Part shown: positions 1-64,000 of the stretch, in pieces
Layout of the letters: each line of letters opens with the position of its first letter
How positions within the stretch are numbered: position 1 is the stretch's first letter
The notes under the pieces: generated by a model
The model's database searches: none
What the model saw: only the letters and a program-made list of their open reading frames with translations
What the model was told of the DNA's origin: nothing
NCBI RefSeq assembly: GCF_963675585.1
Contig: NZ_OY776414.1
Location: 3,451,001 to 3,515,000 of the forward strand
DNA length: 64,000 bases
Direction of reading: 5' to 3'
From: an uncultured Draconibacterium sp.
GTDB taxonomy: Bacteria; Bacteroidota; Bacteroidia; Bacteroidales; Prolixibacteraceae
Program-made: the position numbers and the translations under genes

Positions 1-424
1 CACCTGTACTTCCTCCTCTCGAAAAAACAATGCCCAGCCCTACTCCACACGACATACCACCAAGAATTGCGGAAAGAAAGGTATCGTTTACCAAAGGCTC
101 GTTTAAAACATTCTGAAACAAGGCAAAGAAACCGGTTAAAACAGCGATACTGTATATGGTTTTTACACCAAAATTAGCACCAAGTATTTTAATGGCCACC
201 AATACCAAAACCGCATTAATTGCCAGGAAAGTTAAACTTACCGGAATTTTTGTTGCAAAATAAACCACGGCAGCCACACCACTGATACCACCACCGGTAA
301 TTTCGGCAGGGATTAAAAAAAGTACCCATCCGGCGGTGAACATGAGCAAACCAAATGTGATTATAAAATATTCTTTTAGCGTGCGTGCCAGGCGAGTATT
401 TTTCGACAACATTTCCTTAACCAT
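1..424 (-). CDS. YitT family membrane protein, C-terminus outside window
   Basis: Reading the minus strand from an ATG at 424 gives about 141 residues that run off the left edge. The sequence has a short basic N-terminus, then several hydrophobic helices with glycine-rich turns, including PAEITGGGISGVAAVVYF, which is typical of the first part of YitT/DUF161 membrane proteins. The family has five or six helices followed by a cytoplasmic DUF2179 domain, which would lie beyond the window. Its function is not established; family members are multi-pass inner-membrane proteins. An alternative start lies a few codons downstream. The leuS gene lies in the same orientation upstream of it, separated by a terminator hairpin at 547-580, so the two are probably transcribed separately. 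Confidence 0.8.
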   Translation of the reverse strand, partial: MVKEMLSKNTRLARTLKEYFIITFGLLMFTAGWVLFLIPAEITGGGISGVAAVVYFATKIPVSLTFLAINAVLVLVAIKILGANFGVKTIYSIAVLTGFFALFQNVLNEPLVNDTFLSAILGGMSCGVGLGIVFSRGGSTG

Positions 425-546
425 TTTATCCTTGTTTTTGAGTTTTAAAATTCGCGCAAAAGAACAAAGTCAAAAGCATAAACTATGTGATGTTTGTCAG
501 GGATTTACGCCTTAACGGTAATTTAATAATACTTACTAAAATGTAT

Positions 547-580
547 AAAAAAAGGACAGCAAAATTTGCCGTCCTTTTAA
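547..580 (-). terminator. Rho-independent terminator of leuS
   Basis: A GGACGGCAAA/TTTGCTGTCC-type hairpin on the minus strand is followed by a run of T. It lies 20-50 bases after the leuS stop codon and before the YitT gene. Confidence 0.8.
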
Positions 581-599
581 GTATAAATCATGTATTCTT

Positions 600-3251
600 T
601 TATCCAATAGCAATGTTGATGATCTTTTTCGGAACAAAAATAAATTTGCGAACCGACTTATCTCCGATCCATTTCGCCGAACGTTCATCCGCCAAAATTG
701 TTTTTTCAACCTCATCTTTCGGCACATCTAAAGGAAGTTTAACTTTAAAACGCATTTTACCGTTAAACGAAACCGGATATTCAAACGAATCTTCTTTTAA
801 CAAACTCTCGTCAACTTCAGGCCAGGGTTCGTAGGCCAAAGTTTTTGTATGTCCGTACAGCGACCAAAGTTCTTCAGCCATGTGAGGAGCATAAGGAGCC
901 AAAACTCTGGTAAAAATTTCGGCAGTTGCCTTTGTTACCTTGCCTTTTTTAATGGCCATATTGTTAAACACCATCAAAGCCGAAATACCCGTATTAAATT
1001 TCATGTTTTCAATGTCGTGCTCCACTTTTTGAATGGTTTGGTGCAACAGCTTTTCTACTTCGTTGTCCTCGGTTCCATCCACAATCTTTTCAGGATCGGC
1101 AAAGAAACGATACACGCGTGCCAAAAAGTTAAATACACCTTTCACGCCATTTTCAGCCCAGGGTTTGCGCTCATCAAGCGGCCCCATAAACATTTCGTAC
1201 AATCGTAACGAATCGGCTCCGTAACCTTCGATTACATCATCCGGATTCACCACATTTTTTAGCGATTTCGACATTTTTGCAACAATCTGTCTTAACTCTT
1301 CACCGGTTTCGGTGTGGAAATACTTTCCGTCTTTTTCTTCCACCAAATCGGAAGCTACTTTTGCTCCGGTTGCGGTTTCGTAGGCAAAAGCCAGAATCAT
1401 TCCCTGATTAAATAATTTCTGGAAAGGTTCATCGGTAGATACTACGCCCAAATCGAACAACACTTTGTGCCAGAAACGAGAGTATAAAAGGTGAAGTACA
1501 GCATGTTCCGCACCACCAACATACAAATCAACCGGCATCCAGTAGTTTTCCTTTTTTACATCAAAAATACTGTCTTCATTATTCGGATCGATGTAACGCA
1601 AATAGTACCAGCACGAACCGGCCCATTGCGGCATTGTATTCGTTTCGCGACGACCTTTACGGCCATTTTTATCCACCACAGTTAACCAGTCTTCTGCATT
1701 TGCCAATGGCGATTCACCACTCGCACTTGGTGTATATTCTTCCAGCTGAGGCAATTCCAGCGGCAGGTTTTCATCGTCTACCAGCGTAACTTCACCATCT
1801 TCCCAGTGAATAACCGGAAATGGTTCGCCCCAGTATCTTTGACGGCTAAACAACCAGTCGCGCAACTTGAAGTTATCGGTTGCTTTTCCCAGTCCTCTTT
1901 CGCCCAGCCACTCAACTGTTTTTTGAATACCGGCAGCTTTGTTTAATCCGTTAATGTCCAAATTGGTTTCGGTACTTGCCGAGTTTATGTATTCACCATC
2001 TTCAGTCCAGCAAGCATCGCCCGCCAAAATAGCCTCACGGTTTTCAGCATCTTTTGGATCGAGGATACATTTCACCGGAATATCGAATTCTTTGGCAAAT
2101 TCAAAATCGCGTGTATCGTGAGCCGGAACAGCCATAATTGCACCGGTTCCGTACCCCATCAATACATAATCGGCAACCCAAATCGGAATCAATTGTTTGT
2201 TTACAGGATTAACAGCATAACGACCTGTAAAAACTCCGGTTTTTTCTTTGGCCAAATCAGTTCTGTCTAAATCCGATTTTAATGCAGCTGCTTTTATATA
2301 ATTATCAACCGATTCCTTTTTATCAGCAGTTACAATTTCATCTACCAATTCGTGTTCCGGTGCAATAACCATGTAAGTAGCACCAAATAAAGTATCGGGA
2401 CGGGTGGTATAAACCCGTAGTTTTTTGCCTAAGCCGTCAATTTCAAAGTCAACTTCGGCACCGGTTGATTTACCAATCCAGTTGCGCTGCATGTCTTTTA
2501 CTCCTGCAGGCCAGTCCAGACTGTCCAAACCACTGAGCAAACGCTCGCCGTAATGAGGAATACGAAGCAACCACTGTTTTAAATTTTTACGAATTACCTG
2601 ATGTCCGCATTTTTCGTGTGCACCGTCAGTCAGCACTTCTTCGTTGGCACAAACCGTTTTACACGAATCGCACCACCAAACCTGTGCATTATCGTAGTAA
2701 GCCAGTCGTTTTTCGCCAATGTATTTTTTTACAGCTTCGTCGCCTTCCGCTTTTATTTCTTCGGGTATTACCAGTTCAGAAATTGGTCGCCCTTTTTGCT
2801 GTTCTTCGTCAAAATAAGTGTCGTATAATTTTTTAAAGATCCACTGCGTCCATTTAAAATACTTCGGATCGGTGGTATTAATTTCACGATCCCAGTCGTA
2901 GCTTAAACCAATGGCTTTGATCTGACGGCGGAAATTATCGCAGTTTTTTTGCGTTGTAATGGCCGGATGTGTTCCGGTTTGCATCGCATACTGTTCTGCC
3001 GGAAGACCAAATGCATCGTAGCCCATCGGGTGTAACACATTAAAACCTTTCATACGTTTATACCTGCTCAAAATATCGGTAGCGGTATACCCCTCAGGAT
3101 GCCCAACATGCAATCCCGCTCCCGAAGGATACGGAAACATATCGAGTATGTAATATTTAGGTTTTGAATAATCGTCCTCCGTTTTAAAGGTTTTATTTTC
3201 CTCCCAGTACTGTTGCCATTTCGGCTCTATTTCTGCGAATTTGTATTCCAT
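600..3251 (-). CDS. leuS: leucine--tRNA ligase
   Basis: Class I aminoacyl-tRNA synthetase that charges tRNA-Leu in the cytoplasm. The 883-residue protein has the HIGH-type signature HVGH at residues 48-51 inside [16 protein letters not shown], a zinc-type insertion (CDSCKTVC...CGH) near residue 195, the CP1 editing domain with [19 protein letters not shown], and the KMSKS loop ([16 protein letters not shown]) near residue 690, followed by the anticodon-binding domain. Length and domain order match bacterial LeuRS. It is transcribed alone, diverging from gdhA, with a terminator directly after the stop. A TATCTTTG box on the minus strand (3286-3293) lies about 35 bases before the start and fits the Bacteroidota -7 element, but no clear -33 element is visible. 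Confidence 0.98.
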
Positions 3252-3462
3252 TTTATTGCTGACTAAAATCTAAAAATTAAACCGACAAAGATAAATATTT
3301 TGTTGGATGTAAAAGGCTCTTTTACACTTTCGTAACAATTTCAATCTATAAATTCTGATTTGATACTACAAAGAGCTTCAAAATTTCAAATCATCGTTTC
3401 CGGATTTTATTAACATGCTGAAAAGCAAATAACTACCATCACTTTTTTTTGTAACTTCATAG

Positions 3463-4836
<1,374 letters not shown>

Positions 4837-4862
4837 TTTGCTGACTAACAATCTATAGGTTC

Positions 4863-4901
4863 AAAATCCGACTCATGTTTTTACGGGGTCGGATTTTTTA
4901 T
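4863..4901 (+). terminator. Rho-independent terminator of gdhA
   Basis: AAAATCCGAC and GTCGGATTTTTTA form a hairpin with a T tail about 27 bases after the gdhA stop. Confidence 0.85.
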
Positions 4902-5043
4902 TGCTCAGCTTCTGTTGTTATAAGTCGGATAAATTATTGTAAAAATTTCAGACAATTACCCGGCAATTGCCATAAACCGGCTTAAAGGGTATAATTTTTG
5001 TTGTACTGCCGCACAATTATACTTTTTCAAAAAATTGTTTCTG

Positions 5044-7443
5044 GTGAAAAAACTTTACTTATTTCTACTTTTCATTTTTCTGATTTCGGGACTTTGGGGG
5101 CAAACTGTTGTGCAGGTTTTAGACGCAAAAAGCGGAAAACCGGTAGAAGGGGTAATTTTAATTGCCGAAACATTTTCTACTCAAACCGACGAATTCGGCA
5201 AAGCCAAACTCGACGCTTTCACCAAAACGGAAAGAATCCTGTTTAAACATTCGTCGTATCTAAATCTATCAACAACACGCGAGAAAATTGAGAAACAAGG
5301 AAAAGTAATTTTACTACTATCAAATCCGGTTAAATTGCAGGAAGTTGTGATCTCAGCCAACCGCTGGAAACAGGACAAAACAGAAATTCCGTACACCATA
5401 CATAGTATTCAGGCAGAAGAAGTTTTACATTACAATCCACAAACCACAGCCGATTTGCTGGGCATAAAAGGAGGAGTATTTATTCAGAAAAGCCAAATGG
5501 GTGGCGGCAGCCCTATGATTCGAGGCTTTTCCGCCAACAGGGTATTAATTGTTGTTGACGGAATACGAATGAATAATGCCATTTATCGCGGTGGTAATCT
5601 TCACAATATTATATCGATTGACGCGCAGAGCCTCGACAATACCGAGGTTATTTTTGGCCCCGGTGCGGTAATTTACGGAAGCGATGCATTGGGTGGCGTG
5701 ATGAGTTTTAACACATTAAGTCCTAAACTTTCCACTTCGGATAAATTCGAAACATTTGGCAAAGTTTACACACGATACTCCAGTGCCAATCTTGAAAAAA
5801 CAATTCATGGCACTTATAATTTTGGAGGCAAAAAGTGGGCTGCAGTTGTCAGTTCTACTTTTACCGATTTTGATGACCTGAAAATGGGAAGTTCAGGCCC
5901 CGATAATTACCTGCGCCCGGAATATGTTTCGAATAAAAAATACACCGGCGAAGATGAAATTCTTGTCAATTCGAACAACAGAATTCAAAAATATACCGGT
6001 TACAAACAGTTTAATGTTTTAGGAAAAGTTAGGTACCGCCCCAACGAAAATTTGGATATGTTGTTAAGTGCCCAACATTCGCAAACGGGCAATATTCCGC
6101 GTTACGACCGCCTGATTCAATATAGTGGCGACCAGCTTAAATACGGAAGTTGGTATTACGGGCCACAAAAATGGAGTTTGGTTTCGGCAAATGTAAAATA
6201 CGAAAAAGACTATGTGATTTTCGACAAAGTAAACCTGCTGGCTGGCTGGCAAAAATATACCGAAAGCCGTCACGACCGGAAACGCAACAACGACTGGCTG
6301 CAAAACCGCACGGAAGATTTGGATATATTTTCGCTTAACCTCGATTTTGGCAAAAGATTCGATAAAAACAGCGAACTGTTTTATGGTTTCGAAGGCTACG
6401 TAAATAATGTAGAGTCATCCGGAAATTCGCAAAACCTGTTAAACTCCGAAACAAAACCAATTGCTTCGCGTTATCCCGACAATTCGAAATACAACAGTGT
6501 AGCCGGATATTATTCTTTCAATTACAACATTAGCGAGAAAATAATTTTTCAAACGGGATCGCGCTTCACTTATACACACCTGGAAGGAGTTTTTGATACG
6601 GAGTTCTACAATTTCCCGTTTGACGGGTTTAACATGAACAATTCGGCTTTTAACGGTAATCTGGGTTTTGTGTATCACCCCACAAAAGACTGGCAAATAA
6701 ACCTTCACGGATCAACCGGTTTTCGTTCGCCCAACATCGACGATGTGGCTAAAGTTTTTGATTCGGAACCCGGAAATGTTGTAGTTCCCAACCCGGATTT
6801 AAAACCTGAATATGCCCGAAGTTTCGAGCTGAGTATTATTCGCAGTCACCACAATAAGGCAAAAATTGAGATTACCGCCTTTTACACCTGGTTAAAAGAT
6901 GCCATGGTACGCCGCTCATACGATGGATTGGGGCAGGATTCGATTTTATACGATGGTGAAATGAGCAGAGTAGAAGCCCTGGTAAATGCCGAGTCGGCAA
7001 GTATTTATGGCGCCAATCTTAGCCTCGAAATTCTGTTTACCAACCAGTGGAGAACCCGCCACGATCTTACTTTTACCGATGGAGACGATTCTGAAGGTTT
7101 GCCTCTTCGTCATGTGCCGCCAACATTTGGAAACTCACACCTCATTTTCGAAAATCAAAAATGGTTTGTCGATCTGTATGTAAATTACAACGGAAAACTA
7201 GATTTTGACCAACTGGCTCCCGACGAACAAGACAAACCACACCTGTATGTTCCCGACGAAAACGGCAATCCGTATTCGCCTTCGTGGTGGACCATGAATG
7301 TAAAATCGAACTTCAAATTAAATCAGAAACTAACACTTAGCGGAGGCGTTGAAAATATTTTTAATAAAAGGTATCGCCCCTACTCTTCCGGAGTGGTTTC
7401 GCCCGGGATTAACTTTGTGGTTTCGGCTTTGCTAAAAATCTGA
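5044..7443 (+). CDS. TonB-dependent receptor, haem/haemoglobin-receptor-like
   Basis: Outer-membrane active-transport receptor of about 799 residues. A signal peptide (KKLYLFLLFIFLISGLWGQ) is followed by a carboxypeptidase-like regulatory domain (about 20-100), a plug with MIRGFSANRVLIVVDGIRMN and FGPGAVIYGSDALGGVMSF, and a 22-strand barrel ending in a terminal aromatic-type strand. FRSPNIDD followed by NPDLKPE resembles the FRAP/NPNL boxes of haem and haemoglobin receptors, so haem uptake is a reasonable guess, not proven. No ATG fits: the start is GTG at 5044 (chosen because the signal peptide then starts MKK) or TTG at 5035. It has no companion TonB, haem-binding or ABC genes in view. Confidence 0.85.
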   Translation: MKKLYLFLLFIFLISGLWGQTVVQVLDAKSGKPVEGVILIAETFSTQTDEFGKAKLDAFTKTERILFKHSSYLNLSTTREKIEKQGKVILLLSNPVKLQEVVISANRWKQDKTEIPYTIHSIQAEEVLHYNPQTTADLLGIKGGVFIQKSQMGGGSPMIRGFSANRVLIVVDGIRMNNAIYRGGNLHNIISIDAQSLDNTEVIFGPGAVIYGSDALGGVMSFNTLSPKLSTSDKFETFGKVYTRYSSANLEKTIHGTYNFGGKKWAAVVSSTFTDFDDLKMGSSGPDNYLRPEYVSNKKYTGEDEILVNSNNRIQKYTGYKQFNVLGKVRYRPNENLDMLLSAQHSQTGNIPRYDRLIQYSGDQLKYGSWYYGPQKWSLVSANVKYEKDYVIFDKVNLLAGWQKYTESRHDRKRNNDWLQNRTEDLDIFSLNLDFGKRFDKNSELFYGFEGYVNNVESSGNSQNLLNSETKPIASRYPDNSKYNSVAGYYSFNYNISEKIIFQTGSRFTYTHLEGVFDTEFYNFPFDGFNMNNSAFNGNLGFVYHPTKDWQINLHGSTGFRSPNIDDVAKVFDSEPGNVVVPNPDLKPEYARSFELSIIRSHHNKAKIEITAFYTWLKDAMVRRSYDGLGQDSILYDGEMSRVEALVNAESASIYGANLSLEILFTNQWRTRHDLTFTDGDDSEGLPLRHVPPTFGNSHLIFENQKWFVDLYVNYNGKLDFDQLAPDEQDKPHLYVPDENGNPYSPSWWTMNVKSNFKLNQKLTLSGGVENIFNKRYRPYSSGVVSPGINFVVSALLKI

Positions 7444-7895
7444 TTTTGCTCCCAAGTAAATATTTCTTTTGACTCAATATTTTTTTTGACTTTTCATCAG
7501 TGTGCGTTTTTATTGCCAAATGCACCCTGCCGCGATTAAAAACCACTATTACAAAACCTTACAACAAACTCACAAACAATCGTCAATAAGTACTTAAGGT
7601 TAAACGATTGTATTTTACATACAATAAACATTCAAGTCTTATTCTTTAGCATATTCATAAGATTAAGCTAATCTGTACGTAACAAGCATAGCTTTACTTT
7701 GATACCAGAGAAAACAGCACGAACGTATCATTAAACAATAAAAATATGTAGGCAAATAAACACATCCTAAATAAGCCTCCATTAAGCAAGCACACACACA
7801 TCTAATTTTCAACAACTTAAAAAAAATCGAGAAAAACGGTAATGGGATTACTATGTCCTGTTCACAACAAATACTTAAACATTTAAAATTCTTTT
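7444..7895 (+). other. non-coding leader region upstream of the SusC-like gene
   Basis: 452 bases without a credible gene. The stretch is AT-rich and has no obvious hairpin terminator for the preceding receptor gene and no perfect TAnnTTTG promoter (the nearest sequence is TTACTTTG near 7695). It probably carries the promoter and a long leader for the SusC/SusD operon. Confidence 0.5.
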
Positions 7896-10800
7896 ATGAA
7901 AAAATTTCTACTCACATTAAGTTATGTACTCATCGGAATACTTGGCTATTCCCAGGGTATAAAAATTAGCGGAAAGGTTACCGACCAAACCGGAATGTAC
8001 CTTCCCGGAGTAACAGTAATGGAAAAAGGAACAAACACAGGGACAGTAACAAATTCTGAGGGAATTTACACGCTAACCACAAGTAAAAATGCAACAATTT
8101 CATTTTCGTTTATTGGCTTTAAAGTAAAAGAAGTTCAGGTTCTTGACAAAGAAGTTATTGATGTTGAACTTGAAGAAGACATTCAGGCAATCGACGAAGT
8201 TATTGTAACTGCCCTGGGAATTAGTCAGGAGAAAAAATCGTTGGGTTATGCCACCCAGGAAGTAAAATCGGAAGTTTTGACCAGCGTAAATGCTCCAAAC
8301 ATGGGAAGTATGTTAAGTGGCCAGGTGGCGGGTTTAACGGTAAATACTAAAACCGGTATGTTTCAAAATCCGGAATTTATATTACGCGGAAAATCGCCTC
8401 TTATTGTTGTGGATGAAATACCGGTGGAAACCGATTTTTTTGATCTTTCATCGGCCGACATCGAAAACATTGTTGTGTTAAAAGGTCCAACTGCTTCGTC
8501 TCTTTACGGTTCACGCGGGCGAAATGGTGCAATTCTGATTACAACTAAAAAAGCAGCAAAAGAAGGATTAAACATTACCGTTTCAAACAGTACAATGGTA
8601 TCGGCCGGTTACACTGTTTTTCCTGAAACTCAAACCGAATATGGTAACGGCTCAAACGGGCAATACGAATTCTGGGATGGACAAGACGGTGGTATTTCGG
8701 ATGGTGATATGATCTGGGGACCAAAATTCTCGGACAACCTTGAAATACCACAATGGAACAGCCCAATTTACGATAACGTTACCAATCAAACCATTGAATG
8801 GTGGGGCGACGTTTCAGGAACACAATACGATGATAAATCGCGTTACTCCAGAGTGCCAATTGCATGGGAATATCATAATAACCTGAAAGATTTTATGAGA
8901 ACCGGTATTATTTCAACTACAAATTTTTCGGTTTCATCTAAAACAAAAAATGCATCAACTCGCTTTTCAGGTTTTTATCAATCAGAAAGAGGCCGGGTTC
9001 CGAATTCGAATTTAAAAACAGGAGGAGTAACTTTTAATGGCTTGTATAATTTAAGCACAAATCTTATTCTGGATACCAAACTGTCGTTTAACAAAGTATA
9101 TTCACCCAACTATCCGCGCTATGGTTACGGTCCAAAAAACCACATGTACACCATTCTAATCTGGATGGGCGACGATGTAAATGGTGAAGACTTAAAAAAC
9201 CACATGTACATTCCCGGACAAGAAGGATACAGACAAGCCAACTTTAACTACGCCTGGTACAACAACGTTTACTTTGCAGCCAACGAATTAAATCAGAAAC
9301 ACGATAGAAATACAGTAAACGGCCAGGTTAAACTGAAATGGGACATTACCAAACACCTAAGTTTGCAAGGCAGAAGTTCGGCAGTATTAAAACATACTTT
9401 CGAAGACAGGGAAAGCCCCAAGTCGTATTTAAACTATGGCGATCCACGCGAAGGTGATTACAAAACCTGGAATACCGATCAGGTTAATGTGGACAACGAT
9501 GTGTTGCTTTCGTACAAAAACGATTTTTCCGAAAAATTTGGATTAAATGTAAATGCCGGAGCATCGATGTTTTACAAAAAGTACCAACAAGAGTACAACG
9601 CTACAGACGGGTTGGTTGTTCCGTGGGTATATAGTCTGAACAACTCGCTTGGAAATGTGAAAGCTTCTACCGACTATCAGGAAAGAGAAATCCGAAGTGT
9701 TTTCGGGACATTGACAATGGATATGTTGAACACATTTTTTCTTACAGTAACCGCCAGAAATGACTGGTCGTCAACCTTACCCGAATCAAACAACTCATAT
9801 TTCTACCCCTCGGTTTCGTTAAGTACGCTTGTATCAAATCTGGTTGATTTGCCTGAAGCGGTAAATTACATAAAACTATATGGTTCATGGGCTGAAGTAT
9901 CAAGCGATCTGTCGCCGTATCAAATCTCGTCGTATTACAGCAATTCGGGCATTTACGATGGAAATTCGCGGGTTAGTTATCCGGGTACAATTGTAAATCC
10001 AAATATTAAACCCGAAAAATCAACCTCTTTTGAGTTGGGGCTGTCATCGGTTTATTTTAACAAGCGTTTGAGCGTTGATTTTACCTACTACAACATTGTG
10101 GACGAGAACCAGATCATTAATCTCGACATTTCGGAAGCCAGTGGTTTTAGTTCACGAAAAGTGAATGGAAACCAGTACACAACCAACGGTTTTGAAGTAA
10201 TGATCAACGCAAATCCGGTAAAGAAAAACGATTTCCGTTGGGATCTTGGATTGAACTGGACTACCAGCGTAAAAAAACTCACGGGAATTTACGGAGGTGA
10301 AGAGAAATACGGAAACTACTCATTAAACGAACGTATTGATAATTATTATGCCACAGGTTGGATGAAAACAGTAAATGGAGAATTAATTGTTTCAGAAGCT
10401 AACGGATTGCCTTCAAAAGATCCAAACGCGCAAATGTTTGGTCACCTGGATCCAAACTGGAAATTCGGTTTCCAAAACCATTTTAAATACAAAAATCTAA
10501 GCCTCGATGTTGACATTGATGGTTCAATTGGCGGCGTTATCCGTTCGTTAACAGTAGAAAAAATGTGGTGGGGCGGGAAACATCCCAACTCCGTAGAGTA
10601 CCGCGACGCAGAATATGCCGCCGGTCAGCCCATTTATGTGCCAACCGCTGTAAATGTAATTGGCGGAGAACTTACAACCGACACCGATGGTAATGTGATT
10701 TCTGACACGCGGGAATATCAAACAAACACTACTGCTGTTAGCTGGCAAACCTGGAGTCAAAACTACCCCTACCGTGCAAAAGTTTCGGAAGACGAAAGTG

Positions 10801-11039
10801 AAACATTTGCCAATGTTTTCGACCGCAGTTATATAAAACTTAGAAAAGTAGCTTTTAAATACGATTTAACAGATTTGATCCATGTTAATGCTTTTAAACA
10901 AATTGAAGCTACTGCCTACGGATACAATCTGGCGATGTGGAAAAAAGCTCAAATAATCGATCCCGATTACGGCGACGATAATAACCTGCAAGATCCATCA
11001 ACCAGATATTTTGGACTCGGATTAACGGTTACATTTTAA
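7896..11039 (+). CDS. SusC/RagA family TonB-linked outer membrane protein
   Basis: Outer-membrane transporter half of a SusC/SusD nutrient-uptake pair. The 1047 residues contain a signal peptide (MKKFLLTLSYVLIGILGYSQ), the carboxypeptidase D regulatory-like repeat (KISGKVTDQTG...LPGVTVMEKG...), a TonB-box-like stretch (AIDEVIVTALGISQEKK), the plug (ASSLYGSRGRNGAILITTKK) and a long barrel. The start has no rival and fits the signal peptide. The SusD-like gene follows after 31 bases and a secreted PHP-domain phosphodiesterase after that, so the substrate may be an organophosphate or phosphodiester. That is inference; no glycoside hydrolase, sulfatase or peptidase gene that would suggest a glycan or peptide lies in this cluster. 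Confidence 0.95.
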   Translation: MKKFLLTLSYVLIGILGYSQGIKISGKVTDQTGMYLPGVTVMEKGTNTGTVTNSEGIYTLTTSKNATISFSFIGFKVKEVQVLDKEVIDVELEEDIQAIDEVIVTALGISQEKKSLGYATQEVKSEVLTSVNAPNMGSMLSGQVAGLTVNTKTGMFQNPEFILRGKSPLIVVDEIPVETDFFDLSSADIENIVVLKGPTASSLYGSRGRNGAILITTKKAAKEGLNITVSNSTMVSAGYTVFPETQTEYGNGSNGQYEFWDGQDGGISDGDMIWGPKFSDNLEIPQWNSPIYDNVTNQTIEWWGDVSGTQYDDKSRYSRVPIAWEYHNNLKDFMRTGIISTTNFSVSSKTKNASTRFSGFYQSERGRVPNSNLKTGGVTFNGLYNLSTNLILDTKLSFNKVYSPNYPRYGYGPKNHMYTILIWMGDDVNGEDLKNHMYIPGQEGYRQANFNYAWYNNVYFAANELNQKHDRNTVNGQVKLKWDITKHLSLQGRSSAVLKHTFEDRESPKSYLNYGDPREGDYKTWNTDQVNVDNDVLLSYKNDFSEKFGLNVNAGASMFYKKYQQEYNATDGLVVPWVYSLNNSLGNVKASTDYQEREIRSVFGTLTMDMLNTFFLTVTARNDWSSTLPESNNSYFYPSVSLSTLVSNLVDLPEAVNYIKLYGSWAEVSSDLSPYQISSYYSNSGIYDGNSRVSYPGTIVNPNIKPEKSTSFELGLSSVYFNKRLSVDFTYYNIVDENQIINLDISEASGFSSRKVNGNQYTTNGFEVMINANPVKKNDFRWDLGLNWTTSVKKLTGIYGGEEKYGNYSLNERIDNYYATGWMKTVNGELIVSEANGLPSKDPNAQMFGHLDPNWKFGFQNHFKYKNLSLDVDIDGSIGGVIRSLTVEKMWWGGKHPNSVEYRDAEYAAGQPIYVPTAVNVIGGELTTDTDGNVISDTREYQTNTTAVSWQTWSQNYPYRAKVSEDESETFANVFDRSYIKLRKVAFKYDLTDLIHVNAFKQIEATAYGYNLAMWKKAQIIDPDYGDDNNLQDPSTRYFGLGLTVTF

Positions 11040-11070
11040 ATAATTATCAAAACATTTAAGACTTTATATA

Positions 11071-12543
11071 ATGAAAAAATACATTTTATTCGCACTAATA
11101 CTTGTTCTGGGATTGAGCTCATGCAGCGATCTGGCAGAACTGAATATAAATCCAAATAATGTACCTGAAACACATCCGCAACTTTTACTCACCGATATTG
11201 AGTGGAATGCTTTTCAGGTTGAAGGAGTAGACCCAATGTTTGCTTCACGAATGATAGTACAAACCGATGGAGAAAACTCAAACCAGTATTTCACCTGGAC
11301 ACGTGGAAGTTTTGGAGCCTATGCACAATTACGAAACATAACAAAAATGATGGAAGAAGCCGAACGCATCGAAACTCCGGCATACATTGCGCTTGGAAAA
11401 TTTTTTCGTGCCTATTATTTTTTCCAACTTACTTTGACTTTTGGCGATATTCCCTACAGCGATGCGCTTCAGGGGGAAACCAACGAAACATATACTCCGG
11501 TTTTCGATACACAAAAAGATGTGTTTACAGGCATTCTTGATGAATTAAAAGAAGCAGATGAGCTTTTATCAAGTGACAATAGCATTATTGCTGGCGATAT
11601 TGTTTACAACGGCAGCACCGAACAATGGAGAAAATGTATCAACTCTTTTCGCTTAAAAGTGCTAATCACTTTATCAGAAAAGGATGCTGCACTGAATGTA
11701 AAAAGTACCTTCGAACGTATTTACAACAACTCGCCAATTATGGAATCGAATGCCGATAACGGACAATTACTTTTTGTTGACGAACTGGGTAGCCGCTATA
11801 CAGAGTACAACAGCAGCAGCTATGGTTCGGCACGTTACATGGATTCAACATTTATAAAACGTTTGCAAGACAGAAATGATCCTCGTTTGTTTGTTTTTTG
11901 CGGGCAAACGCGTGTGGCAAAAGAGTCGGGGCTAGCAATAAACGATTTTTCGGCTTATGAAGGCGGCGATCCGATTGCACCTTACAACGAAGTAAACCTG
12001 AAGGCAGCTGCCGGACTTGTGTCGAAAGTAAACCTGCGTTACACCACCGATCCTACCACAGAACCACATGTATTTTTAGGTTATCCTGAGTTGCAATTAA
12101 TTTTGGCAGAAGCCAGCGTTCGCGGTTGGATCAGTTCGTCGGCAAAAGATCATTATGAAAATGCAGTACGATCATCGTTTGAGTTTTACAACAACAACTC
12201 GGCCGAATATGCCGAATTCCTTACTGCCGAAGCTGCCGAAACATACCTGACCGAAACGTTGGTTGATTTTTCGGGTGCCACAAGTTTCGACGAAAAACTG
12301 GAGCTTATTATGATGCAAAAGTACATTCCTTCGTTTCTGCAGGGAGGATGGAGAATGTATTTCGATTATTTAAGAACAGGCTATCCAATATTCCGTATCG
12401 ATGGAGACAATACTCCCCCGCTTCGCTGGATCTACCCAACTTCTGAATATCAATACAACAGCGATAATGTAACTACTGCCATCACCTCTCAGTTTGGCCA
12501 GGGAAATGATAAAACCAGAGTTAAACCCTGGTGGTTGCAATAG
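11071..12543 (+). CDS. SusD/RagB family outer-membrane lipoprotein
   Basis: Substrate-binding lid of the SusCD complex, anchored on the cell surface. The 490 residues begin with a lipoprotein signal peptide (MKKYILFALILVLGLSSCSD, lipid on Cys18). The sequence after it (LAELNINPNNVPETHPQLLL) and the FRAYYFFQLTLTFGDIPYSDAL helix match the SusD-like_2 type. TPR-like helices follow, and the C-terminal half carries the ligand-facing loops, which give no substrate clue by eye. It is co-transcribed with the SusC-like gene. A hairpin at 12576-12612 after its stop may reduce read-through into the PHP gene. Confidence 0.94.
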   Translation: MKKYILFALILVLGLSSCSDLAELNINPNNVPETHPQLLLTDIEWNAFQVEGVDPMFASRMIVQTDGENSNQYFTWTRGSFGAYAQLRNITKMMEEAERIETPAYIALGKFFRAYYFFQLTLTFGDIPYSDALQGETNETYTPVFDTQKDVFTGILDELKEADELLSSDNSIIAGDIVYNGSTEQWRKCINSFRLKVLITLSEKDAALNVKSTFERIYNNSPIMESNADNGQLLFVDELGSRYTEYNSSSYGSARYMDSTFIKRLQDRNDPRLFVFCGQTRVAKESGLAINDFSAYEGGDPIAPYNEVNLKAAAGLVSKVNLRYTTDPTTEPHVFLGYPELQLILAEASVRGWISSSAKDHYENAVRSSFEFYNNNSAEYAEFLTAEAAETYLTETLVDFSGATSFDEKLELIMMQKYIPSFLQGGWRMYFDYLRTGYPIFRIDGDNTPPLRWIYPTSEYQYNSDNVTTAITSQFGQGNDKTRVKPWWLQ

Positions 12544-12575
12544 TTTTTTTTCATAGAACAACGTTAGGTTTATTA

Positions 12576-12612
12576 AAAAATCCGGTGGAGTGAAGACCGC
12601 CGGATTTCATTT
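12576..12612 (+). terminator. hairpin after the SusD gene, probable partial terminator
   Basis: AAATCCGGTGG pairs with CCGCCGGATTT. The T run after the stem is short, so attenuation of the downstream PHP gene is as likely as full termination. Confidence 0.6.
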
Positions 12613-12632
12613 TCCAAATTAATTCAAGTAAA

Positions 12633-13721
12633 ATGAAGACAAGAATATTATTTCTAATTGTAATGTTTACCGGGCTATATACAATTGCTCAAAATGTAAA
12701 CAACATTCAAATGCCCGAGTTACTAAACATTCAAAAGCGGGAAATTATCAGAGTTCCTGATATTTTAGGATATCAAACACTAAAATGTGATTTCCATATG
12801 CACACTGTTTTTTCGGATGGAATTGTGTGGCCTACTGTTCGGGTTGACGAGGCCTATAATGAAGGACTGGATGCAATTGCCATTACCGATCATATCGAAA
12901 ACAATCCATCGAAACCTCATGTTGGCGGAGATGATAACTCTGCCTATGAAATTGCGTTACCCCGCGCCAAACAAAAAAATATAATTTTGATACATGCCGG
13001 GGAAATTACTCGAAGTATGGTTCCCGGTCATTTTAACGCGTTATTTGTTAGCAACACAAATGCACTTGACACTCCCGATTTTATGGACGCATTTAAAGCA
13101 GCCCGCGAACAGGGTGCTTATGTAATCTGGAATCACCCGGGATGGAAGGCGCAGCAGCCCGATACCTGCAAATGGTGGGACTTGCACACTGACTTATACA
13201 ACAAAGGCTTGTTTCATGCCATTGAGGTTTTTAATGAAAAAGAATGGTATCCAATTGCTCTTGATTGGTGTATCGATAAGGATCTGGCTCCGGTTAGTAC
13301 TTCCGATATTCATGGAATTACTTCAGAATTTTACAACCTGGATACTTACCACCGTCCAATGACCTTGGTTTTGGCAAAAGACCGCTCAGAAGAAGCAGTT
13401 CGGGAAGCACTATACGCCAACAGAACCATTGCCTGGTTTGGAAACAATCTGGCAGGAAAAGCCGAATACCTCGATGCATTTTTTAAAGCTTCTGTAACTA
13501 CAGAATATCTCGACGAAACGAAAAAAGGCAAAAGATACATCGTAAAAAATACTTCAGATGTTCCTTTTGAGTTATTCTCTGATGCTATAAATGTTACAGT
13601 TCCTGCAAACGGAGAAACTATGATAACTGTTCCAGACAAGCTAAAAAATGAATTCAGCATAAAAAACTTACACACAAAATCAGCTGAATATCTTATTGTT
13701 TCACTCAATTTTAATAAGTAG
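12633..13721 (+). CDS. secreted PHP-domain phosphodiesterase (Sb-PDE-like)
   Basis: Predicted periplasmic metal-dependent phosphoesterase of 362 residues. A cleavable signal peptide (MKTRILFLIVMFTGLYTIAQ) precedes a PHP domain with the expected metal ligands: DFHMHTVFSDG (His55, His57, Asp62), AITDH (Asp86, His87), the Glu in HAGEITR, the His in WNHPGW, and TSDIHG near residue 229. Known PHP proteins include polymerase-associated exonucleases, histidinol phosphatase and the secreted Sb-PDE class acting on alkyl phosphodiesters; overall form fits the last best. The C-terminal 80 residues look like a small beta domain. Position after SusC/SusD suggests it processes the imported ligand. Substrate is unknown. 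Confidence 0.85.
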   Translation: MKTRILFLIVMFTGLYTIAQNVNNIQMPELLNIQKREIIRVPDILGYQTLKCDFHMHTVFSDGIVWPTVRVDEAYNEGLDAIAITDHIENNPSKPHVGGDDNSAYEIALPRAKQKNIILIHAGEITRSMVPGHFNALFVSNTNALDTPDFMDAFKAAREQGAYVIWNHPGWKAQQPDTCKWWDLHTDLYNKGLFHAIEVFNEKEWYPIALDWCIDKDLAPVSTSDIHGITSEFYNLDTYHRPMTLVLAKDRSEEAVREALYANRTIAWFGNNLAGKAEYLDAFFKASVTTEYLDETKKGKRYIVKNTSDVPFELFSDAINVTVPANGETMITVPDKLKNEFSIKNLHTKSAEYLIVSLNFNK

Positions 13722-13823
13722 GCAATACGAAATTATACTAAAAAAAAACTATTCGCGTTTGTAAAGGCAGAAGGCAGAAAAACAATCTTTAAAATTTAGT
13801 TTATTTAATTCGGTATTGCCTTC

Positions 13824-13857
13824 CAAAGAGGGATGCAAGGCGTCCCTCTTTTTTATT
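13824..13857 (+). terminator. Rho-independent terminator of the SusCD-PHP cluster
   Basis: AAAGAGGGA and TCCCTCTTTTTT form a stem with a T tail. An in-frame ATG for the next gene lies inside this stem, which argues against that upstream start. Confidence 0.85.
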
Positions 13858-13901
13858 TCGAACTTTCTGTGTCCTTATTCCTTATTAGTTATTTTAGGAA
13901 C

Positions 13902-14537
13902 ATGAACAAAATTCAAAGCGAAACCGAATTTAAACACCTTTGCGACTGGTGCACCGAAAAGGAACCAAAACTGGAGACTGTCATCCAACAATTTGATTAC
14001 CCGCCGTTCTGGCACCGCGAGGCAAATTTTGCCACACTTGTTCTCACCATTCTGGAACAACAGGTTTCGCTGGCTTCGGCAAAGGCAGCCTACAACATGT
14101 TGCTTGCAAAAATTAAAACAGTTACACCTGAAAATCTCCTCCGATTAAGCGACGAAGAATTGCGTGCCTGCTACTTTAGCCGCCAAAAAATAAAATACAC
14201 CCGTATTTTAGCCGCCGAAATTGTAGAGGGACACCTGAATCTTGAAGCTCTTAATTTACTGGACGAACCGGAAATCAGAAAGCGTTTGATCCACTTAAAA
14301 GGAATTGGCAACTGGACCATTGATATGTACGTTTTAATGAGTCTTCATTTTTCCGACATTTTCCCTCCGGGCGATTTGGCAACCATAAAAGCCGTTTACG
14401 AATTGGAATTGGTTTCGCCGGAAAGCTCCAAAGATGAAATTATTGCTTACATGAAACGCTTCTCTCCTTATCAATCGGTAGCCACCTACATTCTTTGGCA
14501 TTATTACATACAAAAACGAAATTTGAAACTGGGATAA
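13902..14537 (+). CDS. DNA-3-methyladenine glycosylase II family protein
   Basis: Base-excision repair glycosylase of the HhH-GPD superfamily, 211 residues, AlkA-like without the N-terminal AlkA domain. The helix-hairpin-helix (LKGIGNWTIDMYVLMSL) is followed by the Gly/Pro-Asp loop (IFPPGDLATIKAV) whose Asp is the expected catalytic residue. No C-terminal Fe-S cysteines are present, which separates it from MutY/Nth. The ATG at 13902 is chosen because AGGAA lies just upstream; the in-frame ATG at 13833 sits inside a terminator stem. It likely removes alkylated purines. The following membrane-protein gene may be co-transcribed. Confidence 0.9.
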   Translation: MNKIQSETEFKHLCDWCTEKEPKLETVIQQFDYPPFWHREANFATLVLTILEQQVSLASAKAAYNMLLAKIKTVTPENLLRLSDEELRACYFSRQKIKYTRILAAEIVEGHLNLEALNLLDEPEIRKRLIHLKGIGNWTIDMYVLMSLHFSDIFPPGDLATIKAVYELELVSPESSKDEIIAYMKRFSPYQSVATYILWHYYIQKRNLKLG

Positions 14538-14603
14538 TACGGTAGTCGCGATCATTTGGAACGACAAAAACAAGATTTTCCCTATCTTTAACAAAAAACC
14601 AAT

Positions 14604-15074
14604 TTGTTAATCAACAACAAAATATCTCGTTTCCTGAATGGACCGTATATTTTTGCCGGTATCATATTTTTAGTCCAGGGTATTTATGTATTAGTCCGGC
14701 AAGAATGGGTATTCGCATTCATATTCTTATTTGTTTCGTGGTTTCTTTTTGGCACTTATTCAGGAATTGAAATTGATACCGACAAAAACTTATTCCGGGA
14801 ATACAACAAGTGGTTTGGAATCATTAAGACCGGTAAGTGGAAATCGTTTGACAATTATTTGGGAGTAACACTGGTGCCTATGAATAAAGTGTACCGCATG
14901 TACAGTCGCTCCAACCGGGTGAATGACTCGGCAATAAAAGAATACAGGATATACCTGGTGAATAAAGCGAAACGACCATCCGTACTTTTGAAAAAGTGTA
15001 ATTCGCAGGAACAGGCACAACGAAACATGGACGAACTGGCCATCTGGCTGAAACTTACCGTATTTTCGGTTTAA
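14604..15074 (+). CDS. small membrane protein of unknown function
   Basis: 156 residues with two hydrophobic helices near the N-terminus (YIFAGIIFLVQGIYVLV and WVFAFIFLFVSWFLFGTY), then a soluble domain of about 95 residues with GIEIDTDKNLFREYNKWFG, which reads like a bacterial PH-like or SHOCT-free beta domain. No family is recognised with confidence. No ATG is available near the start; TTG at 14604 is the best fit. Codon use and amino-acid composition look genuine. Its neighbours (AlkA-like gene upstream, TonB receptor downstream) do not suggest a role. Confidence 0.7.
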   Translation: MLINNKISRFLNGPYIFAGIIFLVQGIYVLVRQEWVFAFIFLFVSWFLFGTYSGIEIDTDKNLFREYNKWFGIIKTGKWKSFDNYLGVTLVPMNKVYRMYSRSNRVNDSAIKEYRIYLVNKAKRPSVLLKKCNSQEQAQRNMDELAIWLKLTVFSV

Positions 15075-15191
15075 CCTTATTCTTGCGACTTCAAACAATC
15101 TACTTCGCAAATCGTTAATTCAATTCAAGGTTCACACATTATTTTTAAAGGTTTTTCGTTATTTCACAAAACAATTAAGAAAATAGCAGCT

Positions 15192-17801
15192 ATGAAGTCG
15201 ATCCTGAGTATTCTTCTTCTCACACTTTTTATATCCACATCGTTTGCCCAGAGTAAAAAACGTGGCAAGGTAAAACGGAAATACCGCAGCACAGAAACCG
15301 TATCGAAAGAGCTGCCCAAAGTATTTATTCGTGGGGCTGTGTACGACGAAAACAATGTGCCCTTGCCGGGCGCCACAGTTACCATCGACGGAACCAGCAA
15401 AGGAGTTAATGCAAATGGCGACGGAGAATATTTAATCGAGAACCTGGTGAATGGAAGAGCCCGGGTGCGGGTTTCGTTTATTGGCTACAAAACGCACACT
15501 GCCGATATCATTCTTCAAAACGGCCAGAACGTTAAAAATGTAATGTTACAAACCGATAACATCCACCTTGAACCGATTTTGGTAAACGCGCAAAAACGGG
15601 AACAGCAAATAATGGATGTACCAGCTGCAATTAGCTCAATAAGTTCGAATAATTTGCAACAGTCGAATATAACAGAACTTAGTATGCTCAGCGAGTTTGT
15701 ACCTGGATTATACATTCGTGAGCAAGGTGCCAACCGGCCTACTTTTTCAATTCGTGGATTAAGCAGTGAGGAAGTAAGCCCGAGTGCGCAGCCCCGCGTT
15801 TCGGTCTATTTTAACAATGTCCCCATCAACCGGGCTCATTCGGCCTCGCTCGAATTGTACGACATGGACCGTGTGGAAGTACTAAAAGGGCCGCAAAACA
15901 CACTATTCGGGAGAAGTGCACAGGCCGGTGCCGTTCACTATGTAAGTAGCATGCCGGGAACCGAATTTAAGGGAACACTTACTGCAGGAATTGGCGATTA
16001 CGGGCAGAAAGAAGTGCGTGGTACTTTAAACATTCCAATAATTGAAGATAAACTCGCCGTTCGGGCTGCCGGAATTTACAGCGCCCGCGATGGTTTTGTT
16101 GAAAATACTTTTGGTGGCGATTTAATGGGAAAAGAAACACTTGCCGGTCGTTTTTCGGCGCGCTTTCGCCCTTCGTACAACCATAAAATAGATGTGGTTT
16201 TAAACTACCAGAAAGATGATACTCCCGGAATTGCATTTATGAGCGCTCAGTTTCCGAATACAAATGGCGTTACCGATATTTTTAGTGGTGTGGCATCGCT
16301 CGAGCAAGGCGAAAACCTGGGAACAGGCAAACAACTATTTGATGCCACTTTGAATTACAAATACTATGTGAATGAGCATACCTACTGGTCGTCGATCACT
16401 TCGTACCGGAAAACAGATGCCTCATCGCGTTGGGATGGCGACGGTACGGCAGCGGCGGCCATCGATATGGCTGAATTCAGCAATTCGAAACAATTCTACC
16501 AGGAAATTCGTGGTAACTTTTCGCAGAACAGCCGCCTGAACGGTTCGCTGGGAGCCAGCTACTGGTGGGAAAAAGCGGATCAACTGTATTGGTTTTCGCC
16601 CAACGAACAGGATTTGGTTCACCTGGTTAGCCCCGACAACAGCAACCTGGTTAACGCAAACGGACAACCTCAGTCTGTTCCTTCCATTCCGAGTTATATT
16701 CCGGAGTTGGACACAACCATTTACATTGCGCTGCCAAACAATCATCAGGAAGAAAATTTTAGTCAGGCCACCAACAGCTCTGCCGAAGCATTTATTGATG
16801 TGAGTTACCAACTTACGCGCAAACTATTTGTGTCGGGTGCGGTGCGTGCTGTTTACGACCGTTACAGATTAAGTAACGAAGCCAGTTTTTCAGGAGGTTC
16901 GCCTTCCGTTTTGGGTTCCTACACCGGGAATTCGCCCAATGTATTTTTTCTGCCAAACGATGCACAGCAAATTAAAAAGAACACCCTCTCGTTTACCTGG
17001 CGCGGTGGTTTAAAATACCGTTACAACGAATATGGAAATGTGTTTGCCAATTATTCGCGTGGACGCCGTCCAAACGTACTACAATTTACATCAAGCGGTG
17101 AGAAAGAAATTCTGGATGCGGAAATTCTTGACAACTTTGAGCTGGGTTTTAAAGCCTCGTTGTACGACCGTGTATTTTTTGATGTGGTTGGTTTTTATCA
17201 GCTCTACAAAAATTTCCAGACCAGCGCCTGGGTAGCCGATCCGGAAACGGGTGAGTTCAACCTAAAATTTAAGGACGGAGGAAAAGCGACATCATACGGG
17301 GCTGAAGCCAATGTTCGGGTGGCAGTTGTGAAACAGCTCGACCTTTTTGCCAATTATGCCTGGTTAAAATCGGAATTCGATTCAACCGATGTGGATGGAC
17401 AAACTCAATTGTACGCCGGAAATTCGTTTCGATTGGCACCGGAACACAGTTTTACAGTGGGTGCAACTGCCCGGGGAAACATTGTTCCTACCATCAAACT
17501 GTTTGTAACACCTTCTTATTCATACAAAACACACATGTTTTTTGAAGATGCCAACACACCCGGCCTTGAACAGGATGCTTATGGTTTGCTAAACATTAAC
17601 GGAGGACTGGAGTTGGATGATCCGAATGTGATTTTATCGGTTTGGGCAAGCAACGTTTTAGATGAACAGTACATAACAAGCGCAGGAAACACGGGAAGTC
17701 TATTTGGCATTCCTACTTTTGTTCCCGGCCCGCCACGTATGGTCGGCACAAAACTAACCTGGAATTTCAATAAACCTGAAAAGCGTAAAAGAAGAAGGTA
17801 A
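15192..17801 (+). CDS. TonB-dependent receptor, siderophore-type
   Basis: Outer-membrane receptor of 869 residues. A signal peptide (MKSILSILLLTLFISTSFAQ) leads into a very basic linker (KKRGKVKRKYR), a carboxypeptidase-like regulatory domain (VFIRGAVYDENNVPLPGAT), a plug (FSIRGLSSEEV and VEVLKGPQNTLFGRSAQAGAV) and a barrel ending MVGTKLTWNFNK plus a basic KKRKRRR-like tail. The plug resembles FecA/FpvA-like receptors, so ferric-siderophore or cobalamin uptake is possible; the substrate cannot be read from the sequence. It has no SusD partner, so it differs from the SusC at 7896. No terminator is visible; palindromic repeats start 9 bases after the stop. Confidence 0.9.
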   Translation: MKSILSILLLTLFISTSFAQSKKRGKVKRKYRSTETVSKELPKVFIRGAVYDENNVPLPGATVTIDGTSKGVNANGDGEYLIENLVNGRARVRVSFIGYKTHTADIILQNGQNVKNVMLQTDNIHLEPILVNAQKREQQIMDVPAAISSISSNNLQQSNITELSMLSEFVPGLYIREQGANRPTFSIRGLSSEEVSPSAQPRVSVYFNNVPINRAHSASLELYDMDRVEVLKGPQNTLFGRSAQAGAVHYVSSMPGTEFKGTLTAGIGDYGQKEVRGTLNIPIIEDKLAVRAAGIYSARDGFVENTFGGDLMGKETLAGRFSARFRPSYNHKIDVVLNYQKDDTPGIAFMSAQFPNTNGVTDIFSGVASLEQGENLGTGKQLFDATLNYKYYVNEHTYWSSITSYRKTDASSRWDGDGTAAAAIDMAEFSNSKQFYQEIRGNFSQNSRLNGSLGASYWWEKADQLYWFSPNEQDLVHLVSPDNSNLVNANGQPQSVPSIPSYIPELDTTIYIALPNNHQEENFSQATNSSAEAFIDVSYQLTRKLFVSGAVRAVYDRYRLSNEASFSGGSPSVLGSYTGNSPNVFFLPNDAQQIKKNTLSFTWRGGLKYRYNEYGNVFANYSRGRRPNVLQFTSSGEKEILDAEILDNFELGFKASLYDRVFFDVVGFYQLYKNFQTSAWVADPETGEFNLKFKDGGKATSYGAEANVRVAVVKQLDLFANYAWLKSEFDSTDVDGQTQLYAGNSFRLAPEHSFTVGATARGNIVPTIKLFVTPSYSYKTHMFFEDANTPGLEQDAYGLLNINGGLELDDPNVILSVWASNVLDEQYITSAGNTGSLFGIPTFVPGPPRMVGTKLTWNFNKPEKRKRRR

Positions 17802-17809
17802 GCCAGGTT

Positions 17810-17930
17810 CTCCGGATTTCAATCCGGAGTTTTTAAAAAGTGGCTCTATTTGCATCGGATCGGAATCCGATGAACCCCGGGTGCTACCGATTCCAATCGG
17901 CAGGTATTTGAAGCGGATCGGAATCCGTTT
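17810..17930. repeat. cluster of four REP-like palindromes 3' of the RAYT gene
   Basis: Four short palindromes lie at 17810-17829 (CTCCGGATTTCAATCCGGAG), 17853-17872 (CATCGGATCGGAATCCGATG), 17883-17903 (centre CCGATTCCAATCGG) and 17911-17930 (AAGCGGATCGGAATCCGTTT). All share a GAT-n-AATC-type core but have different self-complementary arms. AACCCCGGGT separates the second and third. The same families occur inside and 5' of the neighbouring RAYT gene. Confidence 0.9.
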
Positions 17931-17944
17931 CACCCAAGTCCGCT

Positions 17945-18814
17945 TCACCTCGCTGAAAAAAGCACGGGCCAGTCTTCTCTGTTTTTTACAAAGCCTGCAT
18001 TTACCGGATTATTCAAAGTGTATTCAATTGCATTGTACAGGTGCTTTTCGTCGCGGATGGTGGTTTCGAAACTTTCCTTTTGCCACAATCCTCCGTTTCT
18101 GCGTTTCAGTTTATTAATTTGAGTCGCAGTATATCGTTTCACCGAATATAGAATATCTTCCAGGTAAACGGGTTTTCCTTTTTCGTCCTTTTCCAAGAGC
18201 TCAACTACCCAATGCACATGGTTGGGCATAATACAAAAGGCGTGGTTTTTTAGTTTTGTACCTTCCCAGAATTTTAATGCATTTGCGATTATTTTTGTAC
18301 TTGCCGGTTTGGATGGATCGATTTTAGGATTTTGTTGTACATCCAAGAAATCGTTAAAGGCTTTGATGTATTTTTTGCGTAGGGAGTAGTATTGGCGTTT
18401 TAACTCAGGTGCTCCGGACTCCGATCCGGAGCATATTCGCATCGGATCGGAATCCGATGCACCCACGTGCTGCCGACTCTGATCGGCAGTATTAAGAAGC
18501 GGATTGCCCGCCTGACCTTCGGGCAGGGAATCCGCTTTACCCGACTCCGATGATCCCGGGTCCTGCCGATTCCAATCGGCAGTAAAGTTTGACGATTCGC
18601 CCGCCTGCCGGACGGGCTGGGTGACCACTTTGCCTGCGGCGGATTTGAATCCACCGCACCCATTTATTTGCAACTTTAAATTTTTCAACTCTTCGGTGTA
18701 TCGTTTGAGTGCGTGTTCCGGAACAGCATCTTTTAGACACCAGGTAATAAAATAGGCTTGTCCGGGTTGCTGGTAGTGAGGCAAGTTAACGCGGTAATGT
18801 TCTTTGTGAGGCAT
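17945..18814 (-). CDS. REP-associated tyrosine transposase (RAYT) with palindromes inside its reading frame
   Basis: Y1-type (IS200/IS605-related) single-strand transposase of 289 residues; known RAYTs move or maintain REP/REPIN palindromes. The N-terminus (HYQQPGQAYFITWCLKDAVPEH) and the HUH motif in FCIMPNHVHWVVEL (His199, His201) are intact, the likely nucleophile Tyr228 lies in SVKRYTATQINK, and GGLWQKESFETTIRD and YTLNNPVNAGFV follow. Typical relatives are near 180-210 residues. The excess is residues 51-137, rich in Gly, Ser and Asp, encoded entirely by REP-like palindromes (18404-18664). Because the frame stays open the gene may still be expressed, but the insertion lies between the first strand region and the catalytic core, so activity is uncertain. 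Confidence 0.9.
   Translation of the reverse strand: MPHKEHYRVNLPHYQQPGQAYFITWCLKDAVPEHALKRYTEELKNLKLQINGCGGFKSAAGKVVTQPVRQAGESSNFTADWNRQDPGSSESGKADSLPEGQAGNPLLNTADQSRQHVGASDSDPMRICSGSESGAPELKRQYYSLRKKYIKAFNDFLDVQQNPKIDPSKPASTKIIANALKFWEGTKLKNHAFCIMPNHVHWVVELLEKDEKGKPVYLEDILYSVKRYTATQINKLKRRNGGLWQKESFETTIRDEKHLYNAIEYTLNNPVNAGFVKNREDWPVLFSAR
18404..18664. repeat. palindrome array inserted in frame inside the RAYT gene
   Basis: About seven palindromes occur within the coding sequence: 18411-18432 (GCTCCGG...CCGGAGC), 18439-18460 (GCATCGGAT...ATCCGATGC), 18470-18489 (CTGCCGA...TCGGCAG), 18497-18537 (AAGCGGATT...AATCCGCTT with an inner GCCCG/CGGGC), 18563-18582 (CTGCCGATTCCAATCGGCAG), 18599-18616 and 18635-18658. 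The total length keeps the transposase frame open. They belong to the families that flank the gene. Confidence 0.9.
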
Positions 18815-18844
18815 GGGAGTTTTTGTTGTAAGATAAGAAAAAAG

Positions 18845-19016
18845 AAGCGGTTTGCCCGCCTGACCATCGGGCAGGGAAACCGCTTAACCCCTGGGTTCTC
18901 CGGATTGGAATCCGGAGATTAAAAGAAAAAGAAGCGGATCGCCCACATAACGGAGAGCAGGGAATCCACTTAACCCAGTTCGGTTAACTCAGGGTTCTGC
19001 CGATTCCGGTCGGCAG
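18845..19016. repeat. REP-like palindromes 5' of the RAYT gene
   Basis: Four palindromes: 18845-18885 (AAGCGGTTT...AAACCGCTT with a GCCCG/CGGGC inner stem), 18897-18918 (TCTCCGGATTGGAATCCGGAGA), 18932-18971 (degenerate AAGCGGAT...AATCCACTT) and 18997-19016 (CTGCCGATTCCGGTCGGCAG). AACCCCTGGGTT and related sequences join neighbouring palindromes, as on the other side of the gene. Confidence 0.88.
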
Positions 19017-19079
19017 TTTAAGAAGCAGTTTGACCTTTTGCCAATCCACAGGAAAACTGATGCAGTTTTGAGTACAGTT

Positions 19080-20129
19080 TTATGGATTTATTCTATTTTC
19101 AAATTCCTTAATAAACATAAAAAGTTCCATACCATATACTACCTGGGCATTTTCGTAGCTTTGATTTTTAAAAAATTCAAGAAACTTTTCCCTGCCAAAC
19201 TTTTCAATTAGCTCTTGCACAAACAGTCCGGCTAAGGGATACAACACTTCTTCTGAATATTCCCTTCCATTTTGCCAAAAATCCCTAATCTCTATTCTTT
19301 TATCATTGGTGCGAATCCAATATTTCACCTTGTTTAAGCGATTTTGATTGGTTTGATCGAAACAAACAGCTGTACCTTCATTAATAAACCTGGTCTTTTC
19401 AGAAATAGCCCAAGTGTAATGAGAAATTACATGCGTTATCTCGTGGCCTTTGCTTTGATTAAAATACGAGTGTATAATACAATAGGCAGGTTCAGCAAAT
19501 CCCAAATCTTTATGAAGTATTCGTTTTGCATCCTCTCTTGAATCCCAAACAAAAAAGTCGATCTTTTTGGGTAAAGAGCTTTCAAAAAAAGTATTAATTT
19601 CTTTGAACGCTTTTTCTCTGGACTCTACGTATCGCCTGATTTCAGTGTCATCCATGTTTTGAAAATGAAAACAAAAATTATTACTCTCTACAACTTTCCA
19701 GTCGTTGTAAAATTCTTCGTATCCCAAAAGTCCGGCTACTCGTGCAGAAATTTCATTTGCGTTATGTGAAGTATTTAGATTAATACAAGCCCTTAAAGCA
19801 GATTCCGATTTTTCAAAGTCGGAAAGCATGTAATAACATATGCCTAAAAAGCCAAGTCCCAATTCTTTTCCCGATGAATCACCATTATCAACGGCAAATT
19901 GCAGGTAAGGAAGTGCTTCGTTATACTTTCCCATTTCTGTTAATGTCCGCCCCAGAATCACATTATAACTCAGGTTATCAGGGTCGGATTTTAAGTACTC
20001 AATTGCCGTATCAATTAACTGTTCAGTTTTTTTAGAACTATAAAGATTATTTAGTTCCTGCTCTTGCAGACTTTGTGCATTTACAATAAAGCAGATGATG
20101 AAAAAGACGAAGGTGAATTTGGCTTTCAT
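19080..20129 (-). CDS. secreted TPR and gluzincin-type peptidase-like protein
   Basis: 349 residues. A signal peptide (MKAKFTFVFFIICFIVNAQ) is followed by TPR-like helical repeats (about 35-125) and a peptidase MA-like domain in which GHEITHVISHY gives HExxH (His229, Glu230, His233) and FINEG gives a likely third zinc ligand (Glu251). This fits a zinc peptidase exported to the periplasm or surface. Target unknown. It stands alone among repeats in an accessory region. Base composition is more AT-rich than the flanking core genes, consistent with transfer but not proof. Confidence 0.75.
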   Translation of the reverse strand: MKAKFTFVFFIICFIVNAQSLQEQELNNLYSSKKTEQLIDTAIEYLKSDPDNLSYNVILGRTLTEMGKYNEALPYLQFAVDNGDSSGKELGLGFLGICYYMLSDFEKSESALRACINLNTSHNANEISARVAGLLGYEEFYNDWKVVESNNFCFHFQNMDDTEIRRYVESREKAFKEINTFFESSLPKKIDFFVWDSREDAKRILHKDLGFAEPAYCIIHSYFNQSKGHEITHVISHYTWAISEKTRFINEGTAVCFDQTNQNRLNKVKYWIRTNDKRIEIRDFWQNGREYSEEVLYPLAGLFVQELIEKFGREKFLEFFKNQSYENAQVVYGMELFMFIKEFENRINP

Positions 20130-20366
20130 TTTATGGTGTTTGATAGCAACAAAGAAAAGACAATAATATGTTAAGCCGACTTAAGAAGCTATAAGTTTTG
20201 TTAAGATGATGATGGCTCTGCCCTGTTTAGTGTTCTAAACGTCAATCACTCACATAACGATAATTGTATGAGGTCGCATCGATTGCGATGAAACCGGGAG
20301 TGCCTGTTGTTCTTCCCGGTGTGCCTTATTTGAGCTTATAAGTAGTTTGTATTAAAGAATCATTTG
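20130..20366. other. intergenic sequence with imperfect inverted repeats
   Basis: 237 bases between two minus-strand genes. It contains CGCATCGATTGCGATG near 20275 and CCGGGAGTGCC...CCCGG just after, which could fold as two hairpins. No gene or clear promoter is seen; it may be another decayed mobile repeat. Confidence 0.4.
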
Positions 20367-21194
20367 TTATAAAGCCAGGCGATAATACGGGAGCGTTCTT
20401 GATGGAACAAATCCAAGTTTCTGCGCAAGTTTATACGATGGCATATTTGCTAATTTACAAGCCCATATTGGTTCGTAGTTATTTTGTAAGCAATAATCAA
20501 TTAGTGCAGAACAAGCATATTGAGCAAAACCTCTCCCCCTGAACTCCGGGAAAGTTTCCATTCCCAATTCAAGTTCATTTTCAAAAATGAAAGCAGAATA
20601 AGCCGTTGTTGCCAACTTATCCTGGTAATACAAGCTAAATCCAACACCATTTGTACAGAAATCATCAGCCGTATCCCAGAAAAAGGATGGTACTACCGTT
20701 CCTTTCATATCGTTGAAACTTTCCTGGTTGGTTCTGATTATGTTGTGGTTTTCGGTACTAATGTTCTTTTTAAAGTCGAGGTATTTTTCCGGACTAAATT
20801 TGAAGTTAACTCTTGTATTCAGTTCAATACAATCTTTCTGCGTTTCTCCTGTTTCAGCTGCATTCACCAATTTACTCCCAAACAAGTCAGACAATGTGCT
20901 GTCCCAACTGCCAGGGTAGGCCTGCATCCATTCAAACGACGTTCTATCCTGGTTTTTGTTAAAACAATAATCGTAAAACTGTTTGTTAAAACGTTCATTG
21001 CCTGCATCTCCGAACAAGAGACTCATTCCATAGGGATGCACCACATAAAATGTTTTCGGATTTTTAATGTTATCGACAAATACCTTCCCTTTTACTTTTT
21101 CCTCAATTACCGAACGTGCAAAAAGGCGATTAATTTCTACCTTCTTTAATGGCTCTTCAACAAGCGAGTAGTTATCAATAGTTAATTCAATCAT
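20367..21194 (-). CDS. GNAT family acetyltransferase (ZmaR/GNAT_acetyltran-like)
   Basis: 275 residues. The N-terminal half (about 1-140) is a variable alpha/beta region, and the C-terminal half is a GNAT domain: FENELELGMETFPEFRGRGFAQYACSALIDYCL supplies the R/Q-x-x-G-x-G/A acetyl-CoA loop (RGRGFA) and ANMPSYKLAQKLGFV the terminal signature. This arrangement matches the PF12746-type family that includes zwittermicin-resistance acetyltransferases. The acceptor is unknown. It lies between the peptidase gene and the IS element with no operon partner, and may belong to the mobile gene complement. Confidence 0.8.
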   Translation of the reverse strand: MIELTIDNYSLVEEPLKKVEINRLFARSVIEEKVKGKVFVDNIKNPKTFYVVHPYGMSLLFGDAGNERFNKQFYDYCFNKNQDRTSFEWMQAYPGSWDSTLSDLFGSKLVNAAETGETQKDCIELNTRVNFKFSPEKYLDFKKNISTENHNIIRTNQESFNDMKGTVVPSFFWDTADDFCTNGVGFSLYYQDKLATTAYSAFIFENELELGMETFPEFRGRGFAQYACSALIDYCLQNNYEPIWACKLANMPSYKLAQKLGFVPSRTLPYYRLAL

Positions 21195-21273
21195 TGCGTT
21201 GTTTTATCCTGTTAGTTTCTCTGTTAACTGTTTATCTATTAGCAGTCGACGTACCTAGTGAGTAGACATTACA

Positions 21274-21344
21274 TTTGCTTTGCTCCCACTCGATTTTTTC
21301 GTTTGGCTTTTATTGCAGAGCGCGATAGAATCGTAACCCAGCGG
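21274..21344. repeat. diverged copy of a two-hairpin repeat
   Basis: TTGCTCCC, a CGATTTTTTCG-type hairpin, a T-rich spacer, then GCAGAGCGCGATAGAATCG. It aligns end to end with the better copies at 25090-25164 and 25443-25516 but is more decayed. Confidence 0.7.
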
Positions 21345-21348
21345 GGTT

Positions 21349-21396
21349 ATGCCGACTCCGATCGGCATATAAAAGCATCAGATTGGAATCTGATGC
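21349..21396. repeat. two REP-like palindromes next to the IS element
   Basis: 21349-21368 (ATGCCGACTCCGATCGGCAT) and 21375-21396 (GCATCAGATTGGAATCTGATGC) are followed by ACCCGGGAT. They are the same families as around the RAYT gene, about 2.5 kb away. Confidence 0.85.
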
Positions 21397-21560
21397 ACCC
21401 GGGATACCATGTTCCTGCTCTTTTTTGCGAACCATCACTTGCAAGTTGTCGGGGCGGATTTCGGAGAGCCTGCCCGTTCGTTCGGGCGCAGCTGGCGTAA
21501 TTTATCCCGTACTGTAGCGTCGGGACCACCAAACCCCGCCCTGCAATATGTACTGTGTGC

Positions 21561-23280
21561 CTGTTGCACAACTCACTATTTATTGTTAACAAAATTAGCA
21601 CAATCTACGAGAGTAATGCACTATCTTTCATTAACTTGTAAACAAAAATGCAAGGGAAGAAAGTTTATTCCGAGAAACTGTTTTCAAACTTCCAGCTATC
21701 ACACCGGGTTCCCAAAACCAATTTTTACCGCCGCTTAAAAGAAGTCCTCGATTTATCCTTTTTATACAAGGAGACCAAGAGTTATTATGGTAACTGCGGT
21801 CAGAAAAGTATCGATCCCGTTGTGTTCTTTAAGTTGTGCCTGGTTGGCTACCTCGAAAACATAATCAGCGACCGGAAGTTAATAGAGCATTGCGCCATGC
21901 GCCTCGATATCCTGTTCTTTTTAGGTTTCGACATTGATGAAGAATTGCCCTGGCATAGCACATTAAGCCGTACACGTCAGTTATTCCCCGAAAGTTTGTT
22001 TGAATCGGTATTTGAACAAGTTCTGACAATGTGCATCGAAAAAGGTATGGTTGCCGGGCACACACAGTCCATCGATTCGGCACCGGTAAAAGCCAATGCC
22101 AGCATGGACAGCCTTGAATTAAAAGTGCCTGAAGAGAAACTGGAAGAATATATCCGTAAGGCACGTTACCTGAGCCGTCCCGACCGTAAGGCCAGACACA
22201 ACAAGGCAAGCGAAAAACAACAAACCGTGACAGCCAGCGCCCGTGAGCTGAACCAACTGAAAAGCCGTACAAAAAACTGGCAAAAGACACAGGACCAGCG
22301 TCCGGGCGCAGGAAATAAAGGGGCAAAGTATACCAGTAACAAAACCCATTACAGCCCCACCGATCCTGATGCCCGGATAAGTGTAAAACCTGGCAAAGCC
22401 CGAAAACTAAACTATAACAGCAATATTTGTGTAGATACGGCACACCATGTAATTACCGACATAAAAGCATACCATGCCAATTTAAAAGACAGCCAGTATC
22501 TTCAGGATGTTTGCCGACGGTTAAAACCCAGGCTTCAGAAACGGGGTCTGCTATGGAATACCGTGTTGGCCGACACTGGCTTTAGCAGTGGAGAAAACTA
22601 CGCATTTCTTGAAAAAGAAGGACTAATAAGTTACATTCCACCACACGGTACTTACAAAGGCGGACCGGAAGGATTTACTTACATTAAGAATGGTGATTAC
22701 TGGCTCTGCCGAAACAATAAAAAAGTTACTTTCAGGAAGATAACCATAGAATACGGTAAAAACAATAACCAAAAGAGGCTTTACCTTACACGTGCCAGCG
22801 ACTGCAAAGGCTGCCCTTACAAACCGCAGTGTGCAGGGAAAGCCCCCGAGAAGCGCATTGCCGTAACCATATACAAAGCGGAATATGAACGGGCAATAAA
22901 GCGGATAAAAAGCAAACGCGGAAGATACCTAAAAACAAAACGACAAAGTACGGTAGAGCCGGTTCTTGGGACACTTACCCAGTTTCAAGGGCTACGAAAA
23001 ATAAATACCCGCGGAATTGAAAATGCCAATAAATGTATGCACATGTCGGCAATAGCTTACAATTTGAAAAAACTTTTGAAATTTGAACAAAAACAGAGAA
23101 AAACTATGGCAATGCACAACGCTTTGCCTTTATTCTCAAATAATCGGCAGATAGGCCTCAAAAGAAGCCTTTTCAGCTTGCCAATTTCGTTAAACTAATA
23201 TGATAGTGATCTAAAAACAGGGGCTTTAAAACGGTTTATTCCGACACGAAAAAACTAAAAAAATGGGAGTTGTGCATCAG
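21561..23280 (+). mobile_element. IS1182-family-like insertion sequence, complete
   Basis: About 1.72 kb. Ends were set from a 14-bp imperfect inverted repeat: CTGTTGCACAACTC at 21561-21574 and GAGTTGTGCATCAG at 23267-23280 (13 of 14 match). The single transposase gene fills the interior. No convincing target duplication is visible next to the two ends, so the exact outer boundary may be off by a few bases. Confidence 0.8.
21648..23198 (+). CDS. IS1182-family transposase
   Basis: DDE transposase of 516 residues, full length. The N-terminal DUF772-type domain (GQKSIDPVVFFKLCLVGYLE and DEELPWHSTLSRTRQLFP) is followed by SIDSAPVKANASMD (first Asp), a long basic region, the second Asp in VLADTGFSSGENY, a cysteine cluster (CKGCPYKPQC) and the C-terminal STVEPVLGTLTQFQGLRKI with the catalytic Glu. 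All three acidic residues appear present, so the element may be active. The ATG at 21648 fits, 75 bases inside the left inverted repeat. The gene has more GC-rich codons than the AT-rich pair downstream. Confidence 0.93.
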   Translation: MQGKKVYSEKLFSNFQLSHRVPKTNFYRRLKEVLDLSFLYKETKSYYGNCGQKSIDPVVFFKLCLVGYLENIISDRKLIEHCAMRLDILFFLGFDIDEELPWHSTLSRTRQLFPESLFESVFEQVLTMCIEKGMVAGHTQSIDSAPVKANASMDSLELKVPEEKLEEYIRKARYLSRPDRKARHNKASEKQQTVTASARELNQLKSRTKNWQKTQDQRPGAGNKGAKYTSNKTHYSPTDPDARISVKPGKARKLNYNSNICVDTAHHVITDIKAYHANLKDSQYLQDVCRRLKPRLQKRGLLWNTVLADTGFSSGENYAFLEKEGLISYIPPHGTYKGGPEGFTYIKNGDYWLCRNNKKVTFRKITIEYGKNNNQKRLYLTRASDCKGCPYKPQCAGKAPEKRIAVTIYKAEYERAIKRIKSKRGRYLKTKRQSTVEPVLGTLTQFQGLRKINTRGIENANKCMHMSAIAYNLKKLLKFEQKQRKTMAMHNALPLFSNNRQIGLKRSLFSLPISLN

Positions 23281-23289
23281 CTACCTGTG

Positions 23290-23826
23290 TTAGGCGCTGG
23301 CTTTTATTATTTTTTCCATTTCATTAATAGGTGTTGTCCAAAACTTTATATTATCAATTGTCATTTCAATGGGAGTAGTGTTTATAATACCATTCTCGTA
23401 TTCAACATTCATATCAGCTAAATTCGAGTATTTATATTTGTAGTGGTATTTAAAATTGCTTACAAAATCATTGATTCTACCTAATACTCTTCGGTTATTA
23501 TTGGTTTTATAAAATTTGATTTCTTTGTCAATACAAAGTTTTTCACTCAGTTTGGGATTTATCGTTAAGTTGTCATTTTTCATTTGCAATTTTAACTTTT
23601 CCCGAAAAATTTCATTAATTACCTTTAAATCACCTTTTTTTATTTGGTCGATGAAGATTGTATAATGCGTTAACGAATGGACAAAAATTAGGAATTTTTT
23701 TCTGTCAAGAGTGAATATGTGCGCATTCCAATCACTTGGTTTTAATTCGGAATTATCTGCCGGAAGATTATTGTCAACTACTCCAATATATTCTCCTAAT
23801 TTCTTAGTGCAATAAATTCGTTTCAT
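23290..23826 (-). CDS. DUF6933-like protein of unknown function
   Basis: 178 residues, soluble, no signal peptide. The N-terminus (MKRIYCTKKLGEYIGV) and the SDWNAHIFTLDRKKFLIFVH stretch resemble the small DUF6933 family (residue pattern W-x-A-x-x-x-x-x-D-R-K), whose function is not known. Lys-, Asn- and Ile-rich composition and AT-rich codons differ from the core genes around it. The gene overlaps the end of the RDD gene by 23 bases, so the two are translationally coupled. Its TAA stop lies within the GCCTAAC heptamer that ends the cassette-like unit. Confidence 0.65.
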   Translation of the reverse strand: MKRIYCTKKLGEYIGVVDNNLPADNSELKPSDWNAHIFTLDRKKFLIFVHSLTHYTIFIDQIKKGDLKVINEIFREKLKLQMKNDNLTINPKLSEKLCIDKEIKFYKTNNNRRVLGRINDFVSNFKYHYKYKYSNLADMNVEYENGIINTTPIEMTIDNIKFWTTPINEMEKIIKASA

Positions 23827-24709
23827 CTTGTTTTATTTTTCTCCAGTCATAAGTTCTCCAAGTCGATTTTTTAGATGTTTTTCCATCATAAATAAATTTT
23901 CCCATCAGTATAAAATCACTTTTAGGAATTATCTCAAACATTGAGTTGAAAATCTCTTCTTTTATCTCATTGAATTGAGAATCATTGTCTATATAATTTT
24001 CTGATAATAGAAAGTTTGCAGCAATATATTTAAGACTGTCATTTGCAATTGAGTCGTAAACTAAGATATTGACATTTAACAAATAAGTATTCATTGTACT
24101 ATCCAAATGTTGCTCAATTGCATTTGATAGATTTTTATCATATGAACTTTCAATATAATCCGGATTATCCAAAGCACCGTTCCCAAAATTATTTGAGAAT
24201 AAAAAAGAAGATGCATATAAAAGTCCGAACCCAATAAATAATGAAATCAATAAATTTTTAGTATTGACTTTGGGCTTTGAATTCCGTTCTTCAGAAATAT
24301 AATCAACTTTTGTCCCAGCTATAAAATCACCAATTCGCCTTGATGGACTAATTAATACAGCAATCACTTCAATTGGCCATAAAACTATTGTTATGTTTCT
24401 TATTAAACATTTTATGGATGATGCAACTTCTCCTGTTTTAATGTTAATGACTTCTTGTTTCAATGCTCGTTTAGCAATGCTTTTCCCTTGTATCATATCT
24501 TTATTAAAGTATAATGACAGTCCAAAAACCATTATTATCATTGTCCAGTCAATTGTACTTTTTGTGTTAAACGGATTGTCATTAAACGCATCTTTAAATT
24601 CCATTGACATAACTGGCATCGCTAATAGTGCAATGATAAAGCACATAACAATGTGGTCTAATAGCATTGCACCAATTCTTGAGCCAGCAGTTATTTCTCT
24701 TTTCTCCAT
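23804..24709 (-). CDS. RDD family membrane protein
   Basis: 301 residues. The N-terminal half is an RDD domain: SRIGAMLLDHIVMCFIIALL (Arg and Asp of the first helix), a second helix (WTMIIMVFGLSLYF), GKSIAKRALKQEVI, and RRIGDFIAGTKVDY with the closing Asp. A fourth helix (LISLFIGFGLLYASSFLF, about 174-190) anchors a roughly 110-residue C-terminal soluble domain of unknown type. RDD proteins are inner-membrane proteins, some linked to ion transport; nothing shows that here. Overlap with the DUF6933-like gene suggests a common role. AT-rich composition points to acquired DNA. Confidence 0.8.
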   Translation of the reverse strand: MEKREITAGSRIGAMLLDHIVMCFIIALLAMPVMSMEFKDAFNDNPFNTKSTIDWTMIIMVFGLSLYFNKDMIQGKSIAKRALKQEVINIKTGEVASSIKCLIRNITIVLWPIEVIAVLISPSRRIGDFIAGTKVDYISEERNSKPKVNTKNLLISLFIGFGLLYASSFLFSNNFGNGALDNPDYIESSYDKNLSNAIEQHLDSTMNTYLLNVNILVYDSIANDSLKYIAANFLLSENYIDNDSQFNEIKEEIFNSMFEIIPKSDFILMGKFIYDGKTSKKSTWRTYDWRKIKQDETNLLH

Positions 24710-24861
24710 ATTTGGTTAATTTTCGGTTATTTGGTTTTTCAAGCTTGCGCCTAACGTTTGTGGAACCCAACTTTTTGTTTTGATTTTATTTGCGGGTGTG
24801 TATTCAATGGTGTAATTTTTATTGCATTAAAAGTAAGTATTATTTTTTATGTTCTACATAG

Positions 24862-25092
24862 CGATACACAGTGATTTTTAACATAAGCTTTTATTCCGCC
24901 GCACAGAGAAATAAAAAATAAGCTCTGTTATGGATTTCGACAGCTGTCAACACCCGAATAAGCTATGGTTTTTTACTCCGACAGCCGTCGACATTAAAAA
25001 AAGTTTCTGGTTTTATGCGCGACGGTCGTCGACAAGAAAAAAAACGTCTGATTTATTATTCGACAGCTGTCGACAAGAAAATAAAATTTCCC
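24862..25092. repeat. tandem array with 41-bp period carrying CGAC-N4-GTCG palindromes
   Basis: CGACAGCTGTCAACA, CGACAGCCGTCGACA, CGACGGTCGTCGACA and CGACAGCTGTCGACA start at 24938, 24979, 25020 and 25061, exactly 41 bp apart. Two weaker units precede them (24897 and about 24862) and still show the same downstream AT-rich segment (ATAAGCT). The palindrome is kept while the rest of each unit drifts. Because 41 is not a multiple of three the array does not encode a protein repeat. Confidence 0.85.
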
Positions 25093-25164
25093 CCTTGCTC
25101 CCGCACGATTGTATCGTGTGGTTTTAATTTTTTTCAGAGCGCGATACAATCGCGCACCAACTGA
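25090..25164. repeat. two-hairpin repeat, copy A
   Basis: CCGCACGAT-TGT-ATCGTGTGG hairpin, T-rich spacer, then a perfect GCGCGAT-ACA-ATCGCGC hairpin (25139-25155) and ACCAACTGA. The cores CGATTGTATCG and CGATACAATCG are reverse complements, so the element is an inverted pair of hairpins, like a REPIN. Copy B at 25443-25516 differs by only a few bases. Confidence 0.88.
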
Positions 25165-25327
25165 GCTCGACCTTTTGGAAAATGTTATGAATACTATGCA
25201 GGCAATGGGCGATTCGGAAGGCATCGACGAAGTGGTAGCCGAAGTGTCGCAATATATTGCCGAAGCCAACGCTGCAGCCAAACAAAGCAAAAGCAGCAGC
25301 AACAAAAGCAACGACGAAACAGAATAA
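25163..25327 (+). pseudogene. C-terminal remnant of a gene of unknown function
   Basis: From GAG at 25163 the frame reads about 54 residues: an acidic helical stretch (GDSEGIDEVVAEVSQYIAEA) and a Ser/Lys/Asn-rich tail ending in DETE. The composition looks like a real protein C-terminus, and a good terminator follows 38 bases later. Upstream, the frame runs straight into the two-hairpin repeat copy A, so the 5' part seems lost or replaced. An internal ATG at 25187 could still give a 46-residue peptide. No family recognised. Confidence 0.5.
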
Positions 25328-25364
25328 TTCGAAATCATCAGTGTCGACATAAATTGTTAGTTTT

Positions 25365-25398
25365 AACGGCCTGTCCCTTTTGGGATGGGTCGTTTTTT
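25365..25398 (+). terminator. Rho-independent terminator of the gene remnant
   Basis: AACGGCCTGTCCC and GGGATGGGTCGTT pair around a TTTT loop and are followed by a T run. Confidence 0.8.
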
Positions 25399-25442
25399 AC
25401 TTAAGGTTCTCACAAAATTTATCAGCTAAAATACAGTTTACT

Positions 25443-25516
25443 TCCCCTTGCCCCGCACGATTGTATCATGTGGTTTTAATTTTTTTCAGAGCGCGATACA
25501 ATCGCGCACCAACTGA
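25443..25516. repeat. two-hairpin repeat, copy B
   Basis: Near-identical to copy A: same left hairpin with one or two changes (ATCATGTGG instead of ATCGTGTGG), same spacer, identical GCGCGATACAATCGCGC hairpin at 25491-25507 and the same ACCAACTGA edge. Confidence 0.88.
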
Positions 25517-25546
25517 TGTTTTGAATACGAATGGTATACATTGCAA

Positions 25547-25581
25547 AAATGCCACCTGTTTTTAATAAACAGGTGGCATTT
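25547..25581. terminator. strong hairpin, possible bidirectional terminator
   Basis: AAATGCCACCTGTTT pairs with AAACAGGTGGCATTT. It is the strongest stem between the gene remnant and the convergent BNR-repeat gene, and has A or T runs on both sides. Confidence 0.65.
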
Positions 25582-25598
25582 CTATCTTGAAATCCCCC

Positions 25599-25716
25599 GT
25601 CCCGATAAAATCGGGACACCCCCTTTCGAAAAAGGGGGACGAGGAAGGCTTCGATCCGCATTGAGAGGGTGACTTCGATACGTATTGAGAGCGTGACTTT
25701 GAGTCACACTCTCAAT
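25599..25716. repeat. three further inverted repeats downstream of the BNR-repeat gene
   Basis: GTCCCGATAAAATCGGGAC (25599-25617), a CCCCCTTT-CGAA-AAAGGGGG stem (about 25618-25640) and ATTGAGAG...CTCTCAAT enclosing TGACTTTGAGTCA (25684-25716). The last lies just after the stop codon of the BNR-repeat gene and may stop its transcript. The first resembles a CCCGA/TCGGG hairpin found inside the broken tRNA copy at 35.86 kb. Confidence 0.6.
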
Positions 25717-25727
25717 AGCACGGGAAG

Positions 25728-28700
25728 TTAGTTGTTCCAAACCGGCATACGGCCCGGAGTCCACGGAGCATTTATTTTGTTCAGCTCGGTTTCAAGCGCA
25801 GGAAGTTCTTTTTCCACAATGGTTTGTAAAGCTTCCAACACCGGAGGAAATTCTTCGAGCAAAATATCGTAAGCTTGTTTTTCGCTGGTGGTAATTCCAC
25901 TGGTTGATCCCATGTGTGTCCAGGTAATACTGCTTAAACGGTCGTTAATCGGTACCTGTGCCGGCGGAACTTCTTCGCCACTGGCTTTTGCAGGAACACC
26001 GTTCATTTTAAATTTCAGTTCTTCCAGCGCAACACCACATTTGCGAGCTTTGTCCATCAGTTCCTGGCTGGCGCCCGGAGTAGCATAAATCGCTTGTTTT
26101 ATTTGTTCCACTTTATCGCTGGTTTCGGCAATCATTCTTCCGGTGGCAGTAACCGCCAGAGCCAGTTTATTTACCTTTTGGGCAAAGGCCACATTTTCGG
26201 CATAATCGGCAGCGGGCAGCGTAGTGTTGTTTAATTTTTTGCAGCTGAACTCTACAGGCTCTACCAGGGTTTTTAATTCGCCTTCGTGCCACAGTTTCAT
26301 TCCCACTTTGTAGGTGCCGGGCATTACCATAATTCCACGGCCGCCTTTTGTTATCGGATCAAACTTGCCACTAATGCGCGTATTGGCAGTTGCTGTGTAG
26401 GTCATGTTCCAGTTTACGCGGTTCATTCCTTTCGATGGCGCTTTTGTAAACTGACTCACCACATTTCCTTCGGCATCGTACACCGTAAAAATCAAATGCG
26501 ATTTTTCCTGCTGACCTTCCAGTTGAAGCTCTCTCCAGCTGGGTTGCGGAATGGGTTTTCCTTCTTTAAACAACTCCTTTTCTTCGTCCTTCCGAACTTG
26601 TTTTTTTGTTTTCGGAACTTCTTTCAGAAAATAAGTAAAAGTGGCTCCATACTCCGGATTTGGCGAAGTAAAATAGGTGCTGCCCTGATTGCTTTTGCCA
26701 CTGGTTTGCACAAACATCAATGCATCTTTTACAGGAAAAACAAAGGCTTCCTTGTTTTCCAGTTCGGCCGAAACTTCGCGCAAAGGACTGTAATCGTCCA
26801 AAATGTAAAAACCACGGCCAAAGGTTGCAATGGCCAAATCGCTCTCGCGTTCCTGAATGGCGATGTCGCGAACGGCGATGGTTGGCAATCCCGCTTTTAG
26901 CTGAATCCAGTTTGTTCCGTTATCGATGGTAAAGAAAATGCCAAACTCAGTTCCGACAAACAACAATTCCGGACGTACAAAGTCCTGAACGATGGTATAA
27001 ACGGTTCCGTTTTCAGGCAGACTTCCCGAGATGGAAGTCCAGGTTTTTCCCTTGTCGGAACTTTTACATACATAAGGTTTAAAATCGTCGTTTTTCAGGT
27101 TATCAAAAGTCGCGTAAACCACATTTTCATCAAAGCGGTCGGCACAAAGGTCGCTCACATAAGTATATTCGGGAACTCCCGGAAACGTTTTTACCTGTGT
27201 CCAGTCTTTGCCGTTTTCGCTTACCGAAATAACACCGTCGTCGCTCCCTGCGTACAACAGGTTCTCTTTTAGTTTTGATTCATCCAACGAAACAATGGTT
27301 CCCCACTGCGAGGTTGAAACATCTTTGGCAACCGCACCAGCGGGCCAGTATTTTCCCATCACCGGGAAACTGTTACGATCTACCTGGGCCGTTAAATCGT
27401 CGCTGATCACTTCCCAGGTATTTCCACGGTCGTCGCTTTTAAACACTTTGTTGGCCGCCATATACAAGCGCGTAGCTTTGTGCGGACTAACAAACATAGG
27501 TGTATTCCAGTTCCATTTATAGGTAAGTTCACCTTTGCGTTCGCGTGGTTTAATGCTCAAACGTTCGCCACTTTTTTTGTCGTAGCGCGATACATTTCCA
27601 TACTGGTATTCGGCATATACAATATCCGGATTTCCGGGTTCGGTTGCTGCCCAGAATCCATCGCCACCCAAAGTCGGATACCACTCGTCGTTTATCACAC
27701 CGCTGCGGCTGGTAGTACGTGCCGGGCCGGCCATTGAGTTGTTGTCCTGTGTTCCGCCATACACATTGTAAAAGGGCTCAGCATCGTCGACATGTACCCG
27801 GTAAAACTGTGTAATGGGCAGGTTTTCTTTAAAATCGAAAGTGCTACCGTCGTCCCAGGTTTCGTAAATTCCGCCATCGCCGCCAATCATATAATGTTCG
27901 GTATCGGCCGGATCAATCCAAATGGCATGGTCATCCACGTGACGTCCGTTGGTACTTATGTTTTTCCAGGTTTTTCCACCGTCAACTGTAACTTTCGAAA
28001 CGGTTTCGGTTGAATATACTTTATCCACGTTTTTTGGATCGCAAACAATTTCGTTGTAATACTGACCACTTGAATGGTAATCGCCCATTTTATCCCAGCT
28101 TTCGCCTTTGTCAGTCGAACGGTAAAATCCACCCTTGTTATCGGCGGCTTCCACAATCAAATACACATAGTTTGGATTTACAGGAGATACATCAATTCCC
28201 ATTCCGCCCAAGTCAACCCCGGGTAGTCCTTTTGTAATTTTGCGCCAGTTTTGGCCGGCATCGGTCGATTTGTACACCGACGACTCGGGACCACCGCCAA
28301 TTTTTGTAAACGATGTTCGGCGGCGTTGTTCCGTTGTGGCATACATAATATCCGGATTGGAAGGATCCATCACCACATTGTTTACACCTGTATTTTCGCT
28401 TACTTCAAGTACTTTGGTCCAGGTTTCGCCGCCATCGGTTGTTTTGTATAAGCCACGCTCTTCGCCCGGCCCCCATGCCGAACCTTCAGCGGCTACAAAT
28501 ACAACATCCGGATTTCGCGGGTCAATCACAATTCCTCCAATCTGACGGCTTGCTTTTAAACCCATATTTTTAAACGACTTACCCCCATCGAGCGATTTGT
28601 AAACGCCGTCGCCATAACCAAGTGCGCGCTGGTGGTTGTTTTCTCCGGTACCAACCCAAACCACATTCGGATTGGTTGGATCGAGTTCTACAATACCAAT

Positions 28701-29000
28701 TGCATACGAACCGTAATTGTCGAAAACAGGTTTCCAGGTGGTACCGTTGTTGGTGGTTTTCCAAACGTTACCGGCAGCCACTCCAACATAGTATTCTTTC
28801 GGATTTTGCGGATTAACAGCGAAGTCGGCAATTCGCCCGCTTGCCCAGGCCGGACCTATACTTCGCCATTTTAAACCACTTACCAAGCCGGAACTAACAA
28901 ATGTTTTGGGTTCCTCTTTTTTTTCTTCTTCTTTCTTTTTTGCATAAGTAATGGTCGATGCAAGAAAAACAGCAACCATTAACAGTGTGAGTTTTTTCAT
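25728..29000 (-). CDS. secreted sortilin/BNR-repeat (Vps10-like beta-propeller) protein
   Basis: 1090 residues. A signal peptide (MKKLTLLMVAVFLASTITYA) and a Lys/Glu-rich linker lead to two beta-propellers with many Asp-box (S/T-x-D-x-G-x-T/S-W) motifs: TTNNGTTW, SLDGGKSF, TTDGGETW, STDAGQNW, STDKGESW, SDDRGNTW, SSDKGKTW. The C-terminal 300 residues include a short Ig-like segment and a helical end (KLALAVTATGRMIAETSDKV). This matches the WD40/YVTN/BNR-like family common in Bacteroidota, often called glycosyl hydrolase in databases; no catalytic site of a sialidase is evident, so an enzymatic name would be unsafe. Its role is unknown. Gene stands alone. Confidence 0.88.
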   Translation of the reverse strand: MKKLTLLMVAVFLASTITYAKKKEEEKKEEPKTFVSSGLVSGLKWRSIGPAWASGRIADFAVNPQNPKEYYVGVAAGNVWKTTNNGTTWKPVFDNYGSYAIGIVELDPTNPNVVWVGTGENNHQRALGYGDGVYKSLDGGKSFKNMGLKASRQIGGIVIDPRNPDVVFVAAEGSAWGPGEERGLYKTTDGGETWTKVLEVSENTGVNNVVMDPSNPDIMYATTEQRRRTSFTKIGGGPESSVYKSTDAGQNWRKITKGLPGVDLGGMGIDVSPVNPNYVYLIVEAADNKGGFYRSTDKGESWDKMGDYHSSGQYYNEIVCDPKNVDKVYSTETVSKVTVDGGKTWKNISTNGRHVDDHAIWIDPADTEHYMIGGDGGIYETWDDGSTFDFKENLPITQFYRVHVDDAEPFYNVYGGTQDNNSMAGPARTTSRSGVINDEWYPTLGGDGFWAATEPGNPDIVYAEYQYGNVSRYDKKSGERLSIKPRERKGELTYKWNWNTPMFVSPHKATRLYMAANKVFKSDDRGNTWEVISDDLTAQVDRNSFPVMGKYWPAGAVAKDVSTSQWGTIVSLDESKLKENLLYAGSDDGVISVSENGKDWTQVKTFPGVPEYTYVSDLCADRFDENVVYATFDNLKNDDFKPYVCKSSDKGKTWTSISGSLPENGTVYTIVQDFVRPELLFVGTEFGIFFTIDNGTNWIQLKAGLPTIAVRDIAIQERESDLAIATFGRGFYILDDYSPLREVSAELENKEAFVFPVKDALMFVQTSGKSNQGSTYFTSPNPEYGATFTYFLKEVPKTKKQVRKDEEKELFKEGKPIPQPSWRELQLEGQQEKSHLIFTVYDAEGNVVSQFTKAPSKGMNRVNWNMTYTATANTRISGKFDPITKGGRGIMVMPGTYKVGMKLWHEGELKTLVEPVEFSCKKLNNTTLPAADYAENVAFAQKVNKLALAVTATGRMIAETSDKVEQIKQAIYATPGASQELMDKARKCGVALEELKFKMNGVPAKASGEEVPPAQVPINDRLSSITWTHMGSTSGITTSEKQAYDILLEEFPPVLEALQTIVEKELPALETELNKINAPWTPGRMPVWNN

Positions 29001-29933
29001 TGAATATTGTTTTGAATTACAGATTTTATTCAGCTTAAAATGAGCCGACAGAAAGCAGAAAACGGAATTTACCGGGAACTACATGCTATCAGGTTCGACT
29101 TATGGAATAGGTTTGATACTAGTTGCTGAAAATAATAAAAATCTGCATTGTGATACAAGACATATGTCACAAAAGAAGAAAGGAAGGAAACGAACAAGGA
29201 TCAGGCTGATTTTACAACAAAACCAAGAACGTTCATTTAACTACAATCAGGTTCATGCTCTAGCCAATGACTCATTTTTCTTTTGGTTGCTGATCTGCAA
29301 GTTTACGTCCACAATACCGTTGGATCACCTGTAACATCCGATGGCTTTCGATTTTTAACACAAAAATTCTTGCTTCTATTCCGACCTGAAACATAAATTT
29401 ATTATTGAAAACAAATACTTTCATTCCTGCCGGAGGCCATACTATTTAGCTTAATCCAAATAGTATGCACAAAGATCAAGGCTGCTTTTGCTCTTCGCAC
29501 ATCATCTTCACAAAACCTAACTTCGGACGGGTGATCTTCTCACACATTCGAAGCTACCCGCTCTGAGTAAGGCTTTGTTTTGATTCAGCGCTTGATCAAA
29601 AGAGGCCGACTCACGATCAGATGTCACAAAATATTGCAAGATTTGCAGCCCACTAGTCCGCCTTCAGGAAAATGCGTTAAGAAATTTTGGGAATTCGGCG
29701 TTAAAAAAGAAAAGCTGTTTGACACTGACCGTAAGAATGGAGTGTCAGTGGAGTTCTTTTCTTTTAGAAGAGTTCACGAAATTTTAGCAATATTCATGTC
29801 AGCGGTGGGCCTAGAAATACCTTCTTCGTGCTGACTTCTTTTGCTGTAGAAAAAAGACAGTCGCAGCACAGCGTGAAAAATGTTTATTATTACTAAACCC
29901 GTCAATTGTGTGCTCAATTTTGCTGGAGATATA
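29001..29933. other. unassigned 0.9-kb region with three inverted repeats
   Basis: No convincing gene on either strand. It holds CATACTATTT...AAATAGTATG (29438-29467), TGACACT...AGTGTCA (29720-29747) and GTCAGC...GCTGAC (29798-29834). A short open frame at 29580-29834 has no recognisable features or start context. It may be a decayed gene or mobile element, or hold a structured RNA; the sequence does not decide. Confidence 0.4.
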
Positions 29934-30683
29934 TTAAAAATTTAAAACTTCTTTTAGGTTTTTATATCCTGTTTTACTCACCTTTAGTTTTGTTTTATCT
30001 TGAAGGATTACAATGTACGACTCTTTTTCGTATTGCTGAATTTCGGCTATTTCGTCCACTTTTACAATGTACGAACGATGAATGCGAATAAAGTTCTTCG
30101 GATTTAAGGCATTCTCGAAATACTTCATGGTTTTCTGTTTCATCCAGCGGCCTTCGGTGGTGTAAATCATTACATAATCGTCCATCGATTCGATATAGCG
30201 AACAGCATCTACCGGAGCTATGTGAATTTTGTGGCGGTCTTTTACAACCACCCGGTCGAGATAATCTTCACGCGGGAAATCACTTACTTTTTCGGCCACA
30301 TCCGATTCCTTGCCTTCCACCTGAATACGCTCAACCACTTTTTGAACCGCCTCTTCCAACCTGTCTTTCGAATAGGGTTTTAACAAATAATCAGCAGCAT
30401 TGTAATCAAAAGCTTTTAGCGCATACTGGTCGTAAGCCGTGGCAAAAATGATTTGTGGTTTGTGTTCCAGCAGTTCAAGCATTTCGAAACCTGTGATTTT
30501 TGGCATCTGAATATCGAGAAATACCAGGTCGGGTTTTAACTCGTTAATTTGTTTTACGCCTTCAAAACCGTTTTCGCATTCGGCAATCAATTCAATGTTT
30601 TCATTTTCTGCCAAAAAGGATTTCATCAGGTTACGGGCCAATTCTTCGTCTTCTACAATTATGGTTCGCAATTTTTCCGACAT
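29934..30683 (-). CDS. LytTR-family response regulator
   Basis: 249 residues. Receiver domain with acidic pair Glu11/Asp12, phosphoacceptor Asp57 in DLVFLDIQMP, Thr82 and Lys102 (LLKPYS), followed by a LytTR DNA-binding domain (about 145-247) with HKIHIAPVDAVRYIESMDDY and FIRIHRSYIV. It starts one base after the stop of the sensor kinase gene, so they form a cognate pair. LytTR regulators bind imperfect direct repeats at target promoters; a natural target is this operon and its LiaF-like membrane proteins. That target is inference. Confidence 0.95.
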   Translation of the reverse strand: MSEKLRTIIVEDEELARNLMKSFLAENENIELIAECENGFEGVKQINELKPDLVFLDIQMPKITGFEMLELLEHKPQIIFATAYDQYALKAFDYNAADYLLKPYSKDRLEEAVQKVVERIQVEGKESDVAEKVSDFPREDYLDRVVVKDRHKIHIAPVDAVRYIESMDDYVMIYTTEGRWMKQKTMKYFENALNPKNFIRIHRSYIVKVDEIAEIQQYEKESYIVILQDKTKLKVSKTGYKNLKEVLNF

Positions 30684-30684
30684 T

Positions 30685-31737
30685 TTATTTTACTTTTTGA
30701 GGAATGGTTAAAGTTACGGTAAATTCGTTTTTTTTGTTTTCGATTTTTAATAAATGTGGATTGGCATAAATAACCTGCAAGCGGTCGCGGATATTTCGAA
30801 GGCCAATTCCTTCGCCTTTTTTGCTTACCACATTGGTATCGTATGAGTTGCTTATTGTTACTTCCAATACTTCGTCTGAGCAACGAACATGTGTAATTAC
30901 ATCAACCGGTTCAGTTGCTTCATAAACTCCGTATTTGATTGCATTTTCGTACAGAGGTTGTAAAATCATATTTGGAATCTGGGCTTTTAAACAGTTTTCT
31001 TCAATGGCAAAAACAGGATTTAGCTTGCTTCCAAAACGAACTTTTTCGATGCTTAAATACAATTTATTGTTCTCAAGTTCCTGTTTTAAGCTTACCTTTT
31101 CGCTTTGCTCGTGTTTTAAGGAATAACGCATCAGCTGCGAAAGATTAATCACCATTTCCTGTGCTTTGGCAGGGTCGGTCATGGTTAACGACGAAATGCT
31201 GTTCAAACTGTTAAAAAGGAAATGTGGATTTATCTGTGATTTTAAAGCATGAAGTTCGGCTTCTTTTACCAGGCCTTTTAGTTTTGTTTCGTTTTTCGAT
31301 TTCTCTTTAAAGGCATAATAATAGTTCACTGCATAGAAAAAAATCACATTTATTATGTAAAGGCCGTAGCCCATCATTAAGCGGTTCACCAGGGTTTGTT
31401 CCATCCAGAATTCGGCATTTGGATGTACCAGTTTTATAATAACAACACCGGTATAAAGCCAGATAAAAACAATGATTGTGGCTGCAAAAAGATGTGCCAG
31501 CGTAATTCGAAAAATACTGTTGTCTTCGAGTGTACTAAACTTAATTACATACCAGATTGCTGCACCGATTACAGCAAAAAGCATCATAAACGTAAAAATC
31601 TCTTTCATGGCCAGGCCAAATGCCATGTTATTTACAAAGGTGGCGATCAGCACCAAAAGCATGGACGCGATCATCCATGAGACGCCATAAGAGATTGAAA
31701 GACGCGGATTTTTTAAAAACGGGTGGCGGTAATCCAT
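30685..31737 (-). CDS. LytS-type sensor histidine kinase
   Basis: 350 residues. Four or five membrane helices (about 20-145) without a large extracellular sensor domain, then the His_kinase domain with the phosphorylated histidine in LKSQINPHFLFNSLNSISS (His172) and a degenerate ATPase domain with NAIKYGV (N box) and GEGIGLRNIRDRL (G box). This architecture resembles LytS/YehU kinases. The gene begins one base after the LiaF-like gene and ends one base before the response regulator gene, so the three are translationally linked. Confidence 0.94.
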   Translation of the reverse strand: MDYRHPFLKNPRLSISYGVSWMIASMLLVLIATFVNNMAFGLAMKEIFTFMMLFAVIGAAIWYVIKFSTLEDNSIFRITLAHLFAATIIVFIWLYTGVVIIKLVHPNAEFWMEQTLVNRLMMGYGLYIINVIFFYAVNYYYAFKEKSKNETKLKGLVKEAELHALKSQINPHFLFNSLNSISSLTMTDPAKAQEMVINLSQLMRYSLKHEQSEKVSLKQELENNKLYLSIEKVRFGSKLNPVFAIEENCLKAQIPNMILQPLYENAIKYGVYEATEPVDVITHVRCSDEVLEVTISNSYDTNVVSKKGEGIGLRNIRDRLQVIYANPHLLKIENKKNEFTVTLTIPQKVK

Positions 31738-31738
31738 C

Positions 31739-32458
31739 TTACATGTATTTTACCTCTACTCCACCAAAAGCTGCAAAGCCTTTTATTACCAGGGTTTTTG
31801 AAGGATCGGAAACAACCTGATTTAACGAGGTTCCGCGTTTGTCGGTAAAAGCTCCGAAAATGGCAGTAACTTCGTTTTTAACCGTCCAATCGGGTGGTAC
31901 TTTAAAACCGCAGCCCCCAAACATGGCTAAACAGTCTATAACTGCACCATTTTGCGACAAACGTGCCTGCCGCAAATCGTATTCAGTACCGCCAAAAACG
32001 GAAGTGCTTCTGCCTCCGAAAAAGTTTTGAGAATCGACATAAACTTCGCGACCTCCAAATATTACAAAATCATCGAAATAGTCCATTCCATGGGATTTGC
32101 CGTGCTCGAAATGAGGCGGCTCTTTTTTGTGTTTACCGGTTTGCGTAACCAGCAAAACCACGCCCACCCCAATGATTAACATTGGCCAACCAATTCGACG
32201 TAATTCATACGGAATATGTGCAACTTCCGGAATCAGAAAAAATCCTCCGATTACAATTAGTATTGTACCTGTTGTTTTGTTGCCTCCAATGATTGAAAAA
32301 ACACCAATTCCGATGAGCAACATTTGCCACGAAATAAGTATGTCGTTCCAAAAAGAAGGTATTAAATCGAGACGCTCTAAAATCCAAAGCGCGCCGATGG
32401 CAATCAGGAAAATACCTAAAACGGCTCTCCTGTTCGAAATATCAGATTTATGTCCCAT
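31739..32458 (-). CDS. LiaF-like membrane protein with cell-wall-response domain
   Basis: 239 residues. Four N-terminal membrane helices of the DUF5668 type (AVLGIFLIAIGALWILERL, then MLLIGIGVFSIIGG, TILIVIGGFFLIPEV and MLIIGVGVVLLVTQ) are followed by a beta-rich LiaF C-terminal domain with repeated FGG turns (VIFGGREVYV, SVFGGTEYDL, LAMFGGCGFKVPPDW, AAFGGVEVKYM). In Firmicutes LiaF inhibits the LiaSR system that senses cell-envelope damage. Here the neighbours are LytS/LytTR-type proteins, so a similar negative-sensor role is likely but inferred. Confidence 0.88.
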   Translation of the reverse strand: MGHKSDISNRRAVLGIFLIAIGALWILERLDLIPSFWNDILISWQMLLIGIGVFSIIGGNKTTGTILIVIGGFFLIPEVAHIPYELRRIGWPMLIIGVGVVLLVTQTGKHKKEPPHFEHGKSHGMDYFDDFVIFGGREVYVDSQNFFGGRSTSVFGGTEYDLRQARLSQNGAVIDCLAMFGGCGFKVPPDWTVKNEVTAIFGAFTDKRGTSLNQVVSDPSKTLVIKGFAAFGGVEVKYM

Positions 32459-32540
32459 GTCTGTATTATTTACTGTCCCTAATGTATTTTTGTCCTCTCA
32501 TCCTTTTGCAAAGTAAATATCGCTTAAAATATCAAAAAAG

Positions 32541-32915
32541 CTAAATTAACCTGGCAACTAATGCTATTCCCAAAGCAATTAAAATAATTGGGAACAAAAT
32601 CAAAATGGTTGCTCCCGAAATAAAAATTAGTTTTGGAAGTAGAAAAATTCCTCCGATAATCAATAAGACCACACCTCCCGACCGTTTTCCGGCCAATAAT
32701 AAAGCTCCAATAACAATTAGAATCATTGGCCACGAAAAGATAAAATGGCCAACTCCCTGAATCGCATGTCGAATAGGTCGGAATATATCGCCAAGATGGA
32801 AAAAACCAAAATGATGAAAAACACCTGTTTGTTTAAGAATCCAGAAAAGTCCGATTCCGATTAATACCAAAGCCAATGTTTCTCTTGAATTTTCTTTATG
32901 TGGTACTTTTTCCAT
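32541..32915 (-). CDS. DUF5668-type small membrane protein
   Basis: 124 residues with four hydrophobic helices (TLALVLIGIGLFWILK, WPMILIVIGALLLAG, VVLLIIGGIFLLPKL and ILILFPIILIALGIALVARL). It resembles the membrane half of the LiaF-like protein encoded next, as if duplicated from it, but lacks the beta domain. The ATG at 32915 (MEKVPHKEN) is preferred over an upstream TTG. It is probably the first gene of the four-gene two-component operon, 82 bases before the LiaF-like gene. Confidence 0.8.
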   Translation of the reverse strand: MEKVPHKENSRETLALVLIGIGLFWILKQTGVFHHFGFFHLGDIFRPIRHAIQGVGHFIFSWPMILIVIGALLLAGKRSGGVVLLIIGGIFLLPKLIFISGATILILFPIILIALGIALVARLI

Positions 32916-33128
32916 TTTGTTTGTTTTTATTTTCCTTTCCAAAATTAAAAAAGCAGGTCTTAGTTCGCAGTTAACATTCGGTTAACGTTCGATATGGGTC
33001 GGTAAAAACCTTTATCCAATTCATCTTTGTCATTTCGCGTGCGTGTGTCCAGTCAGAAATCCGATGTTTTAAAAGGGAATTCTGGCTTTCAAGAGAAGTT
33101 CCTAAACGGTCATAATCAATGAAAAGCA

Positions 33129-33156
33129 TAAAAAAAGCGGGAGAACTTCCCGCCTT
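33129..33156 (-). terminator. Rho-independent terminator of glnS
   Basis: GGCGGGAAGTTCTCCCGC followed by TTTTTT on the minus strand, directly after the glnS stop codon. Confidence 0.9.
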
Positions 33157-33161
33157 TCAAT

Positions 33162-34865
33162 TTATTTATTTTGAGTTTTTGACCATGAATCCCGCAATGG
33201 AACTGTGCGGTTAAATACCGGTTTTTCAGAAGTCGAATCCGGATCGAGATTAAAATACCCCAAACGCTCGAACTGAAAATGATCGAGTGGTTTTGCATCT
33301 TTTACAAACGGCTCGAGGTAACAGTCTGTCAACACTTTTAATGAATCAGGATTCATAAATTCTTTGAAATCCACATCTTTATGAGCATCGGGAGTTTCGT
33401 CGTTAAACAAACGATCGTACAAACGAACTTCCGATTTTACAGCATGTTCTGCCGATACCCAGTGCACCACTCCTTTTACTTTTCTTCCGTCTGATGATTT
33501 TCCACCCTTCGACTCAGGATCGTAGGTACAATGCAATTCAAGAATGTTGCCGTCTTTGTCTTTAATTACCTCGTTACATTTAATCAGGTAACCATAACGC
33601 AAACGTACTTCACGATCAAGCCCTAAACGGAAAAACTTGCGCGGCGGATTCTCCATAAAATCATCCTGCTCGATGTAAACTTCACGTGAGAATGGAACAA
33701 TACGTCTTCCCATCGATTCATCTTCCGGATTGTTTACAGCACTTAACTCCTCCACTTGTCCTTCGGGATAGTTTGTAATTACCACTTTTAGCGGATTCAA
33801 AACTCCCATAACACGCTGAGCTGTTTTATTTAAATGCTCTCTCACACTAAATTCAAGCAGTGAAACATCTGTCATCCCGTCCACTTTGGTAACCCCAATT
33901 TTGTCGGAGAAATTCCGAATCGATTCGGGCGTATAACCTCTGCGGCGTAAACCTGAAATTGTGGGCATCCGCGGATCATCCCAGCCTTTAACATGATTGT
34001 CTTTCACCAACTCCAACAATTTCCGCTTACTCATAACCGTGTAAGTCAGGTTTAAACGCGAAAATTCAATTTGGCGAGGTCTGTAATCCGAATCTTTTAA
34101 CTGATCGACAAACCAATCGTATAAGGGACGATGCACTTCGAATTCAAGTGTACAAATGGAATGTGTAATTCCTTCCCAATAATCGCACTGCCCGTGGGCA
34201 AAATCGTACATTGGGTAAACACACCATTTGTCACCTGTGCGGTGATGATGCGCTTTCATTATTCGATAAATAATTGGGTCGCGCATGTGCATATTTGGCG
34301 ATGCCATATCCACTTTTGCACGTAAAACTTTCGAGCCTTCATCGAACTCTCCGGCAGTCATTCGTTTGAATAAATCAAGATTTTCCTCCACGGAACGAGT
34401 TCTAAACGGACTGTCAGTTCCGGGCTTTTGAGGAGTACCTTTTTGAGCACTGATTGTTTCAGCATCCTGATCGTCGACATAAGCCAAACCATCGGTGATC
34501 AGCTGAATTGCAAAAGCATGTAATTTTGGGAAAGAATCGGAGGCATAAAACAGCCTGTCTTCCCAGTCAAATCCCAACCAATGTACGTCATCCATAATGG
34601 ACTCAACATATTCAGTTTCTTCTTTCGATGGATTCGTATCGTCGAAACGGAGATTGGTTTTGCCCCCGTATTTTTCAGCTAATCCAAAATTTAAACAAAT
34701 CGATTTTGCATGACCAATGTGTAAATATCCGTTTGGCTCAGGGGGGAAACGTGTATGAACCCTGTTATTGTTTTTACCTGCAGCCAAATCAGCTTCAATA
34801 TGAGCATGTATAAAATTTGCTTTTTTAGTCTCCAAATTTGTATTTGTATCCTTAATTTCTGCCAT
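33162..34865 (-). CDS. glnS: glutamine--tRNA ligase
   Basis: Class Ib synthetase of 567 residues that charges tRNA-Gln directly. The HIGH-type motif lies in [19 protein letters not shown] (about residues 41-59), the KMSKS-type loop is [11 protein letters not shown], and the C-terminal anticodon-binding beta-barrels end with the expected ...[10 protein letters not shown]. It resembles the bacterial GlnRS group rather than the non-discriminating GluRS ([10 protein letters not shown]-type motif: [21 protein letters not shown]). Start ATG at 34865. It is transcribed divergently from folB. Confidence 0.97.
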
Positions 34866-34975
34866 CTCGTTTTTATTAACCCCAAATGAATAAGGTTACA
34901 AAATTAAAAAATGATTTGTGAGAATAGTCAGACAGTGTTCAAATTATTACTTTTGTTCGCAATATTTAAAGAGCA

Positions 34976-35326
34976 ATGGGAATTATTGAAATTGAAGGGA
35001 TGAAATTTTATGCCTACCACGGGCATTTCACGGCAGAACAAATTGTTGGAAACAATTTTGAAGTCTATGTTCGTTTGGAAACAGAATGTGATAAAGCAGC
35101 TGAATCGGACAATTTGGAAGACGCATTAAACTACCAGGCTGTATACGAAACCATAAAAGAAGCCATGCAAATAAAATCGGCCTTGCTCGAAAATGTGAGT
35201 AAAAGAATGTTGGATGGGCTTTATGAAAAATTCCCGGTTATTAAAAAGGCTACCATTAAAATTTCGAAGATGAATCCGCCAATGGGAGGTGAAATGGAAC
35301 GCGTTAGTGTTACGATGGAGAGATAG
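34976..35326 (+). CDS. folB: dihydroneopterin aldolase
   Basis: 116 residues, full length for FolB, which converts 7,8-dihydroneopterin to 6-hydroxymethyl-dihydropterin in folate synthesis. MKFYAYHGHFTAEQIVGNNF contains the Tyr/His substrate region and the G-F/N-x-F/Y signature; the Glu of E(Q)xxxG and the terminal KMNPPMGGEMERVSVTMER strand are as expected. A TACTTTTG sequence 30 bases upstream fits the -7 box of a Bacteroidota promoter. No folate neighbours are nearby, so it stands alone. Confidence 0.93.
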   Translation: MGIIEIEGMKFYAYHGHFTAEQIVGNNFEVYVRLETECDKAAESDNLEDALNYQAVYETIKEAMQIKSALLENVSKRMLDGLYEKFPVIKKATIKISKMNPPMGGEMERVSVTMER

Positions 35327-35787
35327 TATTCAGTACCGGTCTCAGTCCCAGTTTGCAGAAGTTTACTTTGTGGCATTTCGATCGTTCACCGACTGAGAGG
35401 ATTTATTCACTTCGAAACCTATTTATCCTTTTATTCTCATCGAAATGATAAAAACCGAAGCTTGAAGCCAGTGGCTTGCAGCTTATGCCAATAATATGTT
35501 ATTAAATATTTAATCCTCAGCACAATTCTGACTTTTGTCAAATTATTCAAACTTTTTATTCGTATTTTCGAAAGCAGTTAAATCAACCTTTATACCGATG
35601 TTTTTAAATACAAGTATTTTGAATGAAGGAGGCTGTCGGGACAAATGTTCTGAGGGCAAGAAACGAGAACTTTACGAAGGGAAAAATCCAAAATCATTGA
35701 CTGCCGATTGGAACACAGCCAAAACAGAGACACACGTAAATTCAAACTGGCAAAAACTCAGAAAATAAGTCTTATTTTATTTTACTA
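35327..35787. other. non-coding region between folB and the tRNA-Cys locus
   Basis: About 460 bases. The only open frame, 35598-35768 (56 residues, MFLNTSILNEGG...), has a GGAGG sequence inside it instead of before it, no conserved features and no clear promoter; it is not called. The strand-neutral sequence is AT-rich. Confidence 0.4.
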
Positions 35788-35817
35788 TTGCAAGTACTAC
35801 AAAAATTTATATTTTTG
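35788..35817 (+). promoter_or_regulatory. Bacteroidota-type promoter of the tRNA-Cys locus
   Basis: TTG at 35788-35790, exactly 19 bases, then TATTTTTG at 35810-35817, matching the phylum's housekeeping consensus TTTG-N19-TAnnTTTG. Transcription would start near 35824, before the tRNA-Cys-like copy. Confidence 0.7.
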
Positions 35818-35834
35818 CAGTCCGAAACGTACAA

Positions 35835-35894
35835 GGTTACTTGTCTAAGTGGCTAGTCCCGACTTGTCGGGAAAAACCGGGTACGACTTTCGAC
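35835..35894 (+). pseudogene. broken tRNA-Cys copy with a small hairpin insertion
   Basis: The sequence aligns with the intact tRNA-Cys that follows: GGTTACTTGTCTAAGTGGCTAG against GGTTCCTTGGCCGAGTGGCTAG, then AAAAACCGGGTACG against AAAACCGTGTACG, then TTCGAC. The anticodon stem is replaced by CCCGACTTGTCGGG, a perfect small hairpin, and the acceptor 3' strand is missing. It cannot fold as a tRNA. Confidence 0.65.
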
Positions 35895-35913
35895 ACATAA
35901 AAATTGACACTTT

Positions 35914-35984
35914 GGTTCCTTGGCCGAGTGGCTAGGCAGCGGTCTGCAAAACCGTGTACGGCGGTTCGACTCCGCCAGGAACCT
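35914..35984 (+). tRNA. tRNA-Cys (GCA)
   Basis: Acceptor stem GGTTCCT/AGGAACC, D arm with AGTGGCTAGGCAG, anticodon loop CTGCAAA (anticodon GCA), short variable loop, T arm GGCGGTTCGACTCCGCC and discriminator T, which is the tRNA-Cys identity base. CCA is not encoded. 71 bases. Confidence 0.95.
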
Positions 35985-35987
35985 CAC

Positions 35988-36016
35988 AAAAGGGTTGGAT
36001 TTTCCAGCCCTTTTTT
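35988..36016 (+). terminator. terminator of tRNA-Cys
   Basis: AAAGGGTTGG, loop ATTTT, CCAGCCCTTTTTT. It could also stop the convergent permease transcript. Confidence 0.85.
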
Positions 36017-36038
36017 ATTTTGCTCTGGTCCTTAAAAT

Positions 36039-37400
36039 TTACTGCTGATTCTCCGGATCATCTTTTTTCCTCTTAAACCAGTAATAAACCGGAATACCCG
36101 AAAGTGCAGTAAGAACAGCAATGCTGGATTCCACAGGCCGTTCGAAATAAGCCAATACCAACATGGCAATTCCGGAAACAATAAATACAATATGAACGAG
36201 AGGGTAACCGGGCAGTTTTACCAGACTTAAGTTTTTCCTGCGCAGTTTAAAAACCCCGGCCACCGCAAGAATTGGGAAAAGGCCAAGCGAAAAGCCCATA
36301 TAAGTTAAAATTTGCTCGAAAGTTCCGGACAGTACCAGGACAACTGCAATTGCGCCCTGTAAATAAATGGCCTTTGTTGGAACCTTGTATTTGGGATGGA
36401 TGACTGCAATTGATTTAAAAAAATAACCATCTTTTGCCATTTTGTAGTAAACCCGAGGACCCAATATTACAAAAGCGCTCAACGACGAAAACAGAGCGAA
36501 AGATATCAAGAGTGAAACAATCCATTCTGTTGTTTCACCAAAAGCTTTCCCTGCAGCAAGTGCGCCAATTTCCGGTTCGCTGGTCATTTGAACAGCAGGT
36601 ACCGCATACACAAAAAACACATTCAGTAAAACATACAAAATCATAACCACGCCGGTAGAAATAAACAACGACCAGGGAATTACCTTTCGTGGATTTTGTA
36701 TTTCGGAGCCAATGTAGGTCGAGGAATTCCAACCACTGTATGCAAACATAATGTACATTAAAGACAATCCAATTGCTTTCCAATTGGAAAAATTAAATTC
36801 AAAAGTCTGTTCTGTCCTTAAATTGTTGAAAGTGCCTTTGCCAAAAATAAATCCGGCAGCGATTAAACCAACTACCAGCAATATTTTTAACAGTGTAAGT
36901 CCGTTCTGAACTTTTGCCCCTAAAAGAACACCCCGGGCATGTATTAACACAAAAACAACAATAATAATAACTGCCAATAGTTTGCTGAACACTTCAACAC
37001 TTAGAATTGATCCCGGTAAAATAGTATCCCGAAAATGAGGGAAGGCCCAAATAAAATACTTACTAAAGCCAATGGCTGAAGCTGCAATCGGTGCCGAAAA
37101 ACCAACAATTAATGAAAGCCATCCACTTAAAAAGCCTGGCAGCGGGTGAAATAATTTACTGATAAAAACATACTCTCCGCCGGCTTCGGGGAAAGCTGCT
37201 CCCAATTCGCCAAAAGCAATGGCACCGCAAAAGGCAATAATACCACCTGCAACCCAAAGCAAAAGCATAATTTGCGGATTTTGTAAAAACCCCATTAAAT
37301 AGCCGGTTGTAGTAAAAATACCGGCACCAATAATATTGGCGATTACAATATTTGTAACCGGAAACAGACCTAACTTTCGTTCCAGTTTTTTATTCAGCAC
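36039..37400 (-). CDS. APC-superfamily amino acid permease
   Basis: 453 residues with about 12 membrane helices. The N-terminal helix carries the family's substrate-binding turn (VIANIIGAGIFTTTGYLMGF), helix 2-3 has GELGAAFPEAGGEYVFISK, and a basic C-terminal tail (WFKRKKDDPENQQ) closes the protein. It resembles the LAT/cationic-type APC carriers; the substrate and whether it is an exchanger cannot be told. The gene follows the secreted methyltransferase gene by 9 bases and is probably co-transcribed with it. Confidence 0.92.
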   Translation of the reverse strand: MLNKKLERKLGLFPVTNIVIANIIGAGIFTTTGYLMGFLQNPQIMLLLWVAGGIIAFCGAIAFGELGAAFPEAGGEYVFISKLFHPLPGFLSGWLSLIVGFSAPIAASAIGFSKYFIWAFPHFRDTILPGSILSVEVFSKLLAVIIIVVFVLIHARGVLLGAKVQNGLTLLKILLVVGLIAAGFIFGKGTFNNLRTEQTFEFNFSNWKAIGLSLMYIMFAYSGWNSSTYIGSEIQNPRKVIPWSLFISTGVVMILYVLLNVFFVYAVPAVQMTSEPEIGALAAGKAFGETTEWIVSLLISFALFSSLSAFVILGPRVYYKMAKDGYFFKSIAVIHPKYKVPTKAIYLQGAIAVVLVLSGTFEQILTYMGFSLGLFPILAVAGVFKLRRKNLSLVKLPGYPLVHIVFIVSGIAMLVLAYFERPVESSIAVLTALSGIPVYYWFKRKKDDPENQQ

Positions 37401-37409
37401 TCGTTAGAA

Positions 37410-38054
37410 TTACTTTTTTGCCGTTTTATAACTTATCGAAATACCGGAACGACTGCTCCGGTTAATTGTGGTTGTATAATTATCTAAACCTTCAATGTAA
37501 TCTAAAAAATCGCCTATCCCATTTACGTGCGAAGCTGTATTATGCGCTGTAAAACATGCACCCACTTTCAGTTTTGGATCCATGGCAATAAAATAGTTTT
37601 TATACCAGTATTTATCGGCATCGCTAAAAACAAAGTCATACTCACCTTCCAGCTGCGGAACAAGCTCGTGCGCATCTGCCAAACGAACATCGATGTATTT
37701 CGAAACTCCTGCCTTTTTAAAGTTTGCTTTCGCTTCCAGATAACGGGTTTTATCTATCTCAATCGTAGTTAATTTTCCTCCGGTTTTACTTAATGCCCAG
37801 GCAATCCAAATGGCTGAATGTCCTGTAGAAGTACCAATCTCAACAGCCGAAGTATATCCGTGTTCAACAATTATATCGTAGAGAATTTTCCCGTCGGTAA
37901 GCGGCACATTCATATCACGCCAGCCACTGGCATTCTCTTCTAAAAATGTTTTTACCTTTTTATCCAGGTTACTTTTAATAGTCGGATATTGAGCTTGACT
38001 ACTTAAAACCATAAATAGCGCAAACAAAAGAATCGGGATACGTTTTAGGCTCAT
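37410..38054 (-). CDS. class I SAM methyltransferase with a signal peptide
   Basis: 214 residues. The N-terminus (MSLKRIPILLFALFMVLSSQAQYP) is a clear cleavable signal peptide. The rest is an O-methyltransferase-like Rossmann fold: motif I VEIGTSTGHSAIWIAWAL (about 71-88), an acidic strand 2 end (TTIEIDKTRYLEAKANF) and YDFVFSDADKYWYKNYF. The fold matches catechol/caffeoyl-CoA-type O-methyltransferases. Cytoplasmic SAM is not expected outside the inner membrane, so an exported methyltransferase is puzzling; the peptide may be uncleaved, or the protein may have another ligand. It is coupled to the APC permease gene. Confidence 0.8.
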   Translation of the reverse strand: MSLKRIPILLFALFMVLSSQAQYPTIKSNLDKKVKTFLEENASGWRDMNVPLTDGKILYDIIVEHGYTSAVEIGTSTGHSAIWIAWALSKTGGKLTTIEIDKTRYLEAKANFKKAGVSKYIDVRLADAHELVPQLEGEYDFVFSDADKYWYKNYFIAMDPKLKVGACFTAHNTASHVNGIGDFLDYIEGLDNYTTTINRSSRSGISISYKTAKK

Positions 38055-38224
38055 ACTTTTAAAATTATAACGCCTAAAGTTAAAATAAAAAGCTTAAATA
38101 TTTCATCAGTTCTTTAATTTGCAACTCAATACCTCTAAGAATACGGGGTAATTATACCGCCCCGAAATGAGTTCTAAACAGCTCTAGCTAAATGCATAAA
38201 AAAGGTTAAATGATATATATCATT

Positions 38225-38254
38225 TTTGTACTTATTGTTTTTTATCTATCTTTG
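38225..38254 (+). promoter_or_regulatory. Bacteroidota-type promoter of a candidate small RNA
   Basis: TTTG at 38225-38228, 18 bases, TATCTTTG at 38247-38254. Matches TTTG-N19-TAnnTTTG with one base less spacing. The transcript would start near 38261. Confidence 0.65.
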
Positions 38255-38260
38255 TAGGGC

Positions 38261-38335
38261 ATTTGGGATTCATCCCATATTGTGTGTTTGGGGGTTAACA
38301 TTTAGGAAGGAGACTGTTGAGTCTCCTTCTTTCCG
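38261..38335 (+). ncRNA. candidate small RNA of about 75 nt
   Basis: Just after the promoter: hairpin TGGGATTCATCCCA (38264-38277), a G/T-rich single-stranded stretch (TGTGTGTTTGGGGGTTAAC), then a strong hairpin AGGAAGGAGACT-GTTG-AGTCTCCTTCTTT (38304-38331) that ends the unit. No open frame fits inside it. It lies between a divergent methyltransferase gene and the cyclophilin gene, about 75 bases before the latter's start, so it could instead be a structured leader. Several conserved Bacteroidota RNAs have this size, but I cannot assign one by eye. Confidence 0.5.
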
Positions 38336-38410
38336 TTATAACACTTTGTAATTTGATTTATTGAAATCAGCCCAATTTTTCTACATTTGTCCAAAAATTA
38401 AGAATTAAAT

Positions 38411-38848
38411 ATGAAAATAGCAGAGATACACACTTCAAAAGGGCTAATGAAAGTTAAGTTTTTTGAAGAAGATGCACCTGGAACCGTAGCCAATTTTGTA
38501 AAACTTTCGGAAGCCGGTTTTTATGATGGTTTAACCTTTCATCGTGTTATTCCTAACTTCATGATTCAGGGAGGATGCCCTGACGGAACAGGAGCTGGTG
38601 GCCCGGGTTACTCAATCGACTGTGAAACAGGAGGCAATAACCAATACCACGAAAAAGGCGTTCTTTCTATGGCTCACGCCGGCAGAAACACAGGTGGTTC
38701 GCAGTTTTTTATTTGCCACAACCGTGAAAACACACAACATTTAGACCGTCACCATACTTGTTTTGGCAAAGTATACGAGGGGCTTGATATTATTGATGAC
38801 ATCAGACAAGGTGATGAAATAGAAAAGATTGTTATTACAGAAGAGTAA
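38411..38848 (+). CDS. cyclophilin-type peptidyl-prolyl isomerase
   Basis: 145 residues, cytoplasmic (no signal peptide). It has the active-site strand FHRVIPNFMIQGG (Arg, Phe and Gln of the catalytic pocket), HAGRNTGGSQFFICH (the Phe/His region) and HHTCFGKVYEGLDII. Short, single-domain bacterial type, as in PpiB. It assists folding by isomerising proline bonds. A terminator follows. The start ATG comes after an AT-rich leader (AATTAAATATG). Confidence 0.95.
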   Translation: MKIAEIHTSKGLMKVKFFEEDAPGTVANFVKLSEAGFYDGLTFHRVIPNFMIQGGCPDGTGAGGPGYSIDCETGGNNQYHEKGVLSMAHAGRNTGGSQFFICHNRENTQHLDRHHTCFGKVYEGLDIIDDIRQGDEIEKIVITEE

Positions 38849-38868
38849 ACAACTTTTTTAAGATATAA

Positions 38869-38902
38869 CAAGGGAAATGTATAACGCATTTCCCTTTTTT
38901 AT
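38869..38902 (+). terminator. Rho-independent terminator of the cyclophilin gene
   Basis: AAGGGAAATG, loop TATAACG, CATTTCCCTTTTTT. Confidence 0.9.
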
Positions 38903-38950
38903 GCGTTTTAGCGAAATAATCGTACTTTTCAGCAAACAAATTATTGGGTA

Positions 38951-39643
38951 ATGATTGAGGAATTTCAGTACGAATTTGACGAGTTGGAAATAGAACCAAA
39001 ACACTTGCACGAACTGCTTGGATTTGGCGAGAATAACATACCTGAACCTTTTCCCGAATACATCAGCGCGGTTTTAAACAAAGCTGCCAAGCTGTGCAAT
39101 ATTCGTGGCGGATATAAAATTTTTAAGTCGCTTACAATAAACAACACAAAGCATACAATTCAAATTGAAAACCAAAATTTTTCACCTTCAAAAATTGTAA
39201 CAACACAACTTAAATCGGCAAAACATGCGGCTTTGTTTTTGTGTACAGCAGGTTCCGAAATTTCGGAATATGCTCAAAAGATAAGTGCAGAAAATGATCC
39301 AATTCTTGGTTATGTTTTCGACATGCTGGGTTCGGTTTGTGTTGAAAAAGCCACCGATAAAATACAGGAAGCGCTAAAAAAGAATGTACAACAATCCGGA
39401 TTGAATATATCCGACAGATATTCGCCCGGATATTGCGACTGGAACGTTGCTGAACAGCACAAATTATTTTCCTTACTCCCCAATGACTTTTGCGGCATTA
39501 AATTATCCGAATCAGCACTTATGCACCCAATAAAATCGGTAAGTGGAATAATCGGAATCGGGGAAACACTGCAACAAAAAGGTTATCAGTGCGAATGGTG
39601 CTCAGATAAAAATTGCATCTACGGAAAAATCAAACGAAATTAG
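38951..39643 (+). CDS. stand-alone methionine-synthase reactivation (Met_synt_B12) domain protein
   Basis: 230 residues, matching only the C-terminal SAM-binding activation domain of cobalamin-dependent methionine synthase. The SAM-contact motif RxxxPGY is present (Arg156, Pro159, Gly160, Tyr161 in ISDRYSPGYCDWNV), followed by QHKLFSLLP and HPIKSVSGIIGIGE. The end carries C-x2-C-x4-C (Cys214, Cys217, Cys222; QCEWCSDKNCIYGK), a cysteine set also seen in small corrinoid-protein activators. It may reactivate a split MetH that lacks this domain, or another corrinoid methyltransferase; no metH lies in the window. Confidence 0.85.
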   Translation: MIEEFQYEFDELEIEPKHLHELLGFGENNIPEPFPEYISAVLNKAAKLCNIRGGYKIFKSLTINNTKHTIQIENQNFSPSKIVTTQLKSAKHAALFLCTAGSEISEYAQKISAENDPILGYVFDMLGSVCVEKATDKIQEALKKNVQQSGLNISDRYSPGYCDWNVAEQHKLFSLLPNDFCGIKLSESALMHPIKSVSGIIGIGETLQQKGYQCEWCSDKNCIYGKIKRN

Positions 39644-39848
39644 AAACGACTCCTTTTTCAAATTTCTGATTCAAAAATTAAAGTTTTAGAAAATATGCAA
39701 ATTTAACCTTGAGCTATTGCAAATGTCAATTTGAAAATATTTATTTGCTAAGGATTTAGTCTCAGAGTATTTAAAATAAAAGATTAAAAGAAGAAAGACT
39801 ATAACAATCGTCCGATGAAGTATTTAAACGTATTTAACTTGAAAAATA

Positions 39849-40184
39849 ATGACAAACAGCAAACCAAAGGTTATTAAAGATTACAACAAACTCGACAAGG
39901 AGTTACAAGAGCAAATTAAGTTAATTTACACAGATGGCTTTGCCGATAATTTGATTCATTTTTTCGACAAAAACGGAATAAAAATTACTGTTCTTCCTTT
40001 TGAAACAGAGGACAAATATTACATGCTTCGAATGACAGAGAACGAAGCTGTAACATTGATTGATAACGACGATGATTACGACGATGACGGTTTCTTAAAA
40101 AATGACGTCAAACAAGATTACGAAGATAAGTACGCCGAACTTGATCATATTGCAGATCAAATTTCGGATGACGACGAAGATTAA
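39849..40184 (+). CDS. small acidic protein, function unknown
   Basis: 111 residues, soluble. An N-terminal helical part (VIKDYNKLDKELQEQIKLIY) and a short beta region (GIKITVLPFETEDKYYMLRMTE) lead into a very acidic C-terminus (NDDDYDDDGF and QISDDDED). The pattern recurs in Bacteroidales hypothetical proteins, but I know no function. The start ATG has an AT-rich leader. A strong terminator follows. Genes on both sides are unrelated, and the dcw operon converges from the right. Confidence 0.8.
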   Translation: MTNSKPKVIKDYNKLDKELQEQIKLIYTDGFADNLIHFFDKNGIKITVLPFETEDKYYMLRMTENEAVTLIDNDDDYDDDGFLKNDVKQDYEDKYAELDHIADQISDDDED

Positions 40185-40186
40185 AA

Positions 40187-40217
40187 CAAAAGGCCTGTAA
40201 AAAAATACAGGCCTTTT
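40187..40217. terminator. bidirectional terminator between the acidic protein and the dcw operon
   Basis: AAAAGGCCTGT and ACAGGCCTTTT pair around an A-rich loop; A and T runs on either side let it serve both converging transcripts. It lies about 60 bases past the yqeY stop. Confidence 0.85.
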
Positions 40218-40272
40218 CATTTCAATGTTCTGGTTGGTATAAATTCAAATCAATATCTTAAGTTCACTTTAT

Positions 40273-40722
40273 TTAAGATAAGAGTGCTTTTACTTTTACA
40301 GATATGGCTGCACCATCGGCCTTACCTGCCAACTTTTTCGATGCAATTCCCATCACTTTCCCCATGTCTTTCATGCTGCTGGCTCCCACTTCTTCAATTA
40401 TCGCTTTTACTTCAGCAGTCAGGTCTTCGTCCGACATTTTTTCGGGTAAATACTGTTCAAAAATAGCCACCTGAGCTATTTCCTGCTCATACAAATCAGT
40501 ACGCCCCTGCTCTTTGTAAATGGCAGCAGAGTCGCTTCCTTGTTTTGCCAGTTTCGAAATAATTTTCATGGCCTCGTCGTCACTCAGTTCAGCACCTGCT
40601 CCTTTTGCAGTTTTGGCTTCGAGCATTACTTTTTTTATGCCCCTTAAAGCTTCCAGCTTCTCTTTTTCGCGGGCTTTCATTGCCGACTTAATGTCGTCGT
40701 TTATTTGTTCAAATAGTGTCAT
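40273..40722 (-). CDS. YqeY/GatB-tail family protein
   Basis: 149 residues, all helical. EKLEALRGIKKVMLEAKTAKG and the C-terminal GKVMGIASKKLAGKADGAAISVKVKALL match the YqeY domain that also ends GatB, where it contacts tRNA. The free-standing protein's own function is not settled. It is the last gene of the dcw operon, 19 bases after the second ftsZ; this placement is common in Bacteroidota. Confidence 0.92.
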   Translation of the reverse strand: MTLFEQINDDIKSAMKAREKEKLEALRGIKKVMLEAKTAKGAGAELSDDEAMKIISKLAKQGSDSAAIYKEQGRTDLYEQEIAQVAIFEQYLPEKMSDEDLTAEVKAIIEEVGASSMKDMGKVMGIASKKLAGKADGAAISVKVKALLS

Positions 40723-40741
40723 CTTTTTTGTATTAAATCGA

Positions 40742-42136
40742 TTAATCTACGTTGTCGTGCAAGTAACTGTTCCGATCCGAAATATTATTGTTGCGGGTTA
40801 CTGAATACCCCGATTTTTTGCGGTCGTATTTTGGATCGTTCATTCGTATTTGTCTGCGTTTATAAGCAGGAATATTTTCGAGTTCATCCACATCATCGTC
40901 GCTCATGGTCGCATAATCAGTGGCCTTTATCTTTTTTTCAGGCTTGCTTCGTTCCTTTATTGTATTTGGATACAAAACTTCAAAATCATCCTCGTCTTTT
41001 TCAATCTGAATATCAAACTCAAATGTTGTCTGACTTCGTTTTTCCGGATTTTCTCTTTTTTCAGGCGTATTTTGTACTACCTTTTTTCCCGCTTCAATTT
41101 CAGTATCAGTGTCAAGGTTGTGCGTTACCGGCTGTATTTTGCTTTTTTCCGACAACTCGGAGATGATGCTGGTTGGAAAACCGGTGGCAATTACGGTTAC
41201 CGACAAATCATCTTCCAAGGTTTCATCCTTACCATTACCCCAAATTAAATCGGCATCAAATCCGGCTTTGTTTTGTACGTAGTCCGTAATACGTCCCACC
41301 TCATCCATGGTAACTTCAATGTTTCCGGAGGTAATATTCAACAAGATATTTTGTGCTCCGCGAATGTCATTGTCATTTAATAGGGGCGAATTCAAAGCCT
41401 TTTCAACTGCTACTTCAGCACGATTCTCGCCCGAAGCAATTCCGGTTCCCATAATGGCCATTCCACTTTTGCGCATTACGGTTTCCACATCAGCAAAATC
41501 GACATTTATATAACCCGGAACAGTTATAATTTCGGCAATTCCCTTTGCAGCCGTTGCCAATATATTATCGGCTTTGGCAAATGCCTCGGAAATACCAAAG
41601 TCGCCAAACATTTCACGAATACGCTCGTTATTCACAACCAGCAATGAGTCAACAAATGAGGCCAGTTCTTTTATTCCTTCGTAGGCCTGACGAATTCTTC
41701 TGCGTCCTTCGTTCCGAAACGGAATGGTTACAATTGCAACGGTTAAATATCCTAATTCTTTGCAGGTTTTAGCAATTACCGGAGCGGCACCGGTTCCGGT
41801 ACCTCCACCCATTCCGGCAGTAACAAAAACCATTTTTGTGTTTTCGGAAAGTGTGCGTTTTACATCATCGATATTTTCGAGCGCCGCTTCTTTCCCAACT
41901 TCGGGTTTGTTTCCGGCACCTCTTCCTTCTGTAAGTGCCTCACCCAGCTGCACTCGTGTATGAATTGGGCTTGAAGCCATTGCCTGTGCATCGGTGTTGC
42001 AAATTACAAAATCAACATCGCGAATGCCGTGCAAATACATGTGGTTAACAGCGTTTCCTCCGCCGCCACCAACACCTATTACTTTTATCTCTGCGCCAGG
42101 CTTTTTCTCCAATGCAAAGTCTGCCATTTTCTCCAT
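40742..42136 (-). CDS. ftsZ: cell division GTPase FtsZ, canonical copy
   Basis: Tubulin-like GTPase that forms the Z ring at midcell. 464 residues. GTP-binding GGGTGTG at 110-116, T7 synergy loop NVDFAD (Asn211, Asp213, Asp216), and TIPFRNEGRRR. A long acidic linker leads to ENIPAYKRRQIRM (about 422-434), the conserved C-terminal peptide that binds FtsA/ZipA, and the protein ends NSYLHDNVD, as in other Bacteroidota FtsZ. It is the second of two tandem ftsZ genes, 25 bases after the first. All features suggest it is the working division protein. Confidence 0.97.
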   Translation of the reverse strand: MEKMADFALEKKPGAEIKVIGVGGGGGNAVNHMYLHGIRDVDFVICNTDAQAMASSPIHTRVQLGEALTEGRGAGNKPEVGKEAALENIDDVKRTLSENTKMVFVTAGMGGGTGTGAAPVIAKTCKELGYLTVAIVTIPFRNEGRRRIRQAYEGIKELASFVDSLLVVNNERIREMFGDFGISEAFAKADNILATAAKGIAEIITVPGYINVDFADVETVMRKSGMAIMGTGIASGENRAEVAVEKALNSPLLNDNDIRGAQNILLNITSGNIEVTMDEVGRITDYVQNKAGFDADLIWGNGKDETLEDDLSVTVIATGFPTSIISELSEKSKIQPVTHNLDTDTEIEAGKKVVQNTPEKRENPEKRSQTTFEFDIQIEKDEDDFEVLYPNTIKERSKPEKKIKATDYATMSDDDVDELENIPAYKRRQIRMNDPKYDRKKSGYSVTRNNNISDRNSYLHDNVD

Positions 42137-42161
42137 CTTCTATTCCTCTTTGTTTTTTAAC

Positions 42162-43514
42162 TTACTCCAGAGGCTGATCCTCATCGTCACTAAAAATCTT
42201 GCTTCCAAAATTTTTATAAAACCAATTATCGATGTTCGATTCGGCAACCGGTTCATCTTTTTTGGTTTTGGTCTTAGTTGGCTTATCCTTTTTAATCCAC
42301 GATTTCTTTTTTGGTTTTTCAACCACCGTGTTTTTGGGTCGGGTAAACATTATGGTTTCTTCAACTTCAATTTCAGGCTCGGACTGAGCTTCAGATTGCC
42401 GAACAATTAACTCCTCCTCTTCATCATCAGGAGCATATAAATTATCGTTTACCTTGTTTTCAAATGCTTCATGTTTTGCCGGTTCCTCCTCTTCCAAATC
42501 GAAGTTTTGTATTTCCTTTTTGGGTTGAAGTTCCTGATTTGGATTGGTAACAAATCCGGTAGCCAGAATGGTAACACTTATCCTGTCGCCCAAACGTTCG
42601 TCGTATCCGTTACCCCAAATAATATCGGCTTCCTGCCCTGCTTTTTCCTGCAGGGTTTCTATAATTTCGCCAATTTCTCCAATCCGTATCTCTTCGCTTC
42701 CTGAAATAATATTCAGCAAAATATTTTTAGTACCATAAATGTCGTTACTGTCGAGCAGTGGCGATTCGAGAGCCTGATTAACAGCATCCATTGCACGGCC
42801 TTCACCGGTTGCAAAACCGGTTCCCATAATAAACACATCGCTTTTGTGCATAACAGTATGTACATCGGTGTAGTCAATGTTCACATTTCCGTGAACGGTA
42901 ATAATCTCTGCCACTCCTTTTACAGCCGTTGCTACAATATTATCAGCCATTTTAAATGCCTGACTTGCCGGTAAATCACCATAAATATGATGCAGGCGGT
43001 CGTTGCTAATAACCAGCATACTATCAACATACTCGCCCAGTTTCTTCAGACCTGCCTGAGCCTGGTCGTAACGTTTTTTACCCTCAGCACGTGACGGGAT
43101 TGTAACAACCGCAATGGTTAAAATATCCAATTCACGAGCCAGACTGGCAATTACGGGAGCAGCACCGGTTCCGGTACCTCCACCCATTCCTGCTGCAATA
43201 AACAGCATTTTGGTGTTTTCATTCAGGACTTTCTTTAAATCCTCGTAGTTCTCGCGGGCGGCTTCTTCTCCCATTTCGGGTTTATTGCCGGCTCCGCGCC
43301 CTTCTGTAAGCGTTACCCCCAATTGTAGTTTTATGGGTACAGGACTGTTCTCCAACGCCTGGGAATCGGTATTACAAATCATGTAATCAACACCGGTAAT
43401 TCCCTCTTCATACATATGATTGACCGCGTTGCAGCCCCCACCACCTACTCCAACTACTTTAATAATGGAGGACGATGCTTTGGGAAATTCAAAATTTGCT
43501 AAATTTTCGGTCAT
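42162..43514 (-). CDS. FtsZ paralogue, divergent copy without the canonical tail
   Basis: 450 residues with a complete GTPase core: GVGGGGCNAVNHM, GGGTGTG at 111-117, and T7 loop NIDYTD (Asn212, Asp214, Asp217), so GTP binding and hydrolysis should be possible. The PF-x-NEG loop is PSRAEG. The linker is longer and more acidic than in the other copy, and the end (NWFYKNFGSKIFSDDEDQPLE) lacks the PAYxRR-type FtsA/ZipA-binding peptide and the LHDNVD end. It is encoded immediately after ftsA and before the canonical ftsZ, and was probably made by tandem duplication followed by divergence. Its role is unknown: co-polymer partner, regulator or specialised filament. Confidence 0.92.
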   Translation of the reverse strand: MTENLANFEFPKASSSIIKVVGVGGGGCNAVNHMYEEGITGVDYMICNTDSQALENSPVPIKLQLGVTLTEGRGAGNKPEMGEEAARENYEDLKKVLNENTKMLFIAAGMGGGTGTGAAPVIASLARELDILTIAVVTIPSRAEGKKRYDQAQAGLKKLGEYVDSMLVISNDRLHHIYGDLPASQAFKMADNIVATAVKGVAEIITVHGNVNIDYTDVHTVMHKSDVFIMGTGFATGEGRAMDAVNQALESPLLDSNDIYGTKNILLNIISGSEEIRIGEIGEIIETLQEKAGQEADIIWGNGYDERLGDRISVTILATGFVTNPNQELQPKKEIQNFDLEEEEPAKHEAFENKVNDNLYAPDDEEEELIVRQSEAQSEPEIEVEETIMFTRPKNTVVEKPKKKSWIKKDKPTKTKTKKDEPVAESNIDNWFYKNFGSKIFSDDEDQPLE

Positions 43515-43524
43515 ATCGCTTCTT

Positions 43525-44811
43525 TTATTTCAATTCCAAATCTTCACTTCCGTCGTCGAAAAAATTAATGGCACTTTGCAGCGCACCTTTAAAATTTGGG
43601 AAAATACTTTTCCCGCTCCTGCTCTTATTCCCGGGCTCGGGTAAAATCCTAACCGGTGCTTCCACATTTGTCAGCGCCAGTTTTAATGCGCCCAAAGCAG
43701 TGTACATATCGGGGCTTTTTACTTCATCTTTTCGATTAACCGGGTGCACAACAGAATAGGCCATTCGGGCATCCATTCCGGTGTGGTATTTTACAAGTGT
43801 AATTATATTTTCCAAAGATGAAGTTCCGCCGGTTACCACAATACCGGTCCCCAAAAGATCTTTCACACCCGACTTTTCAATTTCAGAATTTACAATCTCA
43901 ACAATTTCCTCCAGTCGCGCCTGTATAATGTAGGCTAAACTTTTTATGGTTATTTCTTTGGGTTCCCAACCGTTATTTTTGGCTATGGTAACTGTATCTT
44001 CGCTTTTAATCTGATCGCCAAGTGCCTGTCCGTATTTTACTTTTAGCAGTTCGGCCTTTTCCATAAAAGTTGCACAACCACATTTTAAATCATTGGTGAT
44101 CACCTCGCCGGCAAAAGGAATAACTGCTGTATGAACCAGTGAATTTTCATAAAAAACGGCAAGGTTGCTTGTTCCGGCCCCCATATCCAACACCACTGTA
44201 CCCATTTCCTTTTCGTGTTTTGGCAATACAGCTTCGGCAATGGCCAGCGACGAATGATATACTTCGCCCAACTCCACTCCAACACTTTCGAAAACACGTT
44301 GCAGGTTGATCAGATCAACTTCCGGAATAACCACTAATTTGTAGCGGGCTTCAATTTTTTTGCCGGTAACACCAACAGGTTTTAATTCCTCTATTTCATC
44401 GTCGCTAACAAACGAAGTAGGTATAACTTTCAGAATTCGGTAGCCACTTTTAAGCTCCACATTTTTGGCTTCGTTGTATAGCTCATCAATGTCGAAATTA
44501 GAAACAACCCCACCCTCGCCGGTAAACCGCGAAGCCTGGTAATTTACTGTTTTCATTTCTTTTCCGGCATACGCCACATCAACCACTTCAATTTCGTCTT
44601 CAAGCTGATCATCCAATAATCCTAAAACTTTGGTAATCGACTCAATTACGTCGGCGAGATTAAAAATAACCCCACGTTTTATTCCCTTTGAAGGTGTTTT
44701 TGCGACACCCAGAATTTCCATTTTACCCAATTCGGTTACGCGTCCTGCAAGGGCTACTAATTTTGATGTTCCTATATCAATAACAACTGAAAGATTTGAT
44801 TTTGAAGCCAT
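43525..44811 (-). CDS. ftsA: cell division protein FtsA
   Basis: Actin-like ATPase, 428 residues, that tethers FtsZ to the membrane. Phosphate 1 motif VVIDIGTSKLVAL (about 9-21), SHS2/1C domain near 80-165, phosphate 2 VVLDMGAGTSNLAVF (about 206-220) and adenosine motif GIVVTGGTSSLENI. The C-terminus (FKGALQSAINFFDDGSEDLELK) fits an amphipathic membrane-binding helix. It sits 2 bases after ftsQ and 10 bases before the divergent ftsZ, within the dcw operon. Confidence 0.95.
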   Translation of the reverse strand: MASKSNLSVVIDIGTSKLVALAGRVTELGKMEILGVAKTPSKGIKRGVIFNLADVIESITKVLGLLDDQLEDEIEVVDVAYAGKEMKTVNYQASRFTGEGGVVSNFDIDELYNEAKNVELKSGYRILKVIPTSFVSDDEIEELKPVGVTGKKIEARYKLVVIPEVDLINLQRVFESVGVELGEVYHSSLAIAEAVLPKHEKEMGTVVLDMGAGTSNLAVFYENSLVHTAVIPFAGEVITNDLKCGCATFMEKAELLKVKYGQALGDQIKSEDTVTIAKNNGWEPKEITIKSLAYIIQARLEEIVEIVNSEIEKSGVKDLLGTGIVVTGGTSSLENIITLVKYHTGMDARMAYSVVHPVNRKDEVKSPDMYTALGALKLALTNVEAPVRILPEPGNKSRSGKSIFPNFKGALQSAINFFDDGSEDLELK

Positions 44812-44813
44812 GA

Positions 44814-45567
44814 TTATCTTCTTTTTGCTATTACCTGATTCTTATATTTTACACTCACTGTTTTGTACTTATTCCAATTGTTGTCGGCCAATACCTGCTT
44901 GTAGAAAGCTTTCATGTTGCGCAGTTTTTCCTCGTAATTATCGAGTTTTCCGAGTTCTATTATATGATCGCCAACCAAAGGAGTAAGTACAACTTCGCCA
45001 TTTTTTTCGACATGCACTTGTTCTATTTGTGCATCCCAAAATTCATCGTTTGCCATAAAAAGCACACAAGGCAGTAATTTTTCACGGGCAAATTTCTCAT
45101 CAAAACGTTCCGGTGCTTACCAAAACATTTGCCGAGTAGTTTGATGAAACCGGTATTTTACCACCAAACTTGTCGAGGTAGTAATTGCTTTCGCCTGACA
45201 TTACGCGCAAAACAGGTTTCCGATGTTTTAAGCGTACCGACAAAACTCCCTGGTACGATGCACTATCAGTTACCGTTACTACTTCATACACTTCTGCCTT
45301 TAACAAAGCATCGTGTTTCTCAACGGCTTGCTCTATTTTTACAGCATTAATCTGGTCAAATTTTTTCCCGATAATTTTTTCATCGGCAGCTTTAACCAAA
45401 GCAATAATTTCACTTTTATCAACCCGGATTAATTCATCCGGTTCGTATTCAACTTCTATACTACGGCAAGTTGCGTTGTTGTACTTAATTGAAGTGAAAG
45501 CCAGTGTTACTATCACAAAAAGTATCAAACCAAAAAATCCTGCTATTTTGCCTAATTTACGTAGCAT
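44814..45567 (-). pseudogene. ftsQ: FtsQ/DivIB-type division protein, one frameshift as read
   Basis: Bitopic inner-membrane divisome protein. N-terminal helix (KIAGFFGLILFVIVTLAF) followed by a POTRA-like region; the frame then stops at 45100 after NVLVSTGTF. Dropping one T from a four-T run (minus strand; 45108-45111 on the plus strand) restores GTFDEKFAREKLLPCVLFMA, after which a continuous frame runs to 44814. The fusion gives about 250 residues, normal for the family. FtsQ is usually essential, so a sequencing or assembly indel is the simplest reading; a +1 slip at TTT TGA cannot be excluded. Confidence 0.85.
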
Positions 45568-45568
45568 T

Positions 45569-46953
45569 TTATTTGTTCTCCAGCAATTGGGTTATTCCGG
45601 GCACCATACGATCTATATCGCCGGCTCCCATGGTTAAAATTATTTCGTTCGAATCGTTTTTAATCAATTCCATCGCTTCTTCCTTTTCTGCCATCACTTT
45701 GGCGTCGATCATCATTTTATCAAAAATGATTTCAGAACTCACGCCGGGAATGGGTTTTTCGCGTGCCGGATAAAGCGGTAAAAGAATTGTTTTATCCAGC
45801 AAATCGAGACTGCTAGCAAATTCGGCAGCGAAATCCTGTGTACGCGAATACAAATGCGGCTGAAAAATGCCGGTCATCTTTTTCCCGGGATACAACGCCC
45901 GCACCGAAGGTTATAAATGCTTTTAACTCTTCGGGATGATGTGCGTAGTCGTCGATGTATATTTTTTCATCCGATTTAAACCGAATATCAAATCTTCGTG
46001 CCACACCCTGATAATCTTCAATTCCGGCTTTTATTTCGTTGGCAGTGGCTCCGGCGAAATGGGCCAAAGCACTTGCTCCAACTGTATTTTCAACATTTAC
46101 TAAACCGGGGTAATTCATTTTACAATTGGCAATTATTCCATCGGGTGTTTTTAAATTGAATCGATAAAAGCCACTTGCCTCATCCAATTTCAGATTTAAA
46201 GCCGAAAAAATCGGCGTCGCCCTGCAAAGCATAAGAGTATATTTCGGCTGAAGTTTTTGTTGTATCCAACTCTACTCCTTTTTTTAGCACGAGTTTGCCA
46301 CCGGCCTTAATTTGCGAAATGTATTTTTCGAATGACTCAACTATCTTCTCTTTTTCGCCATAAATATCCAGATGATCGGCGTCGATTGAAGTAATTAATG
46401 CCAGTTGTGGATTCAGGTGTAAAAACGAACGATCGAACTCGTCAGCTTCAGCAACAATCCATGGCGAATCGGCTTTTGGAAGCAATAAGTTACTTTTGAA
46501 ATTTTTAGAAATTCCTCCTAAAAATGCGCCGCATCCTTTTTCTGTTTTATTTAGAATATTAGCAACAATGGTACTGGTAGTTGTTTTACCGTGCGTTCCG
46601 GCAACACCAATTCCACTTTTTTCGTTGCAAATTAGGCCCAATACTTTCGCGCGTTTAAACAAACCAATGGGCTGCGATTTAAACCAGGCCAGCTCTTCGT
46701 GGTCGTCGGGCAATGCAGGTGTATAAACAGCTATTGTTGTAGCCGGATTCCAATTTCCCGGAATATGTTTAACATCATCTTCAAAATGAACATCAATTCC
46801 TTCTTCCTGCAATGCGTCTGTTAAGGCAGTTTGTGTGCGGTCGTAACCAGCCACATTCCGCCCGGTAAATTTAAAATACCGTGCCAGCGCACTCATCCCA
46901 ATTCCTCCAATTCCGAGGAAATAAACATTCTTTATGTTCTCGATGCTCTTCAT
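45569..46953 (-). pseudogene. murC: UDP-N-acetylmuramate--L-alanine ligase, two frameshifts as read
   Basis: Adds L-Ala to UDP-MurNAc, the first Mur ligase step. The first frame has FLGIGGIGMSALARYF and GVAGTHGKTTTSTIV (P-loop lysine 123). It shifts at 46205-46210 (six-T run on the minus strand; removing one T gives GDADFSALNLKLDEASG) and again at 45907-45908 (removing one T gives AFITSVRALYPGKKMTGIFQ). The repaired protein is about 460 residues, full length, with YIDDYAHHPEELKAF and QPHLYSRTQDF motifs intact. Both changes add one T, as in ftsQ next door. Probable sequence errors, otherwise the gene is dead. Confidence 0.88.
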
Positions 46954-48059
46954 CTTATTAATTTCTCTACTTCGTCAACAATTGTTCGGGTGGCTTCAGG
47001 TTTTGCCAATTCTTTAATTTTACCCGATATAGTTTCGCATTTGCTTTTATCAGCAACTACACTAAAAGCCAATGGAAAAAGTTTATCATCTATTTCGTTG
47101 TCTTTTACCATTAAGGCAGCATCTTTTCCCACCAAAGCCATTGCATTTTTTGTCTGGTGATCTTCCGACACATTTGGCGAAGGCACCAAAACCGATGTTT
47201 TTCCTACCAAACACAATTCCGAAATCGTTCCGGCACCTGCCCTTGAAATAACCAAATCAGCCACTTCGTATGCCAAATCCATCCGATTTATAAATTTATG
47301 GATCTGCAGATTTTCAGGCTTGCTTTCTTTTAGTTCCTCCTGAATGCGATCGAAATAAATGGCTCCGGTTTGCCAAACTACTTTTACTCCCGACGCTGCA
47401 ATTTCTTTTATATTTTTTAGAACAGAATTATTGATAGAACGTGCTCCCAGGCTACCTCCCACTATCAGAATCACTTTTTCGTTTTCACTGAGTGAAAAAT
47501 AATCCAAAGCCTCTTTCCGGTTTTGTTTCTGCGTTAAATTCTCGCGAACCGGATTTCCGGTAAACACAATTTTATCGGCCGGGAAAAATTTCTCCATTTT
47601 ATCGTAGGCCACACAAATTGAATTGACTTTTTTACTCAGCAATTTATTTGTAATTCCGGCATACGAATTTTGCTCCTGAATTAAACACGGAACTTTCTTT
47701 TTTGCGGCCGCACGCAACAAAGGCCCGCTGGCATAACCACCAACACCAATTGCAATTTCGGGCTGAAAGTCTTTTACAATCTTCTTTGCCATCGATGCGC
47801 TTTGCATTAATTTTTGAAAGAACGTAAAAATTTTAAGGCTTGGTTTACGAGGAAAACCCATCACCGGCAAACCTACTATTTCGTATCCGGCTGCCGGAAT
47901 TTTTTCCATTTCCATGCGGCCAAGGGCACCCACAAACAAAATATCTACCTCGGGATTTCGCCTTTTGATTTCGTTTGCAATGGACAAAGCCGGGAAAATA
48001 TGTCCCCCGGTACCACCTCCACTTAATATTACCTTATTTATTTTTTTCTTCATTTTCAA
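46950..48059 (-). CDS. murG: MurG, lipid II-forming N-acetylglucosaminyltransferase
   Basis: Membrane-associated GT-B glycosyltransferase, 369 residues, that adds GlcNAc to lipid I to make lipid II. N-terminal SGGGTGGHIFPALSIANEI with the glycine loop, then GVGGYASGPLLRAAAKKK, EQNSYAG, and the donor-binding GAGTISELCLVGK. The start overlaps ftsW by 26 bases and its end overlaps the murC start by 4 (ATGA), so translation is coupled. Confidence 0.97.
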   Translation of the reverse strand: MKMKKKINKVILSGGGTGGHIFPALSIANEIKRRNPEVDILFVGALGRMEMEKIPAAGYEIVGLPVMGFPRKPSLKIFTFFQKLMQSASMAKKIVKDFQPEIAIGVGGYASGPLLRAAAKKKVPCLIQEQNSYAGITNKLLSKKVNSICVAYDKMEKFFPADKIVFTGNPVRENLTQKQNRKEALDYFSLSENEKVILIVGGSLGARSINNSVLKNIKEIAASGVKVVWQTGAIYFDRIQEELKESKPENLQIHKFINRMDLAYEVADLVISRAGAGTISELCLVGKTSVLVPSPNVSEDHQTKNAMALVGKDAALMVKDNEIDDKLFPLAFSVVADKSKCETISGKIKELAKPEATRTIVDEVEKLIR

Positions 48060-49254
48060 TTTCGTAATCTTCGTCGGGAGCTTTCACCATAAGCGGTTGT
48101 TCCTCCACTTCATGGTTTTTCTGATTCTGGTGACTCACACTTAAAATCAATCCAAAAGCCACCGAAGTAAACAACAAGGATGTTCCGCCCAAACTTATCC
48201 AGGGCAGCGGCTGACCGGTAACCGGCAGTGCTCCGCTCGAAACACCAATATTTATCATGGCCTGGTAAACCAATACCAGGGTTAGCCCAATTACCAGAAA
48301 GGCCGGGAATGTTCGTGTGGCCCGCCGCACGATTGTTACTCCCCTGAAAAAGAAAATCAGGAAAAGTAAAATCACAAAAGTGCCACCGATCAAACCATAT
48401 TCTTCCACTATAATTGCAAAAATAAAATCGTTATATGCAGCTGCCATGTAGTTACTCACATCCGAGTGTCCGGGACCTTTCCCGAATATTCCTCCCGAGT
48501 AAATAGCAAGTTTGGCATAATCGGCCTGGGTTATTCCCTTTTCAGAATTTGGATCGCCGTTAATAAAACGCTCAATACGTCCTTTCATGGTTTGTACGCG
48601 ACCAAGTCCATCGGGTAAGATATCGGCGGTAAAATAAATAACTACAATTAAGGCAATTCCGGCGCCAACCACAGAGAAGAGATACAACAACGGAATTCGT
48701 CCGGCAAACATCATGGTCATTACAGTTGCAAAAAGCAGGGCTGATGTTGAGAAATCGGATATAAAAATAAGACCACAAATTGCACCGGTAAAAAGTATGA
48801 TTCGTTTAAAGGCATCCCACAAATCGCCCCGGGTTTTTTGTCGTTTCCCCAGGATTTTTGCGGTATATAAAATGAGTGAGATTTTTGCAAGCTCAGCCGG
48901 CTGAAAAGTTAAGCCAAAGAAATTAAGTGTTCGTCCGCTACTGGAAACAAACTGGGTTCCTTTCATCGCAACCGAAAAAAGTAAAAAACCAATGCTGGCC
49001 CAAACGGCCCACAATGCGAGTTTTGAGTACAACTTAATTGGGAAAACATTCACCATTAATAAAATTACGCCAATACCTGCGCTTAAAAATCCAACTTGCC
49101 TCAACAAGTATTTAAAGGTATTACCCGAAGCAACGCGATAGGCCAATGCACCAGTTGCACTGTACACAATAAGTAACGACAGCAATGACAACAACATCAA
49201 AACCATCCAGATAACGCGGTCGCCTTTAAATATTTTCCCTATGGAAAGCTCCAT
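48034..49254 (-). CDS. ftsW: FtsW, SEDS-family septal peptidoglycan polymerase
   Basis: 406 residues, 10 helices. SEDS proteins polymerise lipid II with a partner PBP (here FtsI). The SEDS signature HSDVSNYMAAAYNDFIFAIIVEEYG and the final GGTSLLFTSVAFGLILSVSHQN are present. It shares one base with the murD stop and overlaps murG. The C-terminal cytoplasmic tail is charged and disordered. Confidence 0.96.
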   Translation of the reverse strand: MELSIGKIFKGDRVIWMVLMLLSLLSLLIVYSATGALAYRVASGNTFKYLLRQVGFLSAGIGVILLMVNVFPIKLYSKLALWAVWASIGFLLFSVAMKGTQFVSSSGRTLNFFGLTFQPAELAKISLILYTAKILGKRQKTRGDLWDAFKRIILFTGAICGLIFISDFSTSALLFATVMTMMFAGRIPLLYLFSVVGAGIALIVVIYFTADILPDGLGRVQTMKGRIERFINGDPNSEKGITQADYAKLAIYSGGIFGKGPGHSDVSNYMAAAYNDFIFAIIVEEYGLIGGTFVILLFLIFFFRGVTIVRRATRTFPAFLVIGLTLVLVYQAMINIGVSSGALPVTGQPLPWISLGGTSLLFTSVAFGLILSVSHQNQKNHEVEEQPLMVKAPDEDYEIENEEKNK

Positions 49255-50591
49255 TACAAATTTCTTACTTGTTTTTTAAACTGGTTGCCTCTGTCTTCGT
49301 AGTTCTCGAACAAATCGAAACTTGCACAAGCGGGTGAAAGTAACACTGAATCGCCGTTACGTGCGAGGTAATATGCCGCTTTTACCGCTTCTTCCATGCT
49401 GGAGGCATCTACAATATCGGCTACCAAATCGCCAAAAGCTTCGTGCAACTTGGCATTGTTTTTACCCAAACAAACAATTGCTTTTACTTTGTTATTTACC
49501 AGCCCCTGAAGCATCGAATAGTCGTTTCCTTTGTCGACTCCACCGGCAATCCACACAATTGGTTTATGCACACTTTCGAGCGCATACCACGATGAATTAA
49601 CGTTGGTGGCTTTCGAGTCGTTAATAAACTCAATGCCGTGTACTTTCAGAAAGCGCTCCAAACGGTGTTCAACACCAGTAAAATCAGACATACTCTCTCT
49701 CAACTGTTCGTTTCTGATCTCAAACACCATACTCGCAATTCCTGCGGCCATACTGTTGTACGTGTTGTGTTTTCCCTGTAATGATAAATCCAGAATAGAC
49801 ATACTGAATTGGTTTTGATGAAAATTTATAATTATCCGATTCTCGTGTACTCCTGCCCCCGGCTCGGATGCCATTCCTAACCCAAAAGGAATTTGAACAG
49901 GTTTTATCTCTCGTTTACTTAATTCGTTTTTTATCACTTCATCGTCGTCGCAATAAATGAAGTAATCGTTGTTTGTTTGATTTTGAAGAATCCTGAATTT
50001 GGAGTCGATGTAGTTTTGCATATCATAACCGTAACGATCCAAATGATCGGGAGTAATGTTCATTAAAACGGCAACATCTGCTCTAAAATCGTACATCCCG
50101 TCCAACTGAAAACTACTAAGCTCGATCACATACACATCGTGCTCCTCTTCGGCCACCTGCCAGGCAAAACTTTTTCCAACATTTCCGGCCAGCCCCACAT
50201 TAATACCCGCATTTTTCAGAATGTGGTAAGTAAGCAATGTAGTAGTGGTTTTGCCGTTACTTCCGGTTATGCAAATTGTTTTCGCCGAAGAATATCTTCC
50301 GCCAAATTCAATTTCAGAAATAACCGGAATCCCCTTTTCTTTTAACGCAACAATTAGAGGAGCGGTGTCAGGAATACCGGGACTTTTCACCACCAAAACG
50401 GCACTAAGTATTTTCTCTGATGTATGTTTTTCTTCCTCAAAATCAATATTATAATTTGAAAGAACCTCTTTGTATTTTTCTTTTACTTTGCCCATGTCGG
50501 ATACAAAAACATCGTATCCTTTTTTTTGCGCAAGAATGGCTGCTCCAACCCCGCTTTCACCAGCTCCTAATATGGCTACCAACTTTTTCAA
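49254..50591 (-). CDS. murD: UDP-N-acetylmuramoylalanine--D-glutamate ligase
   Basis: Mur ligase, 445 residues, adding D-Glu. ILGAGESGVGAAILAQKKG at the start, ITGSNGKTTTTLLTYHIL P-loop, MNITPDHLDRYG, and the C-terminal DSVLLSPACASFDLFENYEDRGNQF that is specific to MurD. It begins one base after mraY ends. Confidence 0.97.
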   Translation of the reverse strand: MKKLVAILGAGESGVGAAILAQKKGYDVFVSDMGKVKEKYKEVLSNYNIDFEEEKHTSEKILSAVLVVKSPGIPDTAPLIVALKEKGIPVISEIEFGGRYSSAKTICITGSNGKTTTTLLTYHILKNAGINVGLAGNVGKSFAWQVAEEEHDVYVIELSSFQLDGMYDFRADVAVLMNITPDHLDRYGYDMQNYIDSKFRILQNQTNNDYFIYCDDDEVIKNELSKREIKPVQIPFGLGMASEPGAGVHENRIIINFHQNQFSMSILDLSLQGKHNTYNSMAAGIASMVFEIRNEQLRESMSDFTGVEHRLERFLKVHGIEFINDSKATNVNSSWYALESVHKPIVWIAGGVDKGNDYSMLQGLVNNKVKAIVCLGKNNAKLHEAFGDLVADIVDASSMEEAVKAAYYLARNGDSVLLSPACASFDLFENYEDRGNQFKKQVRNL

Positions 50592-50592
50592 C

Positions 50593-51843
50593 TTATCTCA
50601 TTTTTAAAGTTGCGATTGTTACTACTGCCAGAATGATTCCCACAATCCAAAAGCGTGTTACAATTTTTGGTTCAGGAAATCCTTTCTTCTGAAAATGATG
50701 ATGGATGGGACTCATTAAAAACACCCTGCGTCCTTCACCGTATTTCCGTTTTGTATATTTAAACCAGCTCACCTGGATTACAACTGAAAGATTTTCTATC
50801 AGGAAGATTCCGCAAAGCAGCGGTATTAAAATTTCTTTTCGGATGATAATTGCAAAAACAGCCAGAATTCCGCCCAAAGCCAAACTTCCGGTATCGCCCA
50901 TAAAAACCTGTGCAGGAAATGAATTGTACCACAAAAAGCCAACAGTGGCTCCAATAAACGCGGCAATAAAAACGGTTAATTCTCCAATATTTGGGATGTA
51001 CATTATATTCAGGTAATCGGCATAAATGATGTTACCGCTTACGTAAGCTAAAATTCCCAAGGTAGCGCCACTTATTGCTGAAGTTCCTGTGGCCAGGCCA
51101 TCAATTCCATCGGTTAAGTTGGCCGCATTTGAAACTGCAGTTATAATTAAAATAATTGCCAAAGCATAAACCACCCACTTTAACCAGCGCGCTGCATCGC
51201 CTGCAAAAGCTACCAGCCAGCCATAATCAAACTCGTTCGATTTTACAAACGGGATGGTTGTTTTGGTTGATTTAACATCTTCGGTTACAAACTGTGTAAC
51301 TTGTTCGCCGGTTGTTTGATTTGTTGTAATTTCTGTGAGATTATTCCCGTTTTCATCTTGAATGTGCTCACGAACTTTTACATCGTCGCTGATAAAAAGT
51401 GCGGCAGCCACAAACAATCCCAAACTTACCTGACCTAATATTTTAAATTTACCGGCCAGACCTTCTTTGTTTTTCAGGAAAACTTTAATGTAATCGTCGA
51501 TAAAACCGATTAAGCCCAAAAAGGCAGTGGTAATCAGCATCAACAAAATGTAGATGTTATCGAGTTTGGCAAATAACAGTGTTGGAATTATTATGGCCAT
51601 TAAAATGATAATGCCACCCATAGTCGGAGTTCCCTGCTTTTGCATTTGTCCTTCCAAACCAAGGTCGCGCACTTCGTCGCCAATTTGTTTGCGTTGCAAA
51701 ATGCGAATCATTTTTTTCCCAAAAACGGTGGTAATAAAAAGCGACAGAATTATGGCAGCCGCCGAACGGAAAGTAATACCCGGAAGCATTCCAATACCCG
51801 GAATATCATAACCTGCTAATAATTCGTATAACCAGTAAAACAT
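50593..51843 (-). CDS. mraY: phospho-N-acetylmuramoyl-pentapeptide-transferase
   Basis: Integral membrane enzyme, 416 residues, making lipid I from UDP-MurNAc-pentapeptide and undecaprenyl phosphate. GTPTMGG at the start of helix 2-3, FIDDYIKV (catalytic Asp pair), [16 protein letters not shown] and [12 protein letters not shown], and HHHFQKKG near the end. A polar insertion of about 60 residues ([14 protein letters not shown]...[10 protein letters not shown]) lies between helices; similar extra loops occur in other Bacteroidota MraY, so it is not seen as a defect. Confidence 0.96.
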
Positions 51844-51853
51844 AATTCAGTTT

Positions 51854-53311
51854 TTAATCTTCAATTCCAAAACAGTTTTTAATCTCTTCTTTATCGTCGA
51901 AATGATGTTTCACACCATTTACTTCCTGATAGTTTTCGTGTCCTTTTCCGGCAATCAGAATAATATCGCCCGGTTGCGCCAGCATTGCAGCTGTTTTTAT
52001 CGCATCGCGCCGACTTTCAATCGTAAGCACTTTGTTTTTATATTGAGGAGCTACACCGGCCTCCATATCTTTTAGTATCTCTGCCGGATTTTCGGTGCGC
52101 GGATTATCCGAAGTAAGAATCACTTTATCGCTGGCCAGCAAAGCCTCTTTTGCCATTTCCGGACGTTTGGTTTTGTCGCGATCGCCGCCCGCACCAACAA
52201 CAGTTATTACCTGCTCGTTCCGGGTTCTTATTTCAGAAATGGCTGCCAACACATTTTTTAATGCATCGGGTGTGTGCGCATAATCTACAATGGCAAATTT
52301 CCCGTCGAGGCTGCGAATGGTTTCAAACCGGCCCTGCACAGGTTGCAGATTGCTCATAATTGCCAACACTTCATCTTTGTCTTGTTCCAGCTCGAGCGCT
52401 GTTGCATAAACCGCCAACAAATTTGAGGCATTAAACAATCCCACAAAACGCGTCCATATTTCCTGGTTATCGAGATTCAGCAACATTCCATCAAAATGGC
52501 TCTCCATAACTTTGCACCGGTAATCGGCCATGGCACGATTCGAATAGGTCAGTTTTCTGGCTTTTGTATTCTGCATCATTACCAAACCATTTTTATCATC
52601 GATGTTACTCAATGCAAAAGCAGTTTTTGGCAGCGCATCAAAAAATGCTTTTTTCGCTTTAATGTACTCTGCAAAAGTTTTATGGTAATCTAAATGATCG
52701 TGTGTGATATTGGTAAAAATACCTCCGGCATATTCAATTCCCGAAATCCGTTTTTGATGAATGGCGTGCGAGCTAACTTCCATAAAACAGAATTCGCAAC
52801 CTTCGCCAGCCATTTCAGCTAAAAGTTCCTGTATTTTTAATGCATTTGGAGTGGTATGTGATGCGGTTTCCTCGCGTTCGTTTATTTTATACGAAATGGT
52901 TGAAATTAAACCGGCATTGTATCCCTGTAATAAAAATAATTTATGCAGAAGTGTGGCAATACTGGTTTTTCCGTTTGTTCCGGTTACGCCAACCACTTTC
53001 ATTTTTCTTGATGGAAAACCATAAAATGCAGCTGCCAACTCGCCTAAAACTTTATTTGAATCGGCCACCTTTACAAACGCAACATTTTCAGGAAAAGCTG
53101 ACGGCATCTCCTCACAAACCACCACGGCTGCACCTTGTTCAATTGCTTTTTCAATAAATTTATGACCATCAACATGCACACCACGTTGCGCCACAAAAGC
53201 AAAATCCTTCTTCACTTTTCTTGAGTCAAATTCAATTCCCGTGATATCTAAATCAAGTGAACCAACTTGCTCAACACACTCTATATTTCCTAATAAATCC
53301 TGTAACTTCAT
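51854..53311 (-). CDS. murE: MurE Mur ligase, meso-diaminopimelate-adding type
   Basis: Adds the third stem-peptide residue, 485 residues. GVTGTNGKTSIATLLH is the P-loop, ITHDHLDYHKTFAEYIKAKK follows, and TSDNPRTENP contains the DNPR box associated with meso-DAP use. The carbamylated-lysine region and the final GKGHENYQ are present. It lies 21 bases after ftsI and 10 before mraY. Confidence 0.96.
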   Translation of the reverse strand: MKLQDLLGNIECVEQVGSLDLDITGIEFDSRKVKKDFAFVAQRGVHVDGHKFIEKAIEQGAAVVVCEEMPSAFPENVAFVKVADSNKVLGELAAAFYGFPSRKMKVVGVTGTNGKTSIATLLHKLFLLQGYNAGLISTISYKINEREETASHTTPNALKIQELLAEMAGEGCEFCFMEVSSHAIHQKRISGIEYAGGIFTNITHDHLDYHKTFAEYIKAKKAFFDALPKTAFALSNIDDKNGLVMMQNTKARKLTYSNRAMADYRCKVMESHFDGMLLNLDNQEIWTRFVGLFNASNLLAVYATALELEQDKDEVLAIMSNLQPVQGRFETIRSLDGKFAIVDYAHTPDALKNVLAAISEIRTRNEQVITVVGAGGDRDKTKRPEMAKEALLASDKVILTSDNPRTENPAEILKDMEAGVAPQYKNKVLTIESRRDAIKTAAMLAQPGDIILIAGKGHENYQEVNGVKHHFDDKEEIKNCFGIED

Positions 53312-53332
53312 TTCACCCTTGTTTCTTTCACA

Positions 53333-55429
53333 TTAATTGAGTGCGAGATAAACCGTTTGCCCCGGCCGGTATTTACTCCCCGGCGGCAAGGATTGTTTAT
53401 TTACTTTTCCAACTCCGTTCAGTTTTACCTTTAACCCGGCATTTTCCATTAAATAAATGGCATTGCTGGCTCCCATTCCACGAACATCGGGAACAGTTCC
53501 GGCCGGTATTTCTTTTTCGCTTAGCAGCACTTTATTTTCGGCAATTGTTACCGTTGCCAGTTTCGATGCGGGTCGCCCTTCAACATTCTGAAGATTTAAC
53601 TCTTCGGCCAATTCCAAAATGTCTTCCGACAAACCCGGTTTAATTGAAGGAGTTGCCTCGTATTCGTTTTCCTCTTCTTCTATTCCACCTTTTAATGCCT
53701 GACCGGCAAAAACCTTCTCCGAAATTTCCTTAAAAACCGGACCTGCCACAGCAGCACCGTAAATTGAATTCCGGGGACGTTTAAAAGTTACTATCAACGA
53801 ATACATAGGATCGTCAGCCGGGAAATACCCCACAAACGACGCATAATACGCACCCGGAACATAACCGGCACCGTCTTCGCGGGCAACACGCGCCGTTCCT
53901 GTTTTTCCGGCCACTTTAAAGTGTTTTCCCTGAACACCACGGCCAGTACCGTTTTGACAAACACCTTCGAGCATGGCCTGCGCTTTCGAAATGGTTTCCT
54001 TCGAAGCGATCATCGGATTTATGTATTCGGTTTTATATTTTCGTACCAAAGCACCGTTGTCGCGAATTTCTTTCACCAACTGCGGTTTTACCATTTTCCC
54101 GTCGTTGGCAACGGCATTGTAAAAATTAAGTACCTGAAGTGGCGTTAATCTCAAATCGTAGCCATACGACATACGACCAAGTGTTGTTCCCCACCAATCG
54201 GCATTGCCGGGATATTTAATGTATGGCTGTCCTTCGCCGGGCAATTCCAATCCCAATGGCTTGTGAATTCCAAAACTGTATACACGATCTACATAATCTT
54301 TTGGATTGTTTTTGTATTTGGAGAGAATCACTTTTGCCGTTCCGATATTCGACGACTGCTCTAAAATCTGCTTCACATTTACTTTTCCGCAGGCATGATC
54401 GTCGTATATTTTTTCAGCGGCCCAAAATCCGTTTCCGGTATCAAAAACATCGCTTGTATCTACAACACCATCTTCCAGTGCCACCATTAACGAAACCAAC
54501 TTAAATGTCGATCCGGGTTCGTAACACCCCCGGTAACCCAGAGCATAGTTATCACTTTCGCCAAATCCCTCCTTGGTCATTCCCAGGTTTGCGATGGCTT
54601 TTATTTCGCCGGTTTTAACTTCCATTAAAACAGCGGTCGCCCATTCCGGATTCGATTTTACTGCCTGATTGTAAAGAGCGCTTTCGGTAATATCCTGCAT
54701 CTTTACATCAATGGTTGTAATAATATCCATCCCGTTTTCAGGCTCAATTTCGGTGCGGGTGATCCAGCGTCCGGCCACATTTTGTTTGTAGCTAATTCCA
54801 TCTTCACCACGCAAATACATTTCATACGCACGCTCTAAACCATTGTGCCCAATCGGAACCTGAGTTAAAGCACCGGCTTTATTCATTCCTCCAATTGTGC
54901 GGGCCGCCAGAATTCCAAGCGGATTTATACGTTGGTTCTCCTGTTCAATAATCATCCCGCCACCAAAACGTCCGCGACGAAGAATCGGGAATTTTTTAAA
55001 CTGCTGAAGTTCGGCATAATCGATTTTGCCCGGAGTTAATAACAAACCACGGTTTCCGGTATTGTAAGCCGAACGCAATTTGCGTTTGTATTCGTTTTTT
55101 GAAGCGTCTTTGTAAAAGGCCGACAAATAATACGCCAGCGAATCGCATTCCTGATCGAAAACCCGCTTAACACCTTCCGATGCCAAATCGATCCGCACTT
55201 TGTATCCGGGCACCGAAGTGGCCAGCACACTGCCGTCGGTGGCACAAATTGTTCCCCGAACCGGTGGTACAATTACAGTATTGTTGCTCAGGTTTGCCTC
55301 AATTTCTTCCCAGCGATCGTTTTTTATTTGCTGAACAGAAACCATTTTAAACACAACCACTACTCCGAACAAAAAAAGTACGAAGTACACAATTGCAATA
55401 CGCGACAATATGGTTTTACGAATTCCCAC
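53333..55429 (-). CDS. ftsI: FtsI/PBP3-type transpeptidase with C-terminal PASTA domain
   Basis: Septal class B penicillin-binding protein, 698 residues. One N-terminal membrane helix (IAIVYFVLFLFGVVVVFKM), dimerisation region, and a transpeptidase domain with SxxK (Ser307 in PGSTFKLV), SxN (SSN at 359-361) and KTG (GKTGTARV, about 507). A PASTA domain of about 65 residues (VPDVRGMGASNAIYLMENAG...LPPGSKYRPGQTVYLALN) ends the protein. Its partner FtsW is in the same operon. Confidence 0.95.
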   Translation of the reverse strand: MGIRKTILSRIAIVYFVLFLFGVVVVFKMVSVQQIKNDRWEEIEANLSNNTVIVPPVRGTICATDGSVLATSVPGYKVRIDLASEGVKRVFDQECDSLAYYLSAFYKDASKNEYKRKLRSAYNTGNRGLLLTPGKIDYAELQQFKKFPILRRGRFGGGMIIEQENQRINPLGILAARTIGGMNKAGALTQVPIGHNGLERAYEMYLRGEDGISYKQNVAGRWITRTEIEPENGMDIITTIDVKMQDITESALYNQAVKSNPEWATAVLMEVKTGEIKAIANLGMTKEGFGESDNYALGYRGCYEPGSTFKLVSLMVALEDGVVDTSDVFDTGNGFWAAEKIYDDHACGKVNVKQILEQSSNIGTAKVILSKYKNNPKDYVDRVYSFGIHKPLGLELPGEGQPYIKYPGNADWWGTTLGRMSYGYDLRLTPLQVLNFYNAVANDGKMVKPQLVKEIRDNGALVRKYKTEYINPMIASKETISKAQAMLEGVCQNGTGRGVQGKHFKVAGKTGTARVAREDGAGYVPGAYYASFVGYFPADDPMYSLIVTFKRPRNSIYGAAVAGPVFKEISEKVFAGQALKGGIEEEENEYEATPSIKPGLSEDILELAEELNLQNVEGRPASKLATVTIAENKVLLSEKEIPAGTVPDVRGMGASNAIYLMENAGLKVKLNGVGKVNKQSLPPGSKYRPGQTVYLALN

Positions 55430-55435
55430 TCTTTA

Positions 55436-55783
55436 TTAATCTACTTCAATTATCAATTTTTGCGGAGGTTTTACAGGCTCTTCCAAACCAATGTGCGCCT
55501 CCTCAACTTTTTTTGCTACTTCAGAAGGACGACTTGCATCCATCAGCTTTGCCGATAAAGTAATCGACTCCGAACGCAGCTCATCCAGTTCTTCCTGCAG
55601 AACTTGTATCTCTCGAATTGTACTGCCCGACCAGTTTCGGTTGGCAATAAGCAATATCCCCAAAAAGGCCAGAAACAAAACAAATGGCAGCTGACGCGTA
55701 ATACGATCGTCAGTAAGAATGGTGCCGCCAATAAACGACTTCATTCCGGTTCGTTTTTTTGTATTTTTTGCTTGTTCTGCCAT
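55436..55783 (-). CDS. FtsL-like division protein
   Basis: 115 residues: basic N-terminus, one membrane helix (LPFVLFLAFLGILLIANRNW, about 34-53) and a coiled-coil stretch (IREIQVLQEELDELRSESIT). Sequence is poorly conserved, as usual for FtsL, so assignment rests on topology and position between rsmH and ftsI. It would form FtsQLB-like contacts. The gene begins 1 base after rsmH ends. Confidence 0.85.
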   Translation of the reverse strand: MAEQAKNTKKRTGMKSFIGGTILTDDRITRQLPFVLFLAFLGILLIANRNWSGSTIREIQVLQEELDELRSESITLSAKLMDASRPSEVAKKVEEAHIGLEEPVKPPQKLIIEVD

Positions 55784-55784
55784 T

Positions 55785-56687
55785 TCAGATTTTTTCTGCT
55801 ATTCTAAGTTTTGCACTTCTCGAACGTGGATTTGCCACCAACTCCTCTTTGCCCGGCACTATTACTTTTCGGTTAATCAGTTTAAACGGCGATGTTACAT
55901 TCCCGTAAAAATCTTTGTCCACTTTGCCTTCGAAATTTCCTGCCCGCATAAAATTTTTACACAGGCGGTCTTCCAAACTGTGGTAAGTAATTATCACCAG
56001 GCGCCCACCCGGTTTTAAAAGATCAAGCGAAGCCTCCAGAAACTCTTTCAACACATCCATTTCTTCGTTAACTTCAATCCGAAGTGCCTGAAACACTTGT
56101 GCCAGGTATTTATTTTCGGTTGCCTTTGGCGAGCAAACCGAAGCAATTTCTTTTAGTTGTGTGGTAGTTTTAATGGGCTGACTGTTCCTATATTTAACAA
56201 TTTCAGAAACTAATCGACCGGCATTTTTTATTTCGCCGTACATCCTGAAAATGTTTCGCAACTGATCCTCTGAATATTCGTTTACCACCTTTGCCGCATC
56301 GGTCACTGCATCCTGATTCATGCGCATATCAAGTTTTCCATCAAAACGAAATGAAAAACCACGCTCCGGCACATCAAAATCGTGCGACGAAACACCAAGG
56401 TCTGCAAAAACAGAATCCACCTGATTTACACCGTAAAAGCGCAGGAAATTCTTTGCGTAACGAAAATTATGTCTTATAAAAAAAAGCCGGTCATCCTCTA
56501 TGGCATTCCCGGCAGCATCTTCGTCCTGATCAAAGGCAAAAAGTCTGCCTCCTGTTAAATGGTCGAGAATAAGCCGGGAGTGTCCTCCTCCACCAAAGGT
56601 TGCATCTACAATATCATGGTTCTTCTTTATATCGAGTGCCTGAATACTTTCCGTGGCTAAAACCGGTATGTGATAAGCTTCCGTCAT
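55785..56687 (-). CDS. rsmH: 16S rRNA (cytosine1402-N4)-methyltransferase
   Basis: SAM-dependent rRNA methyltransferase, 300 residues. HIPVLATESIQALDI at the start, motif I DATFGGGGHSRLILDHL, motif IV ADLGVSSHDFDVPERGFSFRFDGKLDMRM and GRLVIITYHSLEDRLCKNFM. N-terminus overlaps the mraZ stop by one base (TAATG). It belongs to the dcw operon in most bacteria. Confidence 0.97.
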   Translation of the reverse strand: MTEAYHIPVLATESIQALDIKKNHDIVDATFGGGGHSRLILDHLTGGRLFAFDQDEDAAGNAIEDDRLFFIRHNFRYAKNFLRFYGVNQVDSVFADLGVSSHDFDVPERGFSFRFDGKLDMRMNQDAVTDAAKVVNEYSEDQLRNIFRMYGEIKNAGRLVSEIVKYRNSQPIKTTTQLKEIASVCSPKATENKYLAQVFQALRIEVNEEMDVLKEFLEASLDLLKPGGRLVIITYHSLEDRLCKNFMRAGNFEGKVDKDFYGNVTSPFKLINRKVIVPGKEELVANPRSRSAKLRIAEKI

Positions 56688-57154
56688 TACTGCTCCTTTT
56701 GTTTTTTTCTTTCGTTTAGCCTTTTCAACTTCTCTAAATACTCGGCATCAGAAACTTTGCGTCGTTCCTCTCTCTCCTCAGACGACAAACGAATTGAATT
56801 ACGCATTCCCTTAAATACCACTTTACCTACCAAACCGGCATACTCCAACAATTCTCCCGGAATATTTATCCGACCATTTGCCGCAACAGGAACTGTTACA
56901 AAATTGTCGAAATAGTCATCCATCAGTTCGTCATCTTCCGGATCGGTCCCGGGATTCAAATCTTTGGTAAATTCTTCCACATCTTTTTCCCAGGCTTCAA
57001 CAGTATGAATGTCGACACACCTGGTTCGGCGGTTTTGCTCAAGCACAACAAATTCGAGTTTCATCTCTCCCATTGCTTTCTTAAAAGCGGCCGGGAGGAC
57101 AACTCTTCCTTTGTCGTCGATTGTTCCTTTGTATTTGCCTGCAAAAATTGCCAT
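56687..57154 (-). CDS. mraZ: transcriptional regulator MraZ
   Basis: 155 residues with two AbrB/SpoVT-like halves: DDKGRVVLPAAFKKAMG and AANGRINIPGELLEYAGL. MraZ binds direct repeats upstream of its own gene and represses the dcw operon in the bacteria studied. A matching repeat array lies at 57198-57232. A lysine-rich, partly helical tail (ERRKVSDAEYLEKLKRLNERKKQ) follows the second half. Confidence 0.96.
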   Translation of the reverse strand: MAIFAGKYKGTIDDKGRVVLPAAFKKAMGEMKLEFVVLEQNRRTRCVDIHTVEAWEKDVEEFTKDLNPGTDPEDDELMDDYFDNFVTVPVAANGRINIPGELLEYAGLVGKVVFKGMRNSIRLSSEEREERRKVSDAEYLEKLKRLNERKKQKEQ

Positions 57155-57175
57155 TCGATGTTATTGTCTTCTTAT

Positions 57176-57183
57176 CAAACGTA
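57176..57183 (-). promoter_or_regulatory. -7 element of the mraZ/dcw promoter
   Basis: TACGTTTG on the minus strand fits TAnnTTTG. It lies about 22 bases before the mraZ ATG, giving a very short leader. The -33 position falls within the TGGAA repeats, where a bound repressor would block it. Confidence 0.55.
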
Positions 57184-57192
57184 AAAATACAA

Positions 57193-57232
57193 TTTTATTC
57201 CATTTTATTCCATATTCTTCCATTTCATTCCA
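57193..57232 (-). promoter_or_regulatory. putative MraZ operator: four TGGAA repeats, 10-bp period
   Basis: On the minus strand TGGAA occurs four times with exact 10-bp spacing (plus-strand TTCCA at 57198, 57208, 57218 and 57228). Known MraZ sites are TGGGN direct repeats separated by 5 bases, the same period. The site covers the -33 position of the predicted promoter. Confidence 0.75.
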
Positions 57233-57531
57233 CATCAAAAAATCATCATTTTGTTGATAACCTATTCGCAAAATGTTAAAAACCTTGGCTTGCCTGTTAA
57301 TTAAATATGACATTTCTCAGAATATCAATTCTTTATACTAATTCAAAAAAGTTCTAAACAGGCGTTAATAACTCGAAAAAGAAATAGTTAGAGGAGCAGA
57401 AAATCCGAAGCAATTTTCGAATACTTATTCCACCCGGTCAAAACTTCTTTCAACAAAATTTGCGCATGAAATCTCTTTTGATTTTTAAGATTGAGCAATT
57501 TTTAGTTTCTTGCTTTTTTAATTGAAGAGGC
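57233..57531. other. intergenic space between mraZ and the glsA-like gene
   Basis: About 300 AT-rich bases between divergent transcription units. Apart from the mraZ operator next to it, no hairpin or gene is seen; it should hold the promoter of the glsA-like gene. Confidence 0.4.
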
Positions 57532-58362
57532 ATGACAGACGAGAATAAAAGCGAGGCCTATAAACCCATTTCCATCAGGGAAATTTTCGCACAAAAAAGC
57601 CCACGACTGGCAAGGCTGGTACCTGGTTTTATCTATAATTATTTCACTAAAATATTGCACCTCGACTACATTAACCACGCACTGAAAGACTACGGACATT
57701 TGAAAGGAATTGATTTTATCGACAAGGTAGTTGAAGAGTTTAATGTGCGCGAATTTGTTCACAACGCAGAAAACATACCTACTTCGGGGAAGTACATTTT
57801 TGCAAGCAATCATCCTTTGGGCGGATTCGACTCGCTGCTTTTAATGAAAAACGTGAACGAAAAACTAGGTGATCTGAAGTTTTTAGCAAACGATGTTTTA
57901 ATGGGGATTCCGAACCTGAGCCCAGTTTTTGTGCCGGTAAACAAACACGGAGGACATCCACGTGAAGCTGCCAAAGCACTCACCGACGCATACAATTCAA
58001 ACAATCAGATACTCATATTTCCATCGGGCCTGGCCAGCAGAAAAATAAAAGGAAAGATCGTTGACCTGGAATGGAAAAAACATTTTATCCAGAAATCTGT
58101 TCAACACAAAAGAGACATCATTCCGGTATTTATCAGCGGTAGAAATTCGAACCGTTTTTACAGAATTGCCAAGCTGAGAAAATTCTTTCGGATAAAATGG
58201 AACCTGGAAATGTTCTATCTCGTTGATGAAACTATGAAACACCGAAACACCGATGTTCATCTTTATTTTGGCGCGCCTATTCCTTACAGTACCTTCGATA
58301 AAACAAAAACGTACAACGAATGGGCCGGCTGGGTAAAAGAAAAAGTGTATAAATTACAATAA
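57532..58362 (+). CDS. GlsA-like lysophospholipid O-acyltransferase
   Basis: 276 residues, PlsC-family fold. NHPLGGFD (His94, Asp100) is the acyltransferase catalytic motif in the H-x5-D spacing of this group, and FPSGLASRKIKGKIVDLEW (about 163-181) is the phosphate/acceptor block. This form matches Bacteroidota OlsA/GlsA-like enzymes that add the second acyl chain to ornithine or glycine lipids. The GNAT/hemolysin-type gene 180 bases downstream matches GlsB, so the pair very likely makes glycine (or related aminoacyl) lipids. No single experiment is visible in the sequence. Confidence 0.83.
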   Translation: MTDENKSEAYKPISIREIFAQKSPRLARLVPGFIYNYFTKILHLDYINHALKDYGHLKGIDFIDKVVEEFNVREFVHNAENIPTSGKYIFASNHPLGGFDSLLLMKNVNEKLGDLKFLANDVLMGIPNLSPVFVPVNKHGGHPREAAKALTDAYNSNNQILIFPSGLASRKIKGKIVDLEWKKHFIQKSVQHKRDIIPVFISGRNSNRFYRIAKLRKFFRIKWNLEMFYLVDETMKHRNTDVHLYFGAPIPYSTFDKTKTYNEWAGWVKEKVYKLQ

Positions 58363-58541
58363 TGAGCAAATTCGCACAATTTAAACAAAAGAAGAGAGCG
58401 GCATTAACTGTATTTTTTTAATTTTGTATTCCATTTTTCTAAAGAACCATAAATGAAACAAGTCGGGGCAAATAAACTTTTGATTAAGATTATCCATGAC
58501 TCGTTCAATGTGTTACGATAAAAATAAAGGATTTTAAACAC

Positions 58542-59504
58542 ATGAAAGATATAATAGCACCTGTACCAAGGGAAGAAATTTACGCAGAGCTTACTCCGGA
58601 AAAACTTCTTAGAAAAACCAACAAAGGGGGCAATGAAATTTACATTGTTACAGCCCATAATTCCCCCGCAATTATGCACGAACTGGGCAGGTTAAGGGAA
58701 ATTACTTTCAGAGAAGCCGGAGGAGGTACCGGTAAAGAAACAGATATCGACAATTACGATACGCAGGAAAATCCGTACAAACAATTAATAGTTTGGGATC
58801 CGGATGCAAAAGAAATTCTTGGAGGATATCGCTACATGCTCTGCAACGAGGCTCCCAACGACCAAGAAGGGATTCCATTAATGGCAACATCACGTGTTTT
58901 CCATTTTTCGAAAGATTTTTTAGAAAACTACCTGCCCTATACGCTCGAATTAGGTCGTTCATTTGTTCAGCCGGCTTACCAATCGAGCAAAGCAGGAGCA
59001 AAAGCGCTTTTTGCACTCGACAATTTGTGGGACGGACTTGGTGCACTTACTGTTGATCATCCCGAGATAAAATATTTTTTCGGAAAGATTACCATGTACC
59101 AGCACTTCCATAACGAAGCACGAAATCTGATTCAATATTTCTTCTCAAAATATTTCAGGGACAAGGAAAACCTTTGTTACCCGAAACTACCGGTTGAATT
59201 TGACATTGACATACCTGCAATGCAAAAACTATTTACCGGAGAAAACTACAAAGAAGACTACAAAATACTGGTTCAAAATGTACGTCAGTTTGGAGAGAAC
59301 ATTCCTCCGCTGGTAAACGCTTACATGAACTTGTCGCCATCGATGAAAACCTTTGGCACCATTAGCAACGAGAAGTTTGGCAACGTACTTGAAACAGGTA
59401 TTATTCTAACGATCAAAGACATTTACGACGCAAAAGTTGATCGACACATAGAAACATACATTAAAGGAAAAGAAGAGGACGGAGAGTGGCCGGAACCTCA
59501 ATAA
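58542..59504 (+). CDS. GlsB-like N-acyltransferase (hemolysin/OlsB family)
   Basis: 320 residues with an Acetyltransf_5-type GNAT domain: LGRLREITFREAGGGTGKETDIDNYD near the start, ILGGYRYMLCNE, and LGRSFVQPAYQSSKAGAKALFALDNLW. This domain transfers a 3-hydroxyacyl chain from ACP to an amino acid in OlsB/GlsB proteins. The longer C-terminal region (about 200-320) is typical of the Bacteroidota form. With the GlsA-like protein it would make the mono- and di-acylated lipid. The Nudix-like regulator gene starts 5 bases after its stop. Confidence 0.83.
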   Translation: MKDIIAPVPREEIYAELTPEKLLRKTNKGGNEIYIVTAHNSPAIMHELGRLREITFREAGGGTGKETDIDNYDTQENPYKQLIVWDPDAKEILGGYRYMLCNEAPNDQEGIPLMATSRVFHFSKDFLENYLPYTLELGRSFVQPAYQSSKAGAKALFALDNLWDGLGALTVDHPEIKYFFGKITMYQHFHNEARNLIQYFFSKYFRDKENLCYPKLPVEFDIDIPAMQKLFTGENYKEDYKILVQNVRQFGENIPPLVNAYMNLSPSMKTFGTISNEKFGNVLETGIILTIKDIYDAKVDRHIETYIKGKEEDGEWPEPQ

Positions 59505-59509
59505 AAACA

Positions 59510-60202
59510 ATGGATTTTTACTCGAAATACGCAAAAACGCTTGTTGCCGTTGACTCCATAATTTTTGGTTTTAACGAAAATGACGTTGAATTAAAACTGC
59601 TTCTGTTAAAAAGAAATTTTGAGCCGGCAAAAGGAGAATGGTCGTTGATGGGTGGTTTTTTACAACCCGACGAAGGCCTGGACGATGCAGCCCAGCGAGT
59701 TGTGCTTCAACTTACCGGGCTCGACGATGTGTACATGGAACAATTGTACGCTTTTGGCGAACAAGACCGTGATCCGGGAGGCAGAATCGTTTCCATCTCT
59801 TATTTCTCGCTGATTAAAATAAACGATTACGACCGTACTTTGGCAAAAGAAAATGGCGCCCGCTGGATTCCGCTTTCTGAAATTCCGGAGTTAATTTTCG
59901 ACCACTCGGAAATGGTAGAAAAAGCGCTACGTAAATTGCGCATCAGGGCACGCACACAACCCATTGGTTTTGAATTGCTTCCCGAAAAATTTACCATCCC
60001 ACAACTTCAGCGACTGTACGAAGCCATTTACCAGACTCCTTTCGATAAACGAAATTTCAGGAGAAAATTACTTTCGATGCAATTGCTCGAAAAACTGGAT
60101 GAAAAAGAAAAAGAAACCTCAAAAAAAGGTGCATTCTATTACCAGTTTAACAAAGAAAAATACGAAGAACTACTTCAGAGGGGCTTCAATTTTGAGCTTT
60201 AA
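59510..60202 (+). CDS. NrtR-like Nudix-fold transcriptional regulator
   Basis: 230 residues. Nudix domain (about 8-140) with GGFLQPDEGLDDAAQRVVLQLTG, in which the RE and EE residues of the catalytic box are replaced (RV, QL), so hydrolysis is unlikely. A winged-helix part follows (LLPEKFTIPQLQRLYEAIYQ and RNFRRKLLSMQLLEKL), as in NrtR/AraR-type regulators that sense ADP-ribose or related sugars. The ATG at 59510 is preferred over an upstream GTG. Its ligand and targets cannot be read here; it is 5 bases after the GlsB-like gene and may control it or a distant sugar operon. Confidence 0.85.
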   Translation: MDFYSKYAKTLVAVDSIIFGFNENDVELKLLLLKRNFEPAKGEWSLMGGFLQPDEGLDDAAQRVVLQLTGLDDVYMEQLYAFGEQDRDPGGRIVSISYFSLIKINDYDRTLAKENGARWIPLSEIPELIFDHSEMVEKALRKLRIRARTQPIGFELLPEKFTIPQLQRLYEAIYQTPFDKRNFRRKLLSMQLLEKLDEKEKETSKKGAFYYQFNKEKYEELLQRGFNFEL

Positions 60203-60240
60203 TTTTTCCGTTTTTAGGATGGCAGGTACCTGTATCGTTC

Positions 60241-60276
60241 AATCAGGCTTGAATCTTGCAGCCTGATTTTATTTTT
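60241..60276 (+). terminator. Rho-independent terminator of the gls/NrtR-like operon
   Basis: AATCAGGCT, loop TGAATCTTGC, AGCCTGATT, then TTATTTTT. Confidence 0.85.
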
Positions 60277-60385
60277 CAATTGATATAAAAGACCCATAAA
60301 AAAAATCCAGGCTTCAAATACAGAAACCTGAACTCTTTAGAAATATCTTGATTTTTATCATCCAAAAATTGCTTCTCTGAAACAA

Positions 60386-60413
60386 CTCTGAACTCTAAAC
60401 TCTAAACTCTGAG
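60386..60413. repeat. four tandem 7-bp repeats (CTCTRAA)
   Basis: CTCTGAA, CTCTAAA, CTCTAAA, CTCTGAG lie in tandem 10-40 bases after the purF-like stop. Simple-sequence repeat; no function seen. Confidence 0.7.
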
Positions 60414-60424
60414 CATCCAACCAA

Positions 60425-62323
60425 CTAATACGCTCTTTCGTCTTTGCCTTCAACAAAGTTAATGAACGATCCGTTCACCACACGATTTCCTCCAGGCGTT
60501 GGATAATTTCCGGTAAAATACCAGTCACCTAAATCATTCGGACAAGCTTTGTGCAAATTCTCGATGGTTTGGTATACAATTTCCACTTCTGCTCTGCAAC
60601 CTTCCGGCGTTAACAATTCAGCAATTTTTTCAGAAACCTGTTCCGGAGTAAATGGCTTGTAAATTTCGCGCACATAATTTACCATTTCTTCTTTCGGAAG
60701 GTTTTCCTGCTCTTTACACTTTTTGTAAACATCCTGAATAGTCGACTCCAAACCATGGTCTTTTAACAATTCGATTGCCGCATTAAACGCAATAAATTTA
60801 TCCAAACGAGCCATATCGATTCCATAACAGTCGGGGTAGCGAATTTGCGGTGCCGATGAAACCACAATGATTTTTTTCGGATGCAAACGATCCAGTATTT
60901 TTAGAATACTCTTCTGCAAGGTTGTACCACGAACAATTGAATCGTCGATAATTACCAAAGTATCCTGTTCGTTTTTGATTATACCGTAAGTTACATCGTA
61001 AACGTGCGCAACCAGATCGTCGCGACTTGCATCGTCGGCAATAAAAGTACGCAGCTTAACATCTTTAATTGCAATTTTTTCGACACGTGGTTCAAACGAC
61101 AAAATTCGTTTTATATCGGCGTTCGACAACGATCCGTTCTTTTGCTGAATCTGTTCAATTTTCCAATCTACCAAATGGCTCCGTATTCCCTCAACCATTC
61201 CGTAGAAAGCAGTTTCGGCGGTATTTGGAATGTACGAAAACACAGTGTTCTCGTAATCGTAATCAACGGCTTTTAAAACAATTGGTGCGATTAAATGTCC
61301 CAGTTCTTTCCGTTCTCTGTAAATGGTTTTGTCACTTCCGCGCGAGAAATAAATACGTTCAAACGAACACGATTTTCTTTTGTGCGGAACACGAATCATT
61401 TCGGTGCTTATCTTGCCATTGTTTTTTACAATCAGCCCTTCACCCGGTCCGAGTTCTTTTACGGCATCAACATGAACATCCATAACCGTCTGGATAACCG
61501 GACGTTCGGAAGCAACTACTACAATTTCGTCGTCGTAATAATAATGTGCCGGACGAATTCCCCATGGGTCGCGAACCACAAAAGCATCGCCGTGCCCGAT
61601 TAAACCGGCCATGGCATAACCACCATCCCAATCTTTCGAAGCACGTTCGAGGATATTCTGAATGTCCAGGTTTTTTTCAATCAGCGGAGAAATCTCGTCG
61701 TTATTGTATCCTTCGTTTTTGTATTTTCTAAAAAGCAACTGGTTTTCTTCGTCTAAGAAATGCCCAACTTTTTCGAGTGCAGTTACAGTATCGGTGTAGG
61801 CTTTTGGATGCTGTCCCAAACTCACCAAAACATCAAAAAGCTCGTCGGTATTCGTTAGGTTAAAGTTTCCTGCCAGCACCAGGTTTCTCGATTTCCAGTT
61901 GTTTTGACGCATAACCGGATGTGTAAAATCGATGCTGTTTTTTCCGAAAGTACCGTAACGCAGGTGTCCTAAATACAAAGATCCGGCAAAAGGGAAGTTT
62001 TTAAGTGCCCATTCCGGATCATTGATGTCGATATCGTTGCGTTTTGCCTTTTTCAATGGCTTGTTCACTTTATCGAAAATATCCTTTATCGGGTTTGGTT
62101 CTACCGATCGGAATCTGCTAATGTACGGGTTCCCGGGTTCGAGATCGCTCTTTACACAACAAAGACCGGCACCATCCTGCCCGCGGTTGTGTTGTTTCTC
62201 CATAAGGAGGTACAACTTGTTAAGCCCGTATTTCCACGTGCCGTACTTTTCTTGATAGTATGAAAGGGGTTTTAACAACCGAATTAGTGCAATACCACAC
62301 TCATGTTTAATCTGGTCACTCAT
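60425..62323 (-). CDS. amidophosphoribosyltransferase-like protein (long PurF type)
   Basis: 632 residues. N-terminal class II glutaminase with the nucleophile Cys9 in KHECGIALIR, YGTFGKNSIDFTHPV and NRGQDGAG; C-terminal phosphoribosyltransferase with PRPP loop LVIIDDSIVRGTTLQKSI. This long form is widespread in Bacteroidota alongside or in place of the shorter PurF. It likely makes 5-phosphoribosylamine for purine synthesis, but I cannot say whether it is the main PurF. The Cys is eight residues in, not at position 2. The gene overlaps the SPOR-protein gene by 8 bases. Confidence 0.9.
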   Translation of the reverse strand: MSDQIKHECGIALIRLLKPLSYYQEKYGTWKYGLNKLYLLMEKQHNRGQDGAGLCCVKSDLEPGNPYISRFRSVEPNPIKDIFDKVNKPLKKAKRNDIDINDPEWALKNFPFAGSLYLGHLRYGTFGKNSIDFTHPVMRQNNWKSRNLVLAGNFNLTNTDELFDVLVSLGQHPKAYTDTVTALEKVGHFLDEENQLLFRKYKNEGYNNDEISPLIEKNLDIQNILERASKDWDGGYAMAGLIGHGDAFVVRDPWGIRPAHYYYDDEIVVVASERPVIQTVMDVHVDAVKELGPGEGLIVKNNGKISTEMIRVPHKRKSCSFERIYFSRGSDKTIYRERKELGHLIAPIVLKAVDYDYENTVFSYIPNTAETAFYGMVEGIRSHLVDWKIEQIQQKNGSLSNADIKRILSFEPRVEKIAIKDVKLRTFIADDASRDDLVAHVYDVTYGIIKNEQDTLVIIDDSIVRGTTLQKSILKILDRLHPKKIIVVSSAPQIRYPDCYGIDMARLDKFIAFNAAIELLKDHGLESTIQDVYKKCKEQENLPKEEMVNYVREIYKPFTPEQVSEKIAELLTPEGCRAEVEIVYQTIENLHKACPNDLGDWYFTGNYPTPGGNRVVNGSFINFVEGKDERAY

Positions 62324-62780
62324 TTTGATTTTGTTTCAGCAATGGAAAATCGATAACATCTGGAACAATAAAGGCTGCCGGATAGTCGCGCTGAATTTGC
62401 TTGTACAGTCTCCAGGCTTCATTTTTGGTTCGGAAGTCGCCAACACGAACCCTGAAGTTAGGTGCAACAAATTTAATATGAACAGCTTGATTAGGGTAGT
62501 CCGATAAAAAATCGGTTTTAATAGCAAGGGCTTCTTCTTTGGCGTCTGATCTCGAGCTAAAAAATATTTCGACCCGAAAGCCATCTATCCCCTCTCTTTT
62601 TTCGTTTTTTTCGATGTGCCATTTTAGCATTTTATCCAAACGCGGGTCCCGGCTAACATCCAAATTATCCATCAGGGCAATTCGTGTTGAATCAGCGGTA
62701 AGTTCTTCCTGAAAACTTTCCTGAGCCGCAATAAACTGGCAACTAAAAACACTTATTAAAAACAAAAAAAGAATCCTCAT
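62316..62780 (-). CDS. SPOR-domain protein with signal peptide
   Basis: 154 residues: signal peptide (MRILFLFLISVFSCQFIAAQ) and a C-terminal SPOR domain (about 65-150; GFRVEIFFSSRSDAKEEA...FRVRVGDFRTKNEAWRLYKQIQRDYPAAFIV) that in known cases binds glycan strands stripped of stem peptides at the septum. It may be a periplasmic cell-wall protein. The gene precedes the purF-like gene with an 8-base overlap, an odd pairing that suggests only shared transcription. Confidence 0.9.
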   Translation of the reverse strand: MRILFLFLISVFSCQFIAAQESFQEELTADSTRIALMDNLDVSRDPRLDKMLKWHIEKNEKREGIDGFRVEIFFSSRSDAKEEALAIKTDFLSDYPNQAVHIKFVAPNFRVRVGDFRTKNEAWRLYKQIQRDYPAAFIVPDVIDFPLLKQNQNE

Positions 62781-63133
62781 CGTTCCCTTTTAATTGAGTG
62801 GGCAAATATAATTTAAAAACACATAAAACAAGAACGGTTTTATCCACACGGCATTGCCCTTAAACTTATGGTAATGTGAAATTAATTTGAACACCTGACA
62901 GTACATTTGCAAAACGAGAACGATACACTCCAAAGAAATGCAGGCTGTTATTCGTATTACACCTGCAATAACGAAACATCGGCAATGCGCAATTAACTCA
63001 AAAACAGACCTAAAAAACACAAAATAAATTAAGTGTTTAAACCAACAATTTCCTTATTTGCCTGTTGATAATTTTTTAACCTTACAACTTTAATAAATTA
63101 CAAATATATTTGAGCGTTAAAACAGAATAAAAC
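62781..63133. other. intergenic region with a promoter for the CMD-family gene
   Basis: 353 AT-rich bases between divergent genes. TATATTTG at 63105-63112 fits the -7 element for the downstream gene. No hairpins, repeats or further frames are evident. Confidence 0.45.
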
Positions 63134-63484
63134 ATGGGAAATTTGGTTGAAGAATTTAATGCCTACCGGGCAAAAATGAACGAAAAAATACTTGGCTCCG
63201 ACAATAAAGTTATAAAACGTATTTACGGACTCGATACCTTAACTTATATGGAAGGTGCTTTAAGCTCGAAAATAAAGGAAATGCTTGGCCTGGCCACATC
63301 AATGGTTTTGCGCTGCGACGACTGTGTAAAATACCATCTTGAAAAATGTTACGAGCAGGGAGTTACTACTGAAGAACTGTTTGAAGTGTTTAGTGTAGCC
63401 AATGTAGTTGGCGGCACCATTTGTATTCCACACACCCGACGTGCCGTTGAATACTGGGAAGAATTAAACAATTCGCCTATTTAA
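63134..63484 (+). CDS. carboxymuconolactone decarboxylase (AhpD-like) family protein
   Basis: 116 residues, helical. The C-x2-C-x3-H motif lies in VLRCDDCVKYHLEKC (Cys76, Cys79, His83), as in AhpD-like proteins with disulfide reductase activity, followed by EELFEVFSVANVVGGTICIPHTRRA. A redox function is likely; the gamma-CMD decarboxylase role needs different residues. The next gene starts 50 bases later and may be co-transcribed. Confidence 0.9.
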   Translation: MGNLVEEFNAYRAKMNEKILGSDNKVIKRIYGLDTLTYMEGALSSKIKEMLGLATSMVLRCDDCVKYHLEKCYEQGVTTEELFEVFSVANVVGGTICIPHTRRAVEYWEELNNSPI

Positions 63485-63534
63485 TAAACTTTTTGATTTT
63501 AAATTGTTATTATTGGTACCAAAAGATTATAAGT

Positions 63535-63855
63535 ATGAGTAAAGTTTACGCCATAACCTCCACAGGAAAAACCGAAAAATCGTTTTTAGACTTACGCTTT
63601 GGCAAATGCGAGTTTGTAGTGTTGTTTGACGTTGAAAAAAACCAGTATTCTATTGAAGAAAATCCGTTTATCGGAGAAAATCACAGTGGAGTAAAATTGG
63701 TTGAGTTTTTAAAAGAACGAGGTGTAAACACCATTATTACAGGCGAAGTGGGCCCCATGGTAAGTGCTCTTTTAGAAAAAGAAAAGCTGCAACTGGTGCT
63801 ATTGGCCGAAGAACGAATTAAAGTTGAAGAGGTAATGGACCGAATCGGGATTTAA
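63535..63855 (+). CDS. NifX/NifB-associated (dinitrogenase Fe-Mo cofactor) family protein
   Basis: 106 residues. IAFASTGK-type start (MSKVYAITSTGKTEKSFLDLRFGKCEF) and GENHSGVKLVEFLKERGVNTIITGEVGPMV match the small domain of NifX/NifY/VnfX and the C-terminus of NifB. In organisms without nif genes it is a common domain of unknown role, perhaps handling Fe-S or metal clusters. No nif, fdx or radical-SAM gene is in view. ATG at 63535 is chosen over an upstream frame extension. It converges on and overlaps the next gene by 4 bases. Confidence 0.85.
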   Translation: MSKVYAITSTGKTEKSFLDLRFGKCEFVVLFDVEKNQYSIEENPFIGENHSGVKLVEFLKERGVNTIITGEVGPMVSALLEKEKLQLVLLAEERIKVEEVMDRIGI

Positions 63856-64000
63856 TACCACCCCGCATTTAAAAAAGGAATTAAAGCCAGCTGAACTGCC
63901 TGTTTGTAGAGTTCAGTTCGGGTTACCGTATCATGGGTTAAAATGCCTACCGCTCCCGATTTTTGCTTTGAGTTTTCCTTTTTAAACAAAATATCGTTGG
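63852..64000 (-). CDS. C-terminal part of a DUF84 family inosine/xanthosine triphosphatase-like protein
   Basis: Open from the right window edge to TAA at 63852. The 49 residues read NDILFKKENSKQKSGAVGIL... and THDTVTRTELYKQAVQLALIPFLNAGWY, matching the end of YjjX/DUF84 proteins (G-A-V-G-x-L-T and R-T-E-x-Y-x-Q-A motifs). These hydrolyse ITP/XTP to keep deaminated purines out of nucleic acids. The N-terminus lies beyond the window. Confidence 0.75.
   Translation of the reverse strand, partial: NDILFKKENSKQKSGAVGILTHDTVTRTELYKQAVQLALIPFLNAGWY

Follow-up and report, generated by a model that had tools for sequence, protein, structure and literature searches.

Tandem FtsZ paralogues of Prolixibacteraceae: the ftsA-proximal copy carries a conserved FtsA-like tail and may tether itself to the membrane

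Research on bacterial division has yet to explain how FtsZ filaments are tethered to the membrane and why cells employ more than one kind of tether. FtsA is established as binding the membrane through its C-terminal amphipathic helix (PMC12583498). FtsZ-YFP-mts chimeras, in which an FtsZ core is provided with a C-terminal MTS, form membrane-attached filaments that need neither FtsA nor ZipA (PMC7320174). Chimeras with the MTS of E. coli FtsA coat the membrane approximately six-fold more than the version with the MinD MTS, and their treadmilling and vortices are slower (PMC7320174). Systems of two FtsZ paralogues are described from Odinarchaeota, where one paralogue tethers itself by an amphipathic helix and the other uses an adaptor (PMC12583498), and from chloroplasts, where one of FtsZ1 and FtsZ2 has no adaptor-binding C-terminus (PMC5471200). 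PMC12583498 also cites work in which Arabidopsis FtsZ1 binds the membrane directly through its C-terminus.

The window, a stretch of 64,000 nucleotides from an uncultured Draconibacterium of the family Prolixibacteraceae, contains a tandem pair of ftsZ genes, named here ftsZ-A (proximal to ftsA) and ftsZ-B (distal). FtsZ-A has the appearance of a natural counterpart of the chimera with the FtsA MTS; however, the chimeras are artificial, whereas the FtsZ-A tail apparently evolved in a paralogue that exists beside an unmodified FtsZ and FtsA. Mycoplasmas are wall-less. Like FtsZ-A, their FtsZ is bacterial and has a putative MTS at a terminus (Dutta et al. 2025, as cited in PMC12583498), but the citing text describes no pairing with a CTP-bearing FtsZ. 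The Bacteroidales pair has counterparts in the two-FtsZ systems of archaea and chloroplasts, with which it would share the combination of one adaptor-bound paralogue and one tethered in a different way. The Odinarchaeota proteins differ from it in being archaeal, in the ancient date of their duplication, in the N-terminal position of the helix and in the adaptor, which is SepF and not FtsA; direct tethering has been demonstrated biochemically for them, whereas for FtsZ-A it is predicted (PMC12583498). The chloroplast proteins belong to eukaryotic plastid division and use the adaptor ARC6 (PMC5471200). The single FtsZ of other Bacteroidales has the CTP and the YLHDNVD-type end in common with FtsZ-B, and FtsZ-A is without both. 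A full-text search of one open-access library found no title or beginning of an abstract on tandem ftsZ in Bacteroidales. Therefore, the pair, whose anchor position or adaptor differs from those of the archaeal and chloroplast pairs, is filed as an apparently new variant of two-FtsZ systems. The passages of PMC9871819 consulted here mention Bacteroidota just for their placement in a tree.

The host of the pair is a marine bacterium with a genome of 6.03 Mb. The genes of its dcw cluster are transcribed from the reverse strand in the order mraZ-like, rsmH, a small ORF at the position of ftsL, PBP/ftsI-like, murE, mraY, murD, ftsW-like, murG, a split murC and an ORF at the position of ftsQ (45100..57154, NCBIfam scan and ORFs), followed by ftsA (43525..44811), ftsZ-A (42162..43514) and ftsZ-B (40742..42136). 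The matches of mraZ, PBP and ftsW are below the curated NCBIfam cut-offs, the ftsL and ftsQ labels are given by position only, and the ORF at the ftsQ position has no NCBIfam match. The murC label is based on position and on comparison with locus L097 of Draconibacterium aestuarii, the nearest named relative in the scan, the FtsZ-A of which is 90% identical to that of the window. Relative to L097, murC in the window is split by an apparent double frameshift. Further named relatives belong to Draconibacterium, Maribellus, Mariniphaga, Tangfeifania and "Prolixibacteraceae" MAGs. Only 10 bases separate ftsA from ftsZ-A and 25 bases ftsZ-A from ftsZ-B, so the three genes are likely to be on a single transcript. 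A scan of promoter-like and terminator-like sites gives 12 (9.6 expected) and 9 (4.9 expected), respectively.

Both ftsZ genes are ORFs without internal stops, encoding 450 (FtsZ-A) and 464 (FtsZ-B) amino acids, and their scores of 353 and 363 bits exceed the NCBIfam ftsZ equivalog cut-off of 295 bits (TIGR00065). The two proteins share 51% identity across 427 columns of their alignment and are the only ones in the whole genome that match the Pfam tubulin/FtsZ model. The GGGTGTG loop, which binds GTP, and the catalytic Asp residues of the T7 loop are invariant across 34 FtsZ-A sequences (the window and 33 of the 40 named loci) and 21 FtsZ-B sequences (with 20 of the 38 named loci). An earlier note on this DNA, which reported the GTP loop and the acidic T7 residues in both copies, is confirmed in this respect. 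Six positions are fixed or nearly fixed differently in FtsZ-A and FtsZ-B. At V136, V198, I213 (in the T7 loop) and D255, most single-copy FtsZ proteins share the state of FtsZ-B, indicating that FtsZ-A is derived at these positions.

FtsZ-A is composed of a tubulin/FtsZ GTPase core (approximately residues 14–322), a variable linker (residues 323–428; 42231..42548, reverse strand) and an FtsA-like C-terminal tail formed by the last 22 residues, from D429 (DNWFYKNFGSKIFSDDEDQPLE; 42165..42230, reverse strand). The linker, as judged from the alignment and pN, is hypervariable and charged, and it is almost unalignable among relatives. As cut here, it has 106 residues (27 D/E, 18 K/R), compared with 91 (21 D/E, 15 K/R) in FtsZ-B; the longer acidic linker that the earlier note ascribed to the first copy is longer, but its net acidity is just slightly higher. 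In the tail, D429, W431, F432, F436, F441 and D446 are invariant in the 34 aligned FtsZ-A sequences, resulting in an end pattern of D-x-W-F-x-x-x-F...F...D. AlphaFold2 predicts one helix of at least four residues beyond residue 322 of FtsZ-A, at positions 429–436, with a pLDDT of about 50 that is lower for residues 429–432. In FtsZ-B, helices are predicted around the CTP.

FtsZ-B, the distal and ancestral-like copy, ends with a canonical CTP, PAYKRR, and the Bacteroidales-type NSYLHDNVD. A regular expression for the CTP (PAYxRR type) matches 56 of 58 FtsZ-B proteins, 30 of 34 single copies, 16 of 17 distal copies from other tandem arrays and one of 62 FtsZ-A proteins (L159, within the linker); it does not match FtsZ-A of the window. 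The YLHDNVD-like terminal motif is present in 57/58 FtsZ-B proteins, 26/34 single copies and 0/62 FtsZ-A proteins. By sequence, the C-terminus of FtsZ-B resembles that of single-copy Bacteroidales FtsZ. The tail sets contain 40 named and 22 unnamed family loci, some of the latter possibly duplicating a named species; they omit other family loci (among L001–L062, short) and the single-copy locus L099, and the FtsZ-B counts also omit ORFs cut at contig ends, hence 58 versus 62. The ORFs bear out the assignment of PAYKRR and LHDNVD to the second copy alone. The description of the first copy as tail-less is rejected by the alignment, the feature test and the FtsA-trained motif: in place of the CTP there is a hydrophobic tail that is conserved and resembles that of FtsA.

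A similar pattern is apparent in five or six other Bacteroidales families, which are referred to by survey labels (f16, f23, f32, f67, f81, f87 and f100; the host's own family is f1). The ftsA-proximal copies of f23, f32, f67, f100 and f16 are without the CTP and have a hydrophobic end, usually followed by acidic residues, and the distal copies retain the CTP. The exceptions are f81, copy 1 of which fits the tail pattern loosely, and f87, which does not fit; the f87 locus (L149) was retained in the set of other proximal copies despite having no tail switch. Poor fits in the feature and motif tests are f67 copy 2, f81 copy 1, one f100 tail and f87.

FtsA C-termini in these bacteria, including that encoded in the window (TIGR01174, 271 bits), are formed by a hydrophobic segment followed by an acidic cap. 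A hydrophobic 12-mer with an acidic cap is present in all 62 FtsZ-A tails, 18/21 other proximal copies, 56/61 FtsA proteins of the family and 29/34 FtsA proteins of single-ftsZ families. The counts are 3/58 for FtsZ-B, 0/17 for distal copies, 4/34 for single copies and 11/62 for the FtsZ-A linker. Because the cut-offs of this test were chosen post hoc, when the tails had already been inspected, a motif trained on FtsA was built as a fairer test. EM training of the 14-residue motif used FtsA tails exclusively, with significance set at p ≤ 0.05 against the shuffles of each tail; identical tails were collapsed here, but kept in the 12-mer and hydrophobic-moment tests. The motif learned from all 94 distinct FtsA tails recognises 33 of 59 distinct FtsZ-A tails and 16/21 other proximal tails, and 1/54 FtsZ-B, 1/17 distal, 2/34 single-copy and 3/58 FtsZ-A linker sequences. 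When learned from the 34 FtsA tails of single-ftsZ families, it recognises 31/59 FtsZ-A and 13/21 other proximal tails, 4/58 FtsZ-A linkers and none of the 105 FtsZ-B (0/54), distal (0/17) and single-copy (0/34) sequences. The same out-of-family motif recognises 29/60 of the family's own FtsA tails; therefore, FtsZ-A and FtsA of the family are equally FtsA-like by this measure. At the family level, FtsZ-A tails thus resemble in sequence the FtsA C-termini, an established MTS.

The hydrophobic moment exceeds that of the shuffled tails in 21/62 FtsZ-A and 3/21 other proximal tails, and in 24/61 and 30/34 FtsA tails from the family and from single-ftsZ families, respectively. Its mean is 0.51 for FtsZ-A, 0.50 for other proximal, 0.37 for FtsZ-B, 0.22 for other distal and 0.30 for single copies, and 0.56 and 0.65 for the two FtsA sets. 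The FtsZ-A tail of the window taken alone is marginal in the motif test (p = 0.042 for the motif from all FtsA tails, 0.17 for that from single-ftsZ families), and its hydrophobic moment of 0.37 does not differ significantly from that of its own shuffles (p = 0.38). The mean moments separate the groups, but the lack of significance for most individual FtsZ-A tails, including that of the window, counts against reading the tail as a membrane anchor, as do the marginal motif score and the low-pLDDT helix of the window's tail and the poorly fitting copies of other families.

The earlier note raised the possibilities that the first copy is unique to this sequence or under relaxed selection, and proposed phylogeny to establish whether such copies form one clade. 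Two ftsZ matches (FtsZ-A query, E ≤ 1e-80) are present in 131 of 140 Prolixibacteraceae genomes (own included, 23 genera), so the copy is not unique; three genomes have one match and six have none. Pairs occur in all 23 genera sampled, and isolates are among the named records. The three one-copy genomes are 79–91% complete with the match at a contig end, and the contig in one of them (G035) ends within an ftsZ-A gene, of which it retains the part for the last 120 residues, with the same tail. Draft-assembly gaps are the likely reason for the six genomes without a match, since even FtsZ-B is missing from them; two of the six (95–97% complete) were searched again with the Pfam model, also yielding none. 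Selection on FtsZ-A is not relaxed: NG86 dN/dS of its core is 0.00–0.05 in nine pairs of relatives, and that of FtsZ-B is 0.015–0.08 in eight pairs with computable dS. Over the nine pairs, the FtsZ-A linker has a pN of 0.01–0.31 and the terminal 25 residues one of 0.00–0.09. A point against the anchor is that, in the pair of the window and L097, the tail dN/dS of 0.175 is not lower than the 0.148 of the linker because there are few synonymous changes in the tail. A decaying duplicate is rejected by the conservation and the low dN/dS. A tree of 127 rows samples 26 FtsZ-A and 26 FtsZ-B proteins of the family, and each set is a clade of its own (SH-aLRT 100 and 95, respectively).

These sequence features suggest two specialised subunits of the division ring, with FtsZ-A probably attached to the membrane directly, through an anchor of the FtsA type, and FtsZ-B via FtsA. 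FtsZ-B would retain the ancestral design, in which a flexible linker connects the GTPase core to an FtsA-docking CTP. In FtsZ-A, the core has been kept and the CTP exchanged for a short aromatic and hydrophobic stretch, capped by acidic residues, like the one at the C-terminus of Bacteroidales FtsA. This stretch may enter the inner leaflet, so that the filament would be held at the membrane without FtsA. Should FtsZ-A and FtsZ-B co-assemble in the same filaments or in adjacent ones, membrane affinity and treadmilling speed could be set by the proportion of subunits that tether themselves relative to those held by FtsA. The search for SepF gave no match in the genome (7/14 control genomes were positive), and a ZapA match is present; therefore, FtsA is the only known membrane adaptor of FtsZ-B identified here. 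If the mechanism is correct, nature has built in Bacteroidales the laboratory-made FtsZ with an FtsA-type membrane anchor. A natural, family-wide pair of an FtsA-docking and an apparently self-tethering subunit makes it possible to ask whether either mode of tethering, direct or through an adaptor, can substitute for the other, and whether the tether ratio sets treadmilling and constriction; named isolates are available in Draconibacterium, Maribellus and Mariniphaga.

The strong conservation of W, F, F, F and D in the family's tails also fits a motif docking on a protein partner. It is conceivable, though rather unlikely, that the tail is a short linear motif with a protein target (FtsA, the FtsZ core or a different component of the divisome) instead of lipid, and recruits a partner unavailable to FtsZ-B. 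Six invariant tail positions would be expected of such a motif, and many family tails are weakly amphipathic, just the 21 of 62 being significant. However, the tails of other tandem families differ in their residues and share the hydrophobic and acidic pattern, and the recognition of both groups by the FtsA-trained motif is better explained by lipid than by one pocket.

A specialisation located in the core, with FtsZ-A as a co-polymer or regulatory subunit and the tail minor, appears improbable. The fixed core differences, at four of which FtsZ-A is derived, are in agreement with core specialisation, as is the precedent of chloroplast FtsZ1, which has no anchor-binding C-terminus and alters FtsZ2 filaments (PMC5471200). 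An unimportant tail would nevertheless drift, and the amino acids of the FtsZ-A tail are far more constrained than those of the linker. The suggestion of the earlier note that the first copy is a co-polymer partner or regulator agrees with the data as regards a specialised partner, because the copy is not unique, forms one clade and has low dN/dS; a passive subunit or regulator fits less well, as the conserved FtsA-like tail suggests self-tethering. A redundant or dosage duplicate, or an artefact of assembly, is highly improbable. The apparent double frameshift in murC makes local sequence errors possible, but the copies are only 51% identical, dN/dS of both cores is at most 0.08 where computable, and pairs are present in every sampled genus, with isolates among the named records. 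The assembly artefact is rejected on this identity, the 131/140 genomes, the isolates and the contig ends in the remaining genomes.

It is possible, but doubtful, that an FtsA-type anchor on FtsZ arose several times, in ftsA-proximal copies of Bacteroidales tandem arrays of up to three ftsZ genes, giving a mixed-polymer Z-ring whose membrane affinity and treadmilling are tuned by the proportions of subunits tethered directly and through FtsA. In the 127-row tree, copies with hydrophobic tails lie apart from one another, those of f1, f23, f100 and f32/f67 (the last in two sets) occupying different positions, with weak backbone support. Relative to an outgroup of three alphaproteobacterial rows, FtsZ-A is placed among Bacteroidales FtsZ in this tree, which is without archaeal and plastid sequences. 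In a 64-row tree, a constraint joining 24 hydrophobic-tailed rows (excluding L134 of f16, L151 and f81 copy 1) is not rejected (AU p = 0.27). The likelihood exceeds that of the free quick tree when the family's FtsZ-A and FtsZ-B are constrained to group with each other (p = 0.83) and when FtsZ-A is joined with f23 copy 1 (p = 0.53). The AU tests are compatible with one old duplication and with several younger ones.

In the survey of 392 genomes of the order, most families have a single ftsZ. The 46 multi-match genomes outside f1 were re-searched, and then the remaining five. Adjacent copies, checked by coordinates, are present in f1, f23 (6/6 genomes), f100 (5/5), f81 (1/1), f16 (1/1) and f87 (1/6), and three tandem copies in f32 (3/3 sampled genomes) and f67 (1/1). 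The second matches in G057, G260, G296, G307 and G421 are weak or fragmentary. In a phylum sample of 247 genomes (own included), none of the other 26 multi-match genomes, which were re-searched, has two strong adjacent matches; in G587, G602 and G728, a second strong ftsZ copy is located elsewhere in the genome.

The C-terminus of FtsZ-B, the distal copy of the tandem pair, has a second motif beyond the conserved C-terminal peptide (CTP), NSYLHDNVD, encoded at window positions 40745-40771 on the minus strand. Ends of this type beyond the CTP are present in 57 of 58 FtsZ-B proteins and in 26 of the 34 FtsZ of single-copy Bacteroidales.

The second FtsZ copies of the pairs from family f100, sampled in five genomes (L141-L145), are short, with 373-387 aa, and terminate directly behind the CTP. 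The FtsA proteins of these loci score low against FtsA from the window, at 82-98 bits.

Four loci, L136, L137, and L138 from family f32 and L139 from family f67, contain ftsA followed by three ftsZ genes in tandem. The first two copies of these triplets have hydrophobic tails that differ from each other, for example LQKMIKFFDDDVD versus WIQTTFDSLF in L138, and the CTP is kept in the third copy only.

In the two-copy genome of family f16 (L134), the tree branches of FtsZ are extremely long, 2.6-2.8 changes per column, which suggests that both copies evolve very fast. Three strong ftsZ duplicates distant from the main gene occur in family f129 (G587, G602, and G728). Other Bacteroidota genomes contain many weaker tubulin-family matches of 54-113 bits, also distant from the main ftsZ.

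The coding sequence of murC in the window's dcw cluster (45569-46953, minus strand) is spread over three different frames, whereas in Draconibacterium aestuarii (L097), the nearest named relative in the scan, a single ORF, 467 codons long from stop to stop, occupies this position. The frame changes are probably indel errors of the assembly; otherwise, an essential gene would be broken.
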